Made by a program: the position numbers and the translations under genes. The notes below the pieces were generated by a model. It saw nothing but the letters and a program-made list of their open reading frames with translations, did not search any database and had not been told where the DNA came from. This document shows positions 1 to 64,000 of a stretch of DNA of 64,000 bases, piece by piece. Source of the stretch: Alphaproteobacteria bacterium (GTDB lineage: Bacteria; Pseudomonadota; Alphaproteobacteria; UBA8366; Aestuariispiraceae); contig JASJDC010000015.1 of assembly GCA_030065235.1 (NCBI GenBank), positions 1 through 64,000 of the forward strand. Direction: 5' to 3'. Every line of letters starts with the position of its first letter. Within the stretch, counting starts at the first letter, position 1.

Positions 1-1049
1 AGCGCGGCCGCCAGCGGCGCGCCGATGATGACCAGGACGATGCGGGTCAGATGGTGGGCGATGACATAGCCTAGATCCGCGCCGGTGACGATCGCCAGCA
101 CCGTCATCTCCGCCTGGCCGCCGGGCGCGAAGGCGAGGAAGGCCCCCAGCGGATCGCCGAGGCCGAGCCCTGTGACAATCCCGGCGAACCCCGCCGCCAA
201 GCCCGCGAGCAACATGACATATGCGACTCCCGCCGCCACGACGCGGGTCAGTTCCGGCCAGGTGACACCAAGGAAATGTACGCCGATGCCGCAGCCGATG
301 AAGAACTGCGCGGCCAGGATCGCCTCGGCGGGCGGGCGGACATGGATCACATCCGCCATCGACAGCGCCGCGGTTACGATCATCGGTCCCAGGATTGAGG
401 CGCCGAACAGCCCGATCTTCTCCCCGCCCTTCCAGCCGATCAAGGCGGCGGCCACCATGACGGCGATCTCGTGCGGCGGCAGTTCTGTCGCCGGCGACCC
501 GATCGGGTTGCTTAAGTCGGCGTCATAGACTTGAGTCAGGATGATCGGGGCCAGAGTCGCGATGACCAGCACCCGCGTCGCGTGGATCAAAGAAAGCGCG
601 CGCGGATTGGCGCCTGCTTCCGCGCCGAAGATCACCATATCCTGGAGCCCGCCCGGCATCGCTGCGTAATAGGCGGTGGGCGCGTCGAAGCCCCAAAGCT
701 TGCGAAAGAACGGCACGCCGAAGGCGGCGATGATGGCGATATAGATCGGAATCAGCGCGATGGACAGCGCCATGCGCGGCAGTTCTTCGAACAGGGCCGG
801 CGTGATGCTGGCGCCGACCGCCACGCCGAGAATGGTGCGGGCGGCGACCGAGACCTGCCCGAAGCCTTGGATCGGTCCATGCGCCAGCGCTGCGATCAGG
901 CAGAAGGCCATCGGTCCGAACAGGAAAGGCAGGGGCAAGCCCAACAGATGGAACACTAAGGTTCCCGCCGCTGCGAGCCCGAAGGTGAAGAGGCGGCGGA
1001 CTAGTGGCGAGGGCTTGGCGGGGCCGGGCACGGCGTCTCCCAAATGCAT
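1..1049 (-). CDS. AbrB-family membrane transporter (3' end beyond window)
   Basis: The reverse strand is open from an ATG at 1049 to the left edge, giving about 349 residues without a stop, so the C-terminus is missing. The product is very hydrophobic with many predicted membrane helices and two similar glycine-rich motifs, one containing AMPGGLQDM and the other APGGQAEM, the duplicated signature of the AbrB family (PF05145, often mislabelled ammonia monooxygenase). These proteins are thought to be transporters. It diverges from a GntR regulator and tcuAB, so uptake of a tricarboxylate-like substrate is a reasonable inference, replacing the usual TcuC. Family call is firm; substrate is not. 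Confidence 0.85.
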   Translation of the reverse strand, partial: MHLGDAVPGPAKPSPLVRRLFTFGLAAAGTLVFHLLGLPLPFLFGPMAFCLIAALAHGPIQGFGQVSVAARTILGVAVGASITPALFEELPRMALSIALIPIYIAIIAAFGVPFFRKLWGFDAPTAYYAAMPGGLQDMVIFGAEAGANPRALSLIHATRVLVIATLAPIILTQVYDADLSNPIGSPATELPPHEIAVMVAAALIGWKGGEKIGLFGASILGPMIVTAALSMADVIHVRPPAEAILAAQFFIGCGIGVHFLGVTWPELTRVVAAGVAYVMLLAGLAAGFAGIVTGLGLGDPLGAFLAFAPGGQAEMTVLAIVTGADLGYVIAHHLTRIVLVIIGAPLAAA

Positions 1050-1069
1050 TGACCGTTTCGTGTGGACAG

Positions 1070-1079
1070 TTGTATACAA
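1070..1079. promoter_or_regulatory. Palindromic GntR-type operator
   Basis: A perfect 10-bp palindrome, TTGTATACAA, lies in the 41-bp space between the divergent AbrB start (1049) and the regulator start (1091). GntR/FCD regulators commonly bind short palindromes with GT-N-AC cores, so this is a good candidate for an autoregulatory site acting on both promoters. Binding is inferred from position and shape only. Confidence 0.55.
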
Positions 1080-1090
1080 TCGCATACGAA

Positions 1091-1789
1091 ATGCAAGACG
1101 AGACGCCAACAATGACCGAAAGCTTAGGCCCAGCGGTCCCCTCGCAGGGAGATGCGGCTTATCGACGGTTGCTTGATGAACTTCGGGACGGGCGTCTGGG
1201 ACCGGGCGACCGTCTGCGCGAGACGGACCTGGCGGCGCGGCTAGGAGTCAGTCGCACGCCGGTGCGAGAGGCGATTCGCCAGCTCGAGGCGGACGGGCTG
1301 GTCGTGCATGTGCCCCGGCAAGGCGCCTCGGTGCGCAGCCTCGACTATGCCGAGGTGATGGAGCTGTATGAGATGCGTGCGATGCTGGAAGGCATGGCGG
1401 CGCGGCTCGCGGCCCGCGCCGCGTCCGATATTGAAATCGAAGAACTGTACGCTATGAACCGTGACCTGGACGGGATCGCAGACCCGCATGCGTCATTCGC
1501 CCTGAACCGGCAGTTTCATGCGGCCCTGCTGGACGCCGCGAAGAACCGGTTTCTAACAAGGGCCATGAGCGGGTTGGACAAGACGCTGATGGTCCTGGGT
1601 CCGACGACGCTCGCGGACCCCGATCGCCTGGGCCGCGCCTTTCTCGAACATTGTAACGTGCTCGACGCGATCAAGGCGCGCGACGGGGCCGGCGCCGAGG
1701 CCGCCATGCGCACCCATATCGAAATGGCGCAACGCGTTCGGGTGCGCGCCTTGCGGGGCCGATCGTCACAAGACGGAGAGGCGACGTGA
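1091..1789 (+). CDS. GntR/FadR (FCD) transcriptional regulator
   Basis: About 232 residues. An N-terminal winged helix (roughly residues 18-80, with LGVSRTPVREAIRQLEADGL) is followed by an all-helical FCD ligand-binding domain containing acidic and histidine residues that bind metal or carboxylate in this family. The frame stays open upstream to 1004, but that would overlap the divergent gene and the operator, so ATG 1091 was chosen; ATG 1112, with AG-rich sequence before it, is an equally possible start. The stop overlaps the GTG of tcuA by 4 bp, so the two are probably coupled. Likely controls tcuAB and the divergent transporter in response to a tricarballylate-like acid (inference). Confidence 0.88.
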   Translation: MQDETPTMTESLGPAVPSQGDAAYRRLLDELRDGRLGPGDRLRETDLAARLGVSRTPVREAIRQLEADGLVVHVPRQGASVRSLDYAEVMELYEMRAMLEGMAARLAARAASDIEIEELYAMNRDLDGIADPHASFALNRQFHAALLDAAKNRFLTRAMSGLDKTLMVLGPTTLADPDRLGRAFLEHCNVLDAIKARDGAGAEAAMRTHIEMAQRVRVRALRGRSSQDGEAT

Positions 1790-3177
1790 CCGACAGCTAC
1801 GATGTCGCGATCATCGGCGGCGGCAACGCCGCGCTCTGCGCTGCGATCACGGCTGCGGAGGCAGGCGCGCGCGTGGTGATCCTTGAGGCCGCGCCAAAAC
1901 CGTATCGCGGCGGGAATTCCAGGCATACGCGTAATTTCCGCTGCATGCATCAGGGTCCGCTGGGGCCCCTGATCGACAGCTACGAGGAGGCGGAATATCT
2001 CGACGATCTCTTGAAAGTCACGGACGGGAAGACCGACGAGGCGCTGGCGCGCATGACGATCCGCGCCTCGGAAGAATGTCTGCCCTGGATGCAGGACCAT
2101 GGCGTCCGGTTCCAGCCCTCACTGTCGGGCACGCTGTCGCTGGCGCGGACCAACGCGTTTTTTTTGGGCGGCGGCAAAGGGCTGGTGAACGCCTACTACC
2201 GTACAGCTGAGAAACTGGGCGCGACGGTGCATTACGAGGCCCCCGTCACGCATCTGGAACGCGATGAGGATCGGATCGTCGGGCTCGACTATACGCATCA
2301 GGGCGAAACCCGTCGCATTACGCCCAAGTCCATTGTCGTGGCTTCGGGCGGGTTCCAAGCCGACACGGATTGGTTGGCCCGCGCGTGGGGACCGGCGGCC
2401 AAGAACTTCCTGATCCGCGGCACCCCTTATAATCGCGGCGTGGTTCTGGCGGATCTACTAGATCAGGGCGTCGAACAGGTGGGCGACCCAACCCAGTGCC
2501 ACGCCGTCGCGATCGACGGCCGGGCGCCGAAATTCGACGGCGGCATCGTCACACGGCTCGATTGCGTGCCTTTCTCCATTGTCGTGAACAAACATGGCGA
2601 CCGTTTCTATGATGAAGGAGAGGATGTCTGGCCCAAACGCTACGCCATATGGGGCCGGCTGGTGGCGGCGCAGCCCGATCAGGTCGGCTATGTCATCATC
2701 GATTCGAAGTCGATCAATCTGTTCATGCCATCGGTCTTCCCGCCGATCGAGGCGTCGACAATCGAGGACTTGGCGGAGAAGATGGACCTGCCGCCGGACC
2801 GGCTGCGCGCCACGGTTGAGGACTTCAACCAAGCGTGCGGCGATGTCTCGGGATTTCACCCGACCGAACTGGACGGAGTGGCGACGGAAGGACTAGCGCC
2901 GCCCAAAACCAATTGGGCGCGGCCGATCGATACGCCGCCCTATTACGGATATAGTCTGCGCACCGGAGTCACCTTCACCTATTTGGGCTTAAAGGTGGAC
3001 GAACGCGCGCAATGTTCCGCCGGAAACCGCGCGGTCGCCAATTTATGGGCTGCGGGCGAGACCATGGCCGGCTCGATCCTGGGGCAGGGCTATCTCGCCG
3101 GGTTCGGCATGACCATCGGGACCGTTTTCGGACGAATCGCGGGTAGGGAGGCCGCCGCCCATGCCGACACTCACTGA
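1786..3177 (+). CDS. tcuA: Tricarballylate dehydrogenase-like FAD protein TcuA
   Basis: 463 residues beginning with GTG inside the stop of the regulator. The N-terminus has the Rossmann FAD motif DVAIIGGGNAAL and the protein follows the FAD_binding_2 flavoprotein (fumarate reductase/succinate dehydrogenase-like) layout to a C-terminal GSILGQGYLAGFGMTIG FAD contact. In Salmonella TcuA oxidises tricarballylate to cis-aconitate. It overlaps tcuB by 17 bp, the usual partner. The pairing makes the TcuA call strong; a related 3-carboxylate (citrate-like) substrate cannot be excluded. Confidence 0.88.
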   Translation: MTDSYDVAIIGGGNAALCAAITAAEAGARVVILEAAPKPYRGGNSRHTRNFRCMHQGPLGPLIDSYEEAEYLDDLLKVTDGKTDEALARMTIRASEECLPWMQDHGVRFQPSLSGTLSLARTNAFFLGGGKGLVNAYYRTAEKLGATVHYEAPVTHLERDEDRIVGLDYTHQGETRRITPKSIVVASGGFQADTDWLARAWGPAAKNFLIRGTPYNRGVVLADLLDQGVEQVGDPTQCHAVAIDGRAPKFDGGIVTRLDCVPFSIVVNKHGDRFYDEGEDVWPKRYAIWGRLVAAQPDQVGYVIIDSKSINLFMPSVFPPIEASTIEDLAEKMDLPPDRLRATVEDFNQACGDVSGFHPTELDGVATEGLAPPKTNWARPIDTPPYYGYSLRTGVTFTYLGLKVDERAQCSAGNRAVANLWAAGETMAGSILGQGYLAGFGMTIGTVFGRIAGREAAAHADTH

Positions 3178-4246
3178 TCTGATCGACGAGGGGCGTCGTC
3201 AGGCGGAGATCTGTAACGCGTGCCGCTACTGCGAGGGCTATTGCTCGGTCTTTCCGGCGCTGCACCGGCTGCGCGCCTTTTCCGACGGCGATGTCACGCA
3301 GTTGGCGAACCTGTGCCACAATTGCCGGGGCTGTTACTACGCCTGCCAATACACAGCGCCGCATGAGTTCGACCTGAACCTGCCGCGCGCCCTGGCCGAG
3401 GTGCGGCAGGAAAGCTGGAAGGCGCACGCCTGGCCGAAGGGATTCGCCAGGCTTTTCGATCATAGCGGCCTGGTCATGAGCGTCGGTCTTGTGCTTGGTT
3501 TCGCCGTCTTGTTCGCCTTGGCTCAGGCGCTGCGGCCAGCGGACGGCGCGGGGTTCTATGCCTACATGTCTCACGGCTTAATGGTCGCGATTTTCACGCC
3601 GGCTTTTCTATTGCCGCTGGCCGCGCTGGCTGTCTCGCTGCGCGGATATTGGCGGACGGTGGGCGACGGTCCTTTGCGCTGGACGGATATCGCGGCCGCA
3701 ATCGGCTCGGCCGGGCGCATGCGCAACCTGGCGGGCGGCCATGGCGATGGCTGCAATTTCGAGGATGAAGACCGATTCTCGCAAGCCAGACGGCATTTCC
3801 ATCAGGCGACGCTGTATGGGTTCCTGCTCTGCTTCGCCTCGACCACCAGCGGCGTGGTCCTGCATTACGGTTTCGGCATCGAAGCGCCATACGGATTGTT
3901 CAGCGCGCCTAAGCTGCTCGGCGTCCCGGGCGGGGTCCTGCTGTGTATCGGAACGGCGGGGCTCGCCTGGTTGAAGACCAAGGCGGATCCGAACCTTGGC
4001 GCACCGGCGCTATGGGGCGGCGAGATGGCTTTCATCTTGCTGCTGTTCTTCGTCTCGGCCTCCGGTCTCGCGCTCTACGCGGCGACCGGGACCAGCGCTG
4101 TAAGCTGGCTGTTGGCGCTGCATCTCGGCGCGGTCCTGACCTTCTTTCTGGTCACGCCCTATTCGAAAATGGCGCACGGATTTTACCGTATGGCCGCGCT
4201 TACAAAAGAGGCGAGCGCGCGCCCCAAGGGCCAGCGGACCCTGTAG
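3161..4246 (+). CDS. tcuB: TcuB/CitB-type Fe-S membrane electron carrier
   Basis: 361 residues. The N-terminal ferredoxin-like part has two cysteine clusters, CNACRYCEGYC (near residues 19-29) and CHNCRGCYYAC (near 51-61), fitting two [4Fe-4S] centres. The rest contains about six hydrophobic helices typical of TcuB/CitB. The known role is to take electrons from reduced TcuA FAD and pass them to quinone at the inner membrane. Start ATG lies inside the end of tcuA. Downstream is a small hairpin and then a long AT-rich gap, so this is probably the last gene of the operon. Confidence 0.9.
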   Translation: MPTLTDLIDEGRRQAEICNACRYCEGYCSVFPALHRLRAFSDGDVTQLANLCHNCRGCYYACQYTAPHEFDLNLPRALAEVRQESWKAHAWPKGFARLFDHSGLVMSVGLVLGFAVLFALAQALRPADGAGFYAYMSHGLMVAIFTPAFLLPLAALAVSLRGYWRTVGDGPLRWTDIAAAIGSAGRMRNLAGGHGDGCNFEDEDRFSQARRHFHQATLYGFLLCFASTTSGVVLHYGFGIEAPYGLFSAPKLLGVPGGVLLCIGTAGLAWLKTKADPNLGAPALWGGEMAFILLLFFVSASGLALYAATGTSAVSWLLALHLGAVLTFFLVTPYSKMAHGFYRMAALTKEASARPKGQRTL

Positions 4247-4252
4247 CGGCCG

Positions 4253-4271
4253 GCCGATCATCAAGATCGGC
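4253..4271 (+). terminator. Hairpin after tcuB
   Basis: GCCGATC-ATCAA-GATCGGC forms a perfect 7-bp stem with a 5-base loop, 6 bases after the tcuB stop. No run of T follows, so intrinsic termination is uncertain; it may simply protect the 3' end of the mRNA. Confidence 0.35.
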
Positions 4272-4843
4272 GCACGGACGGTCAAGCCTCCCGACCGATT
4301 CGGGGATCCGCATAAAGAGAGTCGCCTTAAGTGCGTATAAATCCCTACAAGAACTGTGGTAATACACGTATAAAAGGTGGGGAATTCAGAAAAATTTGAA
4401 CAATATTGAGTCCGTTCCCGCAAATCTTTGTGGATGAATTAGGGCGGCAGGCCTTATTCCGTTCCAGGGCGGGAACGCGGGCGACCTCACTCTAAACCTA
4501 CAATCAAAAAAGTCTACAAGCACTGATATTCTCGGAAAAATTGTTTCTTGGCAAGGGCGGCGCGCGCCGAGTCCGGCGGGAATCCTTGGATATCTCGGAC
4601 TGTCGTCAATAAGGCTCCAGACGCTGAAAAATATAGAAAAATATTTATATAATACAACATACTAAAAAGAAATCGGCCATTGGACACGGTGATCGATACA
4701 TCTGTGATCTGGCTATCGCCAGGCAGGTAATAATTCGCCATGGGATCGCCACACTTTGGTCACAGTTCGAAACCCAATTCGACATACCGAACTCAAGTGA
4801 GCTTCTAAAAAACGAGAAACCCACTGAACATTTGGAGGTCTTT
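4272..4843. other. AT-rich intergenic leader of the FeeM-like gene
   Basis: About 570 bases with no convincing coding frame. The stretch 4340-4680 is markedly more AT-rich than its neighbours, including runs such as AAATATTTATATAATAC near 4637, which would suit a promoter. An inverted repeat CGTTCC-N6-GGAACG sits at 4460-4477. The length and composition suggest regulated expression of the gene at 4844. Confidence 0.5.
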
Positions 4844-5626
4844 ATGCTCGAAGGAAATCGGGGGACGACAGAATTGCGGAAATTCAGAAAACTTGAGGCG
4901 CTGCGGGAGAGAATCCGGCCGGATATGCCCATTATACCATCAAAAATTACAATGCCGCGTGACAACAAAGATATGGATCGCATTGATGGTCTGGTGCGCG
5001 ACGCCTATGTCGACAGCGGCTACATCGAACCCTTTACGAATAGGACATTCCCGCTGGAAGAACGATACCGCGCGCGCGCGTTGACGCTCACCAGTGAGGA
5101 TCGCGGCGAGTTGGTTGGCACGATCACCGTCATTCGCAGCGACAAGCCGGGGGATTTGCCGAGCGCGCGGTATCTGGCGCAAGAGCAGGGCATGAAGAAC
5201 GCCGTTGAAATCACGCGGCTCGCCCTCTCGCCCGACTATCGCTCGGTCGACGGCGACCGGTTCTACGAACTGGTCGTGCATGTTTTTTATCTGATTTATC
5301 GCGCCATGGAGGCGGACTCGATTGTGATTTCGGTCAATCCGAAACATGAGCGTCTCTATCAGGCGACGCTGTTCTTTGACCGGCTTTGTGAAGAGGTTCA
5401 GCAGCAGGGCTATGGAAAAATCACGGCGCCGGCTGTGGCGCTTGTCCAAGATCGGCAAGCGTTTGAGACGATGAAGGCCTATCACCGTGATCACAACCCG
5501 GCCTTCGGTTTTGCGCTGGATAGCGGTTGGGTCGCCGCGAACATCGACTCTGCGCTGCAAGGCGGTTCTTCGGAATTCGAAAAGAAGACGGCGAAAACGG
5601 GCGCGCCGTCGCCGGTATTCGCCTAA
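4844..5626 (+). CDS. FeeM/LuxI-fold N-acyl amino acid synthase-like acyltransferase
   Basis: 260 residues. ATG 4844 is chosen because GGAGG lies at 4834-4838, five bases upstream; the frame is open to a TTG at 4832 that would include the ribosome site. The product has GNAT-like features of the FeeM/autoinducer-synthase group: VEITRLALSPDYR and SIVISVNPKHERLYQ in the positions expected for acyl-carrier and product-site strands. FeeM enzymes transfer acyl chains from acyl-ACP to an amino acid. It is followed after 15 bp by a fatty-acid desaturase, suggesting that the pair makes an unsaturated N-acyl compound. The acceptor cannot be read from sequence; a different GNAT role is possible. Confidence 0.7.
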   Translation: MLEGNRGTTELRKFRKLEALRERIRPDMPIIPSKITMPRDNKDMDRIDGLVRDAYVDSGYIEPFTNRTFPLEERYRARALTLTSEDRGELVGTITVIRSDKPGDLPSARYLAQEQGMKNAVEITRLALSPDYRSVDGDRFYELVVHVFYLIYRAMEADSIVISVNPKHERLYQATLFFDRLCEEVQQQGYGKITAPAVALVQDRQAFETMKAYHRDHNPAFGFALDSGWVAANIDSALQGGSSEFEKKTAKTGAPSPVFA

Positions 5627-5641
5627 GCAACGGAGCCGACC

Positions 5642-6613
5642 ATGAATGTCGATACCTATCGCGCGCTTCGGGCGCATATGCCTTCCGCGCCCCGCTGGGC
5701 GCCCAGCCTGGCGCAACTGGCCGTCAACGCTCTACTTCTCTCGGCCGCGCTGTTTTTCTATGGGTTTGATGGACCCGCCGCCTATGTGCTGTCCCAGGTC
5801 TTGGCGGCGCTGTTTCTGCATCACAGCTATCTCATCGTTCATGAATGTGCGCACAATTCCTTCTTTCCGCGGACGTTCTTGAACACCGCGCTCGGAACCT
5901 TGCACGGCGTGTTTGCTTTGCTCCCGTTTCAGGTTCGAAAAGCCGAGCACATGCAGCATCACAATCTATCGAACAATCTGGATCACGAACCGACGCTCCA
6001 GCGCGCGGTGGATACATTTCACGTGATTGAACGGTCCCCGCGTCTCAAGGCGCTGTTCAATGTGATGTGGCGCTGTTGGATCCCGATTCTTGTCATCAAC
6101 GAGCATATTCGGCTCTGGACGGCGCCCTTCAAGACGAAGGACGCACGACCGCGGCGCGTGCGCCGACAGCGCATGTCGGTGTTGATTACGGGGATCGGCG
6201 TGGCGCTTTTGGTCCTGGCGGCAGGGTTATCCAACGCGGCGGCCTTTCTGCCGGCGGTCTACCTCTATCTTGCGCTGGTTGAGGCGGTGAATCTGCCGCA
6301 TCACTTCGATGCGCCGCTCTACCGTGGTCGTCCGAAAAAGCTCTGGGAGCATGACGCCGTGACGGAGAGCTGCCGCACCATACCCTTCGTCAGCAAGTGG
6401 CTGATGATGAACTTCAACCTACACACAGAGCATCACCTCTACCCCTATCTGCCGTGGCACCAATTGCCGGAGGTTCATGACGCTATGATCGCCAAGGATG
6501 CGCGCTATGCGCCGGCTCATGGCGAGTTCGATTGGAATGTCGGCATGCGTCGACGCTCGTTCGAAGAGGTGTTCAGCCGATACCTATCGGAGAAACCGTC
6601 GATGGCGGCGTGA
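5642..6613 (+). CDS. Membrane fatty acid desaturase
   Basis: 323 residues with hydrophobic helices and the three di-iron histidine boxes of the family: HECAH (67-71), HMQHH (103-107) and HTEHH (261-265). An additional NLPHHF lies between boxes two and three. Such enzymes insert a double bond in, or hydroxylate, acyl chains at the membrane using O2 and an electron donor. Spacing of 15 bp after the FeeM-like gene indicates an operon. Regiospecificity and whether the substrate is a free lipid or the N-acyl product of the neighbour are unknown. Confidence 0.88.
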   Translation: MNVDTYRALRAHMPSAPRWAPSLAQLAVNALLLSAALFFYGFDGPAAYVLSQVLAALFLHHSYLIVHECAHNSFFPRTFLNTALGTLHGVFALLPFQVRKAEHMQHHNLSNNLDHEPTLQRAVDTFHVIERSPRLKALFNVMWRCWIPILVINEHIRLWTAPFKTKDARPRRVRRQRMSVLITGIGVALLVLAAGLSNAAAFLPAVYLYLALVEAVNLPHHFDAPLYRGRPKKLWEHDAVTESCRTIPFVSKWLMMNFNLHTEHHLYPYLPWHQLPEVHDAMIAKDARYAPAHGEFDWNVGMRRRSFEEVFSRYLSEKPSMAA

Positions 6614-6742
6614 TAGGGGCGTAGTGTTCTCGTTTTCGCCGGGCTGTACGGGCGCCGCCTTCTATCCATTCGTCTCCTTTAACGAGGGTGATTGGATCAA
6701 GCAACGGCTGGCGTCCGACCCGGCGAAACCCGGGGACGGTCG

Positions 6743-8572
6743 TCACAGCGGCCAGACGATCAGAAGCAGGGGCAGGCTAACGGCGATCACGATCAGTTCC
6801 AACGGCAGGCCCAACTTCCAGTAGTCGCCGAATCGGAACCCGCCGGGCCCGAGAATCAGCGTGTTGTTCTGATGCCCGATCGGGGTCAGGAAAGCGCAGG
6901 AGGCCCCGATCGCCACCGCCATCAGGAAACTGTCGGGATTGACGCCCAGCGTGGCGGCGATGCCGAGGGCGATGGGACAGAGCACTGTCGCCGTCGCCGC
7001 GTTGTTCATCACGTCCGACAAAAACATGGTCGTCGCCAGTACCACCGCCAACGCCGCCACCGCCTGACCTTGTGCGACGGTCTCCACCAGAAACCGCGCC
7101 AGGGTCTCGGCCGCGCCGGTCGATTGCATCGCGCCGGCGACCGGGATCAACGCCGCCAGCAAGACGATCACAGGCCAGTCAATGGCGCTATAGACCTGCC
7201 TTGGCGGCACAGTCCGCAGCAGCATCGAGGCCAGTACGCCGAGCGTGAAGGCGGCGGCCGCGGGCAACAGGCCCAGGGTGACGGCCGCGATCGCGCCCAG
7301 CATGATCGCCGCCGCCGCGAAGGCCTTGCGCCGGTTGGGGATGCGCAGCTCGCGCTCTCCCAAAGGCACACAGCCGGTAGCATTGATGAAGTCCGACATC
7401 GCCTCGACCGGCCCCTGCATCAATAAGAGGTCGCCGGGCTTGAGCCGTAACGTGCGCAGCCGCGCCTTCGGCCTTTCGCCATTGCGGGACACCGCCAGCA
7501 GGTTCAGGTCGAATCGCGTCCGCAGCCGCAGTTCCTTGGCGGATCGTCCGACGATCGTGGCCCCGGGCAGGACGGCCAGTTCGCGCAGCACGATATCCTC
7601 ATCGCGCTCCGTCTCGGCCTCCGCCGCCGCGTCGGTTTCCGTGGTCGTCGCATCAGTCGTCGCGGTCTCGTTGTCGGAGGAAGAGCCCTGCTCTTCGAGC
7701 CTGATGGCGAAGACTGAGAGCGCTTCCGCCAGCGCCTCGACATCCGCTTCCAAAGTCAAGATGTCGCCGGCCTGAATGCGTCGCGCCCCATGCGGCGCCA
7801 TCATCCGTACGCCGTTGCGGACCAGCCCGACGATCTGCGCGCCGCTTTCCTCGATCTCGCGTTCGAAGGCGCGCAGGGTCAGGCCGACGGCCTTGCTGGC
7901 CTCTGGAATCCGCACCTCGGTCATATAGGCGCCCGGATCGAAATCGTCGCCGGCGGCGGCTTCACGCGCGGGCGTCAGGCGCCAGCCTAGGGACGCGACG
8001 AAAACCACGCCGATCGCCGCCACGGCCAGGCCGACCGGCGCGAAATCGAACATCTCGAAAGGACCCAGACCCGCTTCCGAGCGGAAGCCGGAGACGATCA
8101 GGTTCGGCGGCGTCCCGACCAGGGTCGTCATGCCGCCAAGGATGGTCCCGAAGGCGAGCGGCATCAGCACTTGCCCGGCCGTTAGGTTCAGACGTCGCGA
8201 AAGCTGGATTGCGATTGGCATCAACAGCGCCATTGCGCCGACATTATTCATGAAGCCTGACAGCGCCGCGCCAAGGCCGATCAGGCTTGTCAGGCTGACC
8301 AGCGGGCCGGCGGATCGGGGCAGAACCGCGCGCGCCAACCAGTCGACCGCGCCCGAGCTTTGCAGTCCGTGGCTGAGCACCAACACGCTGGCGACCGTAA
8401 TCACCGCCGGGTGGCCGAGCCCGGCGAACGCCTCCTCGGCCGGAACGAGTCCGACCAGCACGCAGGCCATCAACGCCCCCAGCGCCACCACATCGTGGCG
8501 CAGCCGACCCCAGAGAAACAGCGCCAGCGTCGCCGCCGATATTGTGAAGATCAGAACCTGCGGCGACGCCAT
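6743..8572 (-). CDS. SLC13/DASS-type permease with two RCK_C (TrkA-C) domains
   Basis: 609 residues. ATG 8572 is preceded by GAGGATACAGC, a fair ribosome site; upstream in-frame starts would add an unrelated N-terminus. Hydrophobic halves flank a soluble centre (about residues 200-400) holding two RCK_C modules and an acidic Thr/Glu/Ala linker. The motifs GFMNNVGAMALLMPIA and DVMNNAATATVLCPIA are the paired helix-hairpin signatures of the ion-transporter superfamily, with GTPPNLI typical of SLC13-like sodium/anion symporters. Substrates in this architecture include sulfate, silicate or dicarboxylates; none is assigned here. It is convergent with the desaturase and follows a LysR gene on the same strand. 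Confidence 0.85.
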   Translation of the reverse strand: MASPQVLIFTISAATLALFLWGRLRHDVVALGALMACVLVGLVPAEEAFAGLGHPAVITVASVLVLSHGLQSSGAVDWLARAVLPRSAGPLVSLTSLIGLGAALSGFMNNVGAMALLMPIAIQLSRRLNLTAGQVLMPLAFGTILGGMTTLVGTPPNLIVSGFRSEAGLGPFEMFDFAPVGLAVAAIGVVFVASLGWRLTPAREAAAGDDFDPGAYMTEVRIPEASKAVGLTLRAFEREIEESGAQIVGLVRNGVRMMAPHGARRIQAGDILTLEADVEALAEALSVFAIRLEEQGSSSDNETATTDATTTETDAAAEAETERDEDIVLRELAVLPGATIVGRSAKELRLRTRFDLNLLAVSRNGERPKARLRTLRLKPGDLLLMQGPVEAMSDFINATGCVPLGERELRIPNRRKAFAAAAIMLGAIAAVTLGLLPAAAAFTLGVLASMLLRTVPPRQVYSAIDWPVIVLLAALIPVAGAMQSTGAAETLARFLVETVAQGQAVAALAVVLATTMFLSDVMNNAATATVLCPIALGIAATLGVNPDSFLMAVAIGASCAFLTPIGHQNNTLILGPGGFRFGDYWKLGLPLELIVIAVSLPLLLIVWPL

Positions 8573-8657
8573 GCTGTATCCTCGACCCTCGTCCCGATCT
8601 GCAGCTAATAAGGCCGCAAGGGCCGGTTTCAAGCCCCCGCTGCAGGTTCCCAAACCC

Positions 8658-9548
8658 TTATAACGATTGGGGCTTCACGGCCTCGATGAAGCGGCGCAGA
8701 ATCTGATTCCCGCGATATTCCTTGGGATAATAGAGGTAGATCCCCGGAATGGTCGGCGTATAGTCGCTGAGCAATTCGACAAAACGGTCCTTGTCGACGC
8801 CTAGATTCTTGGGCGCGAATGTGTAGCCCAGACCGCTGGAGGCCGCGATTTCCGAAAACAGAACCGGCAGCGTGTTCACGATCAAGTTTCCTCCGACGGC
8901 GACCTCATAGGACCCGTCCGGCCCGTCGAAACTCCAAGGCGCGATCCGACCCGATCTCTGAAACCGGTAAAGCAGGCAGTTGTGGCCTAAGAGATCGGCT
9001 GGCGTTTCCGGCGCGCCATGCAACGCCACATAGTCGGGGCTCGCCAGGACCGCCAATTTCAGATCGCCATGCAGCCGAACCGACCGCATATCGGGATCGA
9101 TCCGGTCTCCAAGGCGAATCCCAGCATGGAACCCTTCCTGGACGATGTCGACAAACGCCTCCGTGACATTCAGTTCCAGCGTGATCTCGGGAAACCGCGC
9201 GCGGAAGGCCGGCAGACGGTCGGCGATGCACATTCGGTAGGCGAATTCCGGCATCGTTAGCCGCAGGACGCCCCGTTCGCTGCGGCCGGTGTCGCGGGCG
9301 AACTGGACCGCTTCGGCGAGCTGTTCGAAAGCCGGTCCCGACCCGCGATACAGCGCCGCCCCGGCGTCGGTCAGCGTGACCTTGCGCGTGCTGCGCACGA
9401 ACAATGGCGTCCCGATCCGCGCTTCCAGCGCCTTGAGTTGATGGCTGACGGTGGAAGGCTGCAGGCCGAGCCGGTCCGCGGCCGCGCGCAACGAACCTTC
9501 GTCGGCGATGGCGGAGAAGACTTCGAGCGCGGTCAACGGAAGTCTCAT
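8658..9548 (-). CDS. LysR-family transcriptional regulator
   Basis: 296 residues with an N-terminal winged helix (residues 1-60, ADRLGLQPSTVSHQLKALEA) and a LysR substrate-binding domain. The start ATG 9548 matches the family N-terminus. It lies 85 bp upstream of the SLC13 permease on the same strand and divergent from a SnoaL-like gene, so either could be its target. The effector is unknown. Confidence 0.92.
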   Translation of the reverse strand: MRLPLTALEVFSAIADEGSLRAAADRLGLQPSTVSHQLKALEARIGTPLFVRSTRKVTLTDAGAALYRGSGPAFEQLAEAVQFARDTGRSERGVLRLTMPEFAYRMCIADRLPAFRARFPEITLELNVTEAFVDIVQEGFHAGIRLGDRIDPDMRSVRLHGDLKLAVLASPDYVALHGAPETPADLLGHNCLLYRFQRSGRIAPWSFDGPDGSYEVAVGGNLIVNTLPVLFSEIAASSGLGYTFAPKNLGVDKDRFVELLSDYTPTIPGIYLYYPKEYRGNQILRRFIEAVKPQSL

Positions 9549-9556
9549 ATCGGGTC

Positions 9557-9583
9557 TCTCATTGTTCGATCTTATACATGAGA
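9557..9583. promoter_or_regulatory. Dyad between LysR gene and SnoaL-like gene
   Basis: TCTCAT-N15-ATGAGA is a perfect 6-bp inverted repeat just upstream of the LysR start in the divergent promoter region. Position suits a LysR autoregulatory site, but the spacing is longer than the usual T-N11-A box. Confidence 0.35.
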
Positions 9584-9687
9584 AACCTGAAGAAACGTTC
9601 CATTATTCCAAACAGAGTTATCTGTCATACTTCCAAAGCATGACAGATCAGCGCCCTTCGCTGGCGCATCGAAAGGGAGAGATGAGG

Positions 9688-10287
9688 ATGACTCAAACAA
9701 TGCAGGCACTTCTGGCAATGCGGACACTTCTGGGCGGCGCGGCGGCGCTGGCCATACTTGTTGGGGCTGCGGGCGGGTCGGCGCTGGCCGCGCCGGAGAT
9801 CGCCGGCGATGCGGTCATCGAGGCGACAGCGGTGGATCATGCGAATATCGTGCGAATCACCGGCGCCCTGGATGCAGCGGTCGACGCCAAAGACTGGGCT
9901 GGCGCCCGCGCGCTGTTCACCGATACCATCACGGTCGACTTCACCTCGCTGGCCGGCGGCGAACCGGCGACCATCCCGGCGGACGGTCTGATCCAGGGCT
10001 GGAGTTCGAATCTCACAGCCGAGAAGACCTCTTTTCACTTGCGCGGCAATTATCGCGTAACGTTCGAGGGACCAGACCGGGCCGTGGTGCATAGCCACGG
10101 CTATGCTTGGAACCGGATGGAACGCGGGGCTCTGACGGAAAATGGCGGCGATCCGTTGTGGGAGGTTTGGGGGACCTACCTGCACACCCTTGAGCGCACT
10201 GCCGAGGGCTGGCGCATCGCTGGGATGACCTTCACCGCGACAGCGCAACGCGGCAACAATTTCGTTCGCGACACGCCGGGCCAATAG
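9688..10287 (+). CDS. Secreted SnoaL-like (NTF2 fold) protein
   Basis: About 199 residues. AAGGGAGAG (9673-9681) precedes both ATG 9682 and ATG 9688; spacing favours 9688. A signal peptide is visible (hydrophobic LLGGAAALAILVGAAGG, then SALAA as the likely cleavage site). The mature part resembles SnoaL-like ring-shaped domains: a helix with DAKDWAGARALFTDTITVDF followed by strands ending in GWRIAGMTFTATAQRGN. Such proteins can be small enzymes or binding proteins. Divergent from the LysR gene, which probably regulates it. Confidence 0.75.
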   Translation: MTQTMQALLAMRTLLGGAAALAILVGAAGGSALAAPEIAGDAVIEATAVDHANIVRITGALDAAVDAKDWAGARALFTDTITVDFTSLAGGEPATIPADGLIQGWSSNLTAEKTSFHLRGNYRVTFEGPDRAVVHSHGYAWNRMERGALTENGGDPLWEVWGTYLHTLERTAEGWRIAGMTFTATAQRGNNFVRDTPGQ

Positions 10288-10480
10288 CGTCCTGACCTCG
10301 GGCGGTAGAGCTCGACGCTCCTCCCGATTAACTCGACGGCGTCGTGGCCCGGGCGCGCCCCCTGGCGCTGCGGCAATCCTTCGCAGGGTCGCGCGGGCGA
10401 CGGCGCGTGCGGTTCGGTTGACGGTGTCACGAACCCCGATAGACTGCATGGCAAGTTTCTTTTTTGTGAAGAAAGTTTCC

Positions 10481-11920
10481 ATGCACACCCACACGATCGT
10501 CGTCCTCTCCACCGATGACGGCTTGGTGGCCGAGGTCTCCAAAGCGCTGGAGGCGGATCCGAGCTACCGCATCATCATTTGCCAGAGCGAGCGTGAGGCC
10601 GAATTGCGCTTGAACGCCCTGGAAGCGCATCTGTTGATCTGCGGGCTCGATGCGGTCGAGGATCTGTCGGAGAATATCTTACAGAAGGCGCGGATCTTCC
10701 ATCCACTGGTCGCCCGCCTGTTGATTGGGCCGGCGGAGCGGGCGCCCGACTGTGCGGTCCTGGCGCGGAACACCGGCGTTTATCTTTACGCATTGCGACC
10801 GGCGCCCATTGACCTGTTGCAACTTTTCGTCAAGCGCGCGTTAGAGGTCAATGAGTTGGCGCGCCGACACCGGGTCCTGTCGCGCGAGTTGAAGATCTCG
10901 ATGGATGACGACCTGTTCAATGAAGGCGAGAGCCTGTCGGTCAGCGGCGGCGTCTCGCAATTTGAGAAGCTGGTCTATGCCAGCCCCCTGATGGCGGAAC
11001 TTTGCGCCGAGGCGAAACAGGCGGCCGGCACCGAACTGCCCGTTCTGATTCAAGGCGAGACCGGCACCGGCAAGGAACTGTTGGCGCGTGCGATCCATTA
11101 CAACTCGGCGCGGATGAATTCACCGATCCATGTTCAGAATTGCGGCGGGGTCAGCGACGACATGCTGCATTCGGAACTGTTCGGTCATATCCGCGGCGCC
11201 TTCACCGGCGCGATTTCTGACCGGCTGGGCCTGTTCCGCGCGGCCGATGGCGGCACCGTCTTCCTCGACGAAATCTCCGAAGTTTCGCCCAGTTTCCAGG
11301 TCAGCCTGCTGCGTTTCCTGCAGGAGGGCGAGGTGAAGCCGTTGGGCTCCGACACGATCTCGCATTCCGACGTCCGGGTCGTCGCCGCCAGCAACCGGTC
11401 CCTGGCCGAGTTGGTCGAGAAGGGTGAGTTTCGGCGCGATCTTTATTACCGGCTGAAAGGGTTCGAGCTAACGATCCCCCCGCTGCGCAGCCGCCGGGAG
11501 GATATCCCGGCGCTGACCCAATTCTTCATCGAGAAATATTCGGGCGTCGTCGGCCGGCGCGTGGTCGGAGTCGCCCAGGACGCGCTGATCAAGCTGGAGG
11601 CCTATCAATATCCCGGCAATGTCCGCGAGTTGGAAAGCGAGATCCGCCGCATGGTCGCGGTGGCGGAACAGGGCGGCTATATCTCCGCCCGGCATCTTTC
11701 GTCGGCCATCGCCGACGCCCCTGTCGCACCGGCCGAGGCGGGCGCCTTCACCCCGCAAGGGGGCAACCTGAAGGAAATGGTCGAATCGCTGGAACGCGAG
11801 CTGGTCGCCTCCACCTTGGTCCGCACCCATTGGAACCAAAGCAAGGCGGCGGCGGAACTCGGCCTATCGCGGGTGGGCCTCGCCAACAAAATTAAGCGTT
11901 ACGGACTACAAAACGCCTAA
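10481..11920 (+). CDS. hupR: HupR/HoxA-like sigma54 activator with degenerate receiver
   Basis: 479 residues from ATG 10481 (AAGAAAG just upstream; ATG 10448 in frame is an alternative). Order: receiver-like domain (about 1-120), AAA+ sigma54-interaction domain with Walker A GETGTGKE, the sigma54-contact loop GAFTGA and Walker B GGTVFLDEI, and a C-terminal Fis-type HTH (NQSKAAAELGLSRVGLANKI). The phosphoacceptor position appears to be Gly55 (LLICGLDAV) although the acidic pair Asp12/Asp13 remains, and the usual Lys-Pro is Arg-Pro. It lies 3 kb before a perfect sigma54 promoter for hupSL, its probable target. No histidine kinase or sensory hydrogenase is nearby. Confidence 0.85.
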   Translation: MHTHTIVVLSTDDGLVAEVSKALEADPSYRIIICQSEREAELRLNALEAHLLICGLDAVEDLSENILQKARIFHPLVARLLIGPAERAPDCAVLARNTGVYLYALRPAPIDLLQLFVKRALEVNELARRHRVLSRELKISMDDDLFNEGESLSVSGGVSQFEKLVYASPLMAELCAEAKQAAGTELPVLIQGETGTGKELLARAIHYNSARMNSPIHVQNCGGVSDDMLHSELFGHIRGAFTGAISDRLGLFRAADGGTVFLDEISEVSPSFQVSLLRFLQEGEVKPLGSDTISHSDVRVVAASNRSLAELVEKGEFRRDLYYRLKGFELTIPPLRSRREDIPALTQFFIEKYSGVVGRRVVGVAQDALIKLEAYQYPGNVRELESEIRRMVAVAEQGGYISARHLSSAIADAPVAPAEAGAFTPQGGNLKEMVESLERELVASTLVRTHWNQSKAAAELGLSRVGLANKIKRYGLQNA

Positions 11921-11941
11921 GACCCGACTAGTTTTGTGGAA

Positions 11942-12163
11942 ATGGCCGGTTCCGACGACAATCTCTTGCGTTTTCCGCAATCCCGCGTGCGCGGTCCCGG
12001 CGCCCGTCGTCCGGTCAAAGTGATCGGCATGACCAAACTGGCCGAAACAATCAATCCCAGCGGCAACGGCGCCATGGGCCACTGGTGCAGCCGCTGCAAG
12101 GGCGTCTGGTTCGGCTGCGGCGGCGAAACCGAATGCCCCGCCTGCGGCAACCGCCACGGTTGA
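11942..12163 (+). CDS. Small zinc-ribbon protein
   Basis: 73 residues starting 21 bp after hupR. The C-terminus has two CxxC knuckles (CSRCKGVWFGCGGETECPACG) expected to bind one zinc ion; the N-terminal half is basic and proline-rich with no recognisable domain. ATG 11942 is chosen over the in-frame GTG at 11936. The short spacing suggests co-transcription with hupR. Function unknown; a DNA, RNA or protein-binding accessory role is possible. Confidence 0.6.
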   Translation: MAGSDDNLLRFPQSRVRGPGARRPVKVIGMTKLAETINPSGNGAMGHWCSRCKGVWFGCGGETECPACGNRHG

Positions 12164-12208
12164 TGTGCGCTGCCGGCGCCGCCGCGCGGCCCTAGCGACG
12201 TGGCTTGG

Positions 12209-13744
12209 TCAATCGGCGTTTTCCGGAATCGTGGTTCCGCCCGCGCCGCCGGGAGTGCGCGTTTCGCGATACCGTTCGAGCTGTTTTCGGCGGAAATCCT
12301 CGGCCGTGTAGCCGCTGAGATATGAATCCGCTTTTTCCAGAAGCGCCAAGGCGCGGTCGGCGTCGCCCTCCCAATCCGCGAGCAAGGCCCGACAGAGCGC
12401 TGCTAGGGCCAATGTGTCGGGCGAGAAGCCTTTTGAAAGCACTGACATGGAGCCTGAAAACACTGGTATGGAGCGCATAAAATCTCGCGCCCGCTCATCC
12501 GCGCCGCTTTCAAGTAGGGCTTGCGCCCAGATCAATTGGCTTGTCAGAGTGTCTGGGTGCTCGGCTCCCTCGACTTTTTCCAACAACGGCAAGAGGGACT
12601 TGAATTGGTCCGCCGCTTCGGCTGCGCGGCCTTGGTACAGGATTGCGCGGGCGAGTGTCTGCCGAGTTATCAGTGTATTCGGGTCCTCGGCGCCTCTAAC
12701 TTTTTCTTGCAGCGGCAAGAGCGTATCGAACAGAGCCTCCGCCTCTGCCGCGCGGCCTTGGACTAAAACTGCGCGGGCGAGGTCGTGCCGAGTTGTGAGT
12801 GTGTTCGGGTGCTCGGGGCCCCTTACTTCTTCTTGTAGCGGTAGTAGCGCCCTAAACTGGCTCTCCGCCTCCGCCGCGCGGCCTTGGTTCAGGATTGCGC
12901 GGGTGAGTATGTGCCGGGTTGTAAGTGTATCGCGGTCCTCTGGGCCTCTGACTTTCTCATCCAACTGCAGCAGCGCGCCTAACAGGGCTTCCGCTTCCGG
13001 CGCACGATCTTGGTCCAGGATTGCGCGGGCGAGTGTCTGCCGAGTTATGAGCGTGTTTGGGTGCTCGGCGCCTCTGACTTTATCATCCAACGCGACGAGC
13101 GCTTCTAGAAGGGTTTCGGCCTCCGCGGCGCGGCCTTGCTCGTAGACCGAGCGAGCGAGATAAAACCGGGTAGCCAGCGTGTTGGGTTCTTCGGCCTGGT
13201 CGAGGGCGACGCGCCAGTCGAGGCAGATCTGGAACAGCGCCTCGGCCAGCCGGGCCGCGCTTGTCGTTCCCTCATCCAGGATTTTAACGCCGCGTTCATG
13301 GAGATCGAAATCGGAGTCGCCGACCTCCGCCAGGATGGTCTCGATCCGGTCCAGCAAGTCAGGCGGCCATGATCGATTCGGCCCGAACGCCAACGCGGGC
13401 GGCAGGGCGCCGGTCTCGGCCTCCGCGTTTTGCTCGGAAGAGAGTTGATCCGGCCCGATCTTGGCCCCGCGCAGATCGGCTTGATCCAGCCGCGCGCCGG
13501 TCAGGATCGCGCCGGTCAGGTCGACGCGCCGGAGCACCGCGCCGCTGAGATCGACGCCCGACAAGTCGAACCCCGTCAGGTCCTCTTCTGGCTGCAAGAC
13601 GATCCGGGTGAGCGGCACGCCCCGCAGATCCGCCGCCGGGTCCAATCCGGCGAGGCGGACAAGATGCGTAAACCGTCCATCCTCGGCCTCCGCGACCGCG
13701 GCCAAGGCCGCCCGTTCGTCCCCGTCAAAAAAGCCGGAACTCAT
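12209..13744 (-). CDS. Pentapeptide-repeat and tandem TPR protein
   Basis: 511 residues. Residues about 54-98 form nine A/DLxxx pentapeptide repeats (DLTGF DLSGV DLSGA ...), which fold into a right-handed beta helix. Residues 185-436 hold five full and one partial 42-residue kinesin-light-chain-like TPR repeats (HPNTLxTRxxLARAIL, QGRAAEAE, LLPLxEKVRG). No catalytic motif or signal peptide is seen. Its ATG overlaps the stop of the upstream unknown gene (ATGA), so the two are translationally coupled. The architecture suggests a protein-protein scaffold; partner and role are unknown. Confidence 0.8.
   Translation of the reverse strand: MSSGFFDGDERAALAAVAEAEDGRFTHLVRLAGLDPAADLRGVPLTRIVLQPEEDLTGFDLSGVDLSGAVLRRVDLTGAILTGARLDQADLRGAKIGPDQLSSEQNAEAETGALPPALAFGPNRSWPPDLLDRIETILAEVGDSDFDLHERGVKILDEGTTSAARLAEALFQICLDWRVALDQAEEPNTLATRFYLARSVYEQGRAAEAETLLEALVALDDKVRGAEHPNTLITRQTLARAILDQDRAPEAEALLGALLQLDEKVRGPEDRDTLTTRHILTRAILNQGRAAEAESQFRALLPLQEEVRGPEHPNTLTTRHDLARAVLVQGRAAEAEALFDTLLPLQEKVRGAEDPNTLITRQTLARAILYQGRAAEAADQFKSLLPLLEKVEGAEHPDTLTSQLIWAQALLESGADERARDFMRSIPVFSGSMSVLSKGFSPDTLALAALCRALLADWEGDADRALALLEKADSYLSGYTAEDFRRKQLERYRETRTPGGAGGTTIPENAD
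12563..13192 (-). repeat. Five tandem 126-bp TPR-coding units
   Basis: The DNA coding residues 185-394 of the pentapeptide/TPR protein is five near-identical 126-bp units in tandem, with a degenerate sixth unit after it. Units differ mostly at scattered bases, indicating recent duplication and a capacity to change copy number by recombination. Confidence 0.8.
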
Positions 13745-14673
13745 GCTTCTTCCTCTGGCTTAGCTCGGGTCAGCCGGGCGCGCGCGAGGACAAGCCGGCC
13801 GTGAAAATCCGCCCCGTCGTCCGAGCTTTCAACCTCATTGGCGTCCTCGCTTACCAACCCGATCGCGGCGGCGCGCCTTTCCAGCGCCTTCGCGAAAAGG
13901 GCGCGAAAGACGGCGTCCCGGTTCGCCGTATCCGTATTGAAAAGACCGCCCATCAGCGTTCGCTTTTCACCCGCGACCCAGATATCGGGGCGCGTGACGA
14001 TCAGCGAGACGGTCACATCAGCCGCGCCATCGTCGAAAGTGACATCGCACAGCGGGTCATCCCCGATCATGCGTTCCTGCAAGGCCGGCCGATCTTCATT
14101 CAGCACGACGGCGGCCAGCCCCCAGCACCGTATGCTGACCTGCCACACGTCTTTATAGTGTCGGACAAAGGCGCCTTCCCCTACCTGTTCTTCAGAGACC
14201 GCCTGCCGCCATTGACCGCTCGCCTTGGCTTGTAGAGTGAGGTGTCGCAACCAGGGCGGCGTTTCACCATCGACGCCCCCGGCGGTGTTCCCGCTCTTCT
14301 CCGACTCGCTTCTCTCGGTCGATGAGTAGTTCTTGGAATAGACGATGCGTTCATATCTTGGGTTCAATGGGATACCGCCAACACGGGTCTCGACCTCGAT
14401 GTGCGCGGAGGCAAGGCCGAACTCCATCATTTTGACGCCGCTTGGCGTGGGGATCTCTTCTTGAACCTTGTTGAACCAAGCGCCGACGGACAGCCCAAAC
14501 CTATCCACATGTTGGAACTGCGTCATCGCCTCGACCATGATTGAGGCCAAAGCTTCCACAGGATTCTCGGGATCGTGGATTGTGAACAAAGCGCTCTCCG
14601 GTCGAGCAAAAATGAAGGCTATTACGCATTGTTGTATCGGCCAACCCGATGCTGCGCCTTGGCTCAATACCAA
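13741..14673 (-). CDS. Unknown protein coupled to the TPR gene
   Basis: Up to 310 residues from a TTG at 14673; upstream in frame there is no ATG or GTG before a stop. The next ATG is at 14538, but the residues between (CVIAFIFARPES) read like genuine protein, so the true N-terminus is unsettled and may have been lost. The middle has WLRHLTLQAKASGQWRQ and the rest is mixed charged sequence with no motif I recognise. Translationally coupled to the TPR protein, so they probably act together. Codon use does not stand out. Confidence 0.55.
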   Translation of the reverse strand: MVLSQGAASGWPIQQCVIAFIFARPESALFTIHDPENPVEALASIMVEAMTQFQHVDRFGLSVGAWFNKVQEEIPTPSGVKMMEFGLASAHIEVETRVGGIPLNPRYERIVYSKNYSSTERSESEKSGNTAGGVDGETPPWLRHLTLQAKASGQWRQAVSEEQVGEGAFVRHYKDVWQVSIRCWGLAAVVLNEDRPALQERMIGDDPLCDVTFDDGAADVTVSLIVTRPDIWVAGEKRTLMGGLFNTDTANRDAVFRALFAKALERRAAAIGLVSEDANEVESSDDGADFHGRLVLARARLTRAKPEEEA

Positions 14674-14715
14674 AGCTGGCCCGGCCCACTGCGAGCGCGG
14701 GCTAAACGCATTCTA

Positions 14716-14763
14716 AAATGTAAAGAATGTTATCATTAAGGGATGATAACAAAATTTACATTT
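14716..14763. promoter_or_regulatory. Nested 48-bp palindrome upstream of hupS
   Basis: Two inverted repeats share one centre: outer arms AAATGTAAA (14716-14724) and TTTACATTT (14755-14763), inner arms TGTTATCAT (14728-14736) and ATGATAACA (14743-14751), separated by 3-base gaps and a TAAGGG core. The centre lies about 110 bp upstream of the -24/-12 promoter, the normal distance for an enhancer-binding activator, so this is the best candidate for the HupR-like protein's upstream activating site. Confidence 0.7.
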
Positions 14764-14831
14764 ACACCCTGATTAGACCCTATTTCTTCACCCGGTATTG
14801 ATTATCCATTTGAAAATAAACGGAAAATTCA

Positions 14832-14844
14832 AAATGTAACATTT
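14832..14844. promoter_or_regulatory. AAATGT-A-ACATTT palindrome abutting the -24 element
   Basis: A 13-base palindrome with the same AAATGT/ACATTT half-sites as the outer arms at 14716 and 14755, ending on the first base of the -24 hexamer. A protein bound here would touch the sigma54 promoter, so it may serve repression or looping (inference). Confidence 0.45.
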
Positions 14845-14859
14845 GGCACATTGCTTGCT
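14844..14859 (+). promoter_or_regulatory. Sigma54 (-24/-12) promoter of hupSL
   Basis: TGGCAC (14844-14849), five bases, then TTGCT (14855-14859) gives an exact GG-N10-GC sigma54 promoter. Transcription should begin near 14870, leaving a leader of about 75 bases before hupS. The presence of a GAFTGA-containing activator 3 kb upstream supports it. Confidence 0.85.
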
Positions 14860-14943
14860 CTTATGGGGGAGAAGTCTATTCAGGCTTTGTTCGTTGCGGC
14901 CGGTCCGGCTCTTGGGCCGTCGCGTCTCATTGGGGAGGAAGGT

Positions 14944-15906
14944 ATGGCCAATCTATTATGGCTGCAGGGCGGCGCCTGCTCTGGGAACACGATGTCGTTC
15001 CTGAACGCCGAAGAACCGAGCGCCTGCGACTTGGTGACGGATTTCGGGATCAACGTGCTCTGGCAGCCTTCGTTGGGGCTTGAGCTCGGCGACAATGTGA
15101 AAGCCATTTTGGAGAAGTGCATTTCCGGCGAGATTCAGCTGGATATTTTCGTATTCGAAGGCTCGGTCGTGAACGCGCCCGACGGCACGGGGAACTGGAA
15201 CCGGTTCTGCGGCCGGCCCATGAAAGAGTGGGTGCGCGAGCTGTCCGACGCGGCGCAGTTTGTCGTCGGCATCGGCGATTGCGCGACCTATGGCGGCATT
15301 CCGGCGACCGCGCCGAACCCGTCCGAGAGCCAGGGCCTGCAATTCCTGAAGCGCGAGCATGGCGGTTTCCTGGGCGCCGACTTCACCTCGAAGGCGGGCC
15401 TGCCGGTGATCAACATCCCGGGCTGTCCGGCGCACCCGGATTGGGTCACGCAAATCCTGGTGGCGGTCGCGACGGGCCGCGCCGGCGATCTGACGCTGGA
15501 CGAGTTTCAGCGGCCGAAGACCTTCTTCTCGAGCTTCACCCAGACAGGCTGCACGCGAAACATGCATTTCGCCTATAAGGTCTCGACCACGGCCTTCGGT
15601 CAGCGAAAAGGCTGCCTGTTCTATGATCTCGGCTGCCGCGGTCCGATGACCCACAGCCCCTGCAACCGGATCCTATGGAACCGGGTCTCGTCCAAGACCC
15701 GCGCCGGGATGCCGTGTCTGGGCTGCACCGAGCCGGAATTCCCATTCTTCGATCTTGCGCCGGGCACGGTGTTCAAGACCCAGACCATGATGGGCGTGCC
15801 GAAAGACCTGCCGGAGGGCGTCGACAAGAAGGGCTATATCAAGCTGACCGCCGCCGCCAAGGGCGCCGCGCCGGCTTGGGCCGAAGAAGATATTTTCGTC
15901 GTCTAA
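14944..15906 (+). CDS. hupS: Group 2a uptake [NiFe]-hydrogenase small subunit
   Basis: 320 residues from ATG 14944, which follows GGGGAGGAAGG. There is no Tat signal, so the enzyme is cytoplasmic or on the inner face of the membrane. The N-terminus MANLLWLQGGACSGNTMSFL is of the cyanobacterial HupS type: in the usual proximal-cluster motif CTGCSE the second cysteine is Asn here. Other cluster ligand regions are GDCATYGG, GCPAHPDW, FTQTGCTRN, KGCLFYDLGC and MPCLGCTEP. The subunit carries three Fe-S clusters that move electrons from the NiFe site. The first gene behind the sigma54 promoter. Confidence 0.96.
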   Translation: MANLLWLQGGACSGNTMSFLNAEEPSACDLVTDFGINVLWQPSLGLELGDNVKAILEKCISGEIQLDIFVFEGSVVNAPDGTGNWNRFCGRPMKEWVRELSDAAQFVVGIGDCATYGGIPATAPNPSESQGLQFLKREHGGFLGADFTSKAGLPVINIPGCPAHPDWVTQILVAVATGRAGDLTLDEFQRPKTFFSSFTQTGCTRNMHFAYKVSTTAFGQRKGCLFYDLGCRGPMTHSPCNRILWNRVSSKTRAGMPCLGCTEPEFPFFDLAPGTVFKTQTMMGVPKDLPEGVDKKGYIKLTAAAKGAAPAWAEEDIFVV

Positions 15907-15934
15907 ACGGACGGCTGAACAGGAGGAATAGACT

Positions 15935-17530
15935 ATGTCAGCAGTTGAAACGCTCGACATCTCGCCCGTCGGCCGCGTCGAAGGGGACTTGGACGTTCGG
16001 GTGGACATTCAGGACGGCGTCGTCACGAACGCCTGGACCCATGCGGAGCTGTTTCGCGGGTTCGAGGTGATCCTGCGCGACAAGGACCCGCAGGCGGGTC
16101 TGGTCGTTACGCCGCGCGCGTGCGGCATTTGCGGCGCGTCGCATCTCAGCAGCGCCGCTTGGGCTCTGGACACGGCCTGGGGCTCGACGGTGCCAAGGAA
16201 CGCGATCCTGGCGCGGAACCTGGGGCAGATCGTCGAGACGATCCAGTCCCTGCCGCGCCACCACTATGGCTTGTTCATGATTGATTTCACCAATCAAAAT
16301 TATATGAACAGCCCGTTCTTTGAGGAAGCGGTGAAACGTTATTCGCCTTTCACCGGTACGTCCTATGAGGCGGGCGTAACGATTTCCGGCCGACCGGTCG
16401 AGATCTACGCGCTCTTGGGCGGGCAGTGGCCGCATTCGTCCTACATGGTGCCGGGCGGCGTGATGTGCGCCCCGACCCTGACCGACGTGACGCGGGCCTG
16501 GTCGATCCTGGAGCATTTCCGCCGCAATTGGATCGAGCCGCTCTGGCTTGGTTGTTCGATGGAGCGCTATGAGGAAATCCAGTCCTATGACGACTTCATG
16601 GCCTGGCTCGACGAGAAGCCGGAGCACGCCAATTCCGACCTTGGCCTCTACTGGCGCATGGGTGAGGAAATCGGCCTGACGAACTATGGCCGCGGTCATG
16701 GCAAGTTCGTCTCTTGGGGCTACCTGCCGCATGAGGACAAATACAACAATCCGACGATCGAAGGCCGCCAGGCCGCCGTTCTGATGAAGTCCGGCGTTTA
16801 TGACGGCGCGACCGACAGCCATAAGGTGATGGATCAGGTCTTCGCCCGCGAAGATACGATGCACGCTTGGTACGAGGAAGGCGGCGAGGCGCATCCGTTC
16901 GACCGCACCACCAACCCGATCGCCAAGAACCCCGTCGATATCGACGGCAAGTATTCCTGGGCGACGGCGGTGCGGCATGCGGAGAACGGCCGTCTGGAAG
17001 CGGGTCCTCTGGCGCGTCAATTGATCGCCGGCGGCGACCATGGCGAGGATTGGCAGCATACCGATCCGCTGATCCTGGACATGTACCGCAAGATGGACGG
17101 ACCCTCGATCCTGCTGCGGCACTTCGCCCGGATGCACGAGCTGTGCAAACTCTATCGCCAGTCGGAGCGCATCCTGCGCGAGTTCCGTCTGAACGACGAG
17201 TGGTACATCAAGCCGACCGAAAAGGACGGTCAGGGCTGGGGCGCCACCGAAGCGGCCCGCGGCGCTCTGTGCCACTGGATCGATATCCGCAATGGCAAGA
17301 TCCACAACTATCAGATGATCGCGCCGACAACCTGGAATGTCGGACCGCGTGCGTCGGACGGAGAGCGGGGCCCGATCGAAGAGGCCTTGATCGGAACCCC
17401 GATCAAAAATACCGCCGATCCGGTCGAGGTCGGCCATGTCTGCCGGTCTTACGACTCGTGCCTGGTCTGCACCGTGCACGCGCATGACGCCAAGACGGGG
17501 GAAGAACTGGCGCGCTTCAGAACCGCATGA
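15935..17530 (+). CDS. hupL: Group 2a uptake [NiFe]-hydrogenase large subunit
   Basis: 531 residues; AGGAGG precedes ATG 15935. The NiFe site is coordinated by the L1 motif RACGICGASH (Cys63, Cys66) and the L2 motif DSCLVCTVH (Cys509, Cys512, His515); Ser replaces the Pro of the common DPC form, as in cyanobacterial-type enzymes. Sixteen residues follow His515, a C-terminal peptide that the HupD-type protease should remove after nickel insertion. It pairs with HupS 28 bp upstream. The reaction is H2 to 2 H+ and 2 e-. Group assignment is from memory of family motifs, not a tree. Confidence 0.96.
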   Translation: MSAVETLDISPVGRVEGDLDVRVDIQDGVVTNAWTHAELFRGFEVILRDKDPQAGLVVTPRACGICGASHLSSAAWALDTAWGSTVPRNAILARNLGQIVETIQSLPRHHYGLFMIDFTNQNYMNSPFFEEAVKRYSPFTGTSYEAGVTISGRPVEIYALLGGQWPHSSYMVPGGVMCAPTLTDVTRAWSILEHFRRNWIEPLWLGCSMERYEEIQSYDDFMAWLDEKPEHANSDLGLYWRMGEEIGLTNYGRGHGKFVSWGYLPHEDKYNNPTIEGRQAAVLMKSGVYDGATDSHKVMDQVFAREDTMHAWYEEGGEAHPFDRTTNPIAKNPVDIDGKYSWATAVRHAENGRLEAGPLARQLIAGGDHGEDWQHTDPLILDMYRKMDGPSILLRHFARMHELCKLYRQSERILREFRLNDEWYIKPTEKDGQGWGATEAARGALCHWIDIRNGKIHNYQMIAPTTWNVGPRASDGERGPIEEALIGTPIKNTADPVEVGHVCRSYDSCLVCTVHAHDAKTGEELARFRTA

Positions 17531-17557
17531 TCCACTGAAGCGTTTCAGGTTCGACAA

Positions 17558-17593
17558 AACGAGGCGAAGGGGCTGTGCATCCTTCGCCTCGTT
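17558..17593 (+). terminator. Hairpin after hupL
   Basis: AACGAGGCGAAGG pairs perfectly (13 bp) with CCTTCGCCTCGTT around a 10-base loop, starting 27 bases after the hupL stop. Only CCTTATA follows, not a clean T run, so it may be a partial terminator or a stabiliser that raises hupSL mRNA relative to the genes behind it. Confidence 0.65.
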
Positions 17594-17661
17594 CCTTATA
17601 GTGGGGTTTAAACGTTTAATGTATTGATAACAATAAAAAGTATGGGGAGATAAGATCGGCG

Positions 17662-18111
17662 ATGACGACACCCGCTGAAACTGGCGTCGCGGCTGACGCT
17701 CAATCGGGGGGCCAGACCGGCGCCCAACCTTCCGCCGGCGCTTCCGTCGCGCCCGCCACCGAGGCGGCCGACTTTCTCGAGAAATATGGCGTTACGCCGG
17801 CCCAGGCCGATCACGACACTTTGGTGCGCATGATCACCGACCTGTTGAATGACGGGCTGAAAACTCGGACCGAACCGTTCCCTGAGGATAACAAGGAATT
17901 CGCCGACATTCTTGAGGAGTTGCGGGGGTTGTCGGCCGATCAGTTGCGCGAGAAGCTGGTGATCTCCGGCTGGCTCTTGAAGCCCTACGGCGAAGACGAA
18001 ATGCGCTGTCAGGAATGCATGTATTTTCTTTTCCACAAGCGGTGGTGCGACCTGCCGGAATTGATGCTGCCCGCCGAACCGGACTGGTGGTGCCGGCTCT
18101 GGCGGATTTGA
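17662..18111 (+). CDS. HiPIP-like small Fe-S candidate protein 1
   Basis: 149 residues. A low-complexity Ala/Gly/Pro N-terminus (1-35) leads to a helical part and a cysteine-rich tail with Cys116-x2-Cys119-x9-Cys129-x14-Cys144, closing CRLWRI. The CxxC, the third Cys and the terminal W-C-x-x-W resemble the ligand order of high-potential iron-sulfur proteins, though spacing is shorter and there is no export signal. The tail is 26/34 identical to that of the next gene, so they are paralogs. GGGGAGATAAG precedes ATG 17662. Placed between hupL and the protease, it is likely a cytoplasmic electron carrier or cluster-bearing subunit of this hydrogenase (inference). Confidence 0.65.
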   Translation: MTTPAETGVAADAQSGGQTGAQPSAGASVAPATEAADFLEKYGVTPAQADHDTLVRMITDLLNDGLKTRTEPFPEDNKEFADILEELRGLSADQLREKLVISGWLLKPYGEDEMRCQECMYFLFHKRWCDLPELMLPAEPDWWCRLWRI

Positions 18112-18152
18112 AACGGCGGTAGAAGCCGGCGCACCGGAACAGGAGGGGGAAG

Positions 18153-18485
18153 ATGGACGCCAAAGCCTCATCTGCCGAGGACGACGCGCTGCGCGCCGAA
18201 ATCGCGGAAAAACTGGCGGGCGGTCTCGAGACCGAGGTCTGGCCGCGCGCGGAAACTTCGGAGATGGTCAACGACATCGTCGGCCGGTTGAAGACCGAAG
18301 CGGGCGACGATCTGACAACGAAGCTGGTGGTCGCCGGCGTGACTGATCACGTGATCGAGGCGGACGATCTCGAACAGCCGTGCGAGACCTGCATGTATTT
18401 CCTGGTCCATCGCCGTTTCTGTGAACTCCCGGAACTGATGCTGCCGGTCGAGCCGGACTGGTCTTGCCGGCTGTGGCGAATTTGA
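18153..18485 (+). CDS. HiPIP-like small Fe-S candidate protein 2
   Basis: 110 residues, paralog of the preceding gene but without the low-complexity leader. Cysteines are Cys77-x2-Cys80-x9-Cys90-x14-Cys105, ending CRLWRI, with the shared core LPELMLPxEPDWxC. AGGAGGGGG lies 5 bases before ATG 18153. The stop overlaps the protease ATG by one base. Two diverged copies side by side could form a heterodimer or serve two contact sites on HupSL. Confidence 0.65.
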   Translation: MDAKASSAEDDALRAEIAEKLAGGLETEVWPRAETSEMVNDIVGRLKTEAGDDLTTKLVVAGVTDHVIEADDLEQPCETCMYFLVHRRFCELPELMLPVEPDWSCRLWRI

Positions 18486-19045
18486 TGGACGGGTCGGCGC
18501 TGCAAAACCGCGCAAGCTCGGCGGCCGAGCCGAATGAGCAGGCGGCCGTTTCGGAACTCAGCCTGGCGGTGATCGGCTGCGGCAATCCGAATCGGCGCGA
18601 CGACGGCGCCGGGCCTGCGGTGATCGCCGCGCTCCGACAGGGTCAATTGCCTGATCGCGTGCGTCTGTTTGACGCTGGCACCGACGGCATGGGGGTGATG
18701 TATGCGGCCAAAGGCGCGTCCCATCTGATACTCGTGGACGCGCGTGCGCCGGAGGGAGAGCCCGGCGCCATCTTTGACGTGCCGGGCGACTTCCTGGAGG
18801 CGCAACCGCCGCAGAGTTTCAACCTTCATGACTTCCGGTGGGACCATGCGCTTTTTGCGGGAAAGAAAATATATGGCGACGCTTTTCCGAAACAGGTCAA
18901 AGTGTTTCTGATCGAGGCCGCCGATCTCGATCTTGGATTGGGCTTGAGCGAACCGGTGGCGCAAGCGGTGACGAAGGTTGCGGACCAGATCGCGGCGCTC
19001 GCCGGCTCTTTCGCTTCCGGCGCCTCGGCGGGGGACTGGTCGTGA
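18485..19045 (+). CDS. hupD: Hydrogenase maturation endopeptidase
   Basis: 186 residues from ATG 18485, which shares a base with the previous stop; an in-frame TTG at 18464 is less likely. The HupD/HyaD/HoxW family motif GCGNPNRRDDGAGP opens the domain, followed by FDAGTDGM and LHDFRWDHAL, which carry the acidic and histidine residues expected to sense nickel. It should cut the HupL C-terminal peptide after His515. The first 30 residues are low complexity. Overlaps the next gene by 4 bp. Confidence 0.92.
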   Translation: MDGSALQNRASSAAEPNEQAAVSELSLAVIGCGNPNRRDDGAGPAVIAALRQGQLPDRVRLFDAGTDGMGVMYAAKGASHLILVDARAPEGEPGAIFDVPGDFLEAQPPQSFNLHDFRWDHALFAGKKIYGDAFPKQVKVFLIEAADLDLGLGLSEPVAQAVTKVADQIAALAGSFASGASAGDWS

Positions 19046-19344
19046 CGGCCACGGTCGATATCAGGCAAGGCGCGATCTATTTGTCGCGCGAAACCTATCA
19101 AACCTATTTCGCCGGAATCGAGGCGGTGATCGTGCTGATTCGCGATCGTACGCTGCAGGTCCTGCCGGTGATGCATATGGCCGCCGGAGGCTGTCTGTTG
19201 AAGATGCGCAACGCCGCCGGCGATCGTGTCGCCAGCGCGCCGGATGTCTTTGCGGCGAATGGTTTATTCGACTGGACGGCCACGGAAATTGAAGGTCGCT
19301 GGTCCGCCGAAGCCGGCGGTTTGGTCATCGCATTGCCCGATTGA
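19042..19344 (+). CDS. Conserved-position 100-aa protein of the hydrogenase locus
   Basis: 100 residues from GTG 19042, overlapping the protease stop (GTGA). Sequence is mixed alpha/beta, with GAIYLSRETYQTYF near the start and VLPVMHMAAGGCLLKMRN in the middle; no metal-ligand pattern, signal or membrane helix is evident. I do not recognise a family. Coupling to hupD suggests a maturation or assembly role. Confidence 0.6.
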   Translation: MTATVDIRQGAIYLSRETYQTYFAGIEAVIVLIRDRTLQVLPVMHMAAGGCLLKMRNAAGDRVASAPDVFAANGLFDWTATEIEGRWSAEAGGLVIALPD

Positions 19345-19353
19345 CTGCAAACT

Positions 19354-19374
19354 ACATTTACATAAATAAAATGT
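19354..19374. promoter_or_regulatory. ACATTT-N9-AAATGT inverted repeat before the TPR gene
   Basis: Half-sites are identical to those flanking the hupS promoter (14716-14763 and 14832-14844). It lies 80 bp upstream of the TPR gene start in the only sizeable gap of the operon, suggesting a second promoter under the same regulator. Confidence 0.5.
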
Positions 19375-19454
19375 GGTTGACAGGTTTGCGCGACGAGCGC
19401 CATCCTTCTGAAAAGTAAATATACGCGAAATTCGCGTCGTTTACGGGGGAAGGG

Positions 19455-20444
19455 ATGTCAGTTAGTCGAGCGGAAGATTCCGTGAAAGCGGCCTTGCGCG
19501 CCGTCGAAGAAGCGGGGGCGCCGCCGCAGGAAAACGCCGAAATGCTGATGGAGATGGCGATGGGGCTTCAGCAGAAGCCTAAAGAGGTCGGAGACCTCCA
19601 CGCCGCCATCGGTCTTTATGAAAAAGCGTTGGATATATGCCCGGTCGAGTTCTCGGGCCTGCATGCGCGGATACAGGCGCGGCTGGGCACCGCCCTGATG
19701 GTGACGCCATCGGAGACGACGGAGCTTCTGGAGCGGGCTCGGGACATGTTCCAGGCCGCGCTCGGCGTCTTGAACAGCGACGGGGCGGCGGAAGAAATCG
19801 CGGAAGCGGAGATGAATCTGGGGCTGGCGCTTCAGAACCTCGCTGGCGTTCATAAGGCGCGAATACAGGATTGCATCGCCGCCTATCAAAGGTCGTTACG
19901 CACCTTCGACAAGACGAAGCATCCTAAGGAATTCGCCATCCTGCAAAACAACCTGGCGACCGCGTTCCTGTCGATCCCGTTCTCCGACGAGCGGTCGAAA
20001 ATGCGCGAGGCGTTGGCGGTTCAAGCTTTTGAGGAAGGCCTGTCGGTCGTGACCTTGATCGACCAGCCGTCGGAATATGCGATGCTGCAGAACAATCTGG
20101 GCAACGCGTTGCAATATGTCTCTTCCAGCCATCGCGTCGAAAACGGCTTTCGCGCGCTCGACGCCTATGACGAGGCGCTGAAGGTGCGGACGCGCCGGGA
20201 CACGCCGGGCGAATACGCCAACACGATCTCCAACAAGGCCAATTGCCTGGCCAATCTGCCGGACGCAGACGGCGATCCCGATATGGGCAACCCGGAAAAT
20301 CTGACGGCGGCCATCGCGCTTTATCGTGAGGCGAAGGAGATTTTTGAAGAGTTCGGGGATGCGGAAAAGGCGGCGGCGGTCGGCGCCGCGATCGAGGAAA
20401 TCGAGGCCGATCTGGACGAGATGCGGACGCGTCGCGCCCATTGA
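19455..20444 (+). CDS. TPR protein of the hydrogenase locus
   Basis: 329 residues, entirely helical, with TPR-like repeats such as AIGLYEKALDICP, CIAAYQRSLRTFDKTKHPKEFA, LQNNLATAFLSIP and LQNNLGNALQYV. There is no signal peptide, so it is cytoplasmic, like HupSL. GGGGGAAGGG precedes ATG 19455. TPR genes are known in group 2a (Huc-type) hydrogenase clusters; a scaffold for assembly or electron-carrier docking is the likely role (inference). Confidence 0.8.
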   Translation: MSVSRAEDSVKAALRAVEEAGAPPQENAEMLMEMAMGLQQKPKEVGDLHAAIGLYEKALDICPVEFSGLHARIQARLGTALMVTPSETTELLERARDMFQAALGVLNSDGAAEEIAEAEMNLGLALQNLAGVHKARIQDCIAAYQRSLRTFDKTKHPKEFAILQNNLATAFLSIPFSDERSKMREALAVQAFEEGLSVVTLIDQPSEYAMLQNNLGNALQYVSSSHRVENGFRALDAYDEALKVRTRRDTPGEYANTISNKANCLANLPDADGDPDMGNPENLTAAIALYREAKEIFEEFGDAEKAAAVGAAIEEIEADLDEMRTRRAH

Positions 20445-20470
20445 TGGCCTATGTGTAAAGGAGTGCACTG

Positions 20471-20665
20471 ATGGAACTAGTGATAGTAGCTGCCGCCCTG
20501 GTCGCGGGCATCGCTGCGGCGATGGCGGGCGGGGCCCTGTCGGGCATGCGCATTGGCGCGGAAGCCTTGGGCGCCGAACTGGCGGCTTATATGGGCTCGC
20601 TCTACGGTTTTCTGTCTGGAACCGTCGCCGTGATTATCGGCGTCGCGGTCCTGATGCTGATTTAG
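20471..20665 (+). CDS. 64-aa two-helix membrane protein
   Basis: Almost wholly hydrophobic: helix one about residues 3-25, Gly/Ala-rich, and helix two about 43-64 (GTVAVIIGVAVLMLI) with a short loop containing SLYGF. AGGAGTG precedes the ATG. Directly followed by another tiny membrane protein, both just upstream of the NifU-Rieske gene. Probably a membrane anchor or quinone-site component for the hydrogenase relay (inference from position). Confidence 0.7.
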   Translation: MELVIVAAALVAGIAAAMAGGALSGMRIGAEALGAELAAYMGSLYGFLSGTVAVIIGVAVLMLI

Positions 20666-20678
20666 GGAGGCCGGCGCG

Positions 20679-20900
20679 ATGATCGATATGGTGATGCAAT
20701 CCAGCAAACTGTTTTTTGCCGGCAAGCTTTTCAAAGATAACAAGCAGGTCATGCAGCGACTGGCGATCGGGGCCGGTCTCGGCGCCATTGTCACGGTTGG
20801 CGTCGGCTATGTTGCGCCGATCTGGGCCGCGGCGATCGCCGGCGGATTGGTGGCGGGGGTGCTGCAGCCGATCCTGTTTAAAGACCTGAAATACGCGTGA
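20679..20900 (+). CDS. 73-aa membrane protein
   Basis: A basic amphipathic N-terminus (SSKLFFAGKLFKDNKQVMQR) precedes two hydrophobic segments, about 27-45 and 48-66, and a short basic tail (KDLKYA). Thirteen bases separate it from the previous gene and four from the NifU-Rieske gene, so all three are surely co-expressed. No motif is recognised. The basic N-terminal helix could hold a soluble partner to the membrane. Confidence 0.7.
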   Translation: MIDMVMQSSKLFFAGKLFKDNKQVMQRLAIGAGLGAIVTVGVGYVAPIWAAAIAGGLVAGVLQPILFKDLKYA

Positions 20901-20904
20901 CGCC

Positions 20905-21867
20905 ATGAACAGTCTGATCGAAACGCCGACGCCCCAAGGCGCGGAAGCGCCCGTGTCGTCAACCAGCGCGGAGGCCGCGGTTTCCTCGACGACCCCAGCC
21001 GCGTCTGCGCCGGAGGAGCCGCGTGATTTGGCGGCGATGCTGTCGGATATCGATCGGCTGGCGGAACTGGCCGAGGGCTGGTCCGATGAACAACGCATCG
21101 CGGCCGAGGCGCGGGTTCGAGCGGTCGACGCCCTAAACGCCGAGGCTTTGCGACGGATGATCCGAGCCTTGCGCGAGGTCCCTGGCATGGCGCCGGCGCT
21201 GAAACAGGCCGCGGCGGACGAGGTGGTCTATGCGGTCCTGCGCCGTCACGGAATTCTGAAGCCTTCGCTGCATGAACGGGTCGAGGCGGCGCTCGACAGC
21301 ATCCGCCCGATGCTGGCCAGCCATGGCGGCGATGTCGAAGTGGTGAATATCGAGCCGCCGGTTGTGGAGGTGCGGTTTCTCGGCGCCTGCGACGGCTGTC
21401 CCGCCTCCGCCTTGACCTTCTATTCCGGCGTTAAAAAGGCGATCAAGGAGAACGTCCCGGAGATCGAGGAGATCAAACAGGTCAAGGGGTTGGCCGCCGG
21501 CAAGGGCGACGCCAAGGACACCGTCTATTTCACGTCTCCTTTCGCCTCCTATGAGAAAGAGGGTTGGACCCTGGCCGCGCAACTGCGCGACGTGCCGGAC
21601 GGTTTCACCAAGATCGTCGAGGTCGAGGGCCAGTCGATCCTGCTCTCCCGTTTCGGCGATCGCGTCACCTGTTTCGCCAACGCCTGCGCCCATATGGGCA
21701 TGACGATGGATAGCGGCGAAATTGCCGACGGGATCATCACCTGCCCCTATCACGGTTTCCAATATGCGCTCGAGAGCGGCGAATGCCTGACCGCGCCGGA
21801 GGTGCAGTTGCAGCCGCATGGCGTACGCGTCATCGGTGACCGGATCGAAGTGCAGTTGACGGCGTGA
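20905..21867 (+). CDS. NifU-like / Rieske fusion electron-transfer protein
   Basis: 320 residues. A low-complexity start (1-40) and helical region lead to a NifU C-terminal-like domain (about 120-195) with Cys162 and Cys165 (CDGC), then a Rieske [2Fe-2S] domain (about 205-320) with Cys261, His263, Cys280 and His283 (CAH, CPYH). The NifU part can hold a bridging cluster between subunits. A protein with these two domains is described for the Huc cluster (HucE) and is thought to connect the hydrogenase to the respiratory chain. No signal peptide. Strong candidate for the HupSL redox partner. Confidence 0.9.
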   Translation: MNSLIETPTPQGAEAPVSSTSAEAAVSSTTPAASAPEEPRDLAAMLSDIDRLAELAEGWSDEQRIAAEARVRAVDALNAEALRRMIRALREVPGMAPALKQAAADEVVYAVLRRHGILKPSLHERVEAALDSIRPMLASHGGDVEVVNIEPPVVEVRFLGACDGCPASALTFYSGVKKAIKENVPEIEEIKQVKGLAAGKGDAKDTVYFTSPFASYEKEGWTLAAQLRDVPDGFTKIVEVEGQSILLSRFGDRVTCFANACAHMGMTMDSGEIADGIITCPYHGFQYALESGECLTAPEVQLQPHGVRVIGDRIEVQLTA

Positions 21868-21880
21868 CGGCGCAGCGGCG

Positions 21881-23059
21881 ATGAAATTGTCCCTCGCGCC
21901 CTCCTTCGAACCGGTCAAAGCGCCCGGCAGCGTCACCTCCGGTCCGCCGCTGCTCGACCCGAACGGCCCGTTCGCGATCCTGGGCTGGTCGGAGACTGAT
22001 CTGGCCGCGCCGATTTCACCGGCTCGGTCGACCCTGTTCGGTCCGCGCGGCGTCTGCCTACATCCGAACGGCTCGCTCTGGGTCTGCGACACCGGCCATC
22101 ACCGGCTGCTCGGTTGGCGGAAGACTCCGGCCGAGGACAACCAGCCGGCCGACATTCTCATCGGGCAACCGGATTTTGACCGCGAGGGGCGGAACGCGAA
22201 GGGAACGCCGAGCGCCGTGACGCTGAATGTGCCGACGGGAGTCTGCGCCTGGGGTGACGGGCTGGCTGTCGCGGACGCTTGGAATCATCGCGTGCTGCTC
22301 TGGCGTCAGGTTCCGACCGAGCCGAACCAGCCCGCCGACATCATCCTCGGTCAGGTCGAGGCCGATGGCGTCTTGGCCAACCGCGGGGCCGACGCGCCGA
22401 CCGCTGCAACCCTGAACTGGTGCTATGGCGTGGCGCAAGTGGACGGCATGCTGGCCGTGGCTGATACGGGCAACCGTCGCGTGCTGCTCTGGGAAGACGT
22501 GCGAGAGACAGGGCAGCCGGCCGACCGGGTCCTGGGCCAGCACGATTTCACGACGCGTGACGAAAACGCCGGCGTTGCGGTAGGCGCACTGGGGATGCGC
22601 TGGCCGCATGGGATTGCGGTCTGGCGCGGCAAGCTGGCTGTGTCCGACGCCGGCGACAACCGTATCATGCTGTGGGACTCGATCCCGGACCGGCTGGGCG
22701 CGCCTTGCGATGCGGTGATCGGCCAGGCTGGCTTCGACGATTGCGACCATAATCAGGCCGCCTACTATCCGAGCGCTGCGGCGGTGAACATGCCCTACGG
22801 GATCGCCGCCTGCGACGATGTTCTGGTCACCGCCGACACGGCGAATTCACGTCTGATCGGCTGGACCGAGCAGGATACGGGCGCGCCGGCCTCGCGTCTC
22901 ACAGGCCAGCCGGATTTCGCATCCAAGGGCGACAATCGTTGGGGCATGCCGGTGCGTGATTCGCTGTGTTGGCCCTATGGTTTGTCCTTGCGCGACCGGA
23001 CCGTGGCCGTCGCCGACAGCGGCAACAATCGCGTTATGCTCTGGGATCTGGCCACGTGA
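21881..23059 (+). CDS. NHL-repeat beta-propeller protein
   Basis: 392 residues forming repeated blades with the pattern GV/GI near a strand, VADxxNxRVLLW and VLGQxDF (for example VADTGNRRVLLW and VADSGNNRVMLW). About six blades can be counted. No signal peptide, so cytoplasmic. NHL proteins occur in group 2a hydrogenase clusters; they usually act as rigid docking platforms. The stop overlaps the GTG of hypF by 4 bp. Confidence 0.87.
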   Translation: MKLSLAPSFEPVKAPGSVTSGPPLLDPNGPFAILGWSETDLAAPISPARSTLFGPRGVCLHPNGSLWVCDTGHHRLLGWRKTPAEDNQPADILIGQPDFDREGRNAKGTPSAVTLNVPTGVCAWGDGLAVADAWNHRVLLWRQVPTEPNQPADIILGQVEADGVLANRGADAPTAATLNWCYGVAQVDGMLAVADTGNRRVLLWEDVRETGQPADRVLGQHDFTTRDENAGVAVGALGMRWPHGIAVWRGKLAVSDAGDNRIMLWDSIPDRLGAPCDAVIGQAGFDDCDHNQAAYYPSAAAVNMPYGIAACDDVLVTADTANSRLIGWTEQDTGAPASRLTGQPDFASKGDNRWGMPVRDSLCWPYGLSLRDRTVAVADSGNNRVMLWDLAT

Positions 23060-25413
23060 GCGGCGAGGTGATCACCGTGCGCGGCCAGGTTCAGGGCGTC
23101 GGATTTCGCCCGGCGGTCTGGCGGATTGCGACCGAGCTCGGCCTGACCGGTGATGTGCGCAACACCGGTGATGGCGTCGAGATCCGTCTTTTTGGCGAAG
23201 ACCTGAACGCGTTCGCCCAACGGTTGGAATTGGAAAGCCCGGCCTTGGCCTCGATCGATGTGCTAGAGCGTCGGCCGCTGGACGAACCCGCCCCGGCCGA
23301 CTTCACCATTGCGCCGTCGGACGCGGGCGCGATGCGCGGGGCGATCACGCCGGACGCGGTGACCTGCGCCGACTGCCTGGCGGAAACGCGTGACCCTTTC
23401 GAGCGCCGCTATCGCTATCCGTTCACCAATTGCACCAATTGCGGCCCGCGTTTCTCGATCGTCGAGTCGGCGCCCTATGATCGCGCCCGCACCTCGATGA
23501 AGTCTTTCGGCCTGTGCGAAAGCTGCGCGGCCGAATATAGCGACCCGTCCGACCGGCGCTTCCACGCCCAGCCCGTCGCTTGCCACAGCTGCGGCCCGCG
23601 CGCCTGGATCGAGCGTTTGGGCGAAGGCGCGGTGCATCACGAAATCTTCTCGATGATGGATGATGTCGACGCCGCGGGCGGCATGCTGATGAACGGCCAT
23701 ATCGTCGCGGTCAAAGGGATTGGCGGTTTTCATCTCGCCTGCGACGCGACCAAGGGCGAGGTGGTGCAGGACCTGCGCGACCGCAAACGACGCCCGCATA
23801 AGGCCTTCGCCCTGATGGCTCGCGATCTGGACGTGATCAAGGCGTATTGCGCGGTCAGCCCGGAGGAAGAGGCGCTGCTGCGCGATCCGGCCGGCCCCAT
23901 CGTGCTCTTAAAGAAAGAAGGCGCGGAGCTTCCCGACGCCGTCGCGCCGGGGCTCGAGCGGCTCGGCTTCATGCTGCCCTGTACGCCGATGCATCATCTG
24001 ATGCTGCGCCGGATGACGCGGCCGGTGGTGATGACCAGCGGCAATGTCTCCGGCGACCCGCAATGTATCACCAATGACGAGGCGCGTGCGCGTCTCGGCG
24101 GTGTGGCTGAGTTCGCCCTGATGCACAATCGCGAGATCGCCAACCGGATCGATGATTCGGTCGCGCGCATTGATCTCGGCGAGACGAGGTTGCTGCGGCG
24201 GGCGCGCGGCTACGCCCCGGCGCCGCTGCCGCTGCCGGGCGGGTTTGAGGCGCGGACGCCGGTCCTGGCGTTGGGGGCGGAGTTGAAGAACACCTTCTGT
24301 CTGGTCAAGGACGGGCAGGCGGTGGTCAGCCAGCATATGGGCGACCTCGAGAATGTCGCGACCTCGGACGATGTCGCCCACAATCTGGCGCTCTATCGTG
24401 ACCTCTACGAATTCGAGCCGGGCCTGATCGCGGTCGACCGGCATCCGGACTATCTGTCGACCAAGAACGGCAAGGATTGGGCCGCGTGCGAACGCCTGCC
24501 CTTGGTCGAAATCCAACACCATCACGCCCATATCGCCGCCTGCATGGGCGAGAATGGCTGGGCGCTGGAGGCCGGACCGGTGCTTGGCGTCGCGCTGGAC
24601 GGGTTGGGCCTGGGCGATGATGGCGAGATCTGGGGCGGCGAATTTCTCGCCTGCACCTATCGCGGCTATCAGAGGTTGGGCGCCTTGAAGCCGGTTCCCT
24701 TGCCCGGCGGTGCGGCGGCGGTGCGCGAGCCTTGGCGCAACGCCTATGCGCATTTGACGGCGGAGATGGGCTGGACCGAGTTCAAGATGAATTTCTTGGA
24801 CCTGCCGGTTTTCGAGAAGCTTGACGCGGCGCCGCGCGCGACCCTGGACGCAATGATCAAGAACCGGATCAACGCGCCGCTTTCCTCCTCCTGCGGTCGG
24901 CTGTTCGACGCCGCCGCCGCGCTCTGCGGCCTTGCTTGGGACCGGCAGAGCTATGAGGGACAAGCGGCGATGCTGTTCGAGGCGGCCCTGGAGCCGGCGG
25001 CCTTGGAAGAGCCGGACCACATGGCCTATCCTTTCGCCCTGCCGCTGATGCAGGCGACCGGCATGCCCTATATCGAGCCGCTGGGCGCCTGGCGCGCGCT
25101 GCTCGGCGATCTTTATGTCGGGACGGATGTCGGGGTTATCTCCGCGCGTTTCCATCGGGGCTTGGCGAAGGCGATCATAGCGATGGTCGACCGCCTATCC
25201 GGGCCCGATCAGGCCTATCCGACAGTGGCGTTGACCGGCGGCTGTTTTCAGAACCGCGTGCTGTTTGATCTCGTTCATATCGCCCTCTCGTCCAAGGGTT
25301 ACGATGTCCTCAGCCATAAGAAACTGCCCGCCAATGATGGCGGGATCTCCTACGGCCAGGCGCTGATCGCCCTCGCCGCCCACCAATCCGAAAGGACCGG
25401 ATCATGTGCCTAG
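23056..25413 (+). CDS. hypF: Carbamoyltransferase HypF
   Basis: 785 residues from GTG 23056. Order: acylphosphatase-like domain (GQVQGVGFRP), two zinc-finger units (CADCLAE, CTNCGPRF, CESCAAEY, CHSCGPRAW), a YrdC-like domain and a Kae1-like domain with the HHHAH motif and GVALDGLGLGDDGEIWGGEF. HypF makes carbamoyl-adenylate and passes the carbamoyl group to HypE for the cyanide ligands of the NiFe site. Overlaps both neighbours, so it is part of one long operon. Confidence 0.96.
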   Translation: MSGEVITVRGQVQGVGFRPAVWRIATELGLTGDVRNTGDGVEIRLFGEDLNAFAQRLELESPALASIDVLERRPLDEPAPADFTIAPSDAGAMRGAITPDAVTCADCLAETRDPFERRYRYPFTNCTNCGPRFSIVESAPYDRARTSMKSFGLCESCAAEYSDPSDRRFHAQPVACHSCGPRAWIERLGEGAVHHEIFSMMDDVDAAGGMLMNGHIVAVKGIGGFHLACDATKGEVVQDLRDRKRRPHKAFALMARDLDVIKAYCAVSPEEEALLRDPAGPIVLLKKEGAELPDAVAPGLERLGFMLPCTPMHHLMLRRMTRPVVMTSGNVSGDPQCITNDEARARLGGVAEFALMHNREIANRIDDSVARIDLGETRLLRRARGYAPAPLPLPGGFEARTPVLALGAELKNTFCLVKDGQAVVSQHMGDLENVATSDDVAHNLALYRDLYEFEPGLIAVDRHPDYLSTKNGKDWAACERLPLVEIQHHHAHIAACMGENGWALEAGPVLGVALDGLGLGDDGEIWGGEFLACTYRGYQRLGALKPVPLPGGAAAVREPWRNAYAHLTAEMGWTEFKMNFLDLPVFEKLDAAPRATLDAMIKNRINAPLSSSCGRLFDAAAALCGLAWDRQSYEGQAAMLFEAALEPAALEEPDHMAYPFALPLMQATGMPYIEPLGAWRALLGDLYVGTDVGVISARFHRGLAKAIIAMVDRLSGPDQAYPTVALTGGCFQNRVLFDLVHIALSSKGYDVLSHKKLPANDGGISYGQALIALAAHQSERTGSCA

Positions 25414-25697
25414 GAATTCCCGGCCAGATTGTCGAAATCTCGGACGCCGAGAAGCGGCTGGCGATCGTCGATGTCACCGGCGTGAAGCGTGAGGTGAATG
25501 TCGCCTGCATCCAGCGCGAAGGCGAGCCGTTGGATGAGATGATCGGCGTCTGGACGCTGGTGCATGTCGGTTTCGCGATGAGCCGGATCGATGAGGAGGA
25601 AGCGGCCAAGACGCTGGAGGTCCTGCAAATGCTGGGCGAGGCGCAGGAGGAATTGGCGGCGATGAAGGCGGGCGACGCCTCGGTGGCGGCGGAGTAG
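25404..25697 (+). CDS. hypC: Hydrogenase maturation chaperone HypC
   Basis: 97 residues beginning MCLGIPGQIVEI; Cys2 is the iron-ligand residue. The small beta-barrel is followed by a helical tail ending in a low-complexity stretch. HypC carries the Fe(CN)2CO unit with HypD and delivers it to apo-HupL. ATG overlaps the end of hypF by 10 bp. Confidence 0.96.
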   Translation: MCLGIPGQIVEISDAEKRLAIVDVTGVKREVNVACIQREGEPLDEMIGVWTLVHVGFAMSRIDEEEAAKTLEVLQMLGEAQEELAAMKAGDASVAAE

Positions 25698-25703
25698 AGA
25701 TCC

Positions 25704-26420
25704 ATGTCGTCGGACGCCACGCTGAAATCGCTCTATCCGTTTTTGCACGGCGACAAGCAGGACGCCGCCGCCATGACCGACGCGTTGGTCGAGTCGGTGC
25801 GGCAGAAGGCGGCGCATCATGTCAGCGTGTTTGATGATTTCTTCGCCCGCAACGCCGAGACTTTGGCGGCGGCGGCGGAGACTGTCGCCGAGACCTATCG
25901 CCAGGGCGGCCGCCTGCTGACCATGGGCAATGGCGGGTCGAGTTGCGATGCGGCCCATGTCGCGGTCGAGTTTCAGCACCCGGTGACTGCCGGCCGCCCG
26001 GCCTTGCCGGCGATCAATCTGACCTCCGAGGTCGCCATGCTGACGGCGGTCGGGAACGATGTCGGCATGGACCATATCTATGTCCGGCAGGTGCTGGCGC
26101 AGGGACGGGAAGGCGACTGCCTGATCGGACTCTCCACCAGCGGCAATTCCGACAATCTGGTGCGCGCCTTCCGCAAGGCCAGGGAGATGGGGATCGCGAC
26201 GATCGGATTTTCGGGCATGTCCGGCGGCAAGATGGCGACGATGGGTTTGAACCATTGCCTGACGGTCGAGACGGACAGCGTGCATCGCATCCAGGAGGTT
26301 CACCTGGCCGCCTATCATATGATCTGGGATCTGGTGCATACCCTGCTGGCGGACAGCCGTGGCGCGTCGGGTTCGATGGACCCGATTAAGAAATCGAATG
26401 GCCTGGGAGGCCCAGCATGA
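25704..26420 (+). CDS. SIS-domain (GmhA-like) sugar isomerase inside the hyp operon
   Basis: 238 residues, a phosphoheptose isomerase-type SIS fold with MGNGGSSCDAAHVAVEF and LIGLSTSGNSDNLV, the phosphosugar-binding loops, and a final helix with EVHLAAYHMIWDLVH. In GmhA the reaction is sedoheptulose-7-phosphate to D-glycero-manno-heptose-7-phosphate. Lying between hypC and hypD with a 4-bp overlap into hypD, it probably serves hydrogenase maturation rather than LPS synthesis; no other heptose genes are near. Its role there is unknown to me. Confidence 0.85.
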   Translation: MSSDATLKSLYPFLHGDKQDAAAMTDALVESVRQKAAHHVSVFDDFFARNAETLAAAAETVAETYRQGGRLLTMGNGGSSCDAAHVAVEFQHPVTAGRPALPAINLTSEVAMLTAVGNDVGMDHIYVRQVLAQGREGDCLIGLSTSGNSDNLVRAFRKAREMGIATIGFSGMSGGKMATMGLNHCLTVETDSVHRIQEVHLAAYHMIWDLVHTLLADSRGASGSMDPIKKSNGLGGPA

Positions 26421-27544
26421 AATATGTCGACGAGTTCCGCGACCCGCAAAAGGCGAGAGCGCTGCTGGCTGAGATCGAGAGCCTGATCGATCAGGTTCCC
26501 GCCTGTCAGGACCGGCCGCTCTATCTGATGGAGGTTTGCGGCGGCCACACCCATTCGATCTTCAAATACGGCATCGAAAACCTGCTGCCCAAGAAGATCG
26601 AGCTGGTGCATGGGCCGGGCTGCCCGGTCTGCGTCCTGCCGATGGGGCGGGTCGATGATTGCGTCGCGCTGGCGGAGATTCCTGGCGTGATCCTCTGTAC
26701 CTTCGGGGACGCGATGCGGGTGCCGGGCTCGAAGAAGTCCCTGATGCAGGCCAAGGCGGACGGGGCCGATGTGCGGATGGTCTATTCGCCGCTCGATGCG
26801 CTGGAAATCGCCCGCCGCAACCCGGACCGTGAGGTCGTCTTCTTCGGCCTGGGTTTTGAGACCACCATGCCCTCGACGGCGCTGACCGTGCTGCAAGCGG
26901 AGCAAGAAGGGATCGAGAATTTCTCGCTTTTCTGCAACCACATCACAATCATCCCGACCATCAAGGCGATCCTGGATAGCCCGGATTTGCAGATCGACGG
27001 CTTCCTCGGTCCCGGCCATGTCAGCATGGTGATCGGTTCGGCGCCGTACGAGTTCATCTCCGCACACTATAAGCGCCCGCTCGTTGTCGCCGGGTTCGAG
27101 CCTTTGGACATTTTGCATTCGATCTGGATGCTGCTGAAGCAGATGGTCGAAGGGCGCTGCGAGGTCGAGAACCAGTACAACCGGATCGTACCGAAGGAAG
27201 GCAACGGCCCGGCGCTCGGCGCGATCGCTCAGGTCTTCGAACTGCGGGAATTCTTCGAGTGGCGCGGTCTGGGCTCAATCGATCATTCGGGCGTGAAGAT
27301 CCGCGACGCCTATGCGCGGTTCGATGCTGAACAGAAGTTCGCGGTGCCGGCGGTCAAGATCGCCGATCCGAAAGCCTGCCAGTGCGGCGAGGTGCTGAAA
27401 GGCGTCATCAAACCGTGGCAATGCAAGGTCTTTGGCCGCGCCTGCACGCCGGAAACGCCGCTTGGCGCGCTGATGGTTTCCTCGGAAGGGGCCTGCGCCG
27501 CCTATTACCAATATGGCGGGATCGAGATGGAGGCCGCTGAATGA
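26417..27544 (+). CDS. hypD: Hydrogenase maturation scaffold HypD
   Basis: 375 residues with the HypD signatures MEVCGGHTHSIFKYG, HGPGCPVCVLP, GLGFETTMPSTA, and a C-terminal [4Fe-4S] cysteine region (CQCGEVLKG, WQCKVFGRACTP). HypD and HypC assemble the Fe(CN)2CO unit. Length is normal. Overlaps hypE by 4 bp. Confidence 0.97.
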   Translation: MKYVDEFRDPQKARALLAEIESLIDQVPACQDRPLYLMEVCGGHTHSIFKYGIENLLPKKIELVHGPGCPVCVLPMGRVDDCVALAEIPGVILCTFGDAMRVPGSKKSLMQAKADGADVRMVYSPLDALEIARRNPDREVVFFGLGFETTMPSTALTVLQAEQEGIENFSLFCNHITIIPTIKAILDSPDLQIDGFLGPGHVSMVIGSAPYEFISAHYKRPLVVAGFEPLDILHSIWMLLKQMVEGRCEVENQYNRIVPKEGNGPALGAIAQVFELREFFEWRGLGSIDHSGVKIRDAYARFDAEQKFAVPAVKIADPKACQCGEVLKGVIKPWQCKVFGRACTPETPLGALMVSSEGACAAYYQYGGIEMEAAE

Positions 27545-28584
27545 ATATGATGTCGAAGCCGCGCCGATTGACGGCGGACCGCATCACGCTGGCCCATGGC
27601 GGCGGCGGCAAGGCGATGCGCGACCTGATCGAGGATGTCTTCACCAGCGTCTTCAAACCGGCCGGCATGGAGGATCAGGCGCGCCTGACATCGGAAGCCT
27701 TGCGAGAAGAGGGCGCGCAGCTGGCCTTTACGACCGACGGGTTCGTGGTCGATCCGATCGAGTTTCCCGGCGGGGATATCGGCAAGATTGCGGTGTGCGG
27801 CACGGTGAATGATCTCGCCGTCGGCGGGGCGCGGCCGCTCTGTCTCTCCGCGGCCTTCATCATCGAGGAGGGGACGGATGTCGCCCTGCTGCGACGGATC
27901 GCGGCTTCGATGCAGCAAGCGGCGGACGAGGCGGGCGTCGCCATCGTCACCGGCGACACGAAGGTCGTCGGCAAGGGCTCGGGCGATAAAGTCTTTGTGA
28001 CCACGTCGGGCGTCGGGGTGATCCCGCCGGGACGCGCGCTGTCCGCGGATCGAGTGCGGCCCGGCGATGTCGCGATCGTCAATGGCGTCTTGGGCGATCA
28101 CGGCGCGGCGATCCTGGCGGCGCGCGGCGACATGGCGTTGAGCACCGATATTCAATCGGACTGCCAATCCTTGAACGGCCTGATGGAGGCGGTCATCGCG
28201 GCGGCTCCGAACCTGCGGGCGGCGCGTGATGCGACGCGCGGCGGTCTCGCCTCGGCGCTGAATGAGATTGCCGATGCGGCGGGGGTTGGGGTCGAGCTGG
28301 ACGAGACCACGGTGCCGCTGCGGCCGGAAGTGAACGGAGTCTGCGAAATCCTGGGTCTTGACCCGCTCTATCTGGCGAATGAAGGCACGCTGGTTCTGTT
28401 CGTCCCGCAGCACGAGGCGGAGGCGGCGCTGGCGGCGATGAAGGCGCATCCAACGGGCGAAGGGTCGGTGGCGATTGGGCGCGCCGTGGAGACCCGGCCG
28501 GGAACGGTGGTGATGAAGACACTGTTCGGTGGTAGCCGGATTGTCGACATGCTGGTCGGCGAGCAACTGCCGCGCATCTGCTAG
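27541..28584 (+). CDS. hypE: Carbamoyl dehydratase HypE
   Basis: 347 residues of the PurM-like ATPase family: LAHGGGGKAMRDLI at the N-terminus, FTTDGFVVDP, and the C-terminal LPRIC whose Cys receives the carbamoyl group from HypF and is dehydrated to thiocyanate, the cyanide donor. Full length with all key residues. Confidence 0.97.
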   Translation: MNMMSKPRRLTADRITLAHGGGGKAMRDLIEDVFTSVFKPAGMEDQARLTSEALREEGAQLAFTTDGFVVDPIEFPGGDIGKIAVCGTVNDLAVGGARPLCLSAAFIIEEGTDVALLRRIAASMQQAADEAGVAIVTGDTKVVGKGSGDKVFVTTSGVGVIPPGRALSADRVRPGDVAIVNGVLGDHGAAILAARGDMALSTDIQSDCQSLNGLMEAVIAAAPNLRAARDATRGGLASALNEIADAAGVGVELDETTVPLRPEVNGVCEILGLDPLYLANEGTLVLFVPQHEAEAALAAMKAHPTGEGSVAIGRAVETRPGTVVMKTLFGGSRIVDMLVGEQLPRIC

Positions 28585-28622
28585 CGACGGCCGTTCGTTG
28601 GAAAAACGTGGGGGAGAGTGTT

Positions 28623-29354
28623 GTGGAAGGCTTTTTGTTTCTGGGTTTCTTAATCGGCATGCAGCATGCGCTGGAAGCTGATCACGTCGCCGCCGTCGGC
28701 GCGATGGCCACGCAACGTGGGGTGAGCCGGCGCGGGCTGACCTTGCGCGGGGCGGTTTGGGGGCTCGGCCACACAATTACGCTGTTCGCCATCTGCAGCG
28801 CGGTCCTTCTGTTGGGCGTGACTCTGACCGACCAAACGGCCGCGGCGCTGGAGTTCGGCGTCGGCGTCATGCTGGTGCTGCTGGGGGTCGATGTGGTGCG
28901 AAGGATGCGGGGCAAAAAGGTGCATTTCCATCTCCATCACCATGGCGAAACGTCGGACGGTGCGCGGCCGCATATCCACGCCCATAGCCACGCCAACGAC
29001 CCGGCGCCGCATGCCACGGCGCGGCACGATCATACGCATAAAGCGGGTTTCCCGCTGCGCGCTTTGCTCATCGGTCTGGTCCACGGCGCGGCCGGGTCGG
29101 CGGCTCTGTTGGCCTTGGCGGTCGCCTCGACAAAGGACCCGGCGACGGCGGTCGGCTATGTCGCGCTTTTCGGCGTCGGCTCGATCCTCGGCATGGCCTT
29201 CCTGACCTTCGCCGCTTCGTGGCCGCTGTTGGCCGCCGAACGTCACGCGCTGCTTCTGCATCGCGGCCTGTCATTCGGCGCGGCCGGGCTGGCGCTGATC
29301 CTCGGCGTCTCGGTGATGATCGAGACCGGTCCGACCGCCTGGGGGAGCTTCTGA
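28623..29354 (+). CDS. NicO/UreH-like nickel transporter
   Basis: About 243 residues from GTG 28623, which has GGGGAG six bases upstream; an in-frame GTG at 28608 would sit on the ribosome site. Six or so membrane helices are seen. The first carries HALEADHVAAV, the H-x-x-x-A-D-H motif of nickel/cobalt permeases, and the central loop (about residues 95-135) is histidine rich (HFHLHHHG, HIHAHSHAN, HDHTHK). Placed directly before hypA and hypB, the nickel-insertion proteins, so it most likely supplies nickel for HupL. Confidence 0.85.
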   Translation: MEGFLFLGFLIGMQHALEADHVAAVGAMATQRGVSRRGLTLRGAVWGLGHTITLFAICSAVLLLGVTLTDQTAAALEFGVGVMLVLLGVDVVRRMRGKKVHFHLHHHGETSDGARPHIHAHSHANDPAPHATARHDHTHKAGFPLRALLIGLVHGAAGSAALLALAVASTKDPATAVGYVALFGVGSILGMAFLTFAASWPLLAAERHALLLHRGLSFGAAGLALILGVSVMIETGPTAWGSF

Positions 29355-29595
29355 TGCACGAGCTTGGCTTGTCCCGCAATGTGGTGGCTATCGTCAGCGA
29401 TCACGCCAAAGGGCGGGCGGTGAAGCGGGTGACCCTGTCGGTCGGCCCCTTGGCCTGCGTCGAAGAACAGGCCTTGAGCTTCTGTTTTGGCGTCGTCGCC
29501 GAAGGCACGGTCCTTGAAGGCGCGGCGTTGGAGTTCATTCAGGCCGAAGGCGATGAGTTCAAAATCAAAGAGTTCGAATATGAGGAGGCGGCGTA

Positions 29596-29596
<1 letters not shown>
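29354..29596 (+). CDS. hypA: HypA lacking the zinc-finger loop
   Basis: 80 residues against about 113 for usual HypA. The nickel-binding N-terminus MHELGLS and the core [20 protein letters not shown] are intact, and the C-terminus [12 protein letters not shown] matches the family end, but the roughly 33-residue loop with two CxxC zinc knuckles is absent. The reading frame is clean and overlaps both neighbours by one base or more, so this is not a frameshift. HypA normally receives nickel with HypB and loads the large subunit; this version must do so without the structural zinc site. Confidence 0.85.
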
Positions 29597-30513
<917 letters not shown>

Positions 30514-31067
30514 CCCATGGCGGTCGTCGCGCCGCTTCTAAGAGGCTCGACGCGAGGCTTCGACGCCATTCCGGCTGGGCGCAATCGCAGCGCAGCATAG
30601 AGCGGCGGCGGGCGAAGGCTGCATGGTCATGGTCTGGTGACATTGGGGCGGCTTGTAAGCCTGTTTGTTTCCGAACCGTGACAGCGTGACCGGTTCGTCT
30701 AGCCGTCGCCTCTGGCGCTGCCGATATTCGCATTGCGACCTCCAGAACAGGGGGGGTGTTCTGCGCGTCGGCGTTCCGGTGGCGGATGGGATTAGATGCT
30801 GCAAGTATCACGCGTATCGACGTTCTTCTGCACAGGCGTCAGTTCAGACAGGAACGCTGCAGAACCGGTCGTCCGCAGGAAGGTGTTTTGCTGGGCATAC
30901 GGGCACCAGCCCACTCTAAGGTGCGGCGCTGGGGAACGGTGCGACACGTGAACGCAATCCAACTGCGCCGGCGCCGAGTGTGACTCAACCCACTCAAAAT
31001 ATACTTATGAGAGTTTTTCATATACCCAACGCCGTTCAAAAATAATACATAGGAAACCACTAAACTA

Positions 31068-31081
31068 TTAACCTTTGTTAA
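31068..31081. promoter_or_regulatory. CtrA-like TTAA-N6-TTAA site
   Basis: TTAACCTTTGTTAA lies in the AT-rich region about 225 bp upstream of the flp promoter. CtrA sites are TTAA-N7-TTAA, so spacing is one base short. In Caulobacter the pilin gene is CtrA dependent, which makes the site worth noting. Confidence 0.3.
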
Positions 31082-31291
31082 TATTCGTGTAGTTTTGGCG
31101 TGTGTTTATCCGGATTTTTAATTTTGTTCATTTCCCTACGTTTTTGGCGAACGAGCCCTATACGTCTCTAAGATATTGATTTTAATAGTAAAAAATACGA
31201 GCTATCCCACAAAAAACTTAGGGAAAATGGGCGGATTTCAGAAATTCCGTAAAATTCTCCTAAATTTTCGCATGATAGTTTTTAGCAAATA

Positions 31292-31319
31292 TTGACATAG
31301 AAGCTTGGGAAATGATTAA
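31292..31319 (+). promoter_or_regulatory. Candidate housekeeping promoter of flp
   Basis: TTGACA (31292-31297), 16 bases, then GATTAA (31314-31319) about 85 bp before the pilin ATG. The -35 is perfect, the -10 weak. Confidence 0.45.
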
Positions 31320-31404
31320 AGCGATTTCGGCCGACTTGGCGTGCTTGTGCACTAATGACCAAGTATGCAGGACGGATATGCGTCATTAGATAGAGGTTAA
31401 TACC

Positions 31405-31578
31405 ATGAGAACTTTGCGTGCATTCTGGAACGACGAGTCGGGCGTTACAACCGTAGAGTATGCCGTCCTGGCTGGCGCCATCGCGGCTCTTATCGGTGCC
31501 ATCTTTGTCGGCAACACAACGATCGGGGCGGCCGTCATCACGGCGATCACTGATGCGATTTCTGGAACGACCGAGTAG
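31405..31578 (+). CDS. flp: Flp-type pilin
   Basis: 57 residues. The short leader MRTLRAFWNDESG ends in the Gly cleaved by the prepilin peptidase; the mature protein begins VTTVEYAVLAGAI, with the Glu-Tyr pair typical of Flp pilins, and continues as one hydrophobic helix to a short polar tail. AGAGG lies 9 bases before ATG 31405. The main fibre subunit of the Tad pilus encoded downstream. Too small for many gene finders but unmistakable. Confidence 0.95.
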   Translation: MRTLRAFWNDESGVTTVEYAVLAGAIAALIGAIFVGNTTIGAAVITAITDAISGTTE

Positions 31579-31737
31579 AAGGGTGTAGCCCTCGCTCGGC
31601 ATCATCGGTCTGTCGCTACGCAGCCAACGATAAAGATTGTGATGAGCGAGTTACCTAGGCGGGCTTGTATCGCCTGATCGGTAACGAATTAGTAGGCCGA
31701 CCTCGCGGGAATGTCGAGGTAGGTTTTCGACTACGGA

Positions 31738-31774
31738 AGGCCGCCCAACAAGACACAATCCTTGAGGGCGGCCT
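31738..31774 (+). terminator. Hairpin between flp and cpaA
   Basis: AGGCCGCCC pairs with GGGCGGCCT (9 bp perfect) and an inner CAAG/CTTG extends it; GTTACTTTC follows. It would let abundant flp mRNA end here while some transcription continues into cpaA. The 160 bases between flp and the hairpin hold no gene I can support. Confidence 0.65.
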
Positions 31775-31854
31775 GTTACTTTCAACAGTGATCGTTGGGG
31801 CTGCGGCTTTCGCGGTCCGCTCAGGATTAATTCCCAGGCGACACGGGTAGTTCA

Positions 31855-32403
31855 ATGGTTGAACTGGTTTTGGGTATCGTTGGTGCATTGTTTGTCTTCG
31901 CGGCGTACAGCGATGTCAAATCCAGGCTCATTCCCAATTGGGTAAGCGTGCTCTTAATCGGCCTGTTTTGCATGGCCAGCGCGTTTGAGCCGGAACGCGT
32001 CAAGCCGTTCGATGGGCTTCTTCTTGGCGCGATGGTCTTGGCGATCGGCTTTGTCCTGTTCGCAACTGGCTTGATCGGTGGCGGTGACGCCAAGCTTGCG
32101 GCCGCAGCCGCTCCATGGGTCGGATTCACCCACGTGGTCGAATTTGCAGTGCTAACGGCATTGGTTGGCGGTGCGCTCGGGGTGGCCTATGTCGGTGCTG
32201 GCGCGGCGCGGACGATGGGCAGTGGGATAATGTATCACGTGTCCAGATTGGGGTGGGAACCGGTCGCCCGCAGCGCCGCTAAAATTCAGGACGCCGTAGG
32301 ATCGCGGGGTGGTCGTGGCGTGCAAGCGTTAAGCGGTGTGCCTTACGGATTGGCTATTGCGATCTCCGCTTTCGCGTGTACGGCGCACCGGCTCTTAGTT
32401 TAA
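31855..32403 (+). CDS. cpaA: Prepilin peptidase CpaA/TadV
   Basis: 182 residues, about five membrane helices, with both aspartates of the A24 family: YSDVKSRLIPN after helix one and GLIGGGDAKL. It cleaves the Flp leader (after Gly13) and the pseudopilins. The C-terminal extension of some 50 residues beyond the A24 core is unusual and Arg/Gly-rich. Confidence 0.92.
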   Translation: MVELVLGIVGALFVFAAYSDVKSRLIPNWVSVLLIGLFCMASAFEPERVKPFDGLLLGAMVLAIGFVLFATGLIGGGDAKLAAAAAPWVGFTHVVEFAVLTALVGGALGVAYVGAGAARTMGSGIMYHVSRLGWEPVARSAAKIQDAVGSRGGRGVQALSGVPYGLAIAISAFACTAHRLLV

Positions 32404-32416
32404 GGATGAGATCAGC

Positions 32417-33412
32417 ATGGCGGTAAAACGAACTTTCTACGTCTTCCTTGTCCTTGTCGTCGGAGCCGTTGTGGCGATCGCTCTTCGCCTATATCTCGCT
32501 ACGCCTGCGCAGCAGGCCGAAGCGGCGCCAGAGGTTGAGCAGACCTTGATCTTGGTCGCGGCGCGCCCTCTTTCTACTGGGGCTTTCTTGACCGCCGATG
32601 ATGTTGAATGGGGGCCTGCGCCTGCTGAAACAGCGGTCAGAAATCAGATCGTGGAAGGGACATTGCGGCGCTCGGCCCTGGCCGGTTCGGTTGTCACCGA
32701 CGCTCTAGCCGCCGGGGAACCGATCACCCGGAACAAAGTCATTAGACCAGGCGATCGCGGCTTCCTCGCCGCGGTATTGGATCCGGGCAAACGCGCGGTC
32801 ACGGTCTGGATTGACGAAGCGACCGGAAACTCCGGCCTGACCTATCCGGGCGACCGGGTCGATCTGATACTGACGACGGGCGCAGAGCGCAGAAACAGAT
32901 TGCGGACATCCGATATGCAGGATTTGGCGAGCGAGACAATCTTGAAAGACGTCCGTGTCTTGGCTGTCGGGCAACGGGTTGAGCATACAAGTCGTTTCGT
33001 CACGGAGGAATCGCCGAGCCGGACGATTGAACGGACAGCGACCCTAGAGGTCGGGCCGCGCGAAGCTGAGATTGTGTCGGTTGCACAGCGGCTTGGCTCT
33101 CTGTCGCTTAGTCTTCGGAGCCTTGCAGAGCCTGTCGGCGAGGTCATTCGTGCGCGGCATTACACAAGCGCCGCAGATGTGGCGTCCGCCCTGCCGCCGG
33201 AAAAGCCGAAGACCGCGCCGACCAGCGTGCTCGTGATTCGCGGTCCCGAACGGGAAGTGATGAACACAGATACACCCTTGGCCAATGACGGGAACGCAAC
33301 TCGGCCGTCGTCGCAGCTAGACTCGATTGACAATGCGGGCGACTCACCGCTCTCCCTAGCCTCAGGGGAGGCGGTTGATCTCGATCAGTCGTTGGATCCG
33401 ATCATCGATTGA
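32417..33412 (+). CDS. cpaB: Pilus assembly protein CpaB/RcpC
   Basis: 331 residues. One N-terminal membrane helix, a SAF domain (about 45-110, LILVAARPLSTGAFLTADDV), then the RcpC domain with TVWIDEATGNSGLTYPGDRVD. Periplasmic partner of the CpaC secretin. The tail (after about 270) is low complexity. Spaced 13 bp after cpaA. Confidence 0.9.
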   Translation: MAVKRTFYVFLVLVVGAVVAIALRLYLATPAQQAEAAPEVEQTLILVAARPLSTGAFLTADDVEWGPAPAETAVRNQIVEGTLRRSALAGSVVTDALAAGEPITRNKVIRPGDRGFLAAVLDPGKRAVTVWIDEATGNSGLTYPGDRVDLILTTGAERRNRLRTSDMQDLASETILKDVRVLAVGQRVEHTSRFVTEESPSRTIERTATLEVGPREAEIVSVAQRLGSLSLSLRSLAEPVGEVIRARHYTSAADVASALPPEKPKTAPTSVLVIRGPEREVMNTDTPLANDGNATRPSSQLDSIDNAGDSPLSLASGEAVDLDQSLDPIID

Positions 33413-33428
33413 CGGAGGCGAGGAAGTT

Positions 33429-34859
33429 ATGAGCCGTCGGGTCTACGGCACGGTATTCGCCCGCCTGTTTATCGCGGGTTGCTGTGCTGCAATCTTGTGT
33501 CTGGCGTACGGTCCAGCGACGCTTGCTCAGCAGAACCCCGAACTAACCGTTGTGTTGAGCGAAGGCGAATTGCTTAAGCTCGATGAGCCCGCGGTCAGTG
33601 TGCTCCTGGCCGATCCGGAGATCGCTGACGTTCAGCTTCCATCGCCTCAAAGCGTCTTCGTATTCGGTCGACAGCCGGGTGCGACCACGCTGTACGTCCT
33701 GGGTGAAGGCGACGCGATCCTGGCGGCGCGGCGCATTGTCGTCATCCACGATGTCGTGCGGCTCAACCAGTTGATCCGAAGTCGCGTTCCCAACGCGGAG
33801 GTGACGGCCAGTTCAACGCCAAGCGGATTGGTGTTGGACGGCAGCGTGCCGACCGCGGACGAAGCGCAGAGGATCCAGGCGCTCGCCGCAAGTTTTCTCG
33901 GGGCCGACGATCAGATTTTGACCCAATATGTGGTGACCTCTCCGACACAGGTGAACATCCGCGTTCGAGTCGCGGAAATGGACAGAGCGGTCTCACAGGC
34001 GTTTGGCTTCAATTGGAACGCAGTCGCCGAGACGGGGAATTTCGCGTTTGGGCTTATTACGGGCCGGGGCGGGGCCGTCACGAACGGGCCGGAGCTTTTT
34101 TTCTCAGATTTCGCCAGCGAACTGACCGGGACGGTGGGCGCGATCGGCGGCAATTTCTCGAGCAGCAATGTGGATGCGACGGCTGTCCTCGACATTTTGG
34201 CCGAAGAGGGGCTGGTCAGTTTGATGGCCGAGCCGAATTTGACGGCGCGTTCGGGTGACACGGCGAGTTTCTTCGCAGGCGGGGAATTCCCGATACCGGT
34301 CGCGCAATCCGGCACGAATGACGCGATTACCATCGAATTCAAACGGTTCGGGGTCTTGCTCGATCTTGTTCCAACAGTGATTTCGTCAAACCGGATCAGC
34401 ATGCGCGTCCGCCCGGAGGTCAGCGACCTTTCTGACAATGGCGCGATCAACACGACTGAAGGCCTGGCGATCCCAGCGCTCAGGGTGCGGCGCGCGGAAA
34501 CAACCATTGAAATGGCGAGTGGTCAAAGTTTCGCGATCGCCGGACTGCTTCAGGATGATTCCGCGTCGGTACTATCGAAAATTCCGGGGATTGGCGACGT
34601 TCCCATGCTTGGACAACTTTTCCAGTCGAGTCGGTTTCAACGCGGCGAGACCGAACTTGTGATTATCGCCACGGCTTATGTCGTTCGACCTAACGATCCT
34701 GGAGATTTCGGCACGCCGCTGGATGGTTTTCGTCCGGCGCGGGAGATCGACCGTATCCTGACCGGGAATCTCGCCACACCGGGGCAGGCGCGCGGACTTC
34801 CGGCGCGCGACGGCACGGCCGGAACCCGCCTGATCGGGCCGGCCGGTTTCTATTATTGA
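33429..34859 (+). CDS. cpaC: Outer-membrane secretin CpaC/RcpA
   Basis: 476 residues from ATG 33429 (GAGGAAG seven bases upstream). A signal peptide (to about residue 35, cleaving after TLA), a pilus-assembly N-domain, a BON-like domain and the secretin beta-domain with GGEFPIPV and VRPEVSDLSDNGAI are visible. It forms the pore through which the Flp fibre leaves. Ends RPAREIDRIL followed by a short tail. Confidence 0.94.
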   Translation: MSRRVYGTVFARLFIAGCCAAILCLAYGPATLAQQNPELTVVLSEGELLKLDEPAVSVLLADPEIADVQLPSPQSVFVFGRQPGATTLYVLGEGDAILAARRIVVIHDVVRLNQLIRSRVPNAEVTASSTPSGLVLDGSVPTADEAQRIQALAASFLGADDQILTQYVVTSPTQVNIRVRVAEMDRAVSQAFGFNWNAVAETGNFAFGLITGRGGAVTNGPELFFSDFASELTGTVGAIGGNFSSSNVDATAVLDILAEEGLVSLMAEPNLTARSGDTASFFAGGEFPIPVAQSGTNDAITIEFKRFGVLLDLVPTVISSNRISMRVRPEVSDLSDNGAINTTEGLAIPALRVRRAETTIEMASGQSFAIAGLLQDDSASVLSKIPGIGDVPMLGQLFQSSRFQRGETELVIIATAYVVRPNDPGDFGTPLDGFRPAREIDRILTGNLATPGQARGLPARDGTAGTRLIGPAGFYY

Positions 34860-34868
34860 GGCGAGGCG

Positions 34869-35513
34869 ATGCAGATATTTGAGCATGGGCGCAAAATGAG
34901 CCGGGCGGTGGCGGTTCTTGCCCTATTCGCCCTCATCGCCTGTACACATGAGCCGGTTTCGGACCCACAACCCCGCGTTGAGCAGGTTACCCAGCGTTTG
35001 ACGGTGACGCTGGACGCGCCTTCGGGCGATCTCGGCGAGACCGAACGAGAACGCATCGGCGGGTTCTTAGCGCGGGGACGCGCGGGCCAAGGAGGCCCCA
35101 TCTCAATTACGCTCGTGCCCCGAACGCCGCTCGGCCTGATCCGCTTAGACGACCTGGCGGCCGATTTACCGGTGGCGGGCCGCGCCGATGACATACTGCT
35201 GGTGCGTGAAATCATTCCCGGCGCAGGGGATGTGACGGTTGTGTCGAGTCGGTCGACGCCTGTCACGCCGGGCTGTCCCGATTGGTCTGAACCGAACATG
35301 ATTAACAATCAATCCCGGCCAAGCAGCAACTTCGGCTGCGCCACCGCAGCCAATTTGATGCGTATGGTCGACGACCCTCGGGACCTGGAACGCGGCCGTT
35401 CCTTGGCGCCGCAGCCTGCTCCATCGGCGATCCTCGCGATTGATCGGTACAACGCGGATGAAGTGAAAGAACTGCCGGACGTCGACGACACCTTCGGCGG
35501 AACGGTCGACTAG
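34869..35513 (+). CDS. cpaD: CpaD-family pilus assembly lipoprotein
   Basis: 214 residues. Lipobox LIAC (Cys near residue 25) after a hydrophobic leader makes it an outer-membrane lipoprotein. The family pattern CPDWS, SNFGCATAANL and DPRDLERGR is present in the C-terminal half. It assists the CpaC secretin. Start ATG 34869, alternative ATG 34896. Confidence 0.9.
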   Translation: MQIFEHGRKMSRAVAVLALFALIACTHEPVSDPQPRVEQVTQRLTVTLDAPSGDLGETERERIGGFLARGRAGQGGPISITLVPRTPLGLIRLDDLAADLPVAGRADDILLVREIIPGAGDVTVVSSRSTPVTPGCPDWSEPNMINNQSRPSSNFGCATAANLMRMVDDPRDLERGRSLAPQPAPSAILAIDRYNADEVKELPDVDDTFGGTVD

Positions 35514-35546
35514 CGCGGCGCGGACTCGCATGAGCGGAATAGGATC

Positions 35547-36770
35547 ATGAGCGCGCAGACTGCGGCGGCGACCAGCGAGGCGGCGGCCCAGCCCAGGTCA
35601 GATTTCCTGGCTTTTGTGGACGGACAATCGCTGAACGATAGGATTGAGACCGCACTTGAAGCGGCGTCGGTCGAACGTGGCGTCATTCGCAAGGGAACGA
35701 TTGTCGACGCAATCCGTTTCTTCGGCGAAAACCGATCCCCGAAATTGCTGGTTGTGGATCTTGGCGAAAGCCACAATCCGGTCACCTTGGTCAACGATCT
35801 CGCGAATGTCTGCGAGCCAAGCACACGAGTCATTGTCATTGGCTCTGATAACAGCGCGCAGCTCTTCCGGGATCTCATGCGGCTGGGCGTTTCGGACTAT
35901 CTAGTTCGGCCGGTCGATGACGTCTCGATGCAAGAGTCGATCCTTGCGGCGCTGGGTGCGCCCACCGATGCGCCGTCGAAGGTGCGAACCGGCAAGACGA
36001 TTGCGGTGGCGAGTTGCGGCGGCGGCAGCGGCGGGTCCAGTTTCGTCGCCAATCTCGGCTGGGTCCTGGCGCATGAATTCAACCGCCATGTCGCTTTGGT
36101 CGATCTTGACCTTCAAACCGGGTCATTAGGCTCGATGCTCGGTTTGACGCCGACGTCGGCGCTGGCGGATGCTCTGGATGACATTGAGCGCGTGGACGAG
36201 CTGTTTATCGAGCGTGCGATGCAGGCGCGTAGCGATCGGCTTTTTGCGATTGCTGCGGAGCAGGCGCTAACCGACGATGTGCGCTACAACCCGGAATTGT
36301 CCACACGTTTCGCTGACCTGCTGAGCAGGCAGTTTCACTATGTTCTGCTTGACGTTCCGCGCGCACCGGCTGCGTACAGCCATGGTGTCTTGCGTGCAGC
36401 GGATCTTCGTGTGCTGGTTATGGAGCCGACAGTTTCCAGCCTTCACCAAGTTGCACGCCAGTTGCGATCTATGGACGCCGGAATGAGCAAGGTCGGCACG
36501 ACCATTGTCTTGAACCATGCGCGTCAGGACCGCCCAAAGGCGATTTCGGTTGATCAGATTGAGCAGGCGTTGATGCGCAAGACCGCGATCTCGCTTCCCT
36601 ACGATTCCGGTGTCGGAGACGCCGCCGATATGGGCGAACCGGCCGCTGCGACCTCGAAGGGAAAGTATGTCGCGGGCGTCCGTTCCCTCGCGCGCGAACT
36701 GATCGGCGAGCCGGAGAAGAAGTCAACGAGTATCCTGGGCCGTTTGTTTCGGCGGAAGGGAGATCAATAG
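35547..36770 (+). CDS. cpaE: CpaE/TadZ localisation ATPase
   Basis: 407 residues. An atypical receiver domain (about 15-130) precedes a ParA/MinD-like domain whose phosphate loop reads CGGGSGGSSFVA, without the usual lysine, as in TadZ proteins. LVDLDLQTGSLGSML and YVLLDVPRAP are the other ATPase motifs. TadZ places the pilus machine at a cell pole. Confidence 0.92.
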   Translation: MSAQTAAATSEAAAQPRSDFLAFVDGQSLNDRIETALEAASVERGVIRKGTIVDAIRFFGENRSPKLLVVDLGESHNPVTLVNDLANVCEPSTRVIVIGSDNSAQLFRDLMRLGVSDYLVRPVDDVSMQESILAALGAPTDAPSKVRTGKTIAVASCGGGSGGSSFVANLGWVLAHEFNRHVALVDLDLQTGSLGSMLGLTPTSALADALDDIERVDELFIERAMQARSDRLFAIAAEQALTDDVRYNPELSTRFADLLSRQFHYVLLDVPRAPAAYSHGVLRAADLRVLVMEPTVSSLHQVARQLRSMDAGMSKVGTTIVLNHARQDRPKAISVDQIEQALMRKTAISLPYDSGVGDAADMGEPAAATSKGKYVAGVRSLARELIGEPEKKSTSILGRLFRRKGDQ

Positions 36771-36772
36771 CC

Positions 36773-38173
36773 ATGTTCGGCCGTCGAGGAGTTGGCGACA
36801 CTCCAAGAAAACCTGAAGCGCCCGCGCCAAAGCCGGAAATAGCTTCGCTGGGGGAAAAAACATCCCGGAGCATATCGGGCTCGTCCGATGTGTTGCCGCT
36901 TGCTCGCTCTGCCTCGGCCAGTCCAGGGCAGGCGCGACAACAGATCCGCCGGGACTTGATGGGCCGTTTGGACGCCGCTTCCTTGAACGGCATGTCGCGA
37001 CAACAAATGATCGCCAGCGTCGGCGCGGTTGTCTCCGAAATAGCCGGTAGTAAACGGCTTAAAATCAACCAACGAGAACAAGCGTCGATCACCGGTGAAT
37101 TGGTTGACGACATGATCGGGCTCGGCCCGCTTGAGCCGTTGATGGCCGATGACAGCATTACGGACATTATGGTGAACGGCCCGAACCAGATCTATGTCGA
37201 ACGCAAGGGCAAGCTCACTCTGACCGATGTGACGTTTCGCGATGACACGCATCTGCTAAATGCTGCTCAGCGGATCGCCAGTTCGATCGGTCGACGGGTC
37301 GATGAATCGAGCCCAATGGTGGATGCGCGCTTGGCGGACGGCAGTCGCGTCAACATCATCATTCCGCCGCTTTCTTTGATTGGTCCAGTGGTCTCGATCC
37401 GGAAGTTTCCGCAAGAGCAAAAAACCCTCGACGATTTGATCCCGCTCGGCAGTCTGTCGCCGGAAATGGCGGCGGTCCTAAAAATCGCCTCAGCGTCCCG
37501 CCTCAACATCATCATTTCCGGCGGCACGGGCGCGGGCAAGACCACGATGATGAATGCGCTGTCCTATCTGATCTCGGGGGGCGAGCGCATCGTCACGATT
37601 GAGGATGCGGCCGAGCTTCGGTTGCAGCAGCCGCACGTGATCTCTCTCGAAACCCGCCCCATGAACTTCGAGAATCAGGGACAGGTGACGCAAAGGGACC
37701 TCGTTCGCAACGCACTTAGGATGAGACCCGATCGGATCATCATCGGCGAGTGTCGCGGGGCCGAAGCGTTCGACATGTTGCAGGCGATGAATACTGGTCA
37801 CGACGGATCCATGTCGACGATCCACGCGAACACACCGCGAGACGCGATCAGCCGATTGGAAAACATGCTGATGATGGGCGAGTCCTCGCTTCCCTTATCG
37901 GCGATCCGCCGACAAATCGTCAGTGCGGTGAATCTGATTGTTCAGGTCGAGAGAATGCGCGATGGCGTGCGCCGGACATCCGCCATTACCGAGGTGATGG
38001 GTTTAGAAGGCGATATCGTCGTTATGCAGGATCTGTTTCGCTATGAATATGACGGCGAGGGCAAGGGGGGAATTCTAGAGGGGAGATTTGTCTCTGGAAA
38101 AGTGCGGCCTAAATTCGCGCCGCGCGCCGGATATTTCGGATTGGAGGGCTCGCTCATGGAGGCCTTGAGGTGA
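36773..38173 (+). CDS. cpaF: Pilus motor ATPase CpaF/TadA
   Basis: 466 residues of the type II/IV secretion ATPase family. Walker [11 protein letters not shown] (about 247-256), Asp box ITIED-like [11 protein letters not shown], Walker [18 protein letters not shown] and the His box [14 protein letters not shown] are all intact. It powers extension and retraction of the Flp fibre. The N-terminal 70 residues are low complexity. Confidence 0.96.
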
Positions 38174-39162
38174 CGCCGGATCTTCAAGCCGCAGACCTTG
38201 CCATCTGGATTGTGCTTGCGCTGACGGTTGGCGCGGCGGTGTTGGTGCCGACTATGGACCGGCGGCGGCAGGCGAAGGCGCGTCTGAAGTCTCGGGTTGG
38301 CGAGATTGCGGGCGCGATGGGCGGCGCTGGGCAAACACCGGGTGCAGGCGGCGCAGCCGCCTCGATTAATCAAAGCTCTTTGCGTCGGTGGCCGGCCGCG
38401 TTTCAACGGTGGTACGAAGCGCTCGACAACTGGTTCGCCCTAGCGGGCGGGGCCGCGATGCTGTTTAGGATCGTCATCGTTTTCGGTGTGCTTGGCGGCG
38501 CGCTGGGTTTCGCCGCGGCGTCGTTTCTGCTTTGGGATGATGTGACACGGTTCTTGGCGGCTCTCACCGGGATGATCGCCGCGCCGGCCGCGGCTGCGGC
38601 GGCGTATCGAAGGCGCCGTCTGGGGAAGTTCCTTGATCAGTTTCCCGCCGCGATTGATTTCGTTATTCGCGGCGCGCAGGCGGGGATACCCGTGACCGGT
38701 TCGATCTCCATGATCAGCGGTGAATTCGACGCGCCGCTGGGGCCTGAATTCAAGCGCATGTCGGACCAGCTCGCCATCGGTGCGAGCATTGGAGACGTCT
38801 TGGCGATGGCGCGGAAGCGCATCGCGGTGACGGAGTTCCACATGTTCACCGTTTCTGTCGCGCTTCAGCGGCAAGCGGGCGGGCGTATATCGGAGACGTT
38901 GGGTAATTTGTCCTTTGTGCTGCGCGCTCGGCACGAACAGCGGTTGAAGATTAAAGCATTGACCTCTGAAGTACGGGCCTCGGCTGGCATTGTCAGCGCT
39001 GTTCCGTTTGGCCTAGCGGGTATCATTTTTCTTATTGATCCATCGGGTTTGTTTCTGCTGACAGAAACGGAAACCGGGCGAAGTATGCTAAACTTCGGGC
39101 TGATCATGCTGGCGATTGGTTTCGGCGTCATGAGACTTATCATGGGCACGGTGAAACCATGA
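38170..39162 (+). CDS. tadB: Inner-membrane platform TadB
   Basis: 330 residues from GTG 38170, overlapping cpaF by 4 bp. T2SS-F domain (FLDQFPAAIDFVIRGAQAGIPV) between N- and C-terminal membrane helices. Forms the membrane platform with TadC. Confidence 0.93.
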   Translation: MTPDLQAADLAIWIVLALTVGAAVLVPTMDRRRQAKARLKSRVGEIAGAMGGAGQTPGAGGAAASINQSSLRRWPAAFQRWYEALDNWFALAGGAAMLFRIVIVFGVLGGALGFAAASFLLWDDVTRFLAALTGMIAAPAAAAAAYRRRRLGKFLDQFPAAIDFVIRGAQAGIPVTGSISMISGEFDAPLGPEFKRMSDQLAIGASIGDVLAMARKRIAVTEFHMFTVSVALQRQAGGRISETLGNLSFVLRARHEQRLKIKALTSEVRASAGIVSAVPFGLAGIIFLIDPSGLFLLTETETGRSMLNFGLIMLAIGFGVMRLIMGTVKP

Positions 39163-40142
39163 ATGAGGCCGCCGTTCAAAGCAGTCAATTGCTCGAACTC
39201 GTCGTTATCGCGGTGCCCTTGGTCTTGGTGTTGACCGTTCTGTGGCGCTTGTTGACTGCGGGTGAATCCGAACGCGAGTATGTTGTCGGACGGAAGCTGA
39301 AGTCGATACAACGGATGGTGGCGTCGACGGACGGCCTCGACGGCGTGGATTCGGAAGATGGGCTCTCGTCCTCGATGGAAGGCGTCTTTGCAAGTGTGCG
39401 GCGGTTCGCCAACAGTATATTCTCCGCCACGCCATTTGTTGGAGAGAAGGACCAAGCTAAACTGAGGTCTATGCTGGTCAGAGCTGGCTTTCGGTCGTCA
39501 GACGCCCCGAATATCCTGTTGCTCGCCAAGTTATGTTTCGCCCTGATTGGTTTCGCCGCCGGCTATTTCTATTTCGTTGAGGCGAAAAGCAGCCTGGAGA
39601 CGCTGACATTTTCGATGTTTGGACTTGTCGCCGGCGCTTTCCTGCCGGAATTCGTGGTCAAACGCTTGGCCGCCCGGCGTCGGCGCGCCGTGGCCGATGC
39701 GTCTCCAGATGCTTTGGACCTATTGGTTTTGTGCGCCGAGGCGGGCATCGGTATCGAGGACGCAATCCGTCGTGTCGCCGGGGAAATGGCGTCCGCAGCG
39801 CCAGCGCTGGTCGAAGATTTGAAGATCGCTGAAGCGGAGATGCGGTTTATACCGGACAAACGTCGGGTATTCGATAATCTTGCAGAGCGCACGGGCGTTG
39901 ATGACTTCCACCAACTGGGATTGGTATTGGCTCAGGGTGAGCGGTTTGGAACGCCCTTGGCCCAGTCGCTGCGCACGATGGCGATGGAGGCGCGGCGAAT
40001 CCGCCTGTTGCGGACAGAGGCGTCGGCGGCTCGGCTGCCGGCTGTCATGAGCGTCCCTCTCATTCTGTTTTTTGTTCCCCCGGTAATTGTTGTCGCAGTG
40101 GGGCCGCCGGCCCTCCGGTTGATAGAAGCATTCAGCCAATAG
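39159..40142 (+). CDS. tadC: Inner-membrane platform TadC
   Basis: 327 residues, T2SS-F domain (SPDALDLLVLCAEAGIGIED) with membrane helices at both ends and one in the middle. Overlaps tadB by 4 bp. Second half of the pilus platform. Confidence 0.93.
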   Translation: MNEAAVQSSQLLELVVIAVPLVLVLTVLWRLLTAGESEREYVVGRKLKSIQRMVASTDGLDGVDSEDGLSSSMEGVFASVRRFANSIFSATPFVGEKDQAKLRSMLVRAGFRSSDAPNILLLAKLCFALIGFAAGYFYFVEAKSSLETLTFSMFGLVAGAFLPEFVVKRLAARRRRAVADASPDALDLLVLCAEAGIGIEDAIRRVAGEMASAAPALVEDLKIAEAEMRFIPDKRRVFDNLAERTGVDDFHQLGLVLAQGERFGTPLAQSLRTMAMEARRIRLLRTEASAARLPAVMSVPLILFFVPPVIVVAVGPPALRLIEAFSQ

Positions 40143-40152
40143 GAATGTGCGC

Positions 40153-41091
40153 ATGGTTTATCTGCAACAGGTCTGTGGACGCTTTTTGAACGACGCGTCA
40201 CCCGCTGACAGCTGTGGAGCGACGGCGCGCGTTGGGGTCAAACGCGCGGCGTCTTTTGCGGCGGTTGTCGTCGTTGTTCCTCTCTTGTTGGGCGGGTGTA
40301 TGCAACCGATCGACCCGGAAGAAAATGTGGGCGGAGAGATCTACACTGAAAGCGAATTGCAAAGCTCCTTGCGTGTGGCGGAGGCCAGTCAAATCGGCGG
40401 GGATCTCGATACTGCGATCCGCCTGTACGAGGAAATGATCAAACTGTACCCGGAGCGGTTCGAACCGCATCTAAGCCTGGCCGATGCGCTTCTGAAGGCG
40501 GGTACATATAATGAAGCGATCAAGTCCTATCAGAATGCAATGGATCTAGGCGGAACGACCGCGCGCACCTTTGTTGGAATGGGCCGGGCGCAAATTGCGC
40601 TTGATCAACCTGAAGAGGCTTTCGGCTCATTTGTACAAGCGTTGACCATGGAATCCGACCTCGTCGTCGCCTTGAACGGCGCTGGCGTTTCGTTAGACAT
40701 GCGGGGTCGCCATGGGGAGGCGCAGGATTACTATCTTCGTGCAATGGCTTTAGCGAACGGGTCTGTGGAAATCAAAAACAACTATGCGCTCTCCAAGATG
40801 CTGGACGAAGAGTACGAGGAAGCCATTGATATCATTCTGGCCATGGGCTCTGTGCTGAACCTGCCGCCACGGATACGTCAGAATCTCGCCTTGGCCTATG
40901 GGATGATGGGCGAAGAAGAGGAAGCGGCCCGGTTTCTACGATTGGACCTGAAGGAAGAGGCGGTCCAAAACAATCTCGTCTATTTCCGCAGTATACGTGG
41001 CAGCAAGTTGCTGGCGGTCGACCGTTTCGGTTTGGAATACTTGCGGTCGCCATCGATCATATTGCCCGAAGAACGGGCCGCAGGCGGCTGA
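40153..41091 (+). CDS. tadD: TPR lipoprotein TadD
   Basis: 312 residues from ATG 40153 (AGGAA six bases upstream; an in-frame GTG lies at 40147). A long basic leader, hydrophobic stretch and lipobox LLGGC (Cys near 48) make it a lipoprotein; the leader is unusually long, so an internal start is possible. Several TPR units follow (DTAIRLYEEMIKLYPERFEP, EAIKSYQNAMDLGG). Pilotin-like helper of the secretin. Confidence 0.88.
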   Translation: MVYLQQVCGRFLNDASPADSCGATARVGVKRAASFAAVVVVVPLLLGGCMQPIDPEENVGGEIYTESELQSSLRVAEASQIGGDLDTAIRLYEEMIKLYPERFEPHLSLADALLKAGTYNEAIKSYQNAMDLGGTTARTFVGMGRAQIALDQPEEAFGSFVQALTMESDLVVALNGAGVSLDMRGRHGEAQDYYLRAMALANGSVEIKNNYALSKMLDEEYEEAIDIILAMGSVLNLPPRIRQNLALAYGMMGEEEEAARFLRLDLKEEAVQNNLVYFRSIRGSKLLAVDRFGLEYLRSPSIILPEERAAGG

Positions 41092-41741
41092 TGGCCGGCG
41101 CCGGGCAGTCGGCTCGAACCGGGCGATATGGCGGCGTATTCCGGTTCCTAGCGACACTCAGGCGATTTGCCCGGGCGCGCCGCGGCGTGGTGATGGTCGA
41201 GTTTGCGGTGGTCTTCGGGTTCCTCGTCATGGTCGCTGTTATGCTGGCTGAGGTCGGCCGATTTCTCTTTACAACCAGCGTGCTGGAAACGGCCCTGTTG
41301 GACGCATCGCGGGCGAACAGGGTGGCGCTCAACCGTCCGGCCGGCGCTGCCGTTGGAGGCGTGATTGATCCGGAGGTCACGCTCTGTTTGTCAGACTATT
41401 TCGACGATTTTCTGGATCACGATTCGGCCGTAGATCAGGGCGCTAAAGAAGCATTTCGGGATGAAATCGCCGACCGCGTCGAGAATGCAAGCAATGGATC
41501 GCTGACAAAGGACCGATTGACGATTCAATATTTCATTTATGAATCCCCAGTAAGTTTTAATGGTTCGGAGGCGTCGCTGGGAGCGGACCCACGCGGCGAG
41601 CAAGGCGAGTTTGTTCAATATCTGGCGCAATATCGAATGGCGTATCTAACAGGCTTTGATGCGATCGCTGAGACAATCTTCGGAGAGGCGGCGACAACGC
41701 TTCTGAAGCCATGCGCACATTTGGTTGTTCAGAATGAGTAG
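41091..41741 (+). CDS. tadE: TadE-like minor pseudopilin
   Basis: 216 residues; ATG shares a base with the tadD stop. A basic leader ends RRG, followed by VVMVEFAVVFGFLV, the Gly/Glu+5 prepilin cleavage motif and hydrophobic helix of TadE proteins. The rest is a periplasmic domain with two cysteines. Confidence 0.88.
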   Translation: MAGAGQSARTGRYGGVFRFLATLRRFARARRGVVMVEFAVVFGFLVMVAVMLAEVGRFLFTTSVLETALLDASRANRVALNRPAGAAVGGVIDPEVTLCLSDYFDDFLDHDSAVDQGAKEAFRDEIADRVENASNGSLTKDRLTIQYFIYESPVSFNGSEASLGADPRGEQGEFVQYLAQYRMAYLTGFDAIAETIFGEAATTLLKPCAHLVVQNE

Positions 41742-41815
41742 TGGGACAGGTTGCGCGTGATGTGAGATGGATCGGGCCGAATGATGCGAAGATCAATAGG
41801 GACAAGGCGAGCTTG

Positions 41816-42487
41816 ATGCGCCGACCTCTTCGATTCTTGGAGAATGAACCGCGGTTCGTCCGGCTTGGCCGGGGCGCTGGCCGATGGTTGCGTGAACGCG
41901 GCCGAGTCTTTTTTGCCGCGAACAAAGGGGCCGTCGGGATCGAAACGGCATTGGTCGTGCCGATGGTTGTTTTGACCTTGATCACGATTATCGATGCGCA
42001 TCGGTTTGTCTCAATTGGATCTCAAGTCGATCAGGCGGCGCATCTCGCGGCGAACGCCGTGGCGCGGGAGGAAGCCGTAACACGCGACGGGGTCGAAGAT
42101 TTACTCGAAATGGCGGAGATCATTTCCAATGGACGAAACGCCAACAGTGCGGAAGGAGTCTACCGGGCGGTCCTCTCTGTGTTGTCAAGCGCGTCGACAG
42201 AGGACAATCTCGGCGGGGACCCGCAAGTCGTGTGGCAGGTCACCCGGGGAACTGAGATTGAAACGGCATGCCCTCCCTTTGTCGGGGCCGCGGGGGGGCG
42301 TGCATCGCTTCCTGCCGATGTCTCGTTTGACGCCGAAGAGAGCATTGTGACGGTTCAGATCTGCTACACGCCGGTCGCCGCACTGTTTGCAGGGCGTACT
42401 ATCACCGAAACGCTTGTTGGCGACCCGGTCAAGGTGCAAGCGTACTATGCGTCTCGAAGAGGTTTTGTAACATGCCTCGATTGCTAG
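41816..42487 (+). CDS. Second TadE/TadF-like pseudopilin
   Basis: About 223 residues from ATG 41816; a GTG at 41741 overlaps the previous stop but has no clear ribosome site. After a long basic leader, NKG-AVGIETALVVPMVVL is the prepilin cleavage motif with Glu at +5 and one hydrophobic helix. The distal part has two Cys and a conserved-looking FDAEESIVTVQICYTP, common in TadF. Overlaps tadG by 16 bp. Confidence 0.82.
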   Translation: MRRPLRFLENEPRFVRLGRGAGRWLRERGRVFFAANKGAVGIETALVVPMVVLTLITIIDAHRFVSIGSQVDQAAHLAANAVAREEAVTRDGVEDLLEMAEIISNGRNANSAEGVYRAVLSVLSSASTEDNLGGDPQVVWQVTRGTEIETACPPFVGAAGGRASLPADVSFDAEESIVTVQICYTPVAALFAGRTITETLVGDPVKVQAYYASRRGFVTCLDC

Positions 42488-43950
42488 AGGGTCGACGTTG
42501 GATGCGCCTTACATTGCGGCGCTTTCTGACCGATGAACGAGGCGTTACCGCCGTTATTTTCGTTCTGACTGTCGCGGTCATGGTCGGCGGTGCCGGGATG
42601 TCCATCGACGCCGCACAGAATTTCCGGCTCAAGCAGCAATTGCAGCGCGCGACGGACAGCGCCGCCCTGACGATCGGGAGAAGAACGCTCGAAGAGGAAT
42701 CGTCTTTTGCCGAGTTAGTCGAGGATGGTTGCCGCTTCGTGCGCTTGAATATGCGCGAAGGATATACGGTCACATGTGTGGAAAGCAGTACGCCGGATCC
42801 CGCCGCATCCGATGAGATTTCGGTGGCGGTGAATTTCTCCAGCGTCGACGTTTTTCGCGTGAGCGCGCAGACCGCTAGGGAAGGCGTCCTCGTCGCAATA
42901 CTGGCGCCGGCGACCTTCCCGATCAAGGCGAACGCCGGAACCGAAGCTGATATACAACAGCTTGAAGTGGCAATGGTTCTCGACATCACTGGTTCGATGC
43001 GGACACAGGGCAAGATTGAGGCGTTGCAAGATGCGTCGATAGCGCTGGTCGAATCGCTGCAGAGTGACGGGATCCCAGAATCGGTTAGGCCGTGGATTTC
43101 GATTGTGCCGTATGTCGCCGGTGTAAATGTGGGGTTGCAATATGACGGATGGTTGTCCGCAAGCGATCCAACGGACCAGAATGTGACGCGCTGGAGCGGG
43201 TGCGTCGAGCAGAGATTTGACGCGGAACTTGACGCCAGCGAGGCCCCGCCCGGCGATGCGGACGGCGGGTTCCGCCCATACCGCCGGTTCAACGAAGACT
43301 TCTCGCTAATCCGTTGCGCTGGCGCAGATGTCTCACCTGATGGCGCTGTCTTGAGTGAGGGCCAGCCAATCGTTCCGTTGACACAAGACCGCGAGGGTTT
43401 GGTTGACTATCTGGTCGACCTCGAGACGTCACGCGGCGGCACGATGACCGCGATTGGCGCTGTATGGGGTTGGCGCACACTGTCGCCGTTCTGGAGCGGC
43501 GTCTGGGATGGCGTCCCAACAGAAAAACCGGCGATATACGGGAGAGAAGACCTGACGAAGGCCTTGGTGATTATGACCGATGGACAGAGCTGGATCCCGT
43601 CCTATTCAGGCTATGGCGAGGTCGATACGAGTGCGTTTCCGCGGACATCGGAAGGGTTGGGCCCTTTTACGAGCGGCCCTGCGGTGATTGACGCCAAGCT
43701 CTTGGATGTCTGCAGCAACGCCAAAGCCCAAGGCGTACAGGTTTTCACAATCGCCTTTCGAATGCCGGAGAGACTGCACGGTGTTTACTGCGCTTGTTCG
43801 ACGCAGGAAGACGTATCGCCGCCTGGGGAGTGTCTGGATAACACAGATCCAGAGCAACAATATTTCTTTCCGGCGCCAACCAATCAGTCGCTTGTGACCT
43901 CATTCGAACGCATTGGCGCACGTTTGCAAAATGTGCAGCTTATTGACTGA
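42472..43950 (+). CDS. tadG: TadG-like vWA pilus protein
   Basis: 492 residues. The N-terminal helix DERGVTAVIFVLTVAVMVGG is pseudopilin-like but with Ile where Glu is usual. A von Willebrand A domain follows, with MIDAS motif VLDITGSMRTQGK and MTDGQSW. TadG proteins take part in minor-pilin functions or fibre anchoring. Last gene of the pilus operon. Confidence 0.88.
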   Translation: MPRLLEGRRWMRLTLRRFLTDERGVTAVIFVLTVAVMVGGAGMSIDAAQNFRLKQQLQRATDSAALTIGRRTLEEESSFAELVEDGCRFVRLNMREGYTVTCVESSTPDPAASDEISVAVNFSSVDVFRVSAQTAREGVLVAILAPATFPIKANAGTEADIQQLEVAMVLDITGSMRTQGKIEALQDASIALVESLQSDGIPESVRPWISIVPYVAGVNVGLQYDGWLSASDPTDQNVTRWSGCVEQRFDAELDASEAPPGDADGGFRPYRRFNEDFSLIRCAGADVSPDGAVLSEGQPIVPLTQDREGLVDYLVDLETSRGGTMTAIGAVWGWRTLSPFWSGVWDGVPTEKPAIYGREDLTKALVIMTDGQSWIPSYSGYGEVDTSAFPRTSEGLGPFTSGPAVIDAKLLDVCSNAKAQGVQVFTIAFRMPERLHGVYCACSTQEDVSPPGECLDNTDPEQQYFFPAPTNQSLVTSFERIGARLQNVQLID

Positions 43951-43971
43951 CGAACTACCTGTGCGCCGCCG

Positions 43972-44769
43972 TTACAATCCGGCGGTGTCGATCGCCGAAT
44001 CCGCCGCGCCGTCGATCGCTTCCGTCTTCGCGAAGGCGACAGGCGTACAGAATTGCCCACGGGTGCCGAATGCGTCACAGCGCTTCCGAGCGACGTCTCG
44101 ATTGTCCAACGGACCCGCAACCACACGATAGAAAGTCCTGCGATCGGCGCCGAGCGTAACGCTCATGATCTCCGGTTGAAGTCCGTCAAGTAAATCGGGA
44201 AAGCCCGTCTTCAGTGTGCTCCAAGCCAATTCAGCGGCGGGCGCTGTGTGTGAGGTCACCAAATGCACGCCGGCTGCATTGGGCGACTCCACCATTTCGG
44301 TCTTCGGCGTCTGTGGCGCCGGGTCCTTCTGACGTTGGGGCGGCCGGGGAAAAACATCGCCAGTCTGAAGGTCAGCATCAGCCGCATCGATCTGGGCGAG
44401 GGTTTCGCCTTCAATAGGCGCGCGATTGGGCAAGGTGTTCCGCAACGCGGCAAGTTCACGTTGCAGCTTGTTGAGTTTTGCATCGACAGCGCCGATCCGA
44501 TCGCTGGTGTCGACAACCATGTCGGCCATAACAACGCTGTCGAGACCGTTGATTTCGCTATGGAGGGCGGCCACACGAGCGTCGACGGCGGCGACCCGCT
44601 CGCTGGCGTCGATGACCATATCGGCCAGTACCGCTTCGTCCAGACCATCAGCCCCAGGTTGCTTCTCGCCGAAAAGCGCAGCCATGTTAGGGTCGGCGCA
44701 ACCTGCAGCCAACGCGAGCGCCAGAAACGCGGCAGGAATCCTGAAAGGCGTTATAGAGTTGGTGATCAC
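43972..44769 (-). CDS. SPOR-domain lipoprotein
   Basis: 265 residues. Leader and lipobox LALAAGC give a lipoprotein. The central region repeats a heptad-like unit (VVMADMVVDTSDRIGAVDAKL and a near copy before it), suggesting a short coiled coil. The C-terminal 80 residues (FYRVVAGPLDNRDVARKRCDAF) match the SPOR fold that binds denuded peptidoglycan glycan strands. Convergent with tadG; possibly a cell-wall anchor for the pilus or a division protein. Confidence 0.8.
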   Translation of the reverse strand: MITNSITPFRIPAAFLALALAAGCADPNMAALFGEKQPGADGLDEAVLADMVIDASERVAAVDARVAALHSEINGLDSVVMADMVVDTSDRIGAVDAKLNKLQRELAALRNTLPNRAPIEGETLAQIDAADADLQTGDVFPRPPQRQKDPAPQTPKTEMVESPNAAGVHLVTSHTAPAAELAWSTLKTGFPDLLDGLQPEIMSVTLGADRRTFYRVVAGPLDNRDVARKRCDAFGTRGQFCTPVAFAKTEAIDGAADSAIDTAGL

Positions 44770-44859
44770 GGCTAGTCCCCTTGCTCGGTCTGTTTCGACG
44801 TAGTGACCAAAGCAAATAGGGCGCCAGGAATTGGTGCGGCTAAGAAAGATCTTAGGGGC

Positions 44860-45984
44860 TTATGAAGGGCCGCCCGTTACGACAATTCGACAGAAACGGG
44901 CGCTGCCGTCTTGGCGAAGCGCGTCGCAGAATGATTCGGCCTCGGCGCGGGTCGGCCAATCGCCGAAAAGGATCCGTTGATAGGCGCCGCCGGTGATCAG
45001 TGCGGCCTCCTCGAGATGCATCGGGGCGTCGGCGAGCAGCGCGCTGTTTGCGGCGACAATCTGTTGCGCCGCCTTCTCGGCTCTTTCCACATCACGCGCG
45101 AAACCCAACCAGACCCGGTAGGCTTTGGCCGATTCGGTCGGCGGGTCGGGATTTTCGAACGTTGAGATGGACGCCGTCTCCACCGGCGTTTGCGTCTCCG
45201 CCAAGGCGACTTTCTGAATGGAGTCAGCGGTCCGAACCCCTCGAGGCTGAGGTTCTTCGCCGGCCTTTGGGCCCAGATCTTCCGCCGCTGGATCGCGCAA
45301 ATCAGAGGCTTCGTCACGCGCTTGCTGTACCAGCTTCGACGGCCCCGCCAACTCTTCGGTGACGACATCGACCGTCGGGCTAATGGTGATGGCCGGCGAT
45401 TCCAGCGCAGCGGCGGTCGCCGCAGTTGGGGTAATTCCGATTGCGGCCCATTGAGTCAAGGCCGGCGACGCCTGTGCAACGCCCGCCCGGTCGGCTTGCT
45501 GAAGCCAGACCTGCGCTTCTCGTACTTCGTCCGCATCGCCTTGTAAGAGCGCGAGCCCAAGATTGAACTGCGCCGCAGCAAGTCCCGACCCCGCCGCGAG
45601 CCGCCAAAGCGCCAGCGCACGCGAGCGGTCTCGGTTTACGCCAACACCGCCTGCGAAGAGCAGCGCCAGATCGTTCTGCGCTTCCGCGCTGCCTGCATCG
45701 CTGGCCCGTTGGTACCAGGTCACCGCCTGACGAGGATTCGCCGCAAACCCTGGCGCACCGATTTCATACAGCCGCCCGAGTTCGTGCATCGCTTTGGGAT
45801 CGCCCTGATCGGCCAGGGACCTTAGGATTTTCGCCGCGTTGTCAGCGTTATTGGCCCTCAGCGACGCCCCAGCCGCGCTAAGATCCTCCGCCCATGCGGC
45901 CGATGCTACGGCGGTCCCGACCGTCGCCCCGCCGAGACAACAGAAAGTCAAAAAGAGACATACCCTGAGGCGGCGGGTCGACAT
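44860..45984 (-). CDS. Sel1-repeat and SPOR-domain periplasmic protein
   Basis: 374 residues from ATG 45984. Signal peptide to about residue 32 (ASAAWA). Four Sel1-like repeats (GDPKAMHELGRLYEIG, GSAEAQNDLALLFAGGVG) are followed by a Pro/Ala/Glu linker and a C-terminal SPOR domain (YRVWLGFARDVERAEKAAQQI ... AESFCDALR). Similar in layout to the neighbouring lipoprotein's C-terminus, so the two may share a peptidoglycan-linked role. Confidence 0.82.
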   Translation of the reverse strand: MSTRRLRVCLFLTFCCLGGATVGTAVASAAWAEDLSAAGASLRANNADNAAKILRSLADQGDPKAMHELGRLYEIGAPGFAANPRQAVTWYQRASDAGSAEAQNDLALLFAGGVGVNRDRSRALALWRLAAGSGLAAAQFNLGLALLQGDADEVREAQVWLQQADRAGVAQASPALTQWAAIGITPTAATAAALESPAITISPTVDVVTEELAGPSKLVQQARDEASDLRDPAAEDLGPKAGEEPQPRGVRTADSIQKVALAETQTPVETASISTFENPDPPTESAKAYRVWLGFARDVERAEKAAQQIVAANSALLADAPMHLEEAALITGGAYQRILFGDWPTRAEAESFCDALRQDGSARFCRIVVTGGPS

Positions 45985-46328
45985 CGCGATTACATCCCAA
46001 TCCTGGCCAAAAGCCCGGCACGATTTCAGTTCACAATACTTCAAACCGGCATTACCAGACGGCGATTCCGCATCTCTGCCAAGGCCCGCGAAAGAGATCG
46101 GCGAGCCCGGCGCCTTTTCTGAGAGAGCAAACCGACTGTAAAGACCAGGATGGCGCCGAAGACGACGTGAACTGACGCCAGCGAAGTAAGGCAAGAAATT
46201 GAAGATCACCGAAACGTGCGTCCATACTCAGGATCGAACCGGAGACGCTACCGCCTCCGATCATATCCTCTCACAACGGAACCGTCTAAGCGGCGCCTGG
46301 CGTCGGCGGGATCGACGAAACGCGCAGC

Positions 46329-46925
46329 TCACCTCGACGTGCAGGCCGCGTCCCTTGCTTGTCGAATCATCGCCAACACGGACGCGCCGTCCTCCAGGAA
46401 TTCGAAGGCCAAAGCGCGCGGACGGCTTATCCTAGAAAGCCGCCTATGACGGCGGCTCCCCATCCCGAGTACGCTGACATGTCTGGTTGGCGCCGCGTAC
46501 GGCGCGGGTTCGTCGTTCCCGAAAATGATCGACTCGGTTCCGTCTCTGTTTTGCTCCAGATGGATCTGATCCAGGCCGGTCAGGTCGATGCTCGAGAGAC
46601 GGCCTTTCCGAGATATCAACAGCCGTTTGCTGGTCACCGCATAGGCGGTGTTCTGGCGGCGTTGCGCGTCCCGAAAGAAGCGGCCGACGACCAGATACAA
46701 ACCGGCGCCGAGGGCGATGAAACCCGCCAGGACGAAAACAAAAGGCGCGCCGATCTGGATCACGTTGACCAGCCAGAAGATGGCGAACCCGGCCCAGGCC
46801 AAGGAAAATGGGATAAGAAAGACGTCCTGCTTGCGGAAGCGAAGGCCTTGCAGCGGCGCGCCCCACCAGACGACCTGTTCGTCAGGGTCGAGGAGGGCTT
46901 TCAGCCCATCGGGCGGCTCCTGCAC
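46329..46925 (-). CDS. PH-like-domain membrane protein
   Basis: 198 residues from GTG 46925. LLDPDEQVVWWGAPLQG at the start, two membrane helices (about 34-75), then a beta-rich part with YAVTSKRLLISRKGRLSSIDL, the pattern of bacterial PH-like (YdbS/DUF304-type) proteins. Function of this family is largely unknown. It stands alone between the Sel1 and RND genes. Confidence 0.7.
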   Translation of the reverse strand: MQEPPDGLKALLDPDEQVVWWGAPLQGLRFRKQDVFLIPFSLAWAGFAIFWLVNVIQIGAPFVFVLAGFIALGAGLYLVVGRFFRDAQRRQNTAYAVTSKRLLISRKGRLSSIDLTGLDQIHLEQNRDGTESIIFGNDEPAPYAAPTRHVSVLGMGSRRHRRLSRISRPRALAFEFLEDGASVLAMIRQARDAACTSR

Positions 46926-46978
46926 CTCTGTCTCCGTGGTCTAAATTCTGAGCCTTAACCGCGACAAAGGCTGTCGCC

Positions 46979-49900
46979 TTAGGTCGCCTGATCGGCCGGC
47001 GGATTAGTTGGCGGCGTTGTGGGCGGCTTGGAGACCATCCGCTTTACCCGCTCGCGCCCGCTCTGGAAGGTCACATAGAGGGCGGGGATGACGAAAATGC
47101 CGAGCAGTGTCGCCAGCAACATCCCGCCGAAGACCGACGTACCGACCGTCGTGCGGGTGATCTCGGCCGCGCCGACCGCGAAGACCAAAGGCAGGATCCC
47201 GGCGACGAAGGACAGGCCGGTCATCATCACCGCCCGGAACCGCGTCCGCGCCCCGTCGATCGCGGCCTCAATGATCTCGGCGCCCTCTTCGCGGCGCTGT
47301 TTCGCGAATTCGACGATCAGGATCGCGTTTTTGGCGACGAGCGCGATCAAGAGCACCAGACCAATCTGGCCATAGAGGTCGAAAGACAGGTTGGCGACCA
47401 GCAGCGCCCCCAGCGCGCCGGCCACCCCGAATGCGACCGACAGCAAGACCGGAACCGGGATGGTCCAGCTTTCATACAGGCCGACCAGGAACAGGTAGGC
47501 GAAGAGGATCGAGAAGCCGAGGATCATCGCCGTCTTGCCCGCCGCCTCTTTCTCCTGCAGCGCCGTCCCGGTCCATTCATAATCATAGCCCGGCGGCAAA
47601 GTCGTCTCAGACAGCTCTTCCATCGCTTGCAGCGCCACGCCGGACGCGACCCCAGGCGCCGGCGTTCCGTTGATGGTCAGCGAGCGGTAGTTGTTGTAGC
47701 GCGTGATGAGCTGCGGCCCGACAATGTACCGCACCGTGGCGACCGCGCCGAGCGGCACCATTTCGCCGTCCCGGTTGCGCACATGCAGACGGTTGAGTTT
47801 CGGCACCGCGTCGCGGTCGGTTTCGGCGGCCTGCATATTCACCTGCCAAGACCGGCCGAAAAGGTTGAAATCATTCACATAGAGAGAGCCGAACGTGCCC
47901 TGCATCGTTCTGAACAGCTCGTCGACGGAGACGCCCAGCGTCTGCAATCGCTCGCGATCGAGGTCGAGATAGAGCTGCGGCGTGTTCGCCGAGAAGGTCG
48001 AGAAGGTCGGGCCCAACCGGTCTTCCTGGTTGGCCGCCACCACCATGCCGCCCCCGACAGCGGCGAGATCGGCGGGCGGCCGCCCCTCGAGATCGTTCAA
48101 CTGGTACTCGAACCCCGACCCTGTGCCGAGGCCGATGATCGGCGGCAGGTTAAAGGGGAAGACCTGCGCCTCGCGCACGGACAGGCCGAGTGCGTAGACC
48201 TGGCCGATAATGTCAAATGCGTTGACGCCCGGGGCGCGGTCGTCGAAATCGTCCAGCACGACAATCAGAATGCCGCTGTCCGGCGAAGCGGCGCTGTCGA
48301 GCAGGGACCAACCGGAGGCGCCGATGATCGAGCGAACGCCCTCGATCTGCGCGACCTGTTCCTGGAACGGCTCGAGCACGGCTTGGGTGCGGTTGACCGA
48401 GGCGCCTCTGGGAAGCCGGATTTCCACCATGAAGGCGCTTTGATCCTCCGCCGGCAGGAACCCGGTCGGGACCGTATTGAACAGATAGCCAGTCGCGCCC
48501 AAGGCGCCGGCCATCAGAACCACGCCGATGATGGCGCGGCGGGCGACAGCGCCGGCGATCGTGGCGTATCGGTCCCGAGTCCAGTCGATGCCACGGGAGA
48601 TCGTCGCCAGCGGCCCTCTCGGCGGGCCTTCGCGTCGGCGCAGCAATAGGCCGCAGAGCGCCGGGCTGAGCGACAGGGCGTTGATGGTCGAGATCACGAC
48701 CGAAACCGAAATCGCCACCGCGAATTGCTGGAAAAGTTGTCCCGTGATGCCGGGGATGAAGGCGACGGGCACGAAGACAGACAAGAGCACCAGCGTCGTG
48801 GCGATCACCGGTCCCGTTATCTCATCCATCGCTTGGCGCGCCGCTTCAGGCGGCGACAGGTGCGGATTTTCCGCTAGCACCCGGTCGCAATTCTCGACGA
48901 CGACGATTGCGTCGTCGACGACCGTGCCGATGGCGAGCACCAGGGCGAGCAGCGTGATCGTGTTGATCGTAAAGCCAAGCGCCAGCATCACGGCGAAGGT
49001 CCCGATCAGGCCGACCGGCACGGCGATGGCCGGGATCAAGGTGGCGCGAATGCTGCCCAGGAAGAGATAGACGACGATGATGACCAGGATGAAGGCTTGC
49101 CACAGTGTGGTCTGCAACTCGGCGATGCTCGCTCGGATAAACCCGGTGACGTCATAGGTCACATCATAGGTCACGCCCTCCGGCGCATTGCGCATGGTGC
49201 GCGCGAGCACCTCTTCGACGCCCTCGGCGATCGCCAGCGCGTTGCCGCCCGGCGCCTGACTGATCTGGACCAGCACGGTGGGCCGGCCGTCGATAGTCGC
49301 AATCGTGTCGTAGTTCTTGGCCCCAAGTTCGATCTCGGCTACGTCGCGCAGCCGGACGAAGGAACCGTCCGGCAAGGCGCGCAACACGACATTGCCGAAT
49401 TGTTCGGGTTCGGTCAGCCGGCCCTGCGTTGTAATGTTAAGCTGAAAGATCGGGTCATTGGTCAGCGGTTGGGCGCCGACGCGACCAACCGCTGCCTGGA
49501 CGTTTTGCGCGCGCAAGGCGTCGACAATATCGTCGGGTGTGAGTTCCAAACTGGTCAGCCGGTCGACATTCAGCACGATCCGCATGGAATAATCGCGCGC
49601 GCCGAGGACGCTCACATCCCCGATGCCCGGCACCCGTTTCAGACTGTCGACCAGATTGATCGTCGCGTAATTGGAGAGAAACAGGCTGTCGAACTGATCC
49701 CCCGTATCGTAGATCGAGATCATCTGAAGGAAGGCGGGCGACGCCTTGCGGACATTGACGCCGACTGATGTCACTTCTTGCGGCAGTTGCGCCATTGCGG
49801 CCGAGACGCGGTTCTGAACGTTGACCGTCGCGATGTCCGGGTCGGTGCCGACCGCGAAGGTGACGGTCAGTTCGTAGGCGCCGTCGGCGCTGCTGCTCGA

Positions 49901-50140
49901 CTTCATGTAGATCATGTCGTCGACGCCAACGACCTGCTGCTCAATCGGCTGGGCGATGGTCTGTTCCACCACTTCCGCACCGGCCCCAGGATAAGTCGCC
50001 TGCACCTGAACCGACGGCGGGACGATTTCGGGGAACTGAGCGACCGGCAGTTGGGTGAGCGCCACCAGTCCTGCGATCGTGATGACGATCGAGATGACCA
50101 GCGCCAGCCTTGGCCGGTAGATGAAGACGCCGGAAATCAA
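46979..50140 (-). CDS. RND efflux permease (HAE1/AcrB family)
   Basis: 1053 residues, the normal length. Twelve-helix RND layout with two large periplasmic loops; the proton-relay pair is seen in TM4 as [17 protein letters not shown], and [13 protein letters not shown] and [25 protein letters not shown] are family landmarks. Forms a tripartite pump with the adaptor encoded 4 bp upstream; no outer-membrane channel gene is in the operon. Drug range cannot be inferred. Confidence 0.96.
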
Positions 50141-50144
50141 GGCG

Positions 50145-51269
50145 TCAGCCGCCTGTCGAGACGGCGGCGTCGACCTGGATGCCCGGCCGGACCTTGTTGA
50201 CGCCCTCGGTGATCACGACCTCGCCTTCCTCCAAGCCGTCGGAGATAACGCTGCGGCCTTGAATGACTGTCCGAACTTCGATGCGCCGTTGCTCGACCGT
50301 GTCGTCAGCCCCGACAACCATGACGAAATCGCCGACCTGGTCGCGCTGAACCGCCTGTTGCGGAATGTTCAGCACCAGTTGTGGGTCGGACGCCACCAGT
50401 TCGACCACCACCAAGGCGCCGTCCAGCAACACCCCGTCTGGATTGTCGAACACCGCGCGGGTCAGAACCGTGTCGGTGCCGCGTGCAACCTGGGCGTCGA
50501 TGAAGTCTAATGTGCCCAACAGCGGGTAGGTCGTACCGTTCGGCAGGCGCAGGGAGACGTCCGCGCCCTCCTCATCCTCTTCCCGGGCGCGTTGCTGTCT
50601 GTAGGTGACGTAGAGCGTCGCGGGCACCGGGAATTCGACCGTCATCGGATTGAGCCGGACCAGGGTCGTCAGCGGGCCGCTCTCTGGCCCGACAAAGGCC
50701 CCGACATCGTAGCGCGACAGTCCGACCCAGCCGGCGAAGGGCGCCGTGATCTGAGTGTAAGAGACATCAAGCTTCGCCCGATCGAGTTCGCCCGATAGGT
50801 TCTCAATCCGTCCCTTGACGCTGCCGACATTGGCGACCGCGACATCCAGCTGAGACTGCGCGACCGATCCGCGTCCCACCAGTTCCTCTTTTCTCGCTCG
50901 ATCGATCTCCGCCAGCGCCAATTCGGCGCGTGCCGCGGCGATGGAGCCTTCGATTTGCCGGACGACCGCTTCATAGGGTTCCGACTCGATTTCATAGAGG
51001 AGCGTGCCTTCCTCGACCCGCCGACCCTCGATGAAGCCGGTATTCTCCAGAAAGCCTGAGACACGCGCCGTGAGATCGACCTTCTGCTCGGCCACGGCGC
51101 GGCCCGAAAAACTGAGCGCCGCACGCAGGTCGGTAATTTCGGCGGGCGCGACAATGACGGCGGGGCGCGGCGCCTCCTGCGCCCAGGCGGGCGTTATGGC
51201 CGCTAGTCCGACCACAAAAGCCGCGATCGGCGCAAGCGCTTTCAAATACAAGAGAAGCGGCAAGGTCAT
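50145..51269 (-). CDS. RND periplasmic adaptor subunit
   Basis: 374 residues from ATG 51269, preceded by GGGGGAAC; an in-frame upstream start at 51338 is unlikely. Signal peptide (ending AWAQ), then lipoyl ([20 protein letters not shown]), alpha-hairpin and beta-barrel segments of the HlyD/AcrA family. Links the permease to an outer-membrane channel. Confidence 0.93.
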
Positions 51270-51482
51270 TTGTTCCCCCAAACAAACCGCGTCGGGCAAA
51301 AAACCCGCATGGATCGTCACGTTTGTTATAGACCGCATTCGCCATCAGCGTCATCCCCAATGTTGCGCTGCAGCGTTCGAATATCGCGTGATTAGGACGC
51401 AGCTTCTGCGATTGTGGCCGCGGGGTCCGGCTTGTAGAACCCTCGCGGAAAGCTGCGGCTCTTGTGCCGGGCGGGGTGAAGC

Positions 51483-52061
51483 ATGTCTGATCGAACCGAT
51501 CTTCCTTTGATTATTGGCGTGACCGGCGCGTCCGGCGTGATCTATGGCGTGCGCGCCCTGGAAATTCTGCGCGAGTTGGAGATTGAAACGCATCTGATCC
51601 TGTCGAAATCGGCTGAAATGACCATGGCCTATGAGATCGATCGGAAGCCGAAGGAAATCCGGGCGCTGGCGACCAAGGCGCATCCGCCGGGCGATGTCGG
51701 CGCGTCGATTTCGTCCGGCTCTTTTCCGACACGCGGCATGCTGATCCTGCCCTGTTCCGTTCGCACCCTCAGTGAGATCGCGTCCGGCGTAACCTCCAGC
51801 CTGATGAGCCGGGCCGCCGATGTCGTTTTGAAAGAACGCCGCCGGTTGGTGCTGGGCCTACGGGAAACGCCGCTGCATGTCGGCCATCTGCGTTCCATGA
51901 CCCAGGCGGCGGAAATGGGCGCGGTGGTCGCCCCGATTGTCCCGGCCTTCTACAACCGCCCGGACAGCATCGAACAGATTATCGATCATTCCGTCGGACG
52001 CCTGTTGGACCTGTTCGACATCGACACCAAAGGCGTCTCCCGCTGGCGCGCCGATGACTAA
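51483..52061 (+). CDS. ubiX: Flavin prenyltransferase UbiX
   Basis: 192 residues. IIGVTGASGVIYGVRAL is the FMN phosphate loop; PCSVRTLSEIASG and VLKERRRLVLGLRETPLH are UbiX signatures. It makes prenylated FMN for UbiD-type decarboxylases, as in ubiquinone synthesis. Divergent from the efflux operon. Confidence 0.95.
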   Translation: MSDRTDLPLIIGVTGASGVIYGVRALEILRELEIETHLILSKSAEMTMAYEIDRKPKEIRALATKAHPPGDVGASISSGSFPTRGMLILPCSVRTLSEIASGVTSSLMSRAADVVLKERRRLVLGLRETPLHVGHLRSMTQAAEMGAVVAPIVPAFYNRPDSIEQIIDHSVGRLLDLFDIDTKGVSRWRADD

Positions 52062-52076
52062 GCCGCGGTCTCTTTG

Positions 52077-52424
52077 TTAACGTCGGGCTGAGTCGCGCAG
52101 CAGCGTTCGGCGGAGCAAGTCTTGTCCGGTCGGGTGGCTCTCAAGCTGTTCGACCGCGCGGCGATGGAGCGCCGGGCACTGGTCGGCGAGATCTTTCCAT
52201 GGTCGGCGGCGCTTGCCGGTGGCGTTCTCAATCTGACGCACTTGGAGCGCGCCGTCGGCCTCATGCAGTAAGACGCGCAGGGCGAGACGTGTGATGAGCA
52301 GGCGTTCATCATCGAGCAGATCCAAATCGAGCTCGACGGGCGGCAAATCGCGCCGCCTTGAATGGCCGCGCACTTCCGGCCGCCCGCGCGTCGCGGCGAC
52401 CGTGTGGGGGCCATCCCACTTCAT
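52077..52424 (-). CDS. Small hypothetical protein
   Basis: 115 residues. ATG 52424 has GGGGAGGG eight bases upstream. The protein is charged (VELDLDLLDDERLLITRLALRVLLHE) with no motif I know; RRRPWKDLADQCPALHRRAVEQL looks helical. The palindrome TAAAACA-AAA-TGTTTTA lies in its promoter region and matches candidate repressor sites farther right, so it may belong to the prophage. Confidence 0.5.
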   Translation of the reverse strand: MKWDGPHTVAATRGRPEVRGHSRRRDLPPVELDLDLLDDERLLITRLALRVLLHEADGALQVRQIENATGKRRRPWKDLADQCPALHRRAVEQLESHPTGQDLLRRTLLRDSARR

Positions 52425-52539
52425 GGTGTAAACCCTCCCCAGGCGGCGTCCGCCGCTGCTGTTCAGGCGTGAAACTGTTGGAGACCGAGAGACGCGAGCT
52501 CTGAATAGGCGCAGTGCGCGACCCTCAATTCCTCAACAA

Positions 52540-52556
52540 TAAAACAAAATGTTTTA
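52540..52556. promoter_or_regulatory. 17-bp palindrome, candidate repressor site
   Basis: TAAAACA-AAA-TGTTTTA is a perfect palindrome around a 3-base centre. Its core ACAAAATGTTT recurs at 54391 next to the CI-like repressor gene. Confidence 0.45.
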
Positions 52557-52575
52557 GCCGTCAATAACCAACGGA

Positions 52576-53046
52576 TCAGCGCGTCAGGTCCGGCATGTTG
52601 CCGGTTTCACAGATAAAGTGGATCGCGACCCAGTCCCCGCGCAGAACCCGGTCCCCGGCGAGGTCTTTGAAGACCGGCCGCGCCCGGGCCGAACTACGAT
52701 AGGCGATCAGTCCCGGCGAACCGTCATTGCGCCAGAGCACGCATTTGTCGCCCGGACGAATCCGCTGCGCCGGCAGGGCGGTGAAGACATCGCCTTCCCG
52801 GATGACGCGCCCGTCTCCCTGGCGGATTACAATCAAATACGGGCGGTCGGCGTCGAATTCCCCCTGAAATGACCTGTATTGACCGGAACGGTTGGAATAG
52901 CCGCCGACTTTCGCCTTCACTCCAGCGGAGAGTCGGAGCCGTTTGCGGACAGGGCCCATTTCGGCGCTGTTTAAGAGACTGCGATCCGGCTCCCTCATTC
53001 GGGCTTCTCGCTGCACCAACGCGTAACGCTTTTTGCGAATAGACAT
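52576..53046 (-). CDS. Hypothetical protein, S24-peptidase-like fold
   Basis: 156 residues from ATG 53046. The middle RPGDKCVLWRNDGSPGLIAYRSS and the start of the C-terminal half recall the beta-rich fold of S24/LexA C-terminal domains, but no Ser/Lys catalytic pair can be placed. The N-terminus is basic. Probably prophage-associated; assignment tentative. Confidence 0.4.
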   Translation of the reverse strand: MSIRKKRYALVQREARMREPDRSLLNSAEMGPVRKRLRLSAGVKAKVGGYSNRSGQYRSFQGEFDADRPYLIVIRQGDGRVIREGDVFTALPAQRIRPGDKCVLWRNDGSPGLIAYRSSARARPVFKDLAGDRVLRGDWVAIHFICETGNMPDLTR

Positions 53047-53641
53047 CACATCGATTACCCTTAGTTGTTAGCACGATTTTATTATCTCTTTAAGAGAACT
53101 AATTATGAGAGATTCTTCAACAACAATTTGTACGGAGGCGCGATAAGTCACAACCATCACCCGAAACTGATGAACGCATTAACCAATCAGAAGATGCAGA
53201 AAATGATAGCTGGCGAATACAGTCTTCTTGATTATCAGTACGTTACAGATCATTAAGAAATGTTTGTTTGGTACAGACAAAATGAACCTATCATATGACG
53301 AATCTCTGAGGCGATGCAGCCCGGATCGATGATTACAGGGTTCTGTTTTGAGATCTGGAGCGTTCGGTCGTCGCGATCGGGTCGCCCATTCGGTGTTTAA
53401 ACAAGTGGATCGGTTCGTCTCTTCGTGGGCGGTCAACGGGTTTCAGAAGGCGGCGCGGACAGCGTCTCGCCGATCAAGCGGACAGCGTCTCGCCGATCAA
53501 ATCGGGCGCGGGAGCCAATCGCATCATGCCCGTCTGCTTGCGCATGTCGCGAGACGAGCGGGCGCAGGGGCGCTGCGCCGGACTAGTCCGATTGGACAGT
53601 CGCGGAGGTAGGCGTGGCTTGGGGACGGGTCTAGGCCCGGG
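53047..53641. other. Gap left of the repressor gene
   Basis: About 595 bases. 53050-53290 is AT-rich and contains a weak 63-codon frame (53065-53256) with no convincing start. 53259-53285 holds AAATGTTTG and ACAGACAAAATG, which recur at the repressor operators. 53290-53640 is GC-rich with a tandem duplication at 53455 and no gene I can support. Confidence 0.5.
53455..53500. repeat. Tandem 23-bp duplication
   Basis: GCGGACAGCGTCTCGCCG followed by ATCAA occurs twice in direct contact (53455-53477 and 53478-53500) with no mismatch. It lies outside any gene and may be a slippage duplication. Confidence 0.8.
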
Positions 53642-54352
53642 CTAGAATCCAACCAGTTCGTTGGACGGCATCACCCGGTGGATCGCGACAATCTCGGCCA
53701 TCTTGAATGTCAGCGTGCGCGCGGGATTGAACTGTTCGACGACGATCTCTTTGCTGTTCTTGCGCACCAGCATCTTCACGAAGGCTTCGATCTCGCCATG
53801 TTCGTCCTTTTGGACCTGCAGGATAATGTCGTCTCCGGGGCGCGCCGGTTGTCTTGGATGCACGAACAGCAGATGGCCTTCGAAAAAGCGCGGCGCCATG
53901 GAATCGCCGACGACATAGACGGCATAAGCGTCATTGGCGCCTTGGAGGCCGGGCGGACGGCGAACATAGCCGATCTGCGCGTCGTCGAGGCGCATCGCGC
54001 CAGTGTCGGAATTGGACCCTGCCGCTGATCCGCGGATCGGCAGGCTGCGCGGCCATTGCGAGGGGTTTGGAGGCGGCACGTTCGCCCGTTCGGCCGTCGC
54101 AAGGGGCGCCGAGGCGTCAGCGAGCCGCCCAGGCCGAGCCGGCCCTTCGTCGGCCATATCCTCGTCGAGGTCCAGCAGGTCCGCCGGATGAACGTTCAGG
54201 GCCCGGGCGATTTTCCGCATCATCTGGTCGTTCAGGCGCCGCGCGCCGCGTTCGATCAGGCCGATATTCTGGCCCGTCGTATTGCATTGTTCGCCAAGGG
54301 CGACCTGAGACAGGCCCGCCTCTTCGCGGAGTTGTTTGATTTTGTTCGCCAT
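53642..54352 (-). CDS. CI-like phage repressor (XRE + S24 peptidase)
   Basis: 236 residues from ATG 54352; a GTG at 54367 is also in frame. N-terminal XRE helix-turn-helix (LSQVALGEQCNTTGQNIGLIE), Pro/Ala linker, then an S24 domain with catalytic Ser in VVGDSMAPRF and Lys in AFVKMLVRK. Such repressors hold lysogeny and cleave themselves when RecA is activated. Two operator-like sites lie just upstream. Confidence 0.92.
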   Translation of the reverse strand: MANKIKQLREEAGLSQVALGEQCNTTGQNIGLIERGARRLNDQMMRKIARALNVHPADLLDLDEDMADEGPARPGRLADASAPLATAERANVPPPNPSQWPRSLPIRGSAAGSNSDTGAMRLDDAQIGYVRRPPGLQGANDAYAVYVVGDSMAPRFFEGHLLFVHPRQPARPGDDIILQVQKDEHGEIEAFVKMLVRKNSKEIVVEQFNPARTLTFKMAEIVAIHRVMPSNELVGF

Positions 54353-54387
54353 GACCAAACAATGCACCGGATTCTAGGAATAGAAAA

Positions 54388-54426
54388 CAGACAAAATGTT
54401 TGACAACTTGGCAGACGTGGTGTTTG
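54388..54426. promoter_or_regulatory. Paired CAGAC-N4-TGTTTG operators
   Basis: CAGAC-AAAA-TGTTTG (54388-54402) and CAGAC-GTGG-TGTTTG (54412-54426) are imperfect dyads 24 bp apart between the repressor and the rightward gene. A TTGACA at 54400-54405 overlaps the first, so repressor binding would block a rightward promoter, although its -10 is weak. Confidence 0.6.
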
Positions 54427-54582
54427 GTGCCGGGAATTGAGTGTGCGGCCCTGCGCCTGGGGGGGGGCGGACGCCGGAGATATTAGTGAGCGGCTGCGCA
54501 GCTGTCGGATCGCGCATCTCAATTAGGCGTCATGGCCGATCTATGTGAAGTGTCCGAAACAGAGCAACAGAGGAGAGATAGG

Positions 54583-55308
54583 ATGGCGAGAGCCGGTCGG
54601 AAACGAGCCCCGCGTGGATATGCGCCCGGAAGTAAGAAAGGGGACGCGTCGCAGAGAGCGGGTGGGCCAAAACGCGACTTGGGCACACCCGAATTGCGGG
54701 CGCGCCGAGCCGCGATCGTCGGCGGCGCGAATGTGACGCTCTGGGACGGTTCACGGATGCATGCGGCCTATCTCGCCGGTTTCTTGACCGAGGCGGAGTT
54801 GGTCGCCGGGCGCCGTTTCGCCGCCTTGGCGAAGCTCTATCTTGGCTATCTCTCCGCGCCCAACCCCGATCGGGGGCCTGCGCATGGTCCGCTCGGCGTG
54901 ATGACTCCCCACGCCTCGGGCCCTGAGCCGGACCGGGAGGAAGGGGAGGCGCCGCTGCAAACGGCTGCGTCCTTGCCCCGTCGGTTCGACGATCCCGAAG
55001 AGTATCGCCGGGTCAAGGATCGGTACGCAAACGCCTATTGCGCGCTCGGCGGCCACCGGGAGAAGCGCGCCGTCGCTAAACTAACACGCGACGAACCGGC
55101 CTGCCTGACGACCGCCAAACGCGGTTTAGGCCGTTTGGCCGTCCACTGGCGGCTCTTGGAGGCCGATGGCTATAGAGCCCCGGCTGAAGCGCGCCCCGGA
55201 GAAACACGCTCCGGAGAAACACGCCTGCAACAAGCGGCGTCTCCCCAGGATTCCGGCGGTATTCACACCAAAGAAAACACGAGCAAACAAAAATTGGAAA
55301 AAAATTAA
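54583..55308 (+). CDS. Phage protein in the position of an antiterminator
   Basis: 241 residues. ATG 54583 has AGGAG seven bases upstream and is preferred to ATG 54532. The N-terminus is basic and Gly-rich (RAGRKRAPRGYAPGSKKGD), the middle helical (AAYLAGFLTEAELVAGRRFA, LYLGYLSA), and the C-terminal third has ALGGHREKRAVAKL. I do not recognise a family. It lies between the operators and a strong promoter-terminator unit, exactly where lambda-like phages carry Q, so an antitermination or late-control role is suggested by position only. Confidence 0.6.
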   Translation: MARAGRKRAPRGYAPGSKKGDASQRAGGPKRDLGTPELRARRAAIVGGANVTLWDGSRMHAAYLAGFLTEAELVAGRRFAALAKLYLGYLSAPNPDRGPAHGPLGVMTPHASGPEPDREEGEAPLQTAASLPRRFDDPEEYRRVKDRYANAYCALGGHREKRAVAKLTRDEPACLTTAKRGLGRLAVHWRLLEADGYRAPAEARPGETRSGETRLQQAASPQDSGGIHTKENTSKQKLEKN

Positions 55309-55317
55309 AAAAAGTAT

Positions 55318-55345
55318 TTGACATAGCAGTTCGGATCGGTATGAT
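55318..55345 (+). promoter_or_regulatory. Strong phage promoter with UP-like A-tracts
   Basis: TTGACA (55318-55323), 16 bases, TATGAT (55340-55345). The 28 bases upstream are almost all A with a few T, like a UP element. Transcription should start near 55352. Confidence 0.7.
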
Positions 55346-55371
55346 GCGCGTTAATTGAGCATCGAGAAATG

Positions 55372-55403
55372 CGCCGGCGGGAAGAAATCCCGCCGGCGTT
55401 TTT
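55372..55403 (+). terminator. Intrinsic terminator just behind the strong promoter
   Basis: CGCCGGCGGGA-AGAAA-TCCCGCCGGCG is an 11-bp perfect GC-rich stem with a 5-base loop, followed by TTTTT. RNA from the promoter at 55318 would end after about 50 bases unless antiterminated. Confidence 0.9.
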
Positions 55404-55501
55404 GATTCAGGCCTTGGCGCCGCGCTTCGGTTTTCGATGACCGGGGTGCTGGCCCGCGGGCCGTAGCGGTCGAGGCTCTCACGCAGATCATGAGGTGATG
55501 A

Positions 55502-55966
55502 ATGGCGGCGCCGAAAGGTCCGGACAGGAAACCCAAGCCGCACAAGGGCCGCTCTGAAAGGGCGGCGTTGGCGGACTATCGGGAAGAGTATTGCGAGGAT
55601 GTTGTAGAAAGTATGGGGCGCGGGCTCAGTTTGACCGCTTTCGCCGGTGAAATCGGCGTCGCCCGGTCGGATGTCGATATCTGGGTGAAACGGCGATCGG
55701 GTTTCGCGGCCGCCGTCGCGCGCGGCAAGGCCCGCCGGGTGCTGTATCTCGAACAGAGATTGCTGGAAGGCGGCACCGGCCCGCATGTATCGAGCCAGAT
55801 TTTTGCGCTGAAACACGCGGACCCGGACGAATGGCCCGACAAGCCGGCGAGCGCCGCGATACAGAGTAAAGAGGGAGTTGACCGCGGAGATGCGTCGACG
55901 CCGGGGATCGAAAAGGTGGAGCGGATTATTGTCAAATCTGAGAATTCCGACGGCGGCGATCTTTGA
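55502..55966 (+). CDS. Terminase small subunit
   Basis: 154 residues. A basic N-terminus (PKGPDRKPKPHKGRSER) and a helix-turn-helix-like stretch (LTAFAGEIGVARSDVDIWVKRR) are typical of TerS DNA-binding domains; LKHADPDEWPDK near 103 is common in these proteins. Directly precedes and overlaps the large subunit by 38 bp. It recognises phage DNA for packaging. Confidence 0.75.
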   Translation: MAAPKGPDRKPKPHKGRSERAALADYREEYCEDVVESMGRGLSLTAFAGEIGVARSDVDIWVKRRSGFAAAVARGKARRVLYLEQRLLEGGTGPHVSSQIFALKHADPDEWPDKPASAAIQSKEGVDRGDASTPGIEKVERIIVKSENSDGGDL

Positions 55967-57185
55967 GCCTTTGCTGCGCCCGGCCCGTTACAAGGCGGCC
56001 TGGGGCGGGCGCGGCTCGGGCAAGTCGCATTTCTTCGCCGAGGCGGTCTTGGAACATTGTATCGGCAATCCCGGCGCCCGGGTGGTCGCCATACGGGAGG
56101 TCCAGCGAAGTTTGGCGGAGAGCGCGAAACGGCTCATCGAAGACAAGGCCCGGCGCCAAGGCGTTTCGGGCCTTTTTTCTTTCCGGCGCGATCGGATCGG
56201 CACGCCAGGCGGCGGGGCCATCCTGTTCCAGGGCATGCAGGACCATACGGCCGAAAGCATCAAGTCCTTGGAGGGGGTGACCATCGCCTGGGTCGAGGAG
56301 GCGCAGAGCCTGTCGAAACGCTCGCTGGAGCTGTTGCGCCCGACCATCAGGGCGCCGGGGTCGGAGCTTTGGTTCAGTTGGAATCCGAGGCGCGCAAGCG
56401 ATCCGGTCGATGCGCTGTTCCGCTCGGGCCGGCCGCCGCCAAACGCCATCGTGGTGCGCGCGCTGTACCGTGACAACCCGTGGTTCCCCGAGGAGTTGGA
56501 GCGCGAGCGCCGCGACGATCAGAAGAACAACCCGTCCCGCTACGGGCATATTTGGGAAGGCGACTACGAACCGACCGTCGAGGGCGCCATCTGGACGCGG
56601 GCGGAGATCCAACAGAACCGCGTCGCCTCGGCGCCGGATTTGGAGAAGATCGTGGTCGCCGTCGACCCCGCCGTCAGCAGCGGCGAGGGCGCCGACGAGA
56701 CCGGGATTGTAGTCTGCGGCCTGGGGCGCGACCGGCGCGGCTATGTGCTCGACGATCAGTCCGTGCGCGGCGCGCCGGACACATGGGCGCGGCGGGTGGT
56801 CTCGGCCTATGACCATTGGCGCGCCGACACGATCGTCGCGGAGAAGAACCAGGGCGGCGAAATGGTGCGCACGACGCTTGAGGCGGTCCGGCGGTCCTTG
56901 CCGGTGCGTCTGGTCCATGCCAGCCGCCGCAAGGCCGAACGCGCGCAGCCCGTGGCCGCGCTCGATGGCTTGGGGAAAATCAGCCATGTCGGCGATTTTC
57001 CCGAATTGGAGGAACAGATGATGCAAATGACCGCCGAAGGCTATGAAGGCCCCGGCTCGCCCGACCGGGTCGATGCGCGAGTCCACGGCTTCCTGCATCT
57101 GTTCAAGAACCTGACCGCGCCACGCCCCGCTACGGCCGCGCCGGCCCGCCGCGCCAATCTCGGCGCCTATCAGGGAGAGTTCTGA
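55929..57185 (+). CDS. Terminase large subunit
   Basis: 418 residues. TTG 55929 is chosen since GGTGGAG lies seven bases upstream and MSNLRIPTAAIFEPLL fits the family N-terminus; an ATG at 55890 is possible. Walker A GGRGSGKS (26-33), Walker B VTIAWVEEA, and the nuclease part with VVAVDPAVSSGEGADETG are present. It drives DNA into the capsid and cuts it. Confidence 0.93.
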   Translation: MSNLRIPTAAIFEPLLRPARYKAAWGGRGSGKSHFFAEAVLEHCIGNPGARVVAIREVQRSLAESAKRLIEDKARRQGVSGLFSFRRDRIGTPGGGAILFQGMQDHTAESIKSLEGVTIAWVEEAQSLSKRSLELLRPTIRAPGSELWFSWNPRRASDPVDALFRSGRPPPNAIVVRALYRDNPWFPEELERERRDDQKNNPSRYGHIWEGDYEPTVEGAIWTRAEIQQNRVASAPDLEKIVVAVDPAVSSGEGADETGIVVCGLGRDRRGYVLDDQSVRGAPDTWARRVVSAYDHWRADTIVAEKNQGGEMVRTTLEAVRRSLPVRLVHASRRKAERAQPVAALDGLGKISHVGDFPELEEQMMQMTAEGYEGPGSPDRVDARVHGFLHLFKNLTAPRPATAAPARRANLGAYQGEF

Positions 57186-57186
57186 G

Positions 57187-58362
57187 ATGGTCGATTTTGG
57201 CGGCGGTTCTCTTGGAAATTGTAGCGAGTCATTTAATAGCAGCCGCGGCGGCGGTCGAGAGCACAGCGACCGGATTGGGCGCGAACTCTACGGCGTTGGC
57301 GGCAACGAGCGCGGCAGGACATTTGGCGGACGGATCGGCGGCGGTAAGAGCCGTGAGCCGGACCAAGACGCCCAAATCGGCGGCGCCAGCGTTCCGAAGC
57401 AGGAGCCGCGCTTCATGCAGCTAAGAGCCAGGCGAGAGGCGCGCCGGGGCCGGAAGGCGATCGGTCAGGATTTGTCCCTGTTCCGCGGCAACCTCGGCTG
57501 GGGCGACACCAATGCGGGGATGCTCACCATCACGCGTAACCCGTTCGAGACCCGACGGTCTCCGAGGTTCCAGGTCCCGTTCTCTGGCGGGACGGACTTT
57601 GCGGGTCCGTTCGCCCGCGAGCCGCGTCCTGATGAAACAGACATCTTTTCGCGTCTTTACAATAGGACAGCCAAGGCGGTGCGGCGTGTCTGGGACGTGG
57701 ATGATCCGCTGGGATTTGATCCCGATGAGATCGCGGCCCAACGCCAGCTTGCGGCCCGGTATCCGGTCCTGGGACCAATCCAGTATTTCAACGAAGTGAT
57801 CGGGTATCCTGCGACGGTCTTCGCCGACTCCGCGCTGCGCTCGGTCCCGGCCGCTCTTCACGGCGGCGCCGCCTTGGCAGGGCAGAGTATTGACGAATTT
57901 GGCGCGAGCAAAACCCAAGGACGGCAACTAGAGCGCGGGATCGTCAATTTCGGAAATTACCTAGGACTACGCGTGGCTGGAGCCGGCGGCGCTGGCGGCG
58001 CGGCGGTGCAGGGCGCCGCCGCGGCGAAAATCGCCCATGAGGCGGCAACCGCGCGCCGGTTCGTGTCCGGCCCGAACGGATCGATCAATTTCGGCCAAGT
58101 CGGCTCGGATATCGCTGCGGCGTCAGCCGGTCGTTTCCCCGCAGCGCCCATCCGCATTCAGCTCGGCCGCGTTGGACCAACGGATTTTGGCGTCCGGCAC
58201 CTTACGCCAGACAAGCATATCCGTGCCCGCAATCTGGGATATTCCGACGGGGTGGCTTTGGTTCAAGATGTCGCGCGCAGCAATGATGTGGCAATCGGAC
58301 AAGTGAATGGCCGTCTGATGCTCGCTCAACTGGAAGACGTCGGCCGCTACGCGGTATTCTAG
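57187..58362 (+). CDS. Phage cargo-like protein with PBECR-type nuclease-like C-terminus
   Basis: 391 residues, with GGGAGAG just before the ATG. Gly/Arg-rich disordered N-terminus starting MVDFGGG, the motif ITRNPFETRRSP near residue 117, a middle region with AALHGGAALAG, and a C-terminal 90 residues reading GSINFGQVGSDIA, IRIQLGRVG, FGVRHLTPDKHI. That order resembles phage Barnase-EndoU-ColicinE5/D-RelE-like (PBECR) nuclease domains. The N-terminal motif is shared with the gene at 58830. It sits between terminase and portal, where cargo genes are found, and may be an injected toxin (inference). Confidence 0.6.
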   Translation: MVDFGGGSLGNCSESFNSSRGGGREHSDRIGRELYGVGGNERGRTFGGRIGGGKSREPDQDAQIGGASVPKQEPRFMQLRARREARRGRKAIGQDLSLFRGNLGWGDTNAGMLTITRNPFETRRSPRFQVPFSGGTDFAGPFAREPRPDETDIFSRLYNRTAKAVRRVWDVDDPLGFDPDEIAAQRQLAARYPVLGPIQYFNEVIGYPATVFADSALRSVPAALHGGAALAGQSIDEFGASKTQGRQLERGIVNFGNYLGLRVAGAGGAGGAAVQGAAAAKIAHEAATARRFVSGPNGSINFGQVGSDIAAASAGRFPAAPIRIQLGRVGPTDFGVRHLTPDKHIRARNLGYSDGVALVQDVARSNDVAIGQVNGRLMLAQLEDVGRYAVF

Positions 58363-58829
58363 CTTCAGCCGGGTTCGGCCTTGCGCCGTTGGCTGGGACG
58401 GCCGGAACCCTATTACAGCCTGATAACGGGATATTCCGAAAAAATGGTGAAATCGAAAAACCGATGGCCCTCCATCGACCGGCAGCTTGCGAAGGGAGGT
58501 GTAATCCTCAAGGGCGCCGAGCGATTGAGAGGTGATTGAGGCTTGAGGCGGGCAGCTCCACCGCCGGCCCGAAGGCTCCTATGTGCCGTTTTTGGATCAA
58601 GCCCCAACCGACGATTTTATAGCATCGGGGCGCGGCGCCGTCCATCGGGCGGGTTGAACGCCGACCGAGCAAATGGCCGTCGGGTCACATGGCGCGCGAC
58701 CGAAATCGCGAGACGGAGAGGAACCGACGTAAGGCTGGTGGGACCAGCGGTCATGCGTCTCCAAAGGGTGTTTCTTTAAGCGGTATTCGAGCCCGCCGAT
58801 CCTGGCGGCGATAAGACGGAGTTCTGACC
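58363..58829. other. Gap between the two cargo-like genes, with a short frame
   Basis: 467 bases interrupting an otherwise tightly packed operon. A 31-codon frame at 58444-58539 begins MVKSKNRWPSIDRQLAKGG and reads like the start of a small protein, then stops; it could be the remnant of an immunity or antitoxin gene for the nuclease-like protein. Nothing else is supported. Confidence 0.4.
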
Positions 58830-59888
58830 ATGCCAGATTTTGGACGTGGATTTGACGGCAGCGCCCGTAGCGCTAACAACAGCAGCTTCTCATCGTCGAG
58901 CGGCCGCGGCAGCCGGGTTTCGGATAACGATCCACGCGACACTCAGAATGGCGGGCCTAGCCTGACGCGCAACCCGTTCGATACGCAACGCGCACCGATT
59001 GGCGGCCCTGGCGGCGACCCCGATCCACGCGACGCTGGTGCGCAACCTGAATATTGGTCGGACCCGCTCGGCGGCGCCTATGTCGAGGCGCAGGTCACCG
59101 ATGCTCTGAATAGAAAGGCCGAACGCGAAAGGCGTCGGGGTCGACTGGCTTTCGCTCGGGACGTTGACAAGTTGGCCAGCTGGTCGGCCGAGATCGACGA
59201 AGCACGGGACGACCTGGCGGAGGATATGACCGGATTGGAAGGCTTCTTCCGAAGCCTGTTCGGGATCTCCAGTTCGATCACCATTGATCACGCGAAAAAG
59301 TCGATCACCAAGACCAATACGCTGAATATTCTCGACGCTCCGATACTCGGGGTGGTCTTGGCGGCCATCAACCCTTTCCTCGGCGCGACCTATAGTTTGG
59401 TATCCGGTGTCGCGACCGGCGAACCGCTTGAAGGGTTTGCGCGGGCGGCGTCGGCTTTCACGCCTGCCGGAGCCGTCTTTGGTTCGTTCGCCGATGGCAT
59501 CGATCAGAAGCTTGGCACAAACACGACCCCCTACAAGGGCGACGTTACTCGAATCGCGCTGGACGTGCTCGAAGACGCGCCCGATTTTCCACGCATCGCG
59601 GCGATCGATCAGGTGGTGGATTGGGATCCGCTAGGCGGTGTCCGGAGCTTCGACCTGAACCCGGCCGGGCCTCCGTCGGTTCTCGGCGCCGCACGCGAAA
59701 GCATCGAACAGCCGCCGTTTAGATCTGTGGGGCGCGACTCCTTCGGGGCGACACGGGTTGCCAGCGCGACCCCATCGCCGGCCACGTCGGCCTTCAGCCC
59801 GCCTGCGCCGAAGGCAGGGGGGGCGCCGCAGCCATGGAAGACCAGCCCGACAATCGGGCGTCCCCTCTATTTTGGAGTACCGCGATGA
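58830..59888 (+). CDS. Second cargo-like phage protein
   Basis: 352 residues; GGAG lies eight bases before the ATG. It opens MPDFGRG and carries LTRNPFDTQRAP near residue 47, matching the N-terminal module of the gene at 57187. The middle is helical and charged (RDVDKLASWSAEIDEARDDLAED), followed by a hydrophobic part (ILGVVLAAINPFLGATYSLV) that could enter a membrane, and a Pro/Ser/Ala tail. No catalytic motif is recognised. Stop overlaps the portal ATG. Possibly an ejected internal protein. Confidence 0.55.
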   Translation: MPDFGRGFDGSARSANNSSFSSSSGRGSRVSDNDPRDTQNGGPSLTRNPFDTQRAPIGGPGGDPDPRDAGAQPEYWSDPLGGAYVEAQVTDALNRKAERERRRGRLAFARDVDKLASWSAEIDEARDDLAEDMTGLEGFFRSLFGISSSITIDHAKKSITKTNTLNILDAPILGVVLAAINPFLGATYSLVSGVATGEPLEGFARAASAFTPAGAVFGSFADGIDQKLGTNTTPYKGDVTRIALDVLEDAPDFPRIAAIDQVVDWDPLGGVRSFDLNPAGPPSVLGAARESIEQPPFRSVGRDSFGATRVASATPSPATSAFSPPAPKAGGAPQPWKTSPTIGRPLYFGVPR

Positions 59889-61531
59889 CAGACGCACAGA
59901 CCGTTTTGGACCGTTTCGCCGCGCTGGACGCGGAGGCGGGGCCCTGGCTTTCGATCTGGCGGCGGCTGGCCGAGCGTTTCGACCCGTCGCACCCGATCCG
60001 CGGCGCCGCGCGCGGCGATATGACCGCGATTTTCGACAATGCCGGGATCGAGGCGAAACAGATCTTCACCTCGGCCGCGATCTCGCTGATGACCCCGCGC
60101 GGACAGCGCTGGCACAATCTGCAGCCGGCGAACGAGGCGCTGAAAGACAATCCGCGCGTCCGGCGCTATGGCGATGAAATGACGCGCCTTTTGTTCCGGC
60201 TGCGCTATGACGATCAGGCCGGTTTCCAGACTGCGAACGAGCTCTATTGGGCCTCGATCGGGGTGTACGGTCTGGGCGTCACGCTGATCGAGGAGGTCGT
60301 CGACCGCAAACCCGGCGACCGGAAACCGCCTTTTCGATACAGGCCGATCCCGGTGCATGAGGTTCGGGCCTCGAAGTCGGTCACGGGCGTCTATGACACG
60401 CTCTATCGTGCGGTGGACTTCACCGCCCGCCAGGCGATGCAACTCTTTGGCGACGGTGTGGGGAAAGAGATCCGCGACGCGGCCGAAGACCCGGCCCGGC
60501 GGGAAGAGAAATTCGCCTTTGTTCATGCGGTCGAACCGAATGACGGCGCGGCGGCCGATATCTTCGACTACCAATCGGTCTGGCTGGACCGGGCGTCGGA
60601 GAAGATCGTGCGCCGCGGCGGGTTCTATGAATTCCCCTACATGATCGGCGACATCAATCCGGCTGGCGATCTGACGCCCTACGGCGTCTCCCCGGCGATG
60701 ATCGCAGCGCCGGACCTGGCGCAGCTGTTCGCCGCGCATCGGACCACGGCGCGCGCCTGGGAGATGTCGGTGGCGCCGCCGATGGCGACGACGGAACGGC
60801 TTTCGCGCGCCCTGGAGCTGGGGCCGGCCATGATCAATGAGGGGCTGATCGACCCGGAAACCGGCCAATCCAAGGTCAAGCCGCTGCTCTCCGGCGCCAA
60901 TCCTTCCGTCGGCGAGGCGATGATCGCCCGCAAGACCGCCCAAGTGCGTGCGCCCTTTTTCGCCCAATTCTGGCAGATCATGACCGACAAGCCGGGCATG
61001 AGCGCGACTGAGGCGTATCTGCGGGCGCAGGAGAAGTCGGATCTGATCGGCCCGCCCTTCGCGCGGCATGAAGAGGTCTTGTCGCGCGCCGTGCGCCGGG
61101 AATTGGCGATCCTCGAGCGTCAGGGCCAGGAGGGCTATATCCGCTTGCCGCCCCGACCGCCGCAGATGGACGAGGTGATCTTCGAGTTCCAGAACCCGCT
61201 GGCGCGCCTGCGCAAGGCGGGCGACGCGGCCGGCGTGATGCGGACGTTCGAATTCATCAGCGCCGCCGGCTCGATCGACCCGAAAGTGCTGAAACGGTTC
61301 GACCTCGATCAAATGGCGCAAATTATCGCCGACGCCGAAGGACTGCCGGAACGGGCCAAGAAGGACGACGCGACGGTCGCCCAGAGTTTGGCGGCCGAGC
61401 AGCAAGCGCTCGCTGAAGCGCAAGCGAACGCCGCCCGGGAATCGGCGGCGCTGCAGGAGAGCGAACGGGCGAAGAGCTTCGCCCCGCTTCTGACGGCGAT
61501 CACCAAGATGAATGAAGCGAGGGCCGACTGA
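59885..61531 (+). CDS. T7-type head-tail connector (portal) protein
   Basis: 548 residues from ATG 59885, close to T7 gp8 (536). LTPRGQRWHNLQ, YWASIGVYGLGVTLIEE and AHRTTARAWEMSVAPPMAT match the podoviral head-to-tail connecting family (PF12236). It forms the dodecameric ring through which DNA passes. Its presence places the prophage among podovirus-like phages. Confidence 0.88.
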   Translation: MTDAQTVLDRFAALDAEAGPWLSIWRRLAERFDPSHPIRGAARGDMTAIFDNAGIEAKQIFTSAAISLMTPRGQRWHNLQPANEALKDNPRVRRYGDEMTRLLFRLRYDDQAGFQTANELYWASIGVYGLGVTLIEEVVDRKPGDRKPPFRYRPIPVHEVRASKSVTGVYDTLYRAVDFTARQAMQLFGDGVGKEIRDAAEDPARREEKFAFVHAVEPNDGAAADIFDYQSVWLDRASEKIVRRGGFYEFPYMIGDINPAGDLTPYGVSPAMIAAPDLAQLFAAHRTTARAWEMSVAPPMATTERLSRALELGPAMINEGLIDPETGQSKVKPLLSGANPSVGEAMIARKTAQVRAPFFAQFWQIMTDKPGMSATEAYLRAQEKSDLIGPPFARHEEVLSRAVRRELAILERQGQEGYIRLPPRPPQMDEVIFEFQNPLARLRKAGDAAGVMRTFEFISAAGSIDPKVLKRFDLDQMAQIIADAEGLPERAKKDDATVAQSLAAEQQALAEAQANAARESAALQESERAKSFAPLLTAITKMNEARAD

Positions 61532-61821
61532 TGCGTCTGCTACGGGGATGGAGCCGCAAATCGGCCGATCGGCAGCATCGGCTGCTGGACGACTACCGAA
61601 CCTGTTTCGCGTCCGGCGCCGGACGTCGGGTGCTCGAAGATCTGCTGGATCAGGCGGAGTTCTACCAGGCGGCGGCGGCGGATGCCCCGGCCCTGGCCCT
61701 GGCGCAGCACAACGGCAAGCGCGCCGTGCTGCAGCATATCCTGACACGGCTGAACGCGTCGGACGAGGTCCGGCAGGGCCTGATGCGGGCCGTGATTGCG
61801 GAGCGTGAAAAGGAGACGTGA
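61531..61821 (+). CDS. Bbp19-like small phage structural protein
   Basis: 96 residues. ATG shares a base with the portal stop. The stretch FASGAGRRVLEDLLDQAEFYQ followed by HNGKRAVLQHIL resembles the small Bbp19-type proteins coded next to podoviral portals. Helical, cytoplasmic. Role in the virion uncertain. Confidence 0.6.
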   Translation: MRLLRGWSRKSADRQHRLLDDYRTCFASGAGRRVLEDLLDQAEFYQAAAADAPALALAQHNGKRAVLQHILTRLNASDEVRQGLMRAVIAEREKET

Positions 61822-62621
61822 TGACCGATACTGAGAAACCGATGCCCGATCCGCTCCGCGGCGGATCTTCGCAGGGGCCGCCCGATCCGGCCCCGCCCAA
61901 AACCGCCGTCGCTGACCCTGTCGAGACGCCCGCCCCGAAAATCGAGGCGGGCGTTTTTCATGAACCGGGCGAGGCCAACACGGCGCAAGCCGATCGGGCG
62001 ATTGTCGACCCCGCGCCAGAACCAGACGCGGAGGCGGCGCAGCCGACTCTGCGACCGCCGGGTTCGGATGCGGGCGAAGAGGCCTGGACCGCTTTCTACC
62101 AGGCGCTCGGCGCGCCCAAGTCCGTGACGGGCTACAGCACGCCGAAGGGCATGGACTCAGAGGCGGCGAGGCTGGCGAAGCAGGCCGCCCACAAGGCGGG
62201 TCTCTCGAACCGTCAGTTCGACGCCATGATGGCGGCGAACGAAGAGGCCTTGGCGGCGCTGCGCCAGGAAGGCGAGGCGCGTCATCGCGAAGAGTATGAC
62301 GCGATGAAGACGCGTTACGGCGCGCGTTTCGAAGGCGTGCGCCGGGACGCAGAGCGTGGGCGCGGGGTCTTCGACCCATCGACCCAGGCGCTGATCGATA
62401 CGCTGGGCCTGTTTCAGCATGCCGGCTTCGTCGAGGGGCTGGCGCGGCTGGGCGGCGCCCGAATGGAGGATTCGGCGCATGCCGGTCGGACAGGATCGCT
62501 GCATGGCAATCCCTACGATCAGGCCAATCCCAACCTGACGGAACAGGCGCGTCTTGAACGAGACGAGCCGGAGACGGCCCGCCACCTCGCGGCGGCGGCG
62601 GGCGTGAAACCTACGCTGTAG
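61821..62621 (+). CDS. Scaffolding protein
   Basis: 266 residues from ATG 61821. The N-terminal 90 residues are Pro/Ala/Glu-rich; the rest is helical (AARLAKQAAHKAGLSNRQFDAMMAANEEALAALR). Size, acidity and position between portal and capsid match podoviral scaffold proteins, which guide capsid assembly and then leave. Confidence 0.75.
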   Translation: MTDTEKPMPDPLRGGSSQGPPDPAPPKTAVADPVETPAPKIEAGVFHEPGEANTAQADRAIVDPAPEPDAEAAQPTLRPPGSDAGEEAWTAFYQALGAPKSVTGYSTPKGMDSEAARLAKQAAHKAGLSNRQFDAMMAANEEALAALRQEGEARHREEYDAMKTRYGARFEGVRRDAERGRGVFDPSTQALIDTLGLFQHAGFVEGLARLGGARMEDSAHAGRTGSLHGNPYDQANPNLTEQARLERDEPETARHLAAAAGVKPTL

Positions 62622-62663
62622 CGGGCCGCAATTCACACATACACGCATTAGAGGAGAAAACAC

Positions 62664-63683
62664 ATGGCCACAGTACAACTGTCGGACATTCAGAACCGTC
62701 GAAAGATGGCGGCCTACACAACCGAACTCAGCACCAAGAACTCGGCTCTGTTCGAGTCGCGGGTCTTCATGCAGGACCAGAAGCTGTCCGGTATGTTCTC
62801 GGAAGGCGGTCTGATTCAGGACATCCCGTCATGGGATGATCTGGGCGACACCGACGCCAACACGTCGAGCGACGATCCGGATTCGCACGCGACGCCGGAG
62901 AAGGTCACCTCGAAAAAGCACCGGGCGACCATCCTGCATCGGAACAAGGGATATTCGGCGATGGATCTGGCCGCCGTGGTGGCTGGGGAGGACCCGATCA
63001 AGTCGGTCGTCGAATACCGGATCGGCCCCTATTGGAAGCGGCATTTCAACGCCACGGCGATCTCGATCGCGCGCGGTTTGTTGGCGGATAATATCGCCAA
63101 TGACGGCGGCGATATGCTGGTTGAGGCGGCGCAGGTCAGCGACGGCTCGGTCACGACCGCCAGCCGCTTCTCGAACGAGCTGATCATCGACGCTGCCCAC
63201 ACGATGGGCGATGCGGCCGAGGAGTTGGGCGCCATCGCGGTCCATTCCTCGATCCGCGCGCGGATGCTGAAAGAGGACGATATCGAGTTCAAGGCGGACT
63301 CGGCCGGCGCCATGACGATTGAGCTCTACAAAGGCCTGCGCGTCATCGTCTCCGACACGCTGCCGGCGGAGCAACAGTCGAACAACCCGATCGTCTACAC
63401 CTCGATCCTGTTCGGCGCCGGGTTCTTCCATTTCGGCGACGTGACCATGCAGCAGAAAGAGCCGGTCGGCTATGAGCGCGACGAAAGCGCCGGCCAAGGC
63501 GGCGGCATGGAGGAAATCTGGTCCCGCCGGTCTTTCTGGATGCATCCGGACGGCTTTGACTACACCGACGCCAATAACGCCGGACCGACGCCGACCAACG
63601 CTGAACTGGCGCTTGCCGGAAACTGGGACCGCGTGTTCCAGCGGAAGAACTGCAAGATCGCCTTTCTGAAGTCGCACGCGTAA
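62664..63683 (+). CDS. Major capsid protein
   Basis: 339 residues; GAGGAG precedes ATG. Features typical of podoviral coat proteins: an early QNRRKMAAYTTELSTKNSALF, a core around YWKRHFNATAISIARGLLADN and VHSSIRARMLKEDDI, and a late GAGFFHFGDVT. HK97-fold by inference. Immediately after scaffold. Confidence 0.87.
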   Translation: MATVQLSDIQNRRKMAAYTTELSTKNSALFESRVFMQDQKLSGMFSEGGLIQDIPSWDDLGDTDANTSSDDPDSHATPEKVTSKKHRATILHRNKGYSAMDLAAVVAGEDPIKSVVEYRIGPYWKRHFNATAISIARGLLADNIANDGGDMLVEAAQVSDGSVTTASRFSNELIIDAAHTMGDAAEELGAIAVHSSIRARMLKEDDIEFKADSAGAMTIELYKGLRVIVSDTLPAEQQSNNPIVYTSILFGAGFFHFGDVTMQQKEPVGYERDESAGQGGGMEEIWSRRSFWMHPDGFDYTDANNAGPTPTNAELALAGNWDRVFQRKNCKIAFLKSHA

Positions 63684-63705
63684 GCGGCGCGACTTCGGAG
63701 CGGGG

Positions 63706-63754
63706 CCGCCCGGGCGCGGCGCGGGTTTGAGGGTTTCCCGCAGCCCCCGGGCGG
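63706..63754 (+). terminator. Compound hairpin after the capsid gene
   Basis: CCGCCCGGG (63706-63714) pairs with CCCGGGCGG (63746-63754), with an inner GCGGG/CCCGC stem. No T run follows. It may limit read-through or stabilise capsid mRNA. Confidence 0.45.
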
Positions 63755-63792
63755 TCCTACGTCTCTCCAACATCAGTCACAAGGAAACCGTG

Positions 63793-63999
63793 ATGAGCAC
63801 TGAAAGCAAAGCCGGGAAACCGGCGCGCAAGCCAGTTGGCAAGTCCGCCGGCAAGAACGACGGTCCGGCGATCCGAACGCCCAGCCTGCAAGACATCGTC
63901 AATCAGACCAGCGCACAGCGCGTCGCCGATGCAACGCAACGGGTGCGCCTAAGCAAGGCTGTCGTGGCCGGCGCCGCCGAAGAATTGAAGAAGCTCTAA
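63793..63999 (+). CDS. Small basic phage protein
   Basis: 68 residues; AAGGAAACC before ATG 63793. Lys/Ala/Gly-rich N-terminus (SKAGKPARKPVGKSAGK) and a helical C-terminus (RVADATQRVRLSKAVVAGAA). Unknown; probably a minor virion or DNA-binding protein. Complete, ending at the right edge. Confidence 0.6.
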   Translation: MSTESKAGKPARKPVGKSAGKNDGPAIRTPSLQDIVNQTSAQRVADATQRVRLSKAVVAGAAEELKKL

Positions 64000-64000
64000 A

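Follow-up and report, generated by a model that had tools for sequence, protein, structure and literature searches.

Paired HiPIP-like proteins encoded with one branch of group 2a [NiFe] hydrogenases: candidate cytoplasmic electron carriers

Introduction

How do electrons pass from a group 2a hydrogenase to the respiratory chain? In the Huc enzyme, electrons exit HucSL through the small subunit, and menaquinone is thought to enter by way of the HucM stalk (PMC10017518). Enzymes without HucM need another route, either a soluble carrier or a bound relay. In the hydrogenase operon of an alphaproteobacterium of the Aestuariispiraceae, two small tandem genes, here called A and B, lie between hupL and hupD. 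The original prediction, made from the letters of this DNA, had described their products as paralogues with a HiPIP-like cysteine pattern, and offered cytoplasmic [4Fe-4S] carriers or extra hydrogenase subunits as explanations. The window referred to below is the whole stretch of DNA analysed, 64,000 nucleotides of contig JASJDC010000015.1.

The hydrogenase operon

The features discussed here are the following, all on the forward (+) strand.

14944 to 15906, +: hupS/hucS, group 2a small subunit, without a Tat signal
15935 to 17530, +: hupL/hucL, group 2a large subunit
17558 to 17593, +: perfect 13-bp hairpin between hupL and A (fold z -3.5)
17662 to 18111, +: protein A, 149 aa; tail, helical domain and C-terminal HiPIP-like domain
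18007 to 18108, +: HiPIP-like domain of A, with Cys116, 119, 129 and 144
18153 to 18485, +: protein B, 110 aa, paralogue of A; helical and HiPIP-like domains
18381 to 18482, +: HiPIP-like domain of B, with Cys77, 80, 90 and 105
18485 to 19045, +: hupD-type (HycI-type) maturation protease, its ATG over the stop of B
20471 to 20665, +: 64-aa hydrophobic protein, probable Asr0689 counterpart by position and two-TM character
20679 to 20900, +: 73-aa hydrophobic protein, probable Asr0690 counterpart
20905 to 21867, +: NifU-Rieske protein of the HucE type, in the same operon

The best PDB match of HupL is the Mycobacterium smegmatis Huc (7uus, 610 bits), which places the enzyme in group 2a. Nine cysteines of HupS (12, 113, 161, 203, 224, 231, 240, 258 and 261) are conserved in all clades and are equal to those of HucM-type and cyanobacterial HupS. 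No export signal was found on HupS, and A and B show neither a signal peptide nor a hydrophobic stretch, in agreement with the absence of export signals and the cytoplasmic location that had been predicted. Hairpins of unrelated sequence occupy the site between hupL and A in many relatives. This hairpin is a possible attenuation or processing point, and perhaps limits the expression of A and B relative to HupSL.

Downstream of hupD, a small protein and a TPR protein precede the 64- and 73-aa hydrophobic proteins, and by ORF reading the NifU-Rieske gene is followed by an NHL protein, hypF, hypC, a SIS-domain gene and hypD. This gene order resembles that of the extended hyp operon of Nostoc, which holds two 2-TM proteins, Asr0689 and Asr0690 (PMC2408588). 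By position and two-TM character, the hydrophobic proteins are probably the counterparts of these two. They travel with A and B, are missing from HucM-type loci, and possibly form a membrane anchor.

Several other genes of the region were recorded. The SIS-domain (GmhA-like) gene lies inside the hyp cluster at 25704-26420 (+), and GmhA is included in the list of hup-cluster proteins of Acidithiobacillus ferrooxidans (PMC7735108). Upstream, a 75-aa protein at 11936-12163 (+) ends in GHWCSRCxGxWxxxxxxECPxCGNRHG; it is zinc-ribbon-like, belongs to no Pfam family, and is kept upstream of hupS in about 20 loci with A and B (for example L001, L010, L028, L055 and L056). Two genes that read in the other direction (-), one of the pentapeptide/TPR type and one that belongs to no family, occupy 12209-14673, with the sigma54 regulator/zinc-ribbon genes on one side and hupS on the other. 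This insertion is not seen in the annotated plasmid relatives L055-L057.

Two paralogous genes between hupL and hupD

Both ORFs are present as predicted, with hupL upstream and the TGA of B overlapping the ATG of the protease gene. In A, an N-terminal tail of about 35 residues is not conserved. On recounting, 26 of the 34 C-terminal residues are identical between A and B, and the pattern C-x2-C-x9-C-x14-C-x2-W occurs only in these two proteins in a six-frame translation of the window. Both end in CRLWRI followed immediately by the stop. The likeness goes beyond what had been described and covers roughly 105 residues; when only the N-terminal parts are compared the score is 74, and shuffled sequences reach 55 at most. 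Since the similarity also covers the N-terminal helical parts, A and B are full paralogues.

Relatives were found at 31 loci in alpha- and betaproteobacteria and in two cyanobacterial MAGs of non-photosynthetic type, which have A without B. The A-B pair keeps its gene order across alpha-, beta- and gammaproteobacteria, so both are real genes. In a tree, all A sequences form one group (support 0.92) separate from B, so the duplication is old. The four cysteines, a tryptophan two residues before the last cysteine and another three residues after it are invariant in 47 sequences, and nearly all members stop exactly at LWRI, with LWRV in one group. A TGA reported inside the A gene of one relative (G224) was found to sit upstream of the ORF.

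Relationship to HiPIPs

A template-free AlphaFold2 model of B, built from 46 alignment rows, reached a pLDDT of 95 and a pTM of 0.86; an earlier run with A and 18 rows was poor (pLDDT 55) and was not used. The first-ranked PDB match of the B model in Foldseek is the Rhodothermus HiPIP, with a probability of 0.23 and an E of 0.42 that is not significant by itself. In VIA-align, the six entries shown are all HiPIPs, with Z of 4.8-5.6, where a Z under 8 alone is no proof of fold; 1isu superposes on the model with an rmsd of 2.0 Å over 52 of 62 residues. Each of the two matches to the predicted structure is weak alone.

Aligning the C-terminal domain with HiPIPs by hhalign covered only 13 columns (probability 49%), and a shuffle test with a HiPIP HMM was therefore used. 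The mean score of the 46 C-termini is 6.5 bits, and that of cysteine-preserving shuffles is -0.3 (sd 1.9); every C-terminus exceeds the 95% point of the null, with the reservation that these sequences are related and not independent. Pfam HIPIP (PF01355) finds two members over the cysteine region below its gathering cut-off of 22 bits, and the best score among the 46 members is 12.3 bits (E 0.21). With A and B as queries, no family in Pfam or NCBIfam reaches its cut-off, and sequence searches of Pfam, NCBIfam and the PDB with A, B and their profiles returned noise only. The B profile also matched designed helical repeats over its helical part only, and these matches were discarded.

Like HiPIPs (PF01355; 1isu, 3h31), A and B have four cysteines spaced C-x2-C-x9-C-x13/14-C, an aromatic residue just before the last cysteine, a tryptophan three residues after it, and, in the B model, the predicted HiPIP fold. 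The short true HiPIPs L091, L110 and L112 read C-x2-C-x9-C-x13-C, one residue off the spacing of A and B. Rubredoxins and zinc ribbons have two CxxC knuckles; here there is one CxxC, and the third and fourth cysteines are isolated. The best reading of these data is that the C-terminal domain is a HiPIP-fold domain that would carry a [4Fe-4S] cluster. Thus the HiPIP likeness of the original prediction holds. Its statement that the proteins match no named family stands in so far as all Pfam and NCBIfam scores remain below cut-off, but the fold is HiPIP-like, and a protein beside hupLS of A. ferrooxidans had already been named a putative HiPIP (PMC7735108).

Linkage to one branch of HupL

Across the sampled proteobacterial genomes and plasmids, A and B occur only beside group 2a HupL that is at least 76% identical to that of the window. 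They were found in four of 398 Pseudomonadota genomes, exactly the four with HupL of at least 79%, and in none of 31 Pseudomonadota genomes with other [NiFe] large subunits. Similarly, B and a HupL of at least 79% are found in the same 12 PLSDB plasmid records, and five group 2a plasmids with HupL of 54-56% have neither gene. In the gammaproteobacterial sample, the pair lies directly behind hupL in five genomes, with a broken copy in a sixth. The distances of A and B track those of HupL (r of 0.78 for A and 0.84 for B). The co-occurrence of the motif with group 2a hupL that had been proposed is therefore borne out in these genomes, and the motif was not found away from hydrogenases. A and B occur nowhere but in company with group 2a hupSL, yet not with all of it, as the cyanobacterial and HucM-type enzymes show.

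Among 194 Cyanobacteria, A is present in one genome only, and 28 others have HupL at 69-76%; A and B are thus absent from 28 of 29 cyanobacteria with a close HupL. A scan of the cyanobacterial hup loci for any similar small cysteine protein found none. Roughly half of the cyanobacterial genomes (L075-L078) give hupL matches that begin at residue 167, a start that the known hupL excision element would predict.

The single extra match among the Pseudomonadota genomes (G372, L037) comes from the antisense strand of a carboxylase-type gene and was excluded. A one-sided gammaproteobacterial match (G782) is a broken A gene in a decayed hup operon. In this locus (L084), hupL is truncated, A is broken after RCLEL and transposase-like sequence adjoins; it is a decaying copy of the operon.

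Mutual exclusion with HucM

HucM, a DUF1641 protein, lies beside or close to hucS in the Mycobacterium, Thermus and Sulfobacillus loci, and the M. intracellulare copy matches 7uus_Q at 2.9e-34. These three loci contain neither A nor B, nor the two hydrophobic proteins. Conversely, DUF1641 (PF07849) was found nowhere in 11 A-bearing genomes, the window's own included, nor in four gammaproteobacteria with the pair or 16 cyanobacteria with a close HupL. Profiles of A and B do not match HucM (7uus_Q). HucM and the A-B pair are mutually exclusive in the loci examined, of which only three are of the HucM type. Since Runella has neither A and B nor an annotated DUF1641, the two together do not cover all group 2a enzymes.

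Possible roles of A and B

On balance, we favour the reading that A and B work in the cytoplasm as HiPIP-fold [4Fe-4S] proteins dedicated to this hydrogenase and carry electrons from HupS toward quinone. Each protein would consist of a short helical domain and a HiPIP-fold domain with one [4Fe-4S] cluster on its four cysteines. A and B would bind HupSL, accept electrons from the distal cluster of HupS and send them on in the direction of the membrane quinone; the HucE-type NifU-Rieske protein and the operon's two small membrane proteins are possible intermediates. We infer the cluster and its potential, the binding to HupSL and the electron transfer alike. Together with the HucE-type protein and the two membrane proteins, A and B are candidates for the relay where HucM is missing. 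Against such a role, cyanobacterial group 2a enzymes (HupL 69-76%) work without A and B, which are accordingly not needed for the core enzyme.

The same cyanobacterial enzymes bear on a rather unlikely alternative, in which A and B assist the assembly or protection of the hydrogenase, like the rubredoxin-like HupI/HoxR or HupGHJ for group 1d. That close enzymes manage without the pair fits such a role, as does the position of the genes directly before the maturation protease gene, and a part in small-subunit maturation has been suggested for the cyanobacterial operon genes that lie between hupSL and hyp (PMC2408588). The predicted fold, however, is HiPIP-like and not that of a rubredoxin with two CxxC knuckles, and the shared cysteines of HupS are equal with and without A and B, so that no extra need in maturation is visible. 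Small CxxC proteins often bind zinc, and the four cysteines might instead form a zinc ribbon for protein contacts; the single CxxC, together with the HiPIP fold and profile evidence, makes this very improbable, and matches to the UHRF1 zinc domain are noise only (E above 1).

A purely structural role appears improbable to us as well. Here the clusters would be structural or regulatory, as in the beta and gamma subunits of benzylsuccinate synthase (BSS), and the helical domains would organise HupSL or, in the manner of HucM, anchor it to the membrane. The mutual exclusion with HucM is consistent with this, and BSS likewise has two paralogous HiPIP-like subunits, which shows that such subunits can have roles other than electron carriage (PMC12590467). 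But the HucM-type proteins compared lack the cysteine motif and any sequence relation to A and B, cyanobacteria have neither HucM nor the pair, and a structural role alone leaves the four conserved cysteines and W-x-C-x-x-W of both paralogues unexplained.

Returning to the electron-carrier reading, a broader and more tentative proposal is that membrane coupling varies within group 2a. A HucM quinone stalk would serve Actinomycetota, Deinococcota and Bacillota, and a cytoplasmic HiPIP relay of A and B may serve proteobacteria, where it would deliver electrons to small membrane proteins and to the ubiquinone pool. A and B would then form a HiPIP wire that leads from a hydrogenase inside the cell, and HiPIPs, mostly known as periplasmic carriers, would gain a cytoplasmic respiratory role. 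The pair is a concrete candidate for the electron route from group 2a enzymes to respiration outside mycobacteria, atmospheric-H2 scavengers included, and the family accounts for two unannotated 'hypothetical proteins' in many genomes.

Comparison with known systems

The HiPIP idea for this operon is already published. Kucera 2020 names one protein beside hupLS of A. ferrooxidans a putative HiPIP, detected by proteomics, and proposes it as an electron link to ubiquinone (PMC7735108). Like A and B, this protein (DN052_04130) adjoins hupLS in a group 2a operon. The passages on it name this one protein, with no analysis of family, fold or linkage. The order of gene numbers fits A being DN052_04130 and B being DN052_04125; because rusticyanin, sought as the sign of an A. 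ferrooxidans type, was found in none of five gammaproteobacterial genomes with the pair, this link is one that we infer. The two-paralogue family, its structural evidence, the helical domain, the strict linkage to HupL and the exclusion of HucM were not found in the literature searched, whose coverage is incomplete, and appear to be new here.

Compared with HiPIPs (PF01355), A and B lack a signal for export to the periplasm, have an extra N-terminal helical domain, end two residues after the tryptophan, score below the Pfam threshold, and are two paralogues tied to a hydrogenase. BSS likewise has two small [4Fe-4S] subunits with the HiPIP fold, beta and gamma, but it is a glycyl radical enzyme and these clusters are not respiratory-chain carriers (PMC12590467). 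HucE (NifU-Rieske) is, as A and B would be, an Fe-S accessory protein of the same operon with a proposed part in electron relay (PMC6883350); it has other domains and is present in addition to the pair. HucM is also an accessory protein of a group 2a hydrogenase, in its case a coiled-coil quinone tube forming the stalk of mycobacterial Huc (PMC10017518); it has neither the cysteine motif of A and B nor any sequence relation to them.
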